Of a DNA stretch of 29,959 bases, positions 1 to 29,959 are shown piece after piece (within the stretch, counting starts at the first letter, position 1; each line of letters begins with the position of its first letter). The stretch is from positions 1-29,959 of the IMG/VR virus record IMGVR_UViG_3300036770_004178. The stretch is one strand, 5' to 3'. The notes under the pieces were generated by a model. The model worked only from the letters and a program-made list of their open reading frames with translations. It was not told the origin of the DNA and made no database searches. The position numbers and the translations under genes were made by a program. This stretch comes from a virus.

Positions 1-35
1 AGGGCCTTGCAATTGCGAATTTTCATCACTTAGTC

Positions 36-112
36 CGGGTGGGGGGTGTTAGGTTGGGGGGTGTTTTTTGTGCGGTCGGTTTAGGGGGTGTTTTTAACGG
101 TTGGGTTTTTTT
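36..112 (+). repeat. G-rich leader with three GGGGG-TGTT repeats
   Basis: Three copies of a G5-6 TGTT unit lie at about 41-50, 55-64 and 84-92, with further GGG runs at 37-39 and 103-105. The strand is almost free of C. Four or more G-runs in 70 bases could fold into a G-quadruplex in the non-template DNA or in the transcript. It sits directly upstream of the first gene. No convincing -35/-10 pair is visible in the first 129 bases. A regulatory role is inference. Confidence 0.5.
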
Positions 113-129
113 TGCAGGGAGCAACAGCG

Positions 130-501
130 ATGGTGAGGGATTCGGCAGACATTCGGACATTTGACCCGACGTTTATCGCTCGGCTGGAAGTGGCTTTCGC
201 GCGTCGCGATCTCGACATGGCGATCGACCTGGTTCAGAAGCAGTTTTACGACAAGCCGCCCGAGGTCATTTCAGACGACTCGCCGGTGTGTGACTTCTAC
301 GACGTTCGCCTGGCCAACCAGCTGGAAGCGATCGGCATCTACACGATGCGGCAGCTGGGCAACACCCGGAGAGAATTCTTGCTCTCTCACCCGTACATCG
401 GGCCGGTGATGCTCGACCGGATCCGCAAGGGGTTCGAGCTCTGGCACCTCGCCACAAAAAAACCAAGGGCAGAAAGTCAGAAAGGCGAAACAGGCTATTG
501 A
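130..501 (+). CDS. Small protein resembling RNA polymerase alpha C-terminal domain
   Basis: The 123-residue product starts at ATG 130, preceded by GGGAG at a normal distance. An in-frame upstream ATG at 88 would lie inside the G-rich leader and has no ribosome site. Residues about 50-105 read like the helix-hairpin-helix fold of the alpha C-terminal domain: a 'RLANQLEAIGIYTMRQL' stretch followed by a helix ending in a 'YIGPVMLDRI' turn, similar to the LKRAGI..VGEL...GKKSLDEI pattern. In bacterial RNA polymerase that fold binds UP elements and activators. Here it is not attached to an alpha N-terminal domain, so it could be a DNA-binding or polymerase-interacting regulator. The similarity is from pattern reading only; a generic DNA-binding HhH protein is the alternative. 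Confidence 0.6.
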   Translation: MVRDSADIRTFDPTFIARLEVAFARRDLDMAIDLVQKQFYDKPPEVISDDSPVCDFYDVRLANQLEAIGIYTMRQLGNTRREFLLSHPYIGPVMLDRIRKGFELWHLATKKPRAESQKGETGY

Positions 502-598
502 GCGGCTGAATGCTGTGGAGTGACCCCCGGTCGATTTGGCAAGATGCGACCTCTCGAAGAACGAGTGGTTGTAATTCCCAAAGAGCGAGGGTTTCGAA

Positions 599-1144
599 AT
601 GAAGTCTGCCGTGGTCGTGTTGACCTGCCTGCTGTTGTGTTTCGCTGCTCAGTGCAGCGTGGTGGCTCAAGTGGATGAAAACCACGAGCCTGTTTCTGTT
701 TCGGTTCTGGAAGCGGCACCGGCTGTCGATGGTGACGGCGGCGAGGTGGACCGCGAGCGAGTGTTGGCGGTCAAGGTTGCTTTGCGGCAGCTGGCAGAGA
801 CCAAGCGTTTCCGGCTGATTGAAGCGATGAAGCTCCGCCGGGCCGCGAATGATGACGCTGTGTGTGAATATCTGGCCCTGAAATATCAGCAGGAGTTCGA
901 CGAAATCGAGGCTCAGGCTGCAGCGGGCGACCAGTTTCTGAAATGGATTGAATGGGCGATTAAGAACCAAGATTCAATCATCAAGTTTGTGACGACGCTG
1001 ATTGATTTGTTCAGCGGCAAGACTGCATTTGACAACCAGTTGTTGGTAGCCGGTCCAGTGTCTCGCGCGTGGCAGTTGCAGAAGGCGACCCGATATCGAG
1101 TGCGAAATTTTGAACAGCGGGTGATTGCTCGCGTTCGAGGTTAA
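599..1144 (+). CDS. Exported protein of unknown function
   Basis: The 181-residue product starts at ATG 599 with a GCGAGG ribosome site eight bases upstream. The first ~24 residues are a Sec-type signal peptide: a Lys, a long V/L/C/F core, and a probable cut near Val-Ala-Gln. The mature part is mostly helical and charged, with a hydrophobic amphipathic stretch around residues 116-140 rich in Trp, Ile and Phe. I do not recognise the family. It immediately precedes an exported serine protease, whose C-terminal tail has a similar W..F..hydrophobic pattern, suggesting the two act at the same membrane or envelope site. A spanin-like or protease-partner role is possible but unsupported. Confidence 0.6.
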   Translation: MKSAVVVLTCLLLCFAAQCSVVAQVDENHEPVSVSVLEAAPAVDGDGGEVDRERVLAVKVALRQLAETKRFRLIEAMKLRRAANDDAVCEYLALKYQQEFDEIEAQAAAGDQFLKWIEWAIKNQDSIIKFVTTLIDLFSGKTAFDNQLLVAGPVSRAWQLQKATRYRVRNFEQRVIARVRG

Positions 1145-1210
1145 GCGTTCGCCTGGTTGCCGGTCGGTCTTTTCAATTCACAAACCCGCTCGCTAGTGGA
1201 GCCGCAAACA

Positions 1211-2329
1211 ATGCCCTCGAAACGATTCGTCTCTGTTGTTCTCAGCTTCGCCCTGGTTGTTCTGTTTTCAGCTTCGGCTGACGCCCAGTTGTTCCGTAAG
1301 GGCTGGCGGGCCCCGGCGAGTAATTGCCCCGATGGCAGTTGCCCGCCGATGGTGATCAATCCAGCTCCCCCGGTCGTTCCGGTGGTGCCTGTGGTGCCTC
1401 TTGAGACCGAAGGCGAGACCGCTGAATCGACTTGGTTCAAGGTTTTGCGGGTGCCGACCGGTCACAGCCTGACCAAGGCCGACGAAACTGAGATTCGCAG
1501 TTGGGCCGGGCGGGCGGTTCGGATTCTCAACGGCAACTCGTGCGGCACTGGCAGTCTTTGCGGGCGCGACGATACGGGGATTTACATCCTGACCAATGCT
1601 CACGTCGCGAGCTCAAAGATTGGAAACGTGGTCCAGTGCGAGGCGTTGAAAGCGGACAAAAGCGGGACTGAGAAGTTTTCGGCCCGAGTGATTGAAGCCG
1701 CCTACAGTTCGCGGACCTCGACCGACTGGGCCCTGCTCAAGGCTGACAATAAGTTCATGAAAGGGCTGGAGCCGATCAAACTCTCGACCACCGACCCGGA
1801 TTCTAGCGAGCTGACCGGGACCTGGGGCTGTCCCCGCTGCGAAGTCCCGAGCGGCCAGCTGTGCAAGACGACCAGCCTTGGCAGCCTTTGGTACTGGCAA
1901 CCCAACTCGATTGGCGGCCAGAGCGGTTCGGCAGTCGTTCAGGATGGCAAGCAAAAGGGCCTGTTGACCTGGACGATTAACGGCAGCGGGGCTGGTCAGA
2001 AAACGGCAACGATCTGGAAGCAAAGCAAAGAGAAGAACACCGACGGCCCAGCTCGGGTGGATGGGCTGGAGTTCCCGAGTGCGACGGGTCAATGGTCTGG
2101 CGTTGAGCTGATTGAAGGCTACCACTGCGAAACGAGTTCGCTGAGCGATTACCCGATTTGGGATGTTGGTCCACCCAGCGACGGTGGTGGAAATGGCGGC
2201 GGGGACGGGGGCGGAACACAACCTCCACCGCCGGCAATGAGTGCCGCTGAAAAGGAACTGCGATCGAAGGTTGGCGACTGGGAGAAGTTTGTCCAGGCGG
2301 TGCTGGGTTTGTTCAAGTTGGTTAAGTAG
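1211..2329 (+). CDS. Exported trypsin-like serine protease
   Basis: The 372-residue product starts at ATG 1211, preceded by GGAG at nine bases; an in-frame ATG at 1157 would add a tail before the signal peptide and lacks a ribosome site. A signal peptide occupies residues 1-26 (cut after SADAQ-like sequence). A Pro/Val-rich linker follows, then an S1/trypsin-like domain from about residue 95 to 310. The triad is visible: His131 in TNAHV, Asp172 in STDWALLK and Ser238 in GGQSGSA. A Gly/Pro-rich linker (about 315-340) leads to a short C-terminal amphipathic helix. It probably cleaves proteins in the host envelope or outside the cell. Exported proteases are rare in tailed phages; a role in lysis, superinfection control or host-surface processing is inference. 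Confidence 0.85.
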   Translation: MPSKRFVSVVLSFALVVLFSASADAQLFRKGWRAPASNCPDGSCPPMVINPAPPVVPVVPVVPLETEGETAESTWFKVLRVPTGHSLTKADETEIRSWAGRAVRILNGNSCGTGSLCGRDDTGIYILTNAHVASSKIGNVVQCEALKADKSGTEKFSARVIEAAYSSRTSTDWALLKADNKFMKGLEPIKLSTTDPDSSELTGTWGCPRCEVPSGQLCKTTSLGSLWYWQPNSIGGQSGSAVVQDGKQKGLLTWTINGSGAGQKTATIWKQSKEKNTDGPARVDGLEFPSATGQWSGVELIEGYHCETSSLSDYPIWDVGPPSDGGGNGGGDGGGTQPPPPAMSAAEKELRSKVGDWEKFVQAVLGLFKLVK

Positions 2330-2387
2330 TTGGCGGTTTGGTTCGGTCGGTTCCTTCCTGGTTGATTTGATTTTCAAAGGGTGAAGC

Positions 2388-2732
2388 ATGCCAAAGCGTA
2401 TCAACGCTGATCCAGTCAACGTCACGGTGACGATTGCCAACAACGCCAACGAGAGCGAATTGATTGATTGCCGAAAGAATCAGCTGCTTGGCTTTTATGC
2501 CCCGGCGTCGATGACTGGTTCAACGTGGGGACTCAAGGGCAGCCACGACGGCACCAATTTTTTCAACGTGAATGACGAAGGGACCGCCTACAGCGGCAAG
2601 ACGCTGACTTCTAGTGAGCTGCATGCCATCAAGGCAAACGTGGCAGCCACTATTCAGTACGCAAAAATCACGACTGGATCAAACCAGTCGGGTGCCAAGA
2701 GTCTCGTTTGCGTTCTTCGGCCAATTGCCTAA
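2388..2732 (+). CDS. Small beta-rich phage protein, unknown
   Basis: The 114-residue product starts at ATG 2388 with GGGTGA upstream. It has no signal peptide or membrane segment. The middle contains a 'GSTWGLKGSHDGTNFFNV' pattern, with aromatic and Gly residues spaced as in small beta-sandwich proteins found beside phage virion genes. That resemblance is from memory of the pattern, not a search. It is followed closely by a zincin gene and then by receptor-binding genes, so a minor virion protein is the most likely role. Confidence 0.55.
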   Translation: MPKRINADPVNVTVTIANNANESELIDCRKNQLLGFYAPASMTGSTWGLKGSHDGTNFFNVNDEGTAYSGKTLTSSELHAIKANVAATIQYAKITTGSNQSGAKSLVCVLRPIA

Positions 2733-2749
2733 AGCGAAAGGGTGCCGCC

Positions 2750-3256
2750 ATGCGTGCTTTTTGTGGCTGCACGATTGTTCCGCTGGATGAAGACCAGCGG
2801 CTGGAAGTTGCTGCCAAGCCTCGCAAGTTCACATTTGCTTTGCCGTACGGCGGGCACCCGAACTATTCATGGTTCGGCATGGGCAACACCAAGACCGTGG
2901 CAGTCATTCGTGCCGCGTTTGCTGAGTTGTCGAAGCTGAGCGGGGCGAAGTTTGTCGAGACTGCGAGCACCAGCAAGGCGAATATCCGGGTTTACTTCCA
3001 GAACATCGCCAACGGTGGGCAGTATGAAGGTGGCGGGAAGATCAAGTTTTCCAACTCGCGCAAGGGCGTGACTCCGGCGATTGGCCGAATCTGGCTGATT
3101 CACGAGGTCCAGCACTATCTGGGGTATCGGGCGAATCCGCCCAGTGACAAGTTTTATCACAGCCGGGTGCCAAAAGAGATTTTTCATGCGTGGGGCGGTC
3201 CTGAGTTCGGCCCGCACTTTACGGCGTGGATGCGTGCCAAATACGGAGCGAAGTAG
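2750..3256 (+). CDS. Zincin-type metallopeptidase (HEXXH), matrixin-like
   Basis: The 168-residue product starts at ATG 2750; GGGTG precedes it, and an in-frame earlier ATG at 2708 lies inside the previous gene. Residues 118-122 are HEVQH, the zinc and catalytic site of zincins, followed by LGY as in the matrixin HExxHxxGxxH layout. The canonical third ligand position (128) is Ala, so Asp133 or His137 may serve instead. The N-terminal half (FTFAL ... WFGMGNTKTVAVIRAAF ... VYFQ) matches the strand-helix-strand lead-in of matrixin-like domains. There is no signal peptide, so it would be cytoplasmic, virion-borne or released on lysis. The stop codon abuts the next ATG. Activity is uncertain because of the altered ligand. 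Confidence 0.65.
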   Translation: MRAFCGCTIVPLDEDQRLEVAAKPRKFTFALPYGGHPNYSWFGMGNTKTVAVIRAAFAELSKLSGAKFVETASTSKANIRVYFQNIANGGQYEGGGKIKFSNSRKGVTPAIGRIWLIHEVQHYLGYRANPPSDKFYHSRVPKEIFHAWGGPEFGPHFTAWMRAKYGAK

Positions 3257-4189
3257 ATGGGCCTTTTGCTGCTGCTTGGTGACTCCGGCTTTCGCGGTGC
3301 CTTGGATGCACTCGGTACAGGCCTTGAATCGGCGTGGTCGGTCGGTCGTCGTTTGCGGACAGCTTACAGCCGGCTTAACCCAGTGATTAGAGTCCGCAGG
3401 TCGAGCGACAACGCGGAGAGCGACTTCGCTGGGCTTGGTACTCAGGGTCAGGTAGACACAGCAGCTGTCGCCGCATTCTGCGGTGCTGGCGATGGTTTCT
3501 TGACGACCATCTACGATCAAAGCGGCAACGGGCGAAATTTCACGCAAGCAACCACATCCGTGCAGCCTATCGTTTGCGAATCAGGCACAGCCGTGACGCT
3601 CGGCGGAAGGCTTGCGGCAAAGTTCGTGACAGCTACTTCCCATCGCATGACTGTTGCGACAAGCACAGCACTTTACAACTACCTGCACACGACAGGCGGA
3701 ACTATTGGGTTTGTGAACAAGACAAACGACACAGTGCCAAACAAATGGTTTATGTCAAATGCAATCAACAACGCCTATGCTGGTTTCCGCCTGATTGACT
3801 CAGGCACAGAAGACACATCTATGAACATTGCCAAAGTGGATGTTGCTGGCGTGTCAACGAACGGCGACAGCGTGGCGTTTGGGACATCAGTTGGTTCGAC
3901 AGCTAATAAGGTCGGAGTTTTCTTGCTGGACCCAGACAACGCTACCGCTTCAAGTCGTGGATTCTTTTACCGTAATGGAACCTCAGTTGGCAGTGCTAAC
4001 GCAAGCACCGGCACGCCATTTGTTGAAAACGCAGCCTATAACTTGCATCTCGGCTTGAACGCTTTTAGCACTGGCCCTTGGGATGGAAACGCCAGCGAAA
4101 TTGTTATCTGGTCGAACATTCTTAGCGATGCCCAGCGTGACGCTTACGAGGCAAGTGCAGGTGCTTTCTACGGAATCACGGTGGCCTAA
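3257..4189 (+). CDS. Tail fibre or receptor-binding protein with lectin-like domain
   Basis: The 310-residue product begins at ATG 3257, directly after the previous stop codon, with GGAGCG upstream. After a short N-terminal segment the sequence reads SRLNPVIRVRRSSDNAESDF and then a YDQSGNGRNFTQAT motif. That combination is typical of concanavalin-like domains related to the arabinofuranosidase B catalytic domain and is common in phage tail fibres. The rest alternates short Thr/Ser/Asn-rich strands. Carbohydrate binding, or weak hydrolysis, at the host surface is the likely role. It shares its DQSG.G.NF.QAT motif with the SGNH protein encoded at 4611. Base composition looks lower in GC than the flanking genes, suggesting module exchange. 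Confidence 0.7.
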   Translation: MGLLLLLGDSGFRGALDALGTGLESAWSVGRRLRTAYSRLNPVIRVRRSSDNAESDFAGLGTQGQVDTAAVAAFCGAGDGFLTTIYDQSGNGRNFTQATTSVQPIVCESGTAVTLGGRLAAKFVTATSHRMTVATSTALYNYLHTTGGTIGFVNKTNDTVPNKWFMSNAINNAYAGFRLIDSGTEDTSMNIAKVDVAGVSTNGDSVAFGTSVGSTANKVGVFLLDPDNATASSRGFFYRNGTSVGSANASTGTPFVENAAYNLHLGLNAFSTGPWDGNASEIVIWSNILSDAQRDAYEASAGAFYGITVA

Positions 4190-4596
4190 TGATCTACGTC
4201 CCAGTCCACATCGACGCAGCAGCGGAATTAAATCGGCAGCTTTACAAACTGACCCAGCCCGATGGCGTTCGTGACCCGAATAACGTCAGCGAGTTCTATT
4301 GTGCCATGTACCAACACCCGTCGATTCCGTTTGCGGTGCTGGAGCTGCCGGAGACTGACACCATCCCGATTCACCTCGCCGCTGACCCGTCTGGGCTGGC
4401 TACGGTGCTGGGACCGTTCGTTGCACAGGGCCAGATCACACAACCGGAACTGGATGGCATTGTCGGAGCGGTATCAATGCTGGGTGGTCAGCGTTTCCGG
4501 CCAGCAGACATGATTCCGCCGAGCTGGCAGCAGTATGTGCTGACGCGCGAGCAGGCTGTTGCCGCTGGATACATTAAAACACTTGAGCAACCTTAG
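4189..4596 (+). CDS. Unknown protein within the tail-fibre module
   Basis: The 135-residue product starts at an ATG that overlaps the preceding stop codon (TAATG), so translation is probably coupled. It is soluble, mixed alpha/beta, and Pro-rich (IPFAVLELPETDTIPIHL). There is no signal peptide or recognised motif. Its position between two receptor-binding proteins suggests a fibre chaperone or accessory component; that is inference from context only. The higher-GC codon use resembles the phage core more than the two neighbouring fibre genes. Confidence 0.55.
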   Translation: MIYVPVHIDAAAELNRQLYKLTQPDGVRDPNNVSEFYCAMYQHPSIPFAVLELPETDTIPIHLAADPSGLATVLGPFVAQGQITQPELDGIVGAVSMLGGQRFRPADMIPPSWQQYVLTREQAVAAGYIKTLEQP

Positions 4597-4610
4597 CCTA
4601 ATGGTGATGA

Positions 4611-6296
4611 ATGGCAATTGACGACCCGACAGACATAACAAACTGCGTGTTGTGGCTAAAATCGGATACTGGCATCACCGAAGCCGATGCTGCTGGTCGT
4701 GTATCGGCTTGGGCTGACCAAAGCGGAGCAGGTAATAACTTTGCACAGGCGACGGCAACGGCCCAGCCTTACATTTATGACGACAGCGTTTTCGGCAAGC
4801 GGGTGACGTTCAACCCAGCTGGCACGCAGCCGCACTGGCTGGCGTCTTCGATTTCAGTATCCAGCCAGTCTTTTTCTATTTTTGCCGTGCATCGCCTGCG
4901 TGCAAATGGCTCTAACGTCCAGCCATTGTTCAATACCTCTACCAGTGCAGGCAGGGCAGCTGTGTTGGTTTTCAATAACATCCCATGTGTTTACAACGGA
5001 GGCGGCGGAGGTATTCGTTACAGCACCAATTTTGCCAGCAATATCCTAGACTTTACTGGATACTGCTCAGGCTCAGACGGGATCGATGTTTATTCTGGAC
5101 ACACAAAAACTAGTTTGTCTGCAATTACATCAGAGTCCACTACATACGGAAGCCTAGGGCGTTGGAATTCTGACACCGTAGCCCTGTTTCAGGGCGATTT
5201 TATTGAAGTATTTGCGTATTCAAAAAAACTGGACGCCAGTGAACAGGCCGACGTTTTGGATTATCTGCAAAAGAAAACAGGAGTCCTGCCGCGTGAAAAC
5301 AACATTGTCATGATTGGCGATTCAATCACCGCAGGAGTCGGCTCAATTGAGGGACGAAACCTTCAGTACTACTTGGAGCAATCATTGCCGCTCAATTGCA
5401 GGGTAAGAAACGCGGGGATTTCCGGTTACACATGGAACCAAATTGCGTCAAACGTTACAGCCGAAAGCGTTGTCAGCGGGCAGCGAAATATTGTCATCGC
5501 ATGGGCGGGGACTAACGACATCGCTGCTGGTGACTCCGCGGCAACCGCAGCAACTGACAAGGGAACGTGCCTGGCGTCGTGGACGGCACAAGGCTGGGAG
5601 CCGGTAACGGTTCACATGCTACCAAGAACCGGAGTTTTACAAGCCACGACAGACGCTTATAACACGTTGCTTTCTGCTGGCCCTGAAACCGTTGTTTCAT
5701 GGGCCGATATCCCGCAGTTATCAGATGGGTTTGCGGAATATTTTAGCGATGATGACATTCATCCAACTAGCCGAGGCTATCAAGTTGCGGCAAACGAAAT
5801 AGGGAGAGTAATTAACAAGCTGCTCGACCCTGAGGTTTTGCTGCCATCAGAGATTGCCTCTGCTGTCCGCACTGAGCTGGCGACTGAGCTGGCACGAATT
5901 GATGTTGCGGTTAGTACGCGGCAATCGGCTGGGCCAGTTGTGGGTGCCATGTCTACAACTGGAAGTTCAGGATCGCTCAGGCTTTACAATAATCGCACAT
6001 ACGGCACGCCAGCACATGCAGCAATCGAGTTCACTGTTTCGAAAAATTACTCCACTGCTACCAGTGTCGAGTTGGTATTGTTTCGACCAGGAGATCCGCT
6101 GGCTGTCATTCAAAGAATCAGCGGAACAGTTGATTCATCGACTCTTGTATCAGTCAGTGGAACAGTGTCACTTGGAACAGAATACCTTCAAGGAAAAAAC
6201 GCTTTCGAGTGCAAGTATTCCCTGAAAGCAAACTGGTCTGGTGAGCTGGAAACGATTGCCGATGGAAAGGCTTATATCTTCGATCAGCCGACTTAA
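4611..6296 (+). CDS. Lectin-like domain fused to SGNH/GDSL esterase, tail fibre
   Basis: The 561-residue protein has three parts. Residues 1-220 form a LamG/concanavalin-like domain with a WADQSGAGNNFAQAT motif. Residues 232-400 are an SGNH hydrolase: block I IGDSITAG (Ser238), block II with Gly272 in GYTW, block III GTND (Asn302), and block V DDIH (Asp381, His384), giving a complete catalytic set. A short helical hinge (residues about 408-435) leads to a C-terminal beta domain. SGNH enzymes commonly remove acetyl or other acyl groups from surface polysaccharides, so this is a plausible depolymerase or de-esterifying tail fibre. ATG 4611 follows the previous stop by 14 bases. Composition is more AT-rich than the head genes. 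Confidence 0.8.
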   Translation: MAIDDPTDITNCVLWLKSDTGITEADAAGRVSAWADQSGAGNNFAQATATAQPYIYDDSVFGKRVTFNPAGTQPHWLASSISVSSQSFSIFAVHRLRANGSNVQPLFNTSTSAGRAAVLVFNNIPCVYNGGGGGIRYSTNFASNILDFTGYCSGSDGIDVYSGHTKTSLSAITSESTTYGSLGRWNSDTVALFQGDFIEVFAYSKKLDASEQADVLDYLQKKTGVLPRENNIVMIGDSITAGVGSIEGRNLQYYLEQSLPLNCRVRNAGISGYTWNQIASNVTAESVVSGQRNIVIAWAGTNDIAAGDSAATAATDKGTCLASWTAQGWEPVTVHMLPRTGVLQATTDAYNTLLSAGPETVVSWADIPQLSDGFAEYFSDDDIHPTSRGYQVAANEIGRVINKLLDPEVLLPSEIASAVRTELATELARIDVAVSTRQSAGPVVGAMSTTGSSGSLRLYNNRTYGTPAHAAIEFTVSKNYSTATSVELVLFRPGDPLAVIQRISGTVDSSTLVSVSGTVSLGTEYLQGKNAFECKYSLKANWSGELETIADGKAYIFDQPT

Positions 6297-6299
6297 TGA

Positions 6300-8411
6300 A
6301 TGACAAACGAAGAAGAATTTGAAGACGATGATGAGGGCGGCGGCGGGTTCAATGAACGCGACTGGGACGCCCAGCGAAAGCGAGCCGCACGCAGCCAAGC
6401 GGCCGCGATCAAGATTCCCAAATGCGTTGACCCGGCGAGGCGAGCTCGCTGCCTCGAAAGCCCGGAGCTGTTTCTCAAGACCTACTTTCCCGAGCGGTTC
6501 TACTTGCCGTTCTCGGACAACCACAAGGAAATGATTCACGCGATCGACGTGCGGTCGGTCAGTGGTGGCGATCAAGCCGTGGCGGCCCCGCGTGGTGAGG
6601 GCAAGACCGAAATCACCACGGGGATGATTATCTATCTGATTTTGAAGGAACGAACGAAGTTTCCGCTGATCGTCGCGGCGACGGGTGTCCATGCCGAGCG
6701 AATCTACTCGGACATTAAGAGCCAGTTCGAGCGAAACGAACTACTCTACGCCGACTTCCCCGAGGTTTGTGCCCCGGTGGTCTGTCTCGAAGGGGCACCG
6801 CAGCGGGCGGCCCGGCAGCATGTAGACGGCAAACTGACCCGAATCGAGTGGAAACAGAAGCACTGCTATTTTCCGACCGTCCCTGGGAGCAAGTACGGCG
6901 GGGTTTGCCTGGCGTTTGCGGGGCTCGACTCGGCAATCCGCGGTCTGAAAATCCACGGCACCCGGCCCGACTTCGCTCTGATTGACGACCCGGAAACGAA
7001 AGAATCGGCAGACAGTGATTTGCAGATTCGGATCCGGTCGGAACTGATCGACCGCGACATTGCCGGGCTGGCCGGGCCCGGGAAGACGCTGACTCGCGTC
7101 ATGCTCTGCACTGTGCAGAATCGCAAGTGCGTTTCATTCCAGTTTACCGACCCAGTTTTGAAGCCTTCGTGGAACGGCAAGCGATACAGGTGGATTGAAA
7201 GCTGGCCGGAAAACGAGCAGTTTTGGACCGACTACATGGACCAACGGCAAGCCGACATGCGTGGCGGCGACCCGTTTGGGCAGGTGGCCACCCAGATGTA
7301 CCTGGACAACCGCGAATCAGCCGAGCTGGGGGCGAAGGTCTCGAACGAGTTCCGGTACTGCTCAGACAAGCTGGCCGGCGGGCTGCAGGTCGAATACTCG
7401 GCACTCCAAGCCGCGATGAACAAGATCGCCGACAACGGGATCGAGGCGTTTCTCAGCGAGTACCAGAACGACCCGAAGAAGGAAGAGGGGCCGGAAACGA
7501 GGGGACTCACGCCCGACCTGGTTGCCTCGCGAATCAGTTCTTACCAGCAGGGCGAGGTTCCCGAGCACTCGGAGCGGCTAACGGCTTTCCTCGATCTTGG
7601 CAAGTACGGCTGCCACTGGGCGGTGACTTCGTGGCGGGGAAATGCGATAGGAAATGTCGTGGATTATGGGTATATCGAAATGCCGGAAATTCGGCATGGA
7701 AGCAGCGAGCAGGCGATAGAATTAGCCCTGTTGTCGAAAATGTCGCTGTTTCGCGAACAGCTGCTGGCTGAATACCGGCCGGATCTGGTCATGATCGACT
7801 CGGGTCACTTCACCAAAACAACTTATCAGTTCGTTCGCGAGGTGGGCGGGATCCCTTTCGTGGTCAGCAAGGGCTGGGGCGGTGACTCGCATTATCGCAC
7901 ACCCAAGCCGACGGAAGAGGTCTACGTCGGCGACAACTGGAATATCAGTTTGCAGAAGACTGAGGGTGTTTGGCTGTACAACTTCAACGCGGACTTTTGG
8001 AAAGGATGGGTCCACGATCGGTTTTTGACGAAGACTTTCGACAATTCGCAAGTAATGCAGGACGGCACGCTCTCGCTGTTCAATTGTGGAGACGACAAGA
8101 CTAATCGCCAGCGGCATCATTCATTTTCACAGCATATCTGTGCGGAAGAATTCCGCGAGACTTTCAAGCCCGACAAGGGTATCACCCGCAAGTGGGTGGC
8201 TGTGAAAAAGAACAATCACTGGTTCGACTGCGTGGTCGGATGCTCGGTGGCGGCGAATATTCTTGGCATCAACCTCATGCGGCAGCGGAACGATGAACTA
8301 ATGGCCAAGGCAGTGGCGACGCAGCGGGTGGCGAACACTCAACGCGACGTGGAAGCTGGGAGGTATTTCCAAAATCAACACGGTCAATCGTTCTTTTTGA
8401 CGGAGCGTTAA
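6300..8411 (+). CDS. terL: Terminase large subunit
   Basis: The 703-residue product is the phage DNA-packaging motor. The ATPase domain has a Walker A motif APRGEGKT at residues 96-103 and a probable Walker B FALIDDPE at 225-232 with catalytic acid(s). The C-terminal nuclease half begins near FLDLGKYG (an RNase H-like first Asp) and continues with VMIDSGHF. The N-terminus is acidic and Gly-rich. The size exceeds the usual 450-650 residues but fits lambda gpA-like or related large terminases. ATG 6300 lies three bases after the previous stop. The portal gene follows 776 bases downstream. The small terminase subunit is not obvious in the window; the protein encoded at 8414 is one weak candidate. 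Confidence 0.92.
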   Translation: MTNEEEFEDDDEGGGGFNERDWDAQRKRAARSQAAAIKIPKCVDPARRARCLESPELFLKTYFPERFYLPFSDNHKEMIHAIDVRSVSGGDQAVAAPRGEGKTEITTGMIIYLILKERTKFPLIVAATGVHAERIYSDIKSQFERNELLYADFPEVCAPVVCLEGAPQRAARQHVDGKLTRIEWKQKHCYFPTVPGSKYGGVCLAFAGLDSAIRGLKIHGTRPDFALIDDPETKESADSDLQIRIRSELIDRDIAGLAGPGKTLTRVMLCTVQNRKCVSFQFTDPVLKPSWNGKRYRWIESWPENEQFWTDYMDQRQADMRGGDPFGQVATQMYLDNRESAELGAKVSNEFRYCSDKLAGGLQVEYSALQAAMNKIADNGIEAFLSEYQNDPKKEEGPETRGLTPDLVASRISSYQQGEVPEHSERLTAFLDLGKYGCHWAVTSWRGNAIGNVVDYGYIEMPEIRHGSSEQAIELALLSKMSLFREQLLAEYRPDLVMIDSGHFTKTTYQFVREVGGIPFVVSKGWGGDSHYRTPKPTEEVYVGDNWNISLQKTEGVWLYNFNADFWKGWVHDRFLTKTFDNSQVMQDGTLSLFNCGDDKTNRQRHHSFSQHICAEEFRETFKPDKGITRKWVAVKKNNHWFDCVVGCSVAANILGINLMRQRNDELMAKAVATQRVANTQRDVEAGRYFQNQHGQSFFLTER

Positions 8412-8413
8412 GT

Positions 8414-8851
8414 ATGAGCCGACGAACTGCAGTAGCTGTTGCCCTGCCAAGTATCACTGAGCCGAAGCCGGGAGCGGTTTCGACCGCCAGCAACAACCAC
8501 CCGGAGACGGTGGCTGATTGGGTTGAATCATCGGAGCCGACCAAGGCCCGCAAGTCCCACAGCGAACCAACCAACCTGGAAGAACCACCGCTGGCCTATG
8601 ACATGCCGCCAGCCAAGCTGGTCCAGTTGGCCTTGCCGTTCGGCAATCCACCCAGCCCGAATGAATCACGGCGGGTTGGCATGCTCTACGTCAAAGACCT
8701 GACGACTCACCAACGCTACGGCCTGCTCTGTTTGCGGAATGGTTTGTCTCGCGCGGGTGCGACACTCAAGAACGGCACGCCGGTTGATCGCCCCTCGCAT
8801 GTGATTCGGTACATTCTCGAACAGGCGATTGACGGAGCTGCTTCGAGTTAG
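8414..8851 (+). CDS. Unknown protein after terminase
   Basis: The 145-residue product starts at ATG 8414, three bases after the terminase stop. The first ~60 residues are low-complexity, rich in Ser, Pro and Glu, and probably disordered. Residues 85-140 are helical: 'LTTHQRYGLLCLRNGL' followed by a 'GTPVDRPSHVIRYILEQ' stretch, which resembles small DNA-binding or helical-bundle domains. It lies between terminase and portal. A packaging accessory or small terminase is possible, but nothing in the sequence proves it. Confidence 0.55.
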   Translation: MSRRTAVAVALPSITEPKPGAVSTASNNHPETVADWVESSEPTKARKSHSEPTNLEEPPLAYDMPPAKLVQLALPFGNPPSPNESRRVGMLYVKDLTTHQRYGLLCLRNGLSRAGATLKNGTPVDRPSHVIRYILEQAIDGAASS

Positions 8852-8897
8852 AGGCAGAAAGTCCGCCTTGCCAACTCTGGGTGAAATGTCGCTGGGT

Positions 8898-8914
8898 GCG
8901 GGTACGATTCCCGC
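8898..8914 (+). promoter_or_regulatory. Hairpin immediately upstream of start codon
   Basis: GCGGG at 8898-8902 pairs perfectly with CCCGC at 8910-8914 around a 7-base loop, and the ATG of the next gene follows at once. The stem occupies the position where a ribosome-binding site would be, and no clear Shine-Dalgarno sequence is present. Translation of the small downstream gene may therefore be low or depend on translation of the gene upstream. The arm resembles a tRNA T-arm by chance. Confidence 0.4.
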
Positions 8915-9190
8915 ATGCCAGCGTACACGCCGACCGATATCATCGACAATTTCAACGACTACGCCGATTACGAAGAACTCGGCAGCGTAGCTCGGGCGAA
9001 GTCGTTCATTACCTGGGCGATGCGGATGCTCGCTCTGCCCGAGGAAACCCGCCGCAATTCCAACGCGCTCGTTTACGACAAAGCCGTGATCGAGTCGCAG
9101 CTGAACGCGGCCCGTAATTTTGTGCTGGCCAATGAGCAATCCAGCGGCTCCAGCGTCGCATTCTTTTCGGTGGAGAACTTCCGCCGATGA
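8915..9190 (+). CDS. Small head protein in gpW position
   Basis: The 91-residue product begins at ATG 8915, with a weak or hidden ribosome site. The sequence is helical and charged, opening with YTPTDIIDNFNDYADYEELG and ending with a short beta-like tail. In lambda the gene between terminase and portal is the head-completion protein gpW, of similar size (68 residues); homology cannot be judged by eye. The stop overlaps the portal start (ATGA), so the two are translationally coupled. A head-assembly role is inferred from position. Confidence 0.55.
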   Translation: MPAYTPTDIIDNFNDYADYEELGSVARAKSFITWAMRMLALPEETRRNSNALVYDKAVIESQLNAARNFVLANEQSSGSSVAFFSVENFRR

Positions 9191-10788
9191 GCAGCCGGGG
9201 CCAAAAGAATCTGCAGGCAGCATTCGGCGATATGCGGGCCGATTACGACTTCATGAAAGAGTCGCGGTTTATCCGTCGCCGGACAGGTCTCGCGTCCGGC
9301 GGTGCTTCCGCTGACTACCATATTCGGTCCGAGGAAGACTATTACAAGGGCATCGAAAAGGCCCGCGACGTCGTTCGAAACGACATGGTTGTCGGGCAGG
9401 CCCTTAACCGCCGCTGCGAAAACATCATCCAAGACGGGTTTTCGATTCACCCGCGAACCGGCGACGCTGGGCTGGACCTCGCCCTCTGGACTCTCTGGGA
9501 CGAATGGTCCAAGAACCCCGAGGCAGTGGACGTCTCAAGCGAATTGACCTGGAACGAAATCGAGCTGGCTGTGACTCGTGCGGTCCATGTCGATGGCGAC
9601 ATTCTCGCGGCCGGGCTGGAAGATGGTCAGCTGCAGCTGCACGAGGCCCACACGATCAAGAAAAAGCGGAAGTCAGCCAACGTCCATTTGGGCGTGGAAA
9701 TTGACGAAGCTCGCCGCCGCAAACGGTACTGGATCAGCAAAGACCCGATCGACGCCCAGAAAACCAACAGCTCAGCCGAAACATCGGTCCCGCTCAAGGT
9801 CATGATGGACGGCACGCGGGTTCTTTTCCACGTCTACAACGGCGACAAGCGAATCAGCCAGACTCGCGGAATCAGCGAGCTGTCGCGAATCTTCGCTCTG
9901 GCCGGCATGGTTGACGACATCAATTTTGCCAAGATGCTGCAGCAGCAGATCGCCAGCTGCTTCGCGGTGATTCGCGAGCAGGCGGCATTGGGCCAGCAGG
10001 GAAATCAATCACTTCCCAGCGTCTCAGCTGGGGCTGGATTCGGCGAATCAACCACCCAGACGACCGTCACCGGCGAGGAACGGGCAATCCAAGGCATCCA
10101 GCCCGGGATGCTATTCAAATCAATGCCAGGCGAAAAGATTCGTCTCGATTCGCCTGCCGTACCCAATCAGGAATTCTTCGCCCATATCCGGCTGCTGCTG
10201 CAGCTGCTGGGCGTCAATCTCGGCATTCCGCTGGTCATGATGCTGCTGGATGGCAGCGAGACCAACTTCTCAGGCTTCCGCGGTGCGATGGATGAAGCCC
10301 GCCGCGGGTTCAAGGCATTCCAGCGGCACCTGATCAACCGCTTCCACACACCGATTTGGAAATGGAAGGTCAAGCAGTGGATCGAAGGCAACGAAGGCGG
10401 CATCGCGAAATTCGCTGACAGGCGGAAAGTAAGAATCTTTGACCATGAATGGAATCCGCCTAACTGGCCGTATCTTGAGCCGCTGACAGATGCGAGCGGC
10501 GATCTGCTTCGACTTCGGAATCACCTGACCAGCCCTCGCCGGCTGCATGCTGAGAAGTCTCGCGACTATGAGACCGTGATCGACGAAGTGACTGAAGACA
10601 ACGGCTACGCAATCGAGGCCGCGATTCTCAAGGCTCAGGAACTGAACGACCGCTACCCAGACGCAAAGCTGACGTGGCGGGACGTGCTGCAGTTGCCGAC
10701 ACCGGAGGGAGTCCAAATCTCGATTCCGGTCGCCAATCCGAACCAGCCACAGCCGCCGCAAAACCAACCGACAAGGCCCGCCCAGTGA
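9187..10788 (+). CDS. Phage portal protein, lambda gpB-like
   Basis: The 533-residue product is the expected size for a lambda-type portal, the dodecameric ring through which DNA enters the head. Supporting sequence includes the N-terminal ARDVVRNDMVVGQALNRRCENIIQDGF segment (split here between residues about 58 and 85), a central VTRAVHVDGDILAAG strand region, and LLQLLGVNLGIPLVMMLLDGSETNFSGFRGAMDEARRGF-type sequence at about 335-375, where gpB-family proteins have their conserved 'S..NYSS.R.A..E..R.F' motif. The C-terminus is Pro/Gln-rich and probably flexible. ATG 9187 overlaps the preceding stop and the gene's own stop overlaps the GTG of the protease gene. Confidence 0.88.
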   Translation: MSSRGQKNLQAAFGDMRADYDFMKESRFIRRRTGLASGGASADYHIRSEEDYYKGIEKARDVVRNDMVVGQALNRRCENIIQDGFSIHPRTGDAGLDLALWTLWDEWSKNPEAVDVSSELTWNEIELAVTRAVHVDGDILAAGLEDGQLQLHEAHTIKKKRKSANVHLGVEIDEARRRKRYWISKDPIDAQKTNSSAETSVPLKVMMDGTRVLFHVYNGDKRISQTRGISELSRIFALAGMVDDINFAKMLQQQIASCFAVIREQAALGQQGNQSLPSVSAGAGFGESTTQTTVTGEERAIQGIQPGMLFKSMPGEKIRLDSPAVPNQEFFAHIRLLLQLLGVNLGIPLVMMLLDGSETNFSGFRGAMDEARRGFKAFQRHLINRFHTPIWKWKVKQWIEGNEGGIAKFADRRKVRIFDHEWNPPNWPYLEPLTDASGDLLRLRNHLTSPRRLHAEKSRDYETVIDEVTEDNGYAIEAAILKAQELNDRYPDAKLTWRDVLQLPTPEGVQISIPVANPNQPQPPQNQPTRPAQ

Positions 10789-12215
10789 CGACCCCAAACG
10801 ACAACCTGACCGCCACCGAACTGGCTCAGCTGGATGTTTCCATCCCGGCTGGCCAGACCGTGCCGTATGTCGAGCAGTACCTGGGCGTCTGGGCGATGCG
10901 TGAGCAGGAACTGGCAATCCATGCCGACTTGTTTCGCGGGATGGACATCGCCCTGCATTTGAAAAGCCAAGGGCCCAAGATGGCCCGCGATTCGGCAGAC
11001 GCTTACACCTACGAGGTGAACCAAAGCGGGATCGCCACCCTGACGCTGGCTGGCCCGCTCATGAAGCAGTCTTCCAGCATGTCGGCTAATACCAGCACCG
11101 TGGAAGCTCGCCGGGCACTTCGTGCCGCGGTCGCTGACGATTTTGTCAAAGCGATCGTGCTGCGAATCGATTCGCCTGGCGGAACTGTCGCCGGCACCAA
11201 AGAGCTGGCAGACGACATTGCCAAGGCCGGCACGAAGAAACCAGTGATTGCCTACGTGGAAGACCTTGGAGCGAGTGCTGCTTACTGGATTGCCTCGCAG
11301 GCCCGCGAGGTTGTTGCCAACGCCACGGCCTTGGTTGGGTCAATTGGCACCTATGGAGTCGTACACGACATGAGCGGAGCCGCCGCCGCGAGCGGTGTCA
11401 AAGTTCATGTGGTCCGAGCCGGGAAATTCAAGGGAATGGGAGTTCCCGGCACGGAGGTCACAGCTGACCACCTGGCAGAGATGAGCCGAAATGTAAACGC
11501 GCTAAACTCATTCTTCCTGAACGCGGTGGCAGCTGGCCGAAAAATGTCGGACGAACAGGTCGCAGCTCTGGCCGATGGCCGGACCCACATCGCCAGCGAG
11601 GCGAAGCGACTTGGATTGATTGATGAGGTCGAAGATTACGACGCGTTTCTCTCGCGCGTGACTGCCCAGTATGCCGGAAGTGGTGCCGGTGCAATGCGAA
11701 CAAACAAGCCGAGCGGTTTGGCGGTGCGTGGCACCGGGCCAGTCGGCGATTCAGTGGCAAGCGAACAAGGAGACAAACTCATGTCGCAAGAAGCCCAGGG
11801 GCCCAAGCCCGCAACAATCGCCGAAATCAAGGCGGCATGCGACGGTGCAAGCTCGGATTTTGTATTGGCTCAGGTCGAAGCCGGAGCCACCCTCGAACAA
11901 GCAATCAAGGCCCATGCCAAGGTGCTGAGCGAACAGCTGGCAGTTTCCCGGGCTAACGAAGCTAAGGCACTGGAAGAGGCCAGCAAGGCAAAGGCTTCGG
12001 CTTCTGTCGCAGCTCCCGCCGCTGCTGCCAAGACTGGCGTCAAGCCAATCGCCCAGGCAAGCGACGAATCAAGCCAGACTTCGGCCCGCGAAGAGTGGAC
12101 CGCGAAGGTGGAAGCCAAGGTCAACAAGGGCTATCCGCGTGACAAGGCCTGCAGCCTCGTGAATCGCGAGAATCCCGGCCTTCGCCAGCGGATGGTTGCC
12201 GAGCAAAACGCCTAG
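10785..12215 (+). CDS. S49/SppA-like head maturation protease with C-terminal scaffold region
   Basis: The 476-residue product starts at GTG 10785, overlapping the portal stop as GTGA. An in-frame ATG at 10674 would lie deep in the portal gene. Residues 80-310 form an S49 peptidase: IDSPGG at 129-133, nucleophile Ser164 in LGASAAYW, and the general-base Lys around 214-216 in RAGKFKG. In lambda, gpC has the same fold and cleaves the scaffold and portal during head maturation. After residue ~310 the sequence becomes Ala/Lys/Glu-rich and helical, as in scaffolding proteins. An internal ribosome site and ATG at 11781 begin a nested product (separate entry). Confidence 0.88.
   Translation: MTTPNDNLTATELAQLDVSIPAGQTVPYVEQYLGVWAMREQELAIHADLFRGMDIALHLKSQGPKMARDSADAYTYEVNQSGIATLTLAGPLMKQSSSMSANTSTVEARRALRAAVADDFVKAIVLRIDSPGGTVAGTKELADDIAKAGTKKPVIAYVEDLGASAAYWIASQAREVVANATALVGSIGTYGVVHDMSGAAAASGVKVHVVRAGKFKGMGVPGTEVTADHLAEMSRNVNALNSFFLNAVAAGRKMSDEQVAALADGRTHIASEAKRLGLIDEVEDYDAFLSRVTAQYAGSGAGAMRTNKPSGLAVRGTGPVGDSVASEQGDKLMSQEAQGPKPATIAEIKAACDGASSDFVLAQVEAGATLEQAIKAHAKVLSEQLAVSRANEAKALEEASKAKASASVAAPAAAAKTGVKPIAQASDESSQTSAREEWTAKVEAKVNKGYPRDKACSLVNRENPGLRQRMVAEQNA
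11781..12215 (+). CDS. Nested in-frame scaffold protein (Nu3-like)
   Basis: ATG 11781 is in frame with the protease gene (codon 333) and is preceded by AAGGAG at 11767-11772, eight bases away, a stronger ribosome site than most genes here. The resulting 144-residue protein would contain the helical Ala/Glu/Lys-rich segment (EQAIKAHAKVLSEQL and following) and a short basic C-terminus. Lambda makes its Nu3 scaffold in exactly this way, by an internal start within gene C. The arrangement is seen in the sequence; production of the short protein is inference. Confidence 0.7.
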   Translation: MSQEAQGPKPATIAEIKAACDGASSDFVLAQVEAGATLEQAIKAHAKVLSEQLAVSRANEAKALEEASKAKASASVAAPAAAAKTGVKPIAQASDESSQTSAREEWTAKVEAKVNKGYPRDKACSLVNRENPGLRQRMVAEQNA

Positions 12216-12274
12216 TTTTCCCGGCAAGTCCCGACAGTTTCTGAATCACAAAACATCAATTTGGAGTCTTTGTC

Positions 12275-12967
12275 ATGAGTCAATTTGTGGAAACGCCCTG
12301 CAAAACCTTGGAGGCTGGGGCGGCAATCGCCAAAAACCTCCGGGTTGTGCTTTCGTCTGGCGTGCTCGCCGCCGCCGGTGCCAGTGACCGAATGCTGGGC
12401 ACGATGGAAATCGCCGCTCTCGCCGATGGCGACAAGGTTCCCGTTCGTCTTCGCACTGCTGCCGGCACCCGCAAAATGGTTGCCAGCGAGGCTATTACCG
12501 CGGGCAATCCGGTCTACGCGGCAGCTTCCGGCAAAGTGGCTGCCGACGGTTCGATCGTGGAAGGCATTGCTCTGGAAGCCGCTGGGGCCGATGGCGACGT
12601 GATCGAGGTCATGACTGACCACGGTGGCGGGGCCTTCTCCGGCATCTTGAACGCGACCCAGCAAACGCTGGCTGCCGGTGGTGGTGCCGTCAACGTCACC
12701 AGCTACTACACCAGTGTCGCAAGCGATGCGGGTGGCGACGCCATTACGCTGGCCAATGGAACCTTCCCTGGGCAGCTCAAGAAAATCAAGCTGATCACCG
12801 ATGGCGGTGGCGATGCAACCTTGACCCCGACTAGCTTAACTGGTGCAACCACAATCACCTTCGCCGATGCTGGCGATTACTGCGTTCTCTTGTGGGATGG
12901 CGACAGCTGGACCGCAGTAGAACTTGGCAACGATGCTGACGGTGCAACTGCTCCGGTAATGGCTTAG
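12275..12967 (+). CDS. Capsid decoration protein, DUF2190-like
   Basis: The 230-residue product starts at ATG 12275 with GGAG eight bases upstream. Residues 1-115 match the pattern of DUF2190-type decoration or fibre proteins: repeated Gly-containing strands of the form 'A.GASDRMLGTMEIAALADGDKVPV' (read in pieces) followed by 'AITAGNPVYAAASGKV' and 'GIALEAAGADGDVIEV'. A Gly-rich hinge near residue 116 leads to a second beta domain of about 105 residues ending in WDGDSWTAVEL. It lies directly before the major capsid gene, where lambda has gpD. A probable terminator follows the stop codon. Confidence 0.75.
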   Translation: MSQFVETPCKTLEAGAAIAKNLRVVLSSGVLAAAGASDRMLGTMEIAALADGDKVPVRLRTAAGTRKMVASEAITAGNPVYAAASGKVAADGSIVEGIALEAAGADGDVIEVMTDHGGGAFSGILNATQQTLAAGGGAVNVTSYYTSVASDAGGDAITLANGTFPGQLKKIKLITDGGGDATLTPTSLTGATTITFADAGDYCVLLWDGDSWTAVELGNDADGATAPVMA

Positions 12968-12984
12968 TGACCTGACCAATTTGT

Positions 12985-13024
12985 CCGTCGGGTGGCGGTG
13001 GCCACCAAAGCCCGGCGGTTTTTT
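12985..13024 (+). terminator. Rho-independent terminator before the major capsid gene
   Basis: CCGTCGGG at 12985-12992 pairs with CCCGGCGG at 13011-13018 (one G-T pair), with an inner GGTGG/CCACC stem in the loop, followed by six T at 13019-13024. It sits between the decoration protein stop (12967) and the capsid start (13067). It argues against the upstream GTG at 12992 as the capsid start. It must be leaky, antiterminated or bypassed by a separate capsid promoter, because the capsid gene lies in the same direction. Confidence 0.75.
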
Positions 13025-13066
13025 CCTTACACCCTTGAAAACAAATTGGAGAATTGGACCTATGTC

Positions 13067-14053
13067 ATGCCCAGTCCCTCCAGTGCAGTCGTCGGTCGTA
13101 ATGACCTTGGCGATTCCGTAATGGAATTTGACTTGGCAGCCAATGAGGGTGGTTTCATCGCCTCCCGAGTGCTGCCAATCTTCGACGCTCCCCGGGCGTC
13201 TGGCAACTTCGGGATCATCCCGATCGAACAACTGCTGCAGCAGCGAGACGTTACCCGGGCCCCGGGCAGCGGCTACAGCCGTGGCAACTTCACTTTCGAA
13301 CCGGCCACCTACACGACTCAGGAGTACGGTGCCGAAGAGCCGGTGGACGAAAACGAGGCCCAAAACTACGCCGACTATTTCGACGCTGAAATGGTCGCCG
13401 CAGCTCGTGCCCGTTCGGCCCTGCTGGTTGCCCACGAAATGCGTGCGGCTGATTTGCTGTTCAACGCCACGACCTGGAACGGTGCCAGCCTCACCACTGG
13501 TATCACCAACGAGTGGGATGTGAACCACACTTCCAACGCGATTCCGATTGACGACGTGGAAGGAGCGGTCAACAAGGTTTATGACGGCTCGGGCCTGTGG
13601 CCGAACGCCCTGATCATTAACCGCAAGGTTTTCCGCAACCTTCGCAACCTGGACCAGATCATCGAACGGATCCAATCCGCCGGTGCTGGCGACGCGACCA
13701 AGCCTTCGGACATTACCGCCGAAATGCTGGCCCGCGTGTTCGACCTCAAGTATGTGTTTGTCGCTGGCGGCACCAAGAACGGAGCCACCGAAGGACAAGC
13801 CGCATCACCTGCCCAGATTTGGTCGAGCGAATACGCGATGGTCTGCAAGGTTGCCGAGACGAACGACCTTCGTGAAGCATGCGTGGGCCGAACCTTCCAC
13901 TGGTCGCAAGACGGCAGCCAGCCGTTCGGCACCTTCGAAGAGTACGACGAACCGCAGACCCGTTCCAAGGTGATTCGCAACCGCCACCAAGTTGGCATGA
14001 AGGTTCTCTACGTTCAGGCAGCTCACCTGCTGTCGAACGTGACGACCCTGTAA
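13067..14053 (+). CDS. Major capsid protein, HK97 fold
   Basis: I start this at ATG 13067 (328 residues). The open frame extends to GTG 12992, but that lies inside a terminator stem. GGAG at 13048 is 15 bases upstream, somewhat long. The pattern is that of a lambda gpE or Mu-like HK97-fold capsid: ASRVLPIFDAPRASGNFGIIP, then QLLQQRDVTRAPGSGYSRG, the TYTTQEYGAEEPVDENEA segment, a helix ending VAHEMRAADLLFN, and a C-terminal strand region with DGSQPFGTFEEYDEPQTR. It assembles the icosahedral shell, and its neighbours (protease, scaffold, decoration, connector) are in the expected order. No cleaved N-terminal delta domain is evident, consistent with a separate scaffold. Confidence 0.9.
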   Translation: MPSPSSAVVGRNDLGDSVMEFDLAANEGGFIASRVLPIFDAPRASGNFGIIPIEQLLQQRDVTRAPGSGYSRGNFTFEPATYTTQEYGAEEPVDENEAQNYADYFDAEMVAAARARSALLVAHEMRAADLLFNATTWNGASLTTGITNEWDVNHTSNAIPIDDVEGAVNKVYDGSGLWPNALIINRKVFRNLRNLDQIIERIQSAGAGDATKPSDITAEMLARVFDLKYVFVAGGTKNGATEGQAASPAQIWSSEYAMVCKVAETNDLREACVGRTFHWSQDGSQPFGTFEEYDEPQTRSKVIRNRHQVGMKVLYVQAAHLLSNVTTL

Positions 14054-14061
14054 TCCGAGTT

Positions 14062-14083
14062 GGTAATCAAGGCGGTAATCAAG
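14062..14083 (+). repeat. Short direct repeat GGTAATCAAG x2
   Basis: GGTAATCAAG occurs at 14062-14071 and again at 14074-14083, a 12-base period, in the gap after the major capsid gene. No dyad symmetry or T-run is present, so it is not a terminator. Function unknown; it may be a local duplication. Confidence 0.6.
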
Positions 14084-14108
14084 CCTCTCTAACCACAGGT
14101 CGCTACCG

Positions 14109-14495
14109 ATGACCGTGTTTGATGACTGGTTCGAACAGGTTGGCATCCCCAGCCTGTTCGACCAGTTTTCTGAATCCGTGACCTACACGCCGGTCAATGG
14201 CGACGCGCCCAGCACTGTCTCGGCAATCGTCAAGCGTCGGCAGGTAGAGAACGCGGAGCAGCAGACCCACGACTCGAATGAAGAGTTTGAGGTCGAGCTG
14301 CTGAAAGACCCAGACAACGCCGACTATGGCGGGATCGCCTATCTCCGGGTGGGTGACAAGATTAAACGCTCTGTCACGGCTGAGCCTGACGAGCGGGAAC
14401 TGGCCTTCTCTGGCCGGATTATCGAAGAGTCTGATTTTTCCACGATCGCGATTTTCGTTCGCAAAGTACGCAACGCACAGGGCCGGGGGCGGTAA
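14109..14495 (+). CDS. Probable head-tail connector protein
   Basis: The 128-residue product starts at ATG 14109 with a weak ACAGG site. The middle and C-terminus are beta-rich (SESVTYTPVNGDA, YLRVGDKIKRS, AFSGRIIEES, STIAIFVRKVR), the style of small head-completion proteins that plug the portal. It is the first gene after the major capsid, where lambda has FI and FII. I cannot tell which connector it corresponds to. A role in joining head and tail is inferred from position and size. Confidence 0.6.
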   Translation: MTVFDDWFEQVGIPSLFDQFSESVTYTPVNGDAPSTVSAIVKRRQVENAEQQTHDSNEEFEVELLKDPDNADYGGIAYLRVGDKIKRSVTAEPDERELAFSGRIIEESDFSTIAIFVRKVRNAQGRGR

Positions 14496-14498
14496 ATC

Positions 14499-15059
14499 AT
14501 GACTGTCACTGCAACCAGCTCAGCCGCGATCGCAGTGCAAAGCCTGATTGACCTGGTTGCCGCGAGCGACACTTTCCAAGACCGACTGGAAGACTACCAC
14601 GGCTACGAACACGGCACGATGAATTCATCGATTGCCAAACAGCATATCTACGCTTTCGACCAATTCAGCGAGACGGAGGGCAGCAAGGATGCTCGCCCTT
14701 TCGCTGTGGTCGGGCTCATGCAGCACCTGTACGAAGCCAACGTCATGTGCGGCCAGCTGAATCACCAAACGAGCGGCACGCTGTTTCTCGTGCTGGTTGA
14801 CAACGCTCGCCACACTGACACCGAAGGCGACCCAGCGACCGATGGATACAACGATTCATACATCGACGCCCTGAACTTTTTTGGGGGCGTGCTGGATGAT
14901 TTGACTGGCGCGGCACTGGCCAGCTCGCCGTTCCCACCGCTCAGATTCGAGACGGTGGTCGAGCCGACGCGGCCCGACATTCACCACCGCCAGACCGATG
15001 ATTTTTGGCTTGTGGTCTACTCGGCAAACTTCGGCAATGAAGGTGGAGGGCCGGGCTAA
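14499..15059 (+). CDS. Probable neck or tail-completion protein
   Basis: The 186-residue product starts at ATG 14499, three bases after the previous stop, with GGGGG upstream. It begins with a helix containing an Ala-rich 'SLIDLVAASDTFQDRL' pattern, then alternating strands, including GTLFLVLVDNARH and FWLVVYSANFGNEGG. Opening helix plus central sheet is the layout of tail terminator or completion proteins (lambda gpU-like), but the match is structural impression only. The next ATG overlaps its stop. Confidence 0.55.
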   Translation: MTVTATSSAAIAVQSLIDLVAASDTFQDRLEDYHGYEHGTMNSSIAKQHIYAFDQFSETEGSKDARPFAVVGLMQHLYEANVMCGQLNHQTSGTLFLVLVDNARHTDTEGDPATDGYNDSYIDALNFFGGVLDDLTGAALASSPFPPLRFETVVEPTRPDIHHRQTDDFWLVVYSANFGNEGGGPG

Positions 15060-15553
15060 TGCCACTCTTCATCGAAATCAACGAGACCCAGACCGCCAAT
15101 TACACGATGCTCTCGCAGCGGGCCCGGGATCGGGTTCTCAAGGGCGTCTTCCATGCCATTGGCATGAAGTGGCAAAAGGACATGCTGCCGAACCATTTCA
15201 CGCTGGCGGCCAAAGAGAAGTACGGCTACCGCGAGCGAACGAACAAATACAAGCGGCGAAAACTCAGGGCCGGGCACGGAATCACCCCGCTGGTTTATAC
15301 GGGCCTGCTCAAGCGAAGTCTGACCGGATTTATGCAGCGGGTCATGGCGTATCCAACACGGGCCACGATTCGCCTGGTTGGGCCTTCATACCTCACCATC
15401 AACTACAAGCCCGGCCGGCCTCACCTCGCCCGCGAAATCCTGACTGTCGCTCAAGACGAACGGGAAGAACTCACCCAGCACGGTCATGACGTCATGTTCA
15501 AGCTGCTGGAAGAAGAAGCCAAAGCCGCCGCCAAACGCAAACGCTACAAATAG
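15059..15553 (+). CDS. Probable HK97 gp10-like minor tail or neck protein
   Basis: The 164-residue product starts at ATG 15059 overlapping the previous stop (TAATG). It is basic, with a central Lys/Arg segment (YRERTNKYKRRKLR) followed by LVYTGLLKRSLT, the 'tG.L..Si' feature common in gp10/virion-morphogenesis proteins that lie between connector and tail tube. The C-terminus is a Lys/Ala-rich helix. A neck or tail-completion role is inferred from position. Confidence 0.6.
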   Translation: MPLFIEINETQTANYTMLSQRARDRVLKGVFHAIGMKWQKDMLPNHFTLAAKEKYGYRERTNKYKRRKLRAGHGITPLVYTGLLKRSLTGFMQRVMAYPTRATIRLVGPSYLTINYKPGRPHLAREILTVAQDEREELTQHGHDVMFKLLEEEAKAAAKRKRYK

Positions 15554-15565
15554 GAGCCGCAAAAA

Positions 15566-16441
15566 ATGGCCGGAACCAGTTTATATCTGCCCCATTCGAT
15601 CAACTTCCCGACTGGCGTTGACCTGACCCAGCTGGATGATCTCAATCCCGACTTTGCCCTGGAGGCGTTTCGGGTCCATTCGGCCAGCGAGGTCACTCCC
15701 GGCTTCACTGGCAGCATGAGCACGCGTCCGGTGCTGTCGATGGCGACCACCCAGATCAAGGATGTGCTCGACAAGCTGGATCAGGATTACATCGCGAAGG
15801 CTTACTCTGCCTCGAATATCGACCTCGAATGGCGGCTTGTCAGCAGCTTGACTGGTCGGGCCGCGATTGCTGCCACGTCGAACGTGCGGGCACGGATGGC
15901 TAATTCGCTGCTGTGCCTGAACAGCATTTCCGCTCGGATTGGCCAGCTGGCCACGGCGTCTTTCACCCTGCTGCCAGTCTCTGGCGATGGGACCACAGCC
16001 CCGATGGTTATTTCGACCGGTGTCGCGATCTCGGCAACCAGTGCCGTGCAGGCAGTGTTCGAAGTCGGGCCGGTGTCGATTAACGGCTCCGCGATTTGCG
16101 TCCAAGGATGGGACTACAACTCGAATATCAGCATGATCGAGCGACGCTGCTCGGGCAGTCCATATCTGGAGTATGCCGCAGTCGAGCGGGCCTTCCATGT
16201 GATTGATATCGACGTGGACGACGTGACGGCTGTGCTGTCGCATGTGCCCGCTGGGACGAATGTGTCGAGCTTTACCGCTTACCTTCGGAAGAAGTCCCAG
16301 GGCGGAATCAATGTCGCCGACGCGACCGGCGAGCATATTTCGATCACTGGCAGCGTCGGGGCGATTCGCCCGATTAACCCTCGCCGGGTTCAGGTCGAAC
16401 TGCATTCGATTGTGACCAGCACGGCAGCGACGATCAGCTAG
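15566..16441 (+). CDS. Probable major tail (tube) protein
   Basis: The 291-residue product starts at ATG 15566, preceded by TAGGAG at ten bases, one of the stronger ribosome sites here. It is beta-rich with many Ala/Ser/Thr/Val strands and no signal peptide. It lies just before the chaperone and tape-measure genes, the standard place of the tail tube. The sequence has a strand such as YIAKAYSASNIDLEWRL and a C-terminal VQVELHSIVTS. I do not see a diagnostic family motif. The alternative is a tube-associated or capping protein. Confidence 0.65.
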   Translation: MAGTSLYLPHSINFPTGVDLTQLDDLNPDFALEAFRVHSASEVTPGFTGSMSTRPVLSMATTQIKDVLDKLDQDYIAKAYSASNIDLEWRLVSSLTGRAAIAATSNVRARMANSLLCLNSISARIGQLATASFTLLPVSGDGTTAPMVISTGVAISATSAVQAVFEVGPVSINGSAICVQGWDYNSNISMIERRCSGSPYLEYAAVERAFHVIDIDVDDVTAVLSHVPAGTNVSSFTAYLRKKSQGGINVADATGEHISITGSVGAIRPINPRRVQVELHSIVTSTAATIS

Positions 16442-16454
16442 TTGGTTGTTACAA

Positions 16455-16475
16455 GCTGGCACGCTGGCACGCTGG
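16455..16475 (+). repeat. Tandem 8-bp repeat (GCTGGCAC) in intergenic gap
   Basis: GCTGGCAC is repeated twice, then a partial third copy GCTGGT, between the tail tube and next gene. A second near-repeat CCATTCCCA/CCATTCCCC follows at about 16480-16499. This 80-base gap otherwise contains only the GGAG site of the next gene at about 16510. Function is unknown; slippage is likely. Confidence 0.6.
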
Positions 16476-16521
16476 TAAACCATTCCCAACCCATTCCCCG
16501 CCATGCTTTGGAGAAACCACA

Positions 16522-16785
16522 GTGGCAAGCGTAGAAAAAACAGTGTTCGAGGTATTGGCCCCAATCGTAGGGCTTCCGCCAATCGGCGTGGCAGAAAGGT
16601 TTGCCGACTTCGACGAATCGGCAATGGCCGCCATGCGAGAAGCCGCAGCGAAGAACCCGACGCCAGTGGCGACTCTTCGGGCACTTTTTAACGCTGCCGC
16701 GCGAGACGCTGCCAAACGGCTGGCAGATGAATACAAAGCCTCGCTGGCAGAAAAGGAAGATCCGGATTTTGGGGAGGGACAGTAA
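16522..16785 (+). CDS. Small helical protein, tail assembly region
   Basis: The 87-residue product starts at GTG 16522 with GGAG upstream. It is Ala-rich and helical, with 'FADFDESAMAAMREAAAKN' and 'LFNAAARDAAKRLADEYKASL'. It lies between tail tube and the frameshifted gene. It could be a tail assembly chaperone partner. No known motif is seen. Confidence 0.55.
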   Translation: MASVEKTVFEVLAPIVGLPPIGVAERFADFDESAMAAMREAAAKNPTPVATLRALFNAAARDAAKRLADEYKASLAEKEDPDFGEGQ

Positions 16786-16791
16786 ACCGCC

Positions 16792-17520
16792 ATGTCTCAC
16801 CCATTCCACTACTTCATTCCGAACGCCAGCAGCACTGGATGGTGCCTGGGCGGCCTACTCCCAGCCGACCGGCTGAAAGAGCACCACCTCGGGCACTTGC
16901 TGCATTTGGCCGGACCAGGCAAGGCTGCGATCTGCGACGCCCAGATCGACGGCGTGACGGGGCTGCTGTTCACTCCCAACGTGGATGGAAGATTCGCCAG
17001 GGAGATTGGGTACAAGGCAGCGAGCCAAACATGGATGAAGGCCAGCGGGAAGGTTTGGATTGGGTGGGAGAACGGAGAGCTGCCCGACCCGCAGCTGCTG
17101 CAGCGGAAAGAGTTCATCCAGCAGGGCTATGTGGTTCGCGATGCTGCCGAACGTGGCTGGACGATTCCGGTAGCTCGCAGCCCTCGCGTGGGTGGCGTGA
17201 GTCTGCCCTGTGACGTGGCGTTTGATATCGAGACCGGCGAACCGAAGCTGGTTCGAAAGACTCAACACGAATACCTCTGGGAGCTGGCCGGAAAGCTCCA
17301 CGATTACTTCGCCAATCCGGGCACGCCGAAGGATGACTTGTGGCTGGAGCGTCAAGCGTTGACCTGCCTGCAAGTGAACTACTGCATTTCGCCGCTGGAG
17401 CTGGAAGCCTATCGGATGGCTGGCTGCCCGGTTTTGGACCAAGAGCGAGCGATGTTTATCACGATGGCCCTGTTCGACATGCAGATCGTGAACGAGGTGG
17501 AAGATTCAAAAAAAAACTGA
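16792..17520 (+). CDS. Probable tail assembly chaperone (zero-frame product)
   Basis: The 242-residue product begins at ATG 16792, with GGAGGG 13 bases upstream. The C-terminal part from about residue 165 is helical (EYLWELAGKLHDYF, then LTCLQVNYCISPLELEAYRM), in the style of phage tail assembly chaperones. The N-terminal 160 residues are unrecognised. It ends at TGA 17518-17520 right after a run of nine A at 17508-17516, and the -1 frame stays open for another 36 codons. Lambda G/GT and many siphoviruses use such a shift just before the tape measure gene, and the next gene here is the probable tape measure. The shift product is described separately. Confidence 0.7.
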   Translation: MSHPFHYFIPNASSTGWCLGGLLPADRLKEHHLGHLLHLAGPGKAAICDAQIDGVTGLLFTPNVDGRFAREIGYKAASQTWMKASGKVWIGWENGELPDPQLLQRKEFIQQGYVVRDAAERGWTIPVARSPRVGGVSLPCDVAFDIETGEPKLVRKTQHEYLWELAGKLHDYFANPGTPKDDLWLERQALTCLQVNYCISPLELEAYRMAGCPVLDQERAMFITMALFDMQIVNEVEDSKKN

Positions 17521-17624
17521 AGCCGCCGTCTGCTCGACTGGTTGAGTGGATGGCTTGGAGGGATGGCAAGATTCCTGACTATGCTCCGACGCGGGGCGAT
17601 TTGTTTGCGTTGTATTTGGCCTAA
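17494..17624 (+). CDS. Frameshift extension (GT-like), -1 programmed frameshift
   Basis: A slippery A AAA AAA lies at 17508-17514 in the zero frame (also A AAA AAC at 17511-17517), and a GAGGTGG Shine-Dalgarno-like stimulator lies at 17494-17500, seven bases upstream. Slipping back one base gives a 277-residue fusion: 241 zero-frame residues plus 36 more, ending at TAA 17622-17624. The extension has no start codon or ribosome site of its own and looks like real coding (SARLVEWMAWRDGKIPDY). In lambda, GT bridges chaperone and tape measure during tail assembly. Frameshifting efficiency is not known; a sequencing indel at A9 is the alternative. Confidence 0.65.
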
Positions 17625-17652
17625 ATGGTTCGAGTAGCTTGAAGGTTTTACC

Positions 17653-19158
17653 GTGGCGACAATCCATCAAAAATTCACTGGCGACGCTGCCCAGCTTGAA
17701 AAAGAGATTGAGAAGCTGCGGAAGGACTACATCAAGCTGCAAGAGCAGATGGGGAAGGCAGCGAAAGACTCCAAGAGCTTCGCTGGAATGACAATGGCGG
17801 CAGCTAAAAGCCAAGCCAGTGCGGTTCAAGGACTGATCACGCAATACTTCGCATTGTCGAACATTATCCAGCGAGTCACAGCCGAGCAGCAGCACCAACA
17901 AGAAATCGCAAACAGAATCTTCGGAACAAATCAATCCGTTGCAGCTTCACAAGCAGGGATGATTCGGAATCTTGGCCCGACTGCTACCAAGCAAGACGTC
18001 AAAGAGATGCTTGAGGCAGCAAGGCAGATCGCCGAAGAAACCGGCGTCAGGCAGCAAGATGTTTTCACTGCTCAAGGAACGGTTCTTAGCGGTTCGGCTG
18101 GCAATCGTAATTTGACCAATCGAATTGTTCGCGAAGCTGCAAAGATTCTCCGAGACTCACCACAGGAAATGGCTGAGTTTGCCCAACGAGTCCCCGGCGT
18201 CATGGAAGCAATGGGAACTGACGACCCGCAAAAGGCAATGGCGTGGATGACGTCATTGATGGGCACAGCTCGGCTGGTTAAGCCGGAAGCCTTCAAGCAC
18301 TACTCAAAGGCGATTGCCTCGGGTGCTGTTGTTCAACAGGGAGTCGGAGAGGAAGAAGCGACATCGGCGACCGGGGCAATCCTATCAGCAATCGGCACTC
18401 GGCTGGATGATGCTGAAGGTGCTATTACCGCAAGTGCTGAATTGAGACTTGCAAACGTCATGGAAAAAGTGGTTCCCGAGCGAATTTCTACGCTTGAGCG
18501 AATCAAAAAGGTTCAAGCGAGTGACAAACTTCAAAAGGCCGCAATCAAGCTATTCGGTAAAGAAAACGAAGCCTATCCGGTTGTCCGAGAGATTTTAACA
18601 GACAAGCAATCAACTGCTTCTCAATTGATGTTTAGCGCGGCTGCTTCGCTGAGATCAAGCAAGACTGATTTTGATAACTTGAAATCGAATCTGAAAGAGG
18701 GAAGCGAGCAACTGAAACTTGCGGAACGTGCATCGCTATGGGACACGAAATTGCAGGGGTTCGACCTTAACTCAGCTGCTGGCTGGGACGCTCACGCTCG
18801 GTCCGTTTTTACTAGAACAATTGGCGACACTCCAAGTTTCATGGGTATTACTCGCGAGACCGCACAGCTTGCGTATAACAACCCAATTGATTTACGAGGA
18901 AGATTGAGAGCAAGGGAACAACTCGGATATTCCGCTCATATCGACGCTGGAATTGAGTCACTTCAAGCTCGTCGCAGTGCCTATGAAGGTCAGCTCGATA
19001 TCACAGCCAAGCTGGATGCTGCGATCACTGAACTACAAAACGCAAATGAGCAGCGAAGACGTTTGCTTGAGGAGGCGAAAAACACTACAGCGAACACCCA
19101 GCGAGCCGCCCAAGTCCCGTCCGCCGCCCAGCGTAACGTCCACCAGGAGGCCGACTAA
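17653..19158 (+). CDS. Probable short tape measure protein
   Basis: The 501-residue product starts at GTG 17653, seven bases after GAAGG. The N-terminus is a coiled coil (DAAQLEKEIEKLRKDYIKL and on), followed by long Ala/Lys/Glu/Gln-rich helices typical of tape measures. It follows the frameshifted chaperone and precedes tail-tip genes, the expected position. At roughly 1.5 angstrom per residue it would set a tail of about 75 nm, short for a siphovirus. No peptidase, glycosidase or clear transmembrane domain is visible. The gene looks more AT-rich and A-rich than its neighbours. Confidence 0.75.
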   Translation: MATIHQKFTGDAAQLEKEIEKLRKDYIKLQEQMGKAAKDSKSFAGMTMAAAKSQASAVQGLITQYFALSNIIQRVTAEQQHQQEIANRIFGTNQSVAASQAGMIRNLGPTATKQDVKEMLEAARQIAEETGVRQQDVFTAQGTVLSGSAGNRNLTNRIVREAAKILRDSPQEMAEFAQRVPGVMEAMGTDDPQKAMAWMTSLMGTARLVKPEAFKHYSKAIASGAVVQQGVGEEEATSATGAILSAIGTRLDDAEGAITASAELRLANVMEKVVPERISTLERIKKVQASDKLQKAAIKLFGKENEAYPVVREILTDKQSTASQLMFSAAASLRSSKTDFDNLKSNLKEGSEQLKLAERASLWDTKLQGFDLNSAAGWDAHARSVFTRTIGDTPSFMGITRETAQLAYNNPIDLRGRLRAREQLGYSAHIDAGIESLQARRSAYEGQLDITAKLDAAITELQNANEQRRRLLEEAKNTTANTQRAAQVPSAAQRNVHQEAD

Positions 19159-19160
19159 CC

Positions 19161-19583
19161 ATGCCACGGTACTACATCGGCCAATACCCGTTCGTATCCA
19201 TGACCCAGTTTCCCATCGGGGAAAAGACCACGATTGAGATCGAGTCTCGACCAGGCGTGGATGGGCTCTACTTTTGGAACACCGGCAAACGCGGGGTGCC
19301 TTTTCAGGTCCAGACCTTCGCCGACGTGAATAACGTCGAATCTGCCGGGTTCCTTATGACCCAGTACGAACAGGAAATCGGCAAGGTGGTGCCGGTCATG
19401 TTTGCGGGGTTGTATCTTCCCCAGCAATACGCGGTCATCAACGTCGAACCGGTCGCCGAAGGTATCCGCCAGGTATCGGCCGGCGTGGGCGGGCTGAGTT
19501 ACCCGTCAACTAGCCTTGGGATTATCCAAGCGATTTGGACGCTCGCCGCGGCACCGGTCCAGCTGCAGGGGGCTGACCAGTGA
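19161..19583 (+). CDS. Probable tail-tip protein, distal tail-like
   Basis: The 140-residue product starts at ATG 19161 with GGAGG ten bases upstream. It is beta-rich (TTIEIESRPGVDGLYFW, VPFQVQTFADV, YAVINVEPV). It lies between tape measure and the large hub protein, the place of distal tail or minor tail proteins. I do not recognise a specific family. Its stop overlaps the GTG of the next gene. Confidence 0.55.
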   Translation: MPRYYIGQYPFVSMTQFPIGEKTTIEIESRPGVDGLYFWNTGKRGVPFQVQTFADVNNVESAGFLMTQYEQEIGKVVPVMFAGLYLPQQYAVINVEPVAEGIRQVSAGVGGLSYPSTSLGIIQAIWTLAAAPVQLQGADQ

Positions 19584-21859
19584 CGACCCCAGTGAAGAAA
19601 TTCGGCAGCTACTACACCGGGACGATTCTCGGCCACAGGGTCTACGCAAAGCTCAAGTGGCGAGATCCGTGGGTGCTGAAAGAGCACGTCATGTGCGAGT
19701 CGGCCAGCTGGGCCGCAGCTCCGTCGATGGGTTCGGCGACGCTCTATTATCGGTATGGGCCGGGGGTTTACCCGGGGGTGGAACCGGGCGATTGGCTGGC
19801 GAAGTTTGACCTGCCAACGTTGGCTTTCGTGCGGATTGATTTTGACGTGGCAGAATTACCGGACGATCAAGACCTCGCCGCCAACCCGACAATCACAACC
19901 CGCAGTTGGTATGGAGTGGTCGGCACACTGGTTGAGGCTTTCTCGGGCTCGGACGTGCAAGTAAATGCCGACGATGGAGGCGGAGGCACCCAGCAAGTTT
20001 ACGTGCTGCAGGGGAAACAAACGCTCAACGCAGTCGGGCTCGAATGGCTTTTGGATCGCCAGTACGTCAACCGCACTTGGTACTCAGTTTCGATCAGCCA
20101 GACGGTTCGCGAGGCGCGGCGAGGGCTCAACTTCAACCTGGTCGGCACCAAGCTGCAGGGCAACCGTTCGTCTGAGAAGTACCCGGCCCCGAACAACTCA
20201 TTCACCTACATTTTCAACCACTACGACCTTGAGCCTTGGACAACGACCGATATCGTCGAATACCTGCTGGGCTGGCACCTTGGACGCAACCAAAGCGACC
20301 TTGTGAACATGCCGTGGAAGCTGGCTGATTCTTCCAGCCTGCTTCGCAATGACGAATACGAAATGCCCGCGTTCAACGAGGTTCACGGCCAGACGGTCTG
20401 GCAGCTGCTGAACCAGCTGATCGCACGGCAGCGGGGCTATTCCTTTCGCGTAGCGGTGAATGGTGACACGCTCACCGACAGCTCAGCGGCAGAAGTCCAG
20501 CTGATTCCGTTCACCCTGACCGCCGACGATATTATTTTGCGCTCGCCAGCCGAGGATGCTCCCGAGCTGCGAATCCCGGCCAATCCGGTCCAGTATTCGA
20601 TAGACCTGACCAACGACCGGACTGCCAGCCCGATTGTGATCACGAAGGACGCATTCAGCGAGTATGACCAGGTGGAGGTCTACGGGGCTCGGGCGGTGCA
20701 CTGTGTCACGCTGGAATGGGGCGGCTTCGACCTCGAATGGGAAGCGAGCAACCAGACCAACTACGAATCTGGCGGCAGCGGCGACGCGGGATATCCAACC
20801 GGCGAAATCGCGGAAATGCAGCGGTGGCATGCGGAATATCGAAGCCGGCCGCAGTTTGAAAACGTCTTTCGCCGGTTTTATATCAACGAAGACTTCCAAA
20901 CACCTGGGGGAAATCCGGTCTTCCCGGACTTTGACGACCCGATTGGCAACCCTACCGACTCAGAGCGAATTGTGCCGGTGGAAGAATTGCAGGTCTGGGA
21001 TCGCGTCCCCCTGTTGGCTGATGTGGATTACACGTCTCGCGCGACGTTTGCCAGTTCATTGCCAGACGACTGGAAGCAGCGGCCCCTGCTGCCGCCAACG
21101 GTCTACTGGGAGATCGACGGGAAATGGTACTCGGGTGAGAAAATCTCGGTCAGCCAAGACGTGGAATCGCCGACCGAAGATGACAACTTCCATTTTGCCT
21201 GTCGAGTCACGCCAGCCGACCGCCCAGGCTATTTCTATCTGGACGTTTTCGGCCAGCCGCAGCATGTGATCGCGGTCAATAACTTCACCCCACTGGCAGA
21301 CGACAAGGTAATCGGTGGCGTGGATTACGAAGACGCCAAAATCACGCTGGCAGTGCTCGCAGATTATCACGCGGTCGGGCGGTATCCGGCCAATCTGGAA
21401 GATGAGATCGACTTCGACCCAGACATGCCGCTGCGAGTTCGCACGGTCAACGCTGGCGACAAATACCAATTCCATTTGGTGCTGGATGGCACGGTCTTCA
21501 AGGTTGACAACGGGGCACTGGAAACGACCAGCCAAACGATGATTGTCCGAGACGACCGGAAAGAGCTGGAAGCAATCGCCCGGATGGCTTTCATGTGGTA
21601 CGGCAAGTCGCGGCGGTCGATGCAATTTTCAACCCAGTTCGTGACCGACGCTTTCGAGATTGGCGATCTGATCACGACCATGATCGTAGATCGCGATGGC
21701 TCGCTGTTCGGGACCGGCAACTATGACGGCGAGGAAATCAACACCTGCATTACGTCGATCACGATTCGCAACCAGCTGGGGGCTGAAACACAATCGCCGC
21801 CGAGCGTGGAGTATAAGACCGAATTTTCCGAGCTGGATGTGATCAGCTATTTCACTTAA
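19580..21859 (+). CDS. Large tail-tip or baseplate hub protein
   Basis: The 759-residue product starts at GTG 19580, overlapping the previous stop (GTGA). It is a mixed beta-rich protein. The segment QTLNAVGLEWLLDRQYVNRTW (residues about 147-167, read in pieces) and the C-terminal pattern AFEIGDLITTMIVDRDG...CITSITI are in the style of T4 gp27-like hub or tail-tip proteins. There are Gly-rich loops near residues 130-137 and 399-406. It is the largest gene in the tail part, consistent with a hub that closes the tube and carries fibres. No host-cell-wall hydrolase motif was recognised. Confidence 0.65.
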   Translation: MTTPVKKFGSYYTGTILGHRVYAKLKWRDPWVLKEHVMCESASWAAAPSMGSATLYYRYGPGVYPGVEPGDWLAKFDLPTLAFVRIDFDVAELPDDQDLAANPTITTRSWYGVVGTLVEAFSGSDVQVNADDGGGGTQQVYVLQGKQTLNAVGLEWLLDRQYVNRTWYSVSISQTVREARRGLNFNLVGTKLQGNRSSEKYPAPNNSFTYIFNHYDLEPWTTTDIVEYLLGWHLGRNQSDLVNMPWKLADSSSLLRNDEYEMPAFNEVHGQTVWQLLNQLIARQRGYSFRVAVNGDTLTDSSAAEVQLIPFTLTADDIILRSPAEDAPELRIPANPVQYSIDLTNDRTASPIVITKDAFSEYDQVEVYGARAVHCVTLEWGGFDLEWEASNQTNYESGGSGDAGYPTGEIAEMQRWHAEYRSRPQFENVFRRFYINEDFQTPGGNPVFPDFDDPIGNPTDSERIVPVEELQVWDRVPLLADVDYTSRATFASSLPDDWKQRPLLPPTVYWEIDGKWYSGEKISVSQDVESPTEDDNFHFACRVTPADRPGYFYLDVFGQPQHVIAVNNFTPLADDKVIGGVDYEDAKITLAVLADYHAVGRYPANLEDEIDFDPDMPLRVRTVNAGDKYQFHLVLDGTVFKVDNGALETTSQTMIVRDDRKELEAIARMAFMWYGKSRRSMQFSTQFVTDAFEIGDLITTMIVDRDGSLFGTGNYDGEEINTCITSITIRNQLGAETQSPPSVEYKTEFSELDVISYFT

Positions 21860-21873
21860 AGGAGCACCCAACA

Positions 21874-22245
21874 ATGGCCAACGAAGGACAATTCAACCTG
21901 CAGCTGCAGATGAGCAAGAGCGGCACGACTGCGAACAAGCAGAAGAGTGCCAATTTCACGATCACCGGGACCGACTTCACCGCCGGCGTGATTGACGTCA
22001 CGACCTCTGGCGGGGCAATCACCCTGCCCAGCAACATCGGCACGCCGGGCTATGCCTTTTTCTACAACCATGACGCCACCAACTATGTGGAAGTCGGCAA
22101 CCACAATGGCGGCTCACCGATTTTCACAGCCAAGCTCAAGGCTGGCGAAGGTGCTTTGATGCGGCTGACGATGGCGGCCAACGCGATCAACATCCGGGCC
22201 AACACTGCGACTTGCCGCGTTGAATACATGATCTTCGAAGACTAA
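21874..22245 (+). CDS. Small beta-rich tail-tip protein
   Basis: The 123-residue product starts at ATG 21874 with AAAGGAG nine bases upstream, the strongest ribosome site in the tail region, suggesting high expression. The sequence alternates short strands (ITGTDFTAGVIDVTT, GYAFFYNHDATNYVEVG, AGEGALMRLTM), compatible with a beta-sandwich virion protein. Function unknown; position supports a tail-tip subunit. Confidence 0.6.
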   Translation: MANEGQFNLQLQMSKSGTTANKQKSANFTITGTDFTAGVIDVTTSGGAITLPSNIGTPGYAFFYNHDATNYVEVGNHNGGSPIFTAKLKAGEGALMRLTMAANAINIRANTATCRVEYMIFED

Positions 22246-22270
22246 GCCAGTAGCCCAGCGGACTCCCACC

Positions 22271-23014
22271 GTGCCACCAGTCAACCCGTCGAACGAAAAC
22301 CGAATCCGCCAGCTGGAATCGCAGGTCTCGCGGCTCAGTGCCGTAGTTGAGGCTTTGCGGGGCCAGCGGACCGGCGGCGAGGTCGATCAGATTGTGCGGC
22401 CAGCTCGGACGTGCAATCCGTCGGCGGGTAGTTATCCGACCACGGGATCGACTGTGCCGGTCCAGTTCCTTGACGCTTCACATTCAGGGCTACCGTCTGG
22501 CGTGGTGAAGACCGAACGGGCAACAGCACAGCAAGCAGCCGTGGCAGCAGTTACTGGCGGGCTGGTCCCCAACGGCAGCGACGGGATTGTGTTTCGCTAC
22601 AACCGCCAGTGGTTCTGGGCAAACATGCCCAATTTGAAACTGATCAAGGCTCCCAGCGGCGGGATACCTGGGCGAGTCGGCACACTGCTAGGCGGTGTGA
22701 CTTGCGATGTGTGGGTGGAGTCAACGACAACCGGCCAGCTGGAAGATAGCGGCGAGGATATCAAGGTTGAGAACTGGGCAACCAGTGCGGCTTGTGCAAA
22801 CGGTGATCGGTACGGGCTCGCTGGGTGGGTGAATAACTCTTGGTATGTGGTTGCGGAAGATTGCAACGATGAGGGATCGACTCTGGAAAGCGTGTCGATC
22901 ACTAGCACGGTTTCTTCTGTGTCTGACGCAGTCAATTTAGACAACGACCCAGTGAGCGTGGCAAGCGTTGTTACAGATGCAGGTTACACGCTCGGAGCTG
23001 TGGCAATTCCATAG
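22271..23014 (+). CDS. Tail-tip protein with N-terminal coiled coil
   Basis: The 247-residue product starts at GTG 22271; the ribosome site is weak. Residues about 8-30 form a coiled coil (NRIRQLESQVSRLSAVVEAL), a typical trimerisation stalk. The rest is Ser/Thr/Gly-rich with a central GIVFRYNRQWFWANMP segment and a Ser/Val-rich C-terminus. It is likely a trimeric fibre or tip spike component. I do not recognise a family. Confidence 0.6.
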   Translation: MPPVNPSNENRIRQLESQVSRLSAVVEALRGQRTGGEVDQIVRPARTCNPSAGSYPTTGSTVPVQFLDASHSGLPSGVVKTERATAQQAAVAAVTGGLVPNGSDGIVFRYNRQWFWANMPNLKLIKAPSGGIPGRVGTLLGGVTCDVWVESTTTGQLEDSGEDIKVENWATSAACANGDRYGLAGWVNNSWYVVAEDCNDEGSTLESVSITSTVSSVSDAVNLDNDPVSVASVVTDAGYTLGAVAIP

Positions 23015-23022
23015 GTGAAACA

Positions 23023-23442
23023 ATGGCAACGTTCTATAAGTTTTATTCGTTTGTTGAAGCTGTCTACGAAAAGAAGCACGACTTCTCGGCAGACACTTTC
23101 AAAGTGCTGTTGACCAACACGGCACCTAGTTTGTCGTGGACGCAAAAGAGCGACGTTACCGGCGAGCTGACTACTGGCAACGGTTACACGTCGGGTGGAA
23201 CGAGCCTGACCTTAACGAGCTGCACACAGTCTAGTGGCCTGTTGACCATTATTTTCCAAGACCTCGTTTTCACTGGCACAGGCTCAGGCTTCGGACCGTT
23301 CCGCTATGCGGTCATCTTTAATGAAACTTCGACCAACGACCTTTTGGTCGGCTATTACGATTACGGTTACGGGATCAGCGTAGGAGCCCAGACGTTCACT
23401 TTGGACCTAAACCAAAGTACCGGATTTTTGTACGCGAGCTAA
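23023..23442 (+). CDS. Phage tail fibre-type protein
   Basis: The 139-residue product starts at ATG 23023. It has the pattern of a widespread phage virion family: an opening 'FYKFYSFVEAVYEKKHDFS', then FKVLLTNTAP, a GNGYTSGGTSLTL strand, a LVFTGTGSGFGPFRYAVIFNET-type segment (in two parts), and LVGYYDYG. I recall this family beside tail-fibre genes but cannot confirm by search. It belongs to a lower-GC stretch that extends to about 24100. Confidence 0.65.
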   Translation: MATFYKFYSFVEAVYEKKHDFSADTFKVLLTNTAPSLSWTQKSDVTGELTTGNGYTSGGTSLTLTSCTQSSGLLTIIFQDLVFTGTGSGFGPFRYAVIFNETSTNDLLVGYYDYGYGISVGAQTFTLDLNQSTGFLYAS

Positions 23443-23444
23443 AC

Positions 23445-24155
23445 ATGGTCGGCTGGATGGGTGGCTGTTGTTGCGGGCCTCCAAACCCGCCTCCGTCTTA
23501 CTGCTCCGGCAGTTATCTGACTTCGTTTTCGGATGACTTCTCGCCAACGTTTGATCCGGACTGGCTAATTGTTTCGCAGTTGGTTGCTGACGCTGGAATC
23601 TGTCGAGCAACTGGCCAGTGGGCGGTCGGCTTTCCTGGTATCACGACCGGCTATGCTTTCGCTCGTTTTCAAAAAGAGACACTCGCTGGGAAAATTGAAG
23701 TCACAGTCAAGCTGGTTGACTGGCAAGACCTGCCACTGCTTCCCGGTAATACGTATCAAGCATTCCTTCCGTTCGGCTCACCTTCAAGCATTCCTTCGAC
23801 TGATCTGAATGTGGCTGCTTACCGCACAGCCAGTCTAAGCCAGTACGTTTGGAGCTATGGTGGCCTCATAGAATACTCAGGTGTACCTCCGGCAGATGGA
23901 GACACTTTCGGTTACAGGCTTAGTAACTTTGTCGAGGTCGTTCCTTTGCCCGGCATTGTGCGACCGCAGCTCGGCGAGTTGCTTCGAAACGGCGTGACTA
24001 TCTGGTCAACCACAAATCAAAATCGGCTGCCTCAATTTGTAGCCTGTGACTTTCAGTTGGGGCTCGGAATCTGGCAGGTCGCATTTCCAGCAGGCGTCCC
24101 GTTTCCCGGCCAATCAATCATCAAACTAGACGACTTCGAGGTGGTTTGCGAATGA
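23445..24155 (+). CDS. Probable distal tail protein, unknown family
   Basis: The 236-residue product starts at ATG 23445, three bases after the previous stop, with no clear ribosome site, so translation probably depends on coupling. The N-terminus has a Cys/Pro cluster (GGCCCGPPNPPPSYC), which might bind metal or form disulfides, followed by a beta-rich jelly-roll-like domain (TGYAFARFQKETLAGKIEVTV and others). It ends with KLDDFEVVCE. A concanavalin-like carbohydrate-binding tail protein is plausible, unproven. Its stop overlaps the next ATG. Confidence 0.55.
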   Translation: MVGWMGGCCCGPPNPPPSYCSGSYLTSFSDDFSPTFDPDWLIVSQLVADAGICRATGQWAVGFPGITTGYAFARFQKETLAGKIEVTVKLVDWQDLPLLPGNTYQAFLPFGSPSSIPSTDLNVAAYRTASLSQYVWSYGGLIEYSGVPPADGDTFGYRLSNFVEVVPLPGIVRPQLGELLRNGVTIWSTTNQNRLPQFVACDFQLGLGIWQVAFPAGVPFPGQSIIKLDDFEVVCE

Positions 24156-24424
24156 CCACCCCCTGCACTCACCGCGGCCCAGTCGTCTTCGACGTACCCA
24201 ACCGGCTGTGTGGTTTGCGGGGCACGCTCGAACCGGTTTACCGCTGCACGATTCACACGATTTGCACCCATAGGAAGCACCGCCACGGCCAAACAGAGAG
24301 AGTCTGCTTGGCTTGCGATGATTACCAGCCGCAAACGGAGACGCGACATGCCCAAGACCAGATTAAACCCACTGGTAGCCCAAGCCCTGCAGCTGCCGAC
24401 GAAGAACCGCAAAAGCTGGCTTGA
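24152..24424 (+). CDS. Small Cys/His-rich zinc-binding protein
   Basis: The 90-residue product starts at ATG 24152 overlapping the previous stop (ATGA). It contains CTHRGP at the start, then C in NRLCG, C-x-I-H-x-x-x-C-x-H, and C-x-x-C, a plausible two-zinc arrangement, followed by a Pro/Gln/Glu-rich tail. The last 77 bases overlap the next gene in another frame, so the tail may be poorly conserved. The function is unknown; small zinc proteins of phages often act in gene control or as structural adaptors. Confidence 0.6.
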   Translation: MTTPCTHRGPVVFDVPNRLCGLRGTLEPVYRCTIHTICTHRKHRHGQTERVCLACDDYQPQTETRHAQDQIKPTGSPSPAAADEEPQKLA

Positions 24425-24590
24425 ACAACTGCCAGCCAAGCAGCAGTCCGAGATCACAGCAGCAGCCAGACTCTGGCCGGAAACTGGCCAGCCCTGGACA
24501 AACCTAGCTCGCGTGGTGAAAGAGCAGTTCAAGCTCAGCCAGACGGTGCGAATTGTTGCCGATGCTCTCAAACAGGCGGCTCAGTCATGA
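24348..24590 (+). CDS. Small helical protein, overlapping gene
   Basis: The 80-residue product starts at ATG 24348 with GGAG seven bases upstream, inside the 3' end of the zinc-protein gene. It is helical, basic and rich in Leu/Gln/Trp (LNPLVAQALQLPTKNRKSW, PWTNLARVVKEQFKL). The helices suggest a helix-turn-helix or a helical adaptor. The next gene starts within its stop (ATGA). No family recognised. Confidence 0.6.
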   Translation: MPKTRLNPLVAQALQLPTKNRKSWLEQLPAKQQSEITAAARLWPETGQPWTNLARVVKEQFKLSQTVRIVADALKQAAQS

Positions 24591-25642
24591 CCGGGAACAG
24601 TGACCGAAACAAGCTGGTAGAGCAGGCCCAGCAGTTGCTGAGCCAGAAGATTGATAATCAGGTCCGGGCACTCAAGGCCGGGAATGATGACCTTCGCAAG
24701 CAGCTGGCGGCCAGAGAGCAGCGGATCGCCGAACTGGAAAGAACGGTCGATCTGATTTGCTTGGTCAACGAATCGACCAAGCGACCTGCCAGCGTGGTAG
24801 TTCCCAAGTCCCGGGCCAGCGAAGTGGTCCCGATGTTCATTTGGTCGGACTGGCACGTCGAAGAGGCAGTAGACCCTCGAAAGACGCTGGGGAAGAACGA
24901 ATACAACCTTGAGATCGCAGCCAAGCGGGCGAGGAAGTGTATCGAGTCCACCGTCAAGATGATTCGTCACGCGCGAGCTTCGAACAAGGTCCGATCGGTC
25001 TTCCTCATGCTGGGCGGCGACTTTATCAGCGGCGACATTCACCAAGAGCTGAGCGAGACGAATCTGCTTGGGCCGGCAGAGGCTTGCGTGTTTGCCAAAG
25101 ACTTGCTGGCGGAAGGTCTGCAGGCGATCAGCGAGGAAAAGTATCTTGAATCGATCCACCTGCTTGGAATCGTCGGCAACCACGGGCGAACGACCAAGAA
25201 AATGCAGTTCAAAAATGGGGCTGAGAAGTCGTTCGAGACAATCATCTACGCTTTTCTGCAGTCGCAATTCAGCGGCAAGCGATTCCACTGGCAGCTTGCC
25301 CGCGGCGGAATCGAGATCGTCAATCTCAGCCCGACGTTTCGCGTGCGAGGCTTCCACGGCCACCAAGTCAAATACGGTGGCGGCATTGGTGGGTTGACTA
25401 TTCCGCTGACCAAGTGGATTCACCGACAAGACCAGAGCCAGCCAGCCGGTTTCAATTTGATGGGCCATTACCACCAATTCGGACTGCCGACGCCCCGCTG
25501 CTTGTGTAATTCAAGCCTTAAGGGCTGGGACGAATACGCTTCGGAACATGGTTTCAGTTTCGAACCACCCCAGCAGGCCGGGGCAATCTTCGACGCGGTA
25601 CGTGACCGCGTGACCGGCGTCTTTCCTGTTTTTTGTGAGTGA
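24587..25642 (+). CDS. Calcineurin-like metallophosphoesterase
   Basis: The 351-residue product starts at ATG 24587 overlapping the previous stop. Residues 8-60 form a coiled coil. From about 82 the metal-binding motifs appear in order: D88-x-H90 (SDWH), GGD at 143-145, GNH at 197-199, HGH at 257-259 and GHYH at 293-296. These complete the two-metal phosphoesterase site. Such phage enzymes have DNA phosphatase or nuclease-like activity, as in SbcD relatives; the substrate here is unknown. It sits after the tail genes and before nucleotide-metabolism genes, so a nucleic-acid role is more likely than a virion one. Confidence 0.85.
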   Translation: MTGNSDRNKLVEQAQQLLSQKIDNQVRALKAGNDDLRKQLAAREQRIAELERTVDLICLVNESTKRPASVVVPKSRASEVVPMFIWSDWHVEEAVDPRKTLGKNEYNLEIAAKRARKCIESTVKMIRHARASNKVRSVFLMLGGDFISGDIHQELSETNLLGPAEACVFAKDLLAEGLQAISEEKYLESIHLLGIVGNHGRTTKKMQFKNGAEKSFETIIYAFLQSQFSGKRFHWQLARGGIEIVNLSPTFRVRGFHGHQVKYGGGIGGLTIPLTKWIHRQDQSQPAGFNLMGHYHQFGLPTPRCLCNSSLKGWDEYASEHGFSFEPPQQAGAIFDAVRDRVTGVFPVFCE

Positions 25643-25645
25643 GAA

Positions 25646-26284
25646 ATGATCGCAGACCCAACGACCAAAAAGACCGTTTACCTGGCTGGCCCCATGCGGG
25701 GCATCAAATGCTACAACTTCGCGGCCTTCGACGCGGCCAAAGCCAAGCTGGAAGCAGCAGGCTATAGCGTGATCAGCCCGGCAGACCTCGACCGCGAGGC
25801 TGGCCATTCGTTCGACCACCTTGGGCCGGGCTGGGACTGGAACAAACTACCTCCCGAATTTGAATTGAGGGAGGCTGTTGTCCGCGATTCGATGGCAATC
25901 ATCCACGAGGCCGATGAAATCTGTCTGCTGCCGGGCTGGTTCAATTCCAAGGGTGCCCAGGCGGAAGCGGCACTCGGACGCTGGCTGGGTCTCAAGGTCT
26001 GGGAGCTGCAGCCAGAGGACGTGCTCGAAGAGGCGTTGCGAATCACCCGCGGCGACCGGCAAGCCCAGTACGGGCCACCGGACCAAGACTTCCAGCGGGT
26101 GGCCAGCATGTGGAACACGCTGTTCGGCTGGCAGGTCGAACCGTGGCAGGTGGCCGCGGCGATGGTATGCGTCAAGCTCAGCCGGCAGACTCACCAAATG
26201 AAGAGGGATAACGCAGTTGACCTCGCCGGGTACGCGCGTTGCATGCAGATGTGCGTTGACGCTGCCGCTGCGAGGGTTGGTTGA
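25646..26284 (+). CDS. Nucleoside deoxyribosyltransferase-like / DUF6378-like fusion
   Basis: The 212-residue product starts at ATG 25646. Residues 8-122 match the nucleoside 2-deoxyribosyltransferase-like fold (DUF4406): VYLAGPMRG, then NFAAFDAAKAKLEAAGYSVISP, and SMAIIHEADEICLLPGW with a 'SKGAQAE' motif. Residues 128-205 match DUF6378, a helical phage domain of the MazG-like group: ITRGDRQAQYGPPDQDF, then WQVAAAMVCVKLSRQTHQ and DNAVDLAGYA. Each domain occurs separately in phages; fusion suggests nucleotide-pool remodelling or modified-base handling. It is the last gene of the plus-strand block. Confidence 0.8.
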   Translation: MIADPTTKKTVYLAGPMRGIKCYNFAAFDAAKAKLEAAGYSVISPADLDREAGHSFDHLGPGWDWNKLPPEFELREAVVRDSMAIIHEADEICLLPGWFNSKGAQAEAALGRWLGLKVWELQPEDVLEEALRITRGDRQAQYGPPDQDFQRVASMWNTLFGWQVEPWQVAAAMVCVKLSRQTHQMKRDNAVDLAGYARCMQMCVDAAAARVG

Positions 26285-26363
26285 AACCGGTGCGAGAGTA
26301 GGCCCAGATCAACGTATCGTCGAAGTCGGAATCGCCATTGTCAAAGTCGTAATCGTCGAACAT
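26178..26363 (-). CDS. Possible small acidic protein, antisense to gene end
   Basis: An open frame starts at ATG 26363 (minus strand) downstream of a GGGGG site and gives about 61 residues. The first 27 are strikingly acidic and aromatic (MFDDYDFDNGDSDFDD...), after which the frame runs antisense to the preceding gene and loses character. The acid repeat is encoded by a partial duplication. It could be a real micro-protein or an accidental frame. I give it low weight. Confidence 0.22.
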   Translation of the reverse strand: MFDDYDFDNGDSDFDDTLIWAYSRTGFNQPSQRQRQRTSACNARTRRGQLRYPSSFGESAG

Positions 26364-26573
26364 CGCCCAGCCCCCCACTGCCAGCCTTGGTTTTTCTCTG
26401 CTGACATTTTAGGTGGGCGGGGGGCGGCTCCCTTGGATGCTGCTGGGCGGAGTTTCTGCCAGTTGGGTTGTGAAGATTGAGGGCTGGCTGGCAATCTTCC
26501 CGACAGGGAAAACGGTGGGGATTTGCGGGGTTTTTGTCCCGAGCGGGGTTATAGAATCACTCGCGCAAAATTA

Positions 26574-26592
26574 GTTGCCAATTTGGTTGCCA
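26574..26592 (+). repeat. 19-bp direct repeat, copy 1 (candidate integrase arm site)
   Basis: GTTGCCAATTTGGTTGCCA occurs here and identically at 26812-26830, the tRNA fragment lying between. Each copy contains two GTTGCCA units 12 bases apart. Tyrosine integrases often bind paired direct repeats in the arms of attP. Repeat identity is seen; binding is inference. Confidence 0.6.
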
Positions 26593-26632
26593 TTGGGCTG
26601 GGGGTGGTTTCCCCTCATTTTGACCGCGCATG

Positions 26633-26656
26633 AAAAAACCCCGTGGATTCACGGGG
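26633..26656 (-). terminator. Rho-independent terminator, minus strand
   Basis: CCCCGTG at 26639-26645 pairs perfectly with CACGGGG at 26650-26656 around a 4-base loop. On the minus strand it is followed by six T (26638-26633). It lies eight bases beyond the tRNA fragment's 3' end and downstream of the integrase operon. It may be the host tRNA terminator carried in the att core, or the phage's own. Confidence 0.8.
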
Positions 26657-26664
26657 CTTTTGAG

Positions 26665-26703
26665 CGGAGGGCACGGGACTCGAACCCGCAACCGGTTACC
26701 CGG
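26665..26703 (-). other. tRNA 3'-end fragment, putative attachment core
   Basis: On the minus strand, 26689-26673 is a complete T-arm (stem GCGGG/CCCGT with loop TTCGAGT), followed by acceptor strand GCCCTCC (26672-26666) and G discriminator 26665. Upstream, 26703-26692 reads as a CCGG-GTAA-CCGG hairpin, like the long variable arm of a serine or leucine tRNA, though a class I tRNA cannot be excluded. The 5' acceptor GGAGGGC, D-arm and anticodon arm are absent, so it is not a functional tRNA. Tyrosine-recombinase phages often carry such a 3' piece to restore the host tRNA after integration. Encoded CCA is absent. Confidence 0.75.
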
Positions 26704-26751
26704 CACTTCATTTCCAATTATGACGCCCGGAAACTTAGCGGCCAAAAACGC

Positions 26752-27921
26752 CTAGTTCACGCGTTTTCTGCTACTTGAAAATTCCCCGCCCAATTTTCCG
26801 TGCTCAGTTTTGTTGCCAATTTGGTTGCCACTGACTGCCGTCGCGGCCCAGAGTGCTTCGCCAACTTGGTCCAACTGCAGGTCAACGTAATATCGCAGCG
26901 TCGTCTCCATCGCCGTGTGACGCATCATCATCCTGAGCACGAGAGGATGAACTTTCAAGGCCCAGCGATTGCCGAACGTGCGGCGAAGGTCATGGGCCGT
27001 GACATGTTTGGTTCCTCCAACCGATACCTGGCTGGCCTTGCCGGCTGCTGAGATTCGTTTGCCGATTGTCTTCCGAGCAAGGGGCACCTGAAAAACCAGC
27101 CCAGTCCGCTCGCTGGTAGGCGTTCGCGACAGAAACCGGGCAAGGTCTCGGGGCATCGGAGTTAATGCTGCCAGCCTCGATTTGTGAGATTTGACCGGCC
27201 AGCGGATCGCCGGGTACTTCCGCCCTTCCAACTCAACAACCGGGCTGGACTCCCCTGCCCCGTCTGGCCAGCTGAGCCGCATCGCTTCATCTAGCCTGAG
27301 TCCGGACAGCCAGAGCCCTTTGACTAAGCTGGTTGCCTCTTCCGCGTGGTCAGGAAAGACTTTGGGAATCTCCCGCAGCAGCCGGACGAACTCAAGCAGC
27401 GTGATCGGTCTACCCCTACTCTGCCCAGCTCGCGGCATGATGATTTGAGGGACGTGCTGAATTAGTCCGATCTTGGCTGCCCAGTTGAGCACAACCCGCA
27501 CACACCGCAAGTTTGAAGCGACTGAGGCCGGGGCGAGACCGGACGCGGCCAGCCGTCTCTGCCAGCCGCTGAGCACGATTCCCGTGATCTCGCGAATGTC
27601 TACGGGCTTCCCCAAGTCCCGTTCAAACCGGTTCAGGGCATGGCCGAAATTCTCCATCGTGGTCGGGCTCTTGTTTGCCAAGTGTTCGTCGGTGAACTTC
27701 ATCCGAAGCCACTCCCACGAAACCCCGCCGTAATTCTGGCGATTGGTGTTTATCTCCTCTTCCAACAGGGCCGCGGCTCGTTCGGCCTCGCGACGCTTAA
27801 ACGTGTTGGTAGTCTTGAAGACTTGCCGACCGGTGACCGGATCGCGGTACATTAGGCGGAGATTTTCACGGCCTTTGTGCTCGACAACGTAAACCTTGAT
27901 TCTCTTGAGGTTCCGCAGCAT
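26752..27921 (-). CDS. int: Tyrosine recombinase / phage integrase
   Basis: The 389-residue product is a tyrosine site-specific recombinase. Residues 1-60 resemble an arm-binding N-terminal domain; 65-160 the core-binding SAM-like helices; 170-350 the catalytic domain. Catalytic residues are visible: Arg209 in LSGLRLDEA, Lys247 in SHKSR, His310-x-x-Arg313 in TAHDLRRTF, His335 in MRHTAMETT and Tyr344 in LRYY. The C-terminal tail holds a GNQIGN motif I associate with planctomycete integrases. ATG 27921 overlaps the preceding stop (TAATG), so it is coupled to the gene upstream. Its 3' end abuts the putative attachment core. Confidence 0.93.
   Translation of the reverse strand: MLRNLKRIKVYVVEHKGRENLRLMYRDPVTGRQVFKTTNTFKRREAERAAALLEEEINTNRQNYGGVSWEWLRMKFTDEHLANKSPTTMENFGHALNRFERDLGKPVDIREITGIVLSGWQRRLAASGLAPASVASNLRCVRVVLNWAAKIGLIQHVPQIIMPRAGQSRGRPITLLEFVRLLREIPKVFPDHAEEATSLVKGLWLSGLRLDEAMRLSWPDGAGESSPVVELEGRKYPAIRWPVKSHKSRLAALTPMPRDLARFLSRTPTSERTGLVFQVPLARKTIGKRISAAGKASQVSVGGTKHVTAHDLRRTFGNRWALKVHPLVLRMMMRHTAMETTLRYYVDLQLDQVGEALWAATAVSGNQIGNKTEHGKLGGEFSSSRKRVN
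26812..26830 (+). repeat. 19-bp direct repeat, copy 2 (inside integrase 3' end)
   Basis: It is identical to 26574-26592 and lies within the last codons of the integrase gene, where it encodes the GNQIGN motif on the minus strand. It could be an arm-type binding site that also encodes protein, or a trace of an old integrase duplication across the att site. Confidence 0.55.
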
Positions 27922-28358
27922 TACTGGGCCCTCTGGTCAATCGTGACCCGAAGCTGGAATCCGTCGAAGTTCCGGCCAGCCAGTTCGCCGATTGCCCTAG
28001 CAAGTGCAATTCGCTCGCGCCGCGAAACGCCAAAACGCCTGGACACGTAGGAAGCGGGAAGGGAATTGGGCTGGTCTGGCCAGTAGAGGGCGAGCTGCAG
28101 GCCGGTGGGCCGATAGAACTCGCGGCTGGATGCTAGGTAAAACTGCTTTACTTGCCGCAGCTCAAGGTCTTTTGCCTTTACCAGCCAGCGGCCCCGGTGA
28201 AGCAGCGGGCGGCGAAGATACTCTTCGGGGGTGAGTGGCTGGAGAAGTAAATCTCGGACCGAAAGAACCTCCAGCTGGCGGCGGCGAAATTCCCACTCGG
28301 ATTCAATCAGGGTGGTGGTGGGGTACGAAATCAGCAGGCGATCAAACTTCTCAAACAT
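27921..28358 (-). CDS. Unknown protein, upstream of integrase
   Basis: The 145-residue product starts at ATG 28358, seven bases after GGGAG on the minus strand. It is basic with many Arg and aromatic residues. Residues 70-145 (DLELRQVKQFYLASSREFY, then YVSRRFGVSRRERIALARAIGEL) contain a helix pair that could be a helix-turn-helix, and an Arg-rich DNA-contact surface is plausible. Coupling with the integrase (TAATG) suggests a regulator or recombination accessory. Family not recognised. Confidence 0.55.
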   Translation of the reverse strand: MFEKFDRLLISYPTTTLIESEWEFRRRQLEVLSVRDLLLQPLTPEEYLRRPLLHRGRWLVKAKDLELRQVKQFYLASSREFYRPTGLQLALYWPDQPNSLPASYVSRRFGVSRRERIALARAIGELAGRNFDGFQLRVTIDQRAQ

Positions 28359-28466
28359 GGCGGGCTCCCGTCAGTGGTTGCCGCGCTCCCTCGCGTGTCA
28401 AAATTTTCCAATGTGGAGAAGTTTGCTGGCAGCTTGGACACCTTTGGTCGGTGGTAGTGGAGAGAT

Positions 28467-28649
28467 CTATTTCCCGCTCGGATACGACTGAAAGATGTAT
28501 TTAAAAGCACAAACTCCAACGACCAGCAAAAGGCATTTCAGGGTTATTTCGTTGTTCATTACGCCAAACGTCGTGGCGAAGAACACCACCATGATAGTGG
28601 CAGTTACAAGGGAATTAAGCAGTGCAGTCTGCATTGGCTTGGGGACCAC
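28467..28649 (-). CDS. Small membrane protein with two transmembrane segments
   Basis: The 60-residue product starts at GTG 28649, preceded by GAGG on the minus strand; ATG 28634 would remove five residues. Hydrophobic segments at about residues 12-30 (VTATIMVVFFATTFGVM) and 36-52 (LKCLLLVVGVCAFKYIF) flank a short polar loop. It lies in the lysogeny-side operon rather than the late operon, so a superinfection exclusion or membrane anchor role is as likely as a holin. The gene upstream ends three bases before it. Confidence 0.55.
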   Translation of the reverse strand: MVPKPMQTALLNSLVTATIMVVFFATTFGVMNNEITLKCLLLVVGVCAFKYIFQSYPSGK

Positions 28650-28652
28650 GAA

Positions 28653-29090
28653 TCACCTCTTTTTCTTAGTTTCCTTGGGTTCCGGTGCCTTTTCGGTAAC
28701 GGAAATCCCCTTCTCTCTCGCGCGGCGGATTATGTCCGCTACCTCAGCGTCCGTCTGCTCTTTTGCTGATTGCATGTTCCGTTTTTTCCCGGCTGGCTTG
28801 GGTGCCTCTTCCGCTGGTGGTTCTTCGTGCTTGCTCTCAATCGCCGGGATCTGGGGCGGTGTATGAGCCTTTCGGAACTGCTCTTGGATTAGCTCGTATT
28901 CGAGATTGGCAGTGAACTTTGCCAAGAAATCGAATGCCCATCGCAGACTTCCGCCAAAAACGACGGCGGTATCCACGTTTTCGGCCCTATAACGGGCTGC
29001 AACGGCTTCTAGACGTTCCGACAGAATCGCCAAGTGTTTGGCGTATTCGTCAATCTGGTCAACGGTGAATCGCTGTTTTGTTTTTGCCAT
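28653..29090 (-). CDS. Unknown coiled-coil protein with charged tail
   Basis: The 145-residue product starts at ATG 29090; no clear ribosome site is seen, so leaderless or weak initiation is possible. Residues 8-75 are helical (DQIDEYAKHLAILSERLEAV and following). Residues 78-110 form a Pro/Glu/Lys-rich linker and the C-terminus is a highly charged helix. It is the first gene of the minus-strand operon and is transcribed away from the divergent control region, the position of a repressor, but it has no clear helix-turn-helix. Confidence 0.5.
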   Translation of the reverse strand: MAKTKQRFTVDQIDEYAKHLAILSERLEAVAARYRAENVDTAVVFGGSLRWAFDFLAKFTANLEYELIQEQFRKAHTPPQIPAIESKHEEPPAEEAPKPAGKKRNMQSAKEQTDAEVADIIRRAREKGISVTEKAPEPKETKKKR

Positions 29091-29130
29091 GTAAGAAGGC
29101 TAACAAAAAAAATCTTCACGGCAACAAGTC

Positions 29131-29158
29131 GTTGAGGCTCAAAGGTTTACGGCTCAAC
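29131..29158. promoter_or_regulatory. Inverted/direct repeats, candidate operator
   Basis: GTTGAG (29131-29136) and CTCAAC (29153-29158) are perfect inverted repeats around 16 bases, and GGCTCAA occurs at 29136-29142 and 29151-29157 as a direct repeat. They lie in the intergenic region between divergent genes. Control-region repressors commonly bind such sites. Binding is inference. Confidence 0.45.
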
Positions 29159-29195
29159 TATCTAGCCGCATCTATTAAGTTGTATTGAAGTTTTG

Positions 29196-29224
29196 TTGAC
29201 ACGTAGGCGATTCTAGAATAGATT
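29196..29224 (+). promoter_or_regulatory. Sigma70-like promoter with overlapping palindrome
   Basis: TTGACA at 29196-29201 is a consensus -35. Seventeen bases downstream, TAGATT at 29219-29224 matches the -10 at four of six positions. A perfect palindrome ATTCTAGAAT spans 29210-29219, covering the spacer and the first -10 base, a natural repressor site. The promoter would drive the plus-strand genes at 29351 onward. It is the clearest promoter in the window. Confidence 0.65.
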
Positions 29225-29233
29225 AGAAGTGTT

Positions 29234-29264
29234 GGCGGTGACGGAGCTTTAACGGATTACCGCC
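29234..29264 (+). promoter_or_regulatory. Leader hairpin downstream of the promoter
   Basis: GGCGGT (29234-29239) pairs with ACCGCC (29259-29264), extended by a G-T and an A-T pair around a 15-base loop. It falls in the ~125-base leader before the first gene. There is no T-run, so it is not a terminator. It could stabilise the leader RNA or be a protein-binding site. Confidence 0.4.
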
Positions 29265-29350
29265 TGATTTGGCATGGCTGCTGGTAGGGATTGCCCCTGA
29301 CTTCCAGCCTTGCGAGGTGTTCAGTGGAAACTTGGACGGAGCAACTTCTC

Positions 29351-29647
29351 ATGTCCTTCATGCGTGTTCGGGTAGCCAAGAAGGTTCGCAAACGGCTGGC
29401 TGCCAGCGTTTCCAAGCGGACCTGCTGCAACCCAGACTGCAAAAGCACTGGCGACAAGCAAGCGGTTGCGAACCGCGGCCTGTGCCAAAAGTGCATCAAC
29501 GCTTTCCGTTACGAACGGATGCGGATCGCTGCCAAGCGTGGCGAGAAAGCGGCCATTGAGTACGAGCGGCGTCGGCTGGTTGAAGGCTCGCTGCTGCAGG
29601 CTCAGGAGTGCCGCGACTACGCCCGAGCTGGAAAGGCGGTGGGCTAA
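29351..29647 (+). CDS. Small zinc-finger-like basic protein
   Basis: The 98-residue product starts at ATG 29351, nine bases after GGAG (29338-29341). An earlier in-frame ATG at 29291 has no ribosome site. Residues 20-45 contain C-C-N-P-x-C and C-x-x-C, a plausible four-Cys zinc site, and the rest is strongly basic and helical (RRRLVEGSLL and others). DNA or RNA binding is likely. It is the first gene of the rightward early operon. Its stop overlaps the next ATG. Confidence 0.6.
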   Translation: MSFMRVRVAKKVRKRLAASVSKRTCCNPDCKSTGDKQAVANRGLCQKCINAFRYERMRIAAKRGEKAAIEYERRRLVEGSLLQAQECRDYARAGKAVG

Positions 29648-29898
29648 TGCCACAGCAAAAACGTGACGGCTACATCGACGCTCGCCGGCTCTACACCGCT
29701 GACGGAGTGAACCAGGCAACCGGCCTTTCAACCATCGCCCTGGACAAGGGGCGGCAAGCCGGTGCCCTCCACCCAATCTATTTGGCGAACCGCTACTGGT
29801 ACGACGGGGCGGAACTGATCGCATGGATCAAGCAGCTGGGCCAGCCAGCGAAGCAGCTGAAGCGCGAGGCGGAAGCCTTGCTGGATGAAGTCGCGTGA
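29647..29898 (+). CDS. Excisionase-like winged-helix protein
   Basis: The 83-residue product starts at ATG 29647, overlapping the previous stop (TAATG). Residues 5-60 show a small winged-helix pattern: a start DGYIDARRLYTADGV, then LSTIALDKGRQAGALHP with a recognition helix, and a wing YLANRYWYDGAELIAWI. This is the arrangement of excisionase and MerR-like small DNA-binding proteins. An excisionase working with the integrase is the most likely role, with a regulator as alternative. Confidence 0.65.
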   Translation: MPQQKRDGYIDARRLYTADGVNQATGLSTIALDKGRQAGALHPIYLANRYWYDGAELIAWIKQLGQPAKQLKREAEALLDEVA

Positions 29899-29951
29899 TT
29901 TTCTAAGTAACTCAAGTTTGTTTTTCTCTTAATCAGCACGGAGGTTGAACA

Positions 29952-29959
29952 GTGGAACT
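29952..29959 (+). CDS. Start of a further gene, cut by the window edge
   Basis: GTG 29952 follows a full GGAGG site (29940-29944) by seven bases. Only the first few bases lie in the window, so nothing can be said about the product. It is probably the next gene of the rightward early operon. Confidence 0.5.

Follow-up and report, generated by a model that had tools for sequence, protein, structure and literature searches.

Holin-endolysin-spanin cassettes, chymotrypsin/HtrA-like S1 serine proteases (e.g., DegS, V8, and Spl), metzincins (M10, astacin M12A, and archaemetzincin M54), and papain-family C1 proteases are the described systems closest to a set of late genes found in an uncultured tailed-phage group. 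Phage lysis is taken to require a peptidoglycan hydrolase; a phage group that carries exported S1, papain-like C1, and metzincin proteases upstream of fibers and terminase, and in which no tested hydrolase family was found, makes a new route of cell exit, or of its control, directly testable. The same cassette supplies marker genes for little-known phages, possibly including those of Planctomycetes and neighboring phyla. In a literature search that covered papers available without subscription, neither protease-based lysis nor such a cassette was found to be described.

The DNA analyzed here (the window) is the entire IMG/VR record G000, with a length of 29,959 bases, and represents a tailed phage with genes for fibers, the large terminase subunit (TerL), portal, head protease, major capsid protein, tail proteins, and exonuclease, as well as an integrase gene on the minus strand. 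The record comes with no completeness estimate and is possibly incomplete; a search for terminal repeats found none in it, and lysis genes may thus lie beyond its ends. Like holin-endolysin-spanin cassettes, the genes of interest lie upstream of the terminase and combine an exported accessory protein with cytosolic hydrolases and, in relatives, with small membrane proteins, but the hydrolases here are proteases, no peptidoglycan hydrolase was found, and the window has no recognized holin or spanin. The serine protease (SP) resembles chymotrypsin/HtrA-like S1 enzymes in the H-D-S order of its triad, in above-cut-off matches to Trypsin and Trypsin_2, and, tentatively, in the fold matches of a low-confidence model; it differs in having GGQSG in place of GDSGG, Pro- and Gly-rich linkers, and no PDZ domain that we could find, in being phage-encoded, and in lying, in a second genome backbone, always beside a gene for another exported protein (exp1). 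The metalloprotease (zincin) shares with metzincins the HExxHxxG helix and a conserved downstream His, and its relatives additionally share the C-V-M turn and C-x2-C, with weak M10, M12A, and M54 matches; by contrast, the zincin of the window has a longer spacing to the third His and no Met-turn, and all matches fall below cut-off. Finally, the C1 proteases, encountered in relatives only, carry the papain-family pattern QGSC..GGHS..NSWG but differ from this family by their place in phage late clusters. These data are best read as placing exp1, SP, and zincin in a conserved proteolysis cassette among the late genes of a group of uncultured tailed phages.

exp1 and SP, a linked and selectively maintained gene pair

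SP (1211-2329, plus strand) encodes an exported S1 serine protease with a putative chymotrypsin fold. Taking the ATG at 1211 as residue 1, it has 372 aa, whereas the mechanical open reading frame begins at 1157; it matches Pfam Trypsin (4e-7, 30.5 bits, cut-off 20.6) and Trypsin_2 (1.3e-6, 29.6 bits, cut-off 27.6). The triad H131/D172/S238, with GGQSGS at S238, is invariant in seven homologues, two of which are just 33-44% identical to SP; judged by this triad, SP is a catalytically intact S1 protease with predicted activity. Its layout comprises a signal peptide (residues ~1-25, ending ADA|Q), a proline-rich N-terminal linker, a glycine-rich linker, and a C-terminal helix (~345-371). The exported trypsin-like protease of the original prediction is thus confirmed by Pfam scores, alignments, and a signal peptide that, like that of exp1, was judged by eye with five aligned homologues. 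AlphaFold confidence was low for both SP and zincin (pLDDT ~41-43), so that fold matches are mere hints; for the SP model (pLDDT 40.8), the top Foldseek match was DegS (5e-4, with a low TM-score), and V8 and Spl-type proteases were also among the best matches.

The adjacent exp1 gene (599-1144, plus strand) encodes the 181-aa partner of SP, and its open reading frame and signal peptide (~1-23, with an n-h-c pattern and, at VVA|Q, an A-x-A|Q end, both as in SP) bear out the existence of a second exported protein. The middle of exp1 is conserved and KLR-rich, and is accompanied by a hydrophobic/amphipathic C-terminal segment (~113-139). Both exported proteins had been described as sharing W-rich amphipathic C-termini, and this description holds in part: the tails of exp1 and SP are both hydrophobic, with moderate amphipathicity (moments of 0.38-0.58 over 18 residues; p 0.02-0.19 against shuffled sequences), but the tryptophans of the exp1 tail are replaced by F in relatives and hence not conserved, and evidence for a common motif was weak, with no homology between the tails shown.

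A scan of viral contigs identified SP in six further contigs at 60-63% identity, with exp1 immediately upstream in all six; a repeat scan with alignment added a seventh contig, and exp1 as query retrieved the same seven. These contigs represent the second, unrelated backbone, for which SP identity is put at 61-65%, whose portal and capsid differ from those of the window, and whose TerL is 25-29% identical; here, exp1 and SP have connector-type genes on one side and a gp10-like gene on the other (roles read by eye). This backbone also carries, between its terminase and portal genes but on the other strand, a gene for an apparently exported protein with an FGE-sulfatase domain (L046:1930-2784). 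For SP, dN/dS was ~0.1-0.2 where dS was unsaturated, and dN was far below dS for exp1, SP, and zincin alike.

Searches outside of viral contigs were negative. Among 392 Planctomycetota genomes, the exp1-SP pair was not found, SP gave just weak HtrA-type matches, and no zincin relatives were found. A scan of genome contigs with an SP profile (two short patterns) found none, a tblastn comparison of SP, zincin, and two relatives' proteases with INPHARED gave no match, and a sequence search of solved structures returned nothing useful. As the pair was not found in these Planctomycetota genomes, it does not represent a common host island; with its flanking genes also being phage genes, we rejected a host island as the source of the protease.

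The neighboring metalloprotease and fiber genes

The third gene of the original prediction, zincin (2750-3256, plus strand), is indeed present and encodes a cytosolic metzincin-like metalloprotease of 168 aa without a signal peptide; the ATG was taken at 2750, with the mechanical open reading frame beginning at 2708. Its HEVQH at residues 118-122 supplies the ligands H118 and H122, with E119. H137 is probably the third zinc ligand, since it is invariant in the family and lines up, in relatives, with the histidine of KWGHC..CVM. The motif HExxHxxGxxH/D does not apply to the window zincin (HEVQHYLGYRA, with A or Y at position 11), in which H137 falls 12 residues past the G, giving the spacing HExxHxxG-x11-H. 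A Met-turn is absent from this protein, and CVM or CIM is present in the relatives from G416 and G423 (HEVGH..WGHC..CVM..CxRC). Profile matches were below threshold for both Matrixin (M10; 0.0017, 18.6 bits versus a cut-off of 24) and, for a relative, Astacin (18.9 bits versus a cut-off of 22.5), and the low-confidence zincin model gave weak MMP-like fold matches.

Between SP and zincin lies h3 (2388-2732, plus strand), which encodes a small protein of 114 aa with 32-34% identity by blastp to proteins of G423 and G418 and with similar proteins, by position and by eye, in L062 and L008. Downstream, zincin is flanked by genes for a LamG-like protein, a probable fiber or adhesin (3257-4189, plus strand; virion structural phrog_10356, 3.8e-17), and for a probable fiber with LamG-like and GDSL lipase/esterase domains (4611-6296, plus strand; Pfam/PHROG matches). 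The combination of a GDSL esterase and a LamG-like domain in one probable fiber suggests removal of surface acyl groups. In other phages, h3 homologues adjoin zincin or fiber genes, and zincin itself, present in other backbones at 58-68% identity, adjoins h3-like, one-helix coiled-coil, and long fiber-like proteins. The original prediction is corrected in that exp1 and SP form one pair, and zincin lies in a neighboring segment that can travel without it. The zincin-bearing G007, which has another backbone, has consecutive genes (L055:8037-10441) for a small hydrophobic protein, a subtilase in which no signal peptide is evident, and two proteins that are exported.

This neighborhood could also reflect processing of virions or fibers, with zincin and C1 acting in the cytosol on LamG/GDSL fibers or riding in the virion, and with SP being unrelated. 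That zincin, h3, and fiber genes are neighbors in several backbones, and that neither zincin nor C1 has a signal peptide, agrees with this explanation, which nevertheless leaves the Sec export and the pairing of exp1 and SP unaccounted for; we consider it distinctly unlikely. Enlistment of the secreted enzymes as auxiliary peptidases, by which the phage would boost extracellular protein breakdown for nutrients, is very improbable: secreted S1 enzymes do occur with carbohydrate-binding and esterase proteins nearby, but the strict pairing with exp1, the late-cluster position, and the co-occurrence with cytosolic proteases all speak against it.

Protease genes upstream of fibers and terminase in related phages

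TerL (6300-8411, plus strand) served as the anchor for finding relatives; the terminase search yielded 80 loci, and PF13365 matched 12 among 50 records, where Pfam-only S1 counts are lower bounds because PF13365 missed an SP homologue (in G409) that blastp found. In relatives with the same terminase, the region upstream of fibers and terminase is repeatedly occupied by exported S1 proteases, papain-like C1 proteases, and metzincins, and small membrane proteins with one or two helices are frequent neighbors. In 14 relatives, ~6 kb or more of the sequence preceding TerL is covered (G409 and G423 being counted across contig ends); 12 of these carry S1 and/or C1 proteases (S1 in 7, C1 in 10) and 2 carry neither. 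The G415-G423 group is close-knit, and independent S1 cases number about five, namely the window, the second backbone, G409, G433, and the G415-G423 group.

The composition of these cassettes varies. In G415, G416, G418, G419, and G423, the cassette starts with an exported trypsin that differs from SP, a small hydrophobic-tailed protein, and an exported 257-aa protein, followed by a C1 protease of the papain-like type, a one-helix protein of 64 aa, homologues of h3 and zincin (the latter at 45-46% identity, with none listed for G418), fibers, and TerL. SP homologues are located upstream of fibers and terminase in two relatives. That of G433 (33%, 4e-40) is accompanied by a canonical matrixin (HEIGHCFGWVH) as well as by a small protein that is exported; that of G409 (44%, 1e-49) has no clear signal peptide in the open reading frame as called, and its segment also encodes a small exported protein and a membrane protein with two helices. 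No significant homology links exp1 to the small hydrophobic-tailed protein of G409 (p 0.11) or to that of the G415-G423 group (p 0.43), although these two are similar to one another (p 3e-4). C1-like proteins without S1 were found in G413, G426, G435, G439, and G442, the evidence in G439 and G442 being motif plus blastp, or a profile made from them. C1 proteases, identified by the motif named above, exceed the Pfam cut-off in six records and are absent from the window. The two-helix membrane proteins of the G409 and G442 segments are homologous (~5e-8), and the 67-aa protein of G442 has a weak PHROG holin match (E 0.0017). The placement of proteases beside late genes thus proved to be a real phage feature, as judged by the conserved pair and by recurrence upstream of fibers and terminase.

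Several further genes were observed in relatives. In G413, G426, and G439, the neighbor of the papain-like protease is a thioredoxin-like protein with a hydrophobic N-terminus, with CxxC in two of the three cases, as if supplying disulfide chemistry (by eye; L172:17297-17626, L174:18697-19128, and L127:1689-2699). Near the protease cassette of G409, an apparently exported protein (L168:6122-6559) fits a CAP (cysteine-rich secretory) match of 1.7e-11 in its ORF set. Among capsid relatives, L029:4680-5998 encodes a canonical matrixin (HEIGHWFGFGH), with a glycosyltransferase, between terminase and portal, and two MAG contigs encode other exported trypsin-like proteases, one with a C-terminal membrane segment (G016, L063:5081-6604) and one with collagen-like repeats (G017, L065:10203-11363).

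The genomic contexts of exp1 and SP are also relevant to the possibility that the pair is a moron rather than a lysis module. Export in the course of infection or in lysogeny would then serve to cleave proteins of the surface or the periplasm (receptors or proteins of competing phages), providing superinfection exclusion or a fitness gain. Both proteins have signal peptides, the second backbone has the pair inserted as two genes amid connector genes, as is typical of morons, the window phage has an integrase, and the exported trypsins of G016 and G017 differ in architecture. We nevertheless regard this role as somewhat unlikely, given that exp1 and SP share strand and position with the late cluster, that co-location with cytosolic C1 proteases and metzincins is repeatedly seen, enzymes which are unable to act outside the cell without release, and that no endolysins were recognized.

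Lysis genes, host envelope, and a possible role in egress

Pfam and PHROG scans for lysis families across the 29,959 bases agree with the original prediction that the window has no recognizable endolysin or holin; the one match, of a head-region protein (8915-9190) to holin phrog_7023 (E 0.31), is at chance level, and this protein has no membrane helix. PHROG matches and open reading frames with hydrophobic segments likewise revealed no holin-like membrane protein in the window. With positive controls, Amidase_2, Phage_lysozyme, and SLT were not found in 18 relatives' records and M23 was not found in 22, and Pfam identified no peptidoglycan hydrolase among 96 unassigned open reading frames of the near-complete G409, G433, G423, G426, and G435, a set that excluded some replication and tape-measure frames. 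For G007 and the second backbone, the scan results covered the best 25 of 42 and the best 25 of 57 families, respectively, such that weaker hydrolase matches are possible there. Co-occurrence of the proteases with phages in which no tested hydrolase domain was found, which the original prediction had proposed as a check, was thus observed. That an ordinary endolysin-holin pair escaped detection, either by lying beyond the 29,959 bases of the record or through divergence, and that the proteases are incidental, is the least probable of the explanations considered; while the record has neither terminal repeats nor a completeness estimate and ~87% of PHROGs are without known function, near-complete relatives of 35-42 kb likewise yield no hydrolase family.

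The host is only loosely placed, and not firmly identified, by capsid relatives in MAG contigs labeled Planctomycetaceae, Pirellulales, Acidobacteria, unclassified bacterium, and Microbacteriaceae; the last label may be a binning error. The premise that a protein-rich envelope of Planctomycetes would let proteases stand in for peptidoglycan hydrolases conflicts with the finding that these bacteria have lysozyme-sensitive peptidoglycan sacculi (PMC4432640). In such a host, a protease alone would have to cut cross-linking or anchoring proteins, or to work with an unrecognized hydrolase.

We tentatively favor a late envelope-directed proteolysis cassette that most likely serves lysis or egress, as suggested by its position, by export, by nearby membrane proteins in relatives, and by the lack of recognized endolysins. 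In the late phase, exp1 and SP would be exported to the periplasm by their Sec-type signal peptides, where the hydrophobic/amphipathic C-terminus of exp1 may associate with the membrane and SP may cut envelope proteins or exp1 itself. Zincin, and C1 in relatives, could reach the envelope once the inner membrane has been opened by exp1 or by a membrane protein, and the weakened envelope would lead to lysis and progeny release, in place of or alongside an unrecognized peptidoglycan hydrolase. The constant adjacency of exp1 and SP in the second backbone, the SP homologues in G409 and G433, the occupation of the equivalent place by other S1 and C1 proteases in terminase relatives, the two-helix membrane proteins of G409 and G442, and export combined with purifying selection all favor a role in lysis. 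By contrast, the pair lies among head-tail connector genes in the second backbone, an unusual position for lysis genes, a recognizable membrane holin is missing from the window, and a host with peptidoglycan still demands a hydrolase, perhaps one that is too divergent or outside of the record. An exported protease is also not universal, since several relatives have C1 without S1 and 2 of 14 have neither, and exported proteases equally fit superinfection control or lysogenic conversion in a phage with an integrase. The stronger proposition that this lineage lyses its host mainly by envelope proteolysis, with exported SP, a membrane-active exp1, metzincin, and, in relatives, C1 replacing endolysins and unrelated protease classes having filled the slot, appears doubtful.

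Directly upstream of exp1, a small RpoA-CTD-like protein with a helix-hairpin-helix is encoded at 130-501 on the plus strand, as judged from its translation and by-eye similarity, with no family match in the window. Its counterpart in G433 (L160:14625-14966) lies directly upstream of the SP homologue, and the ORF set that contains this counterpart gave one RNA_pol_A_CTD match (6.6e-4); both proteins are possible transcription regulators outside of the enzyme set. Finally, the presence of QueC together with GTP cyclohydrolase I in the G409/G433 ORF set (L169:15251-18776) suggests that one of these phages modifies its DNA with 7-deazaguanine.
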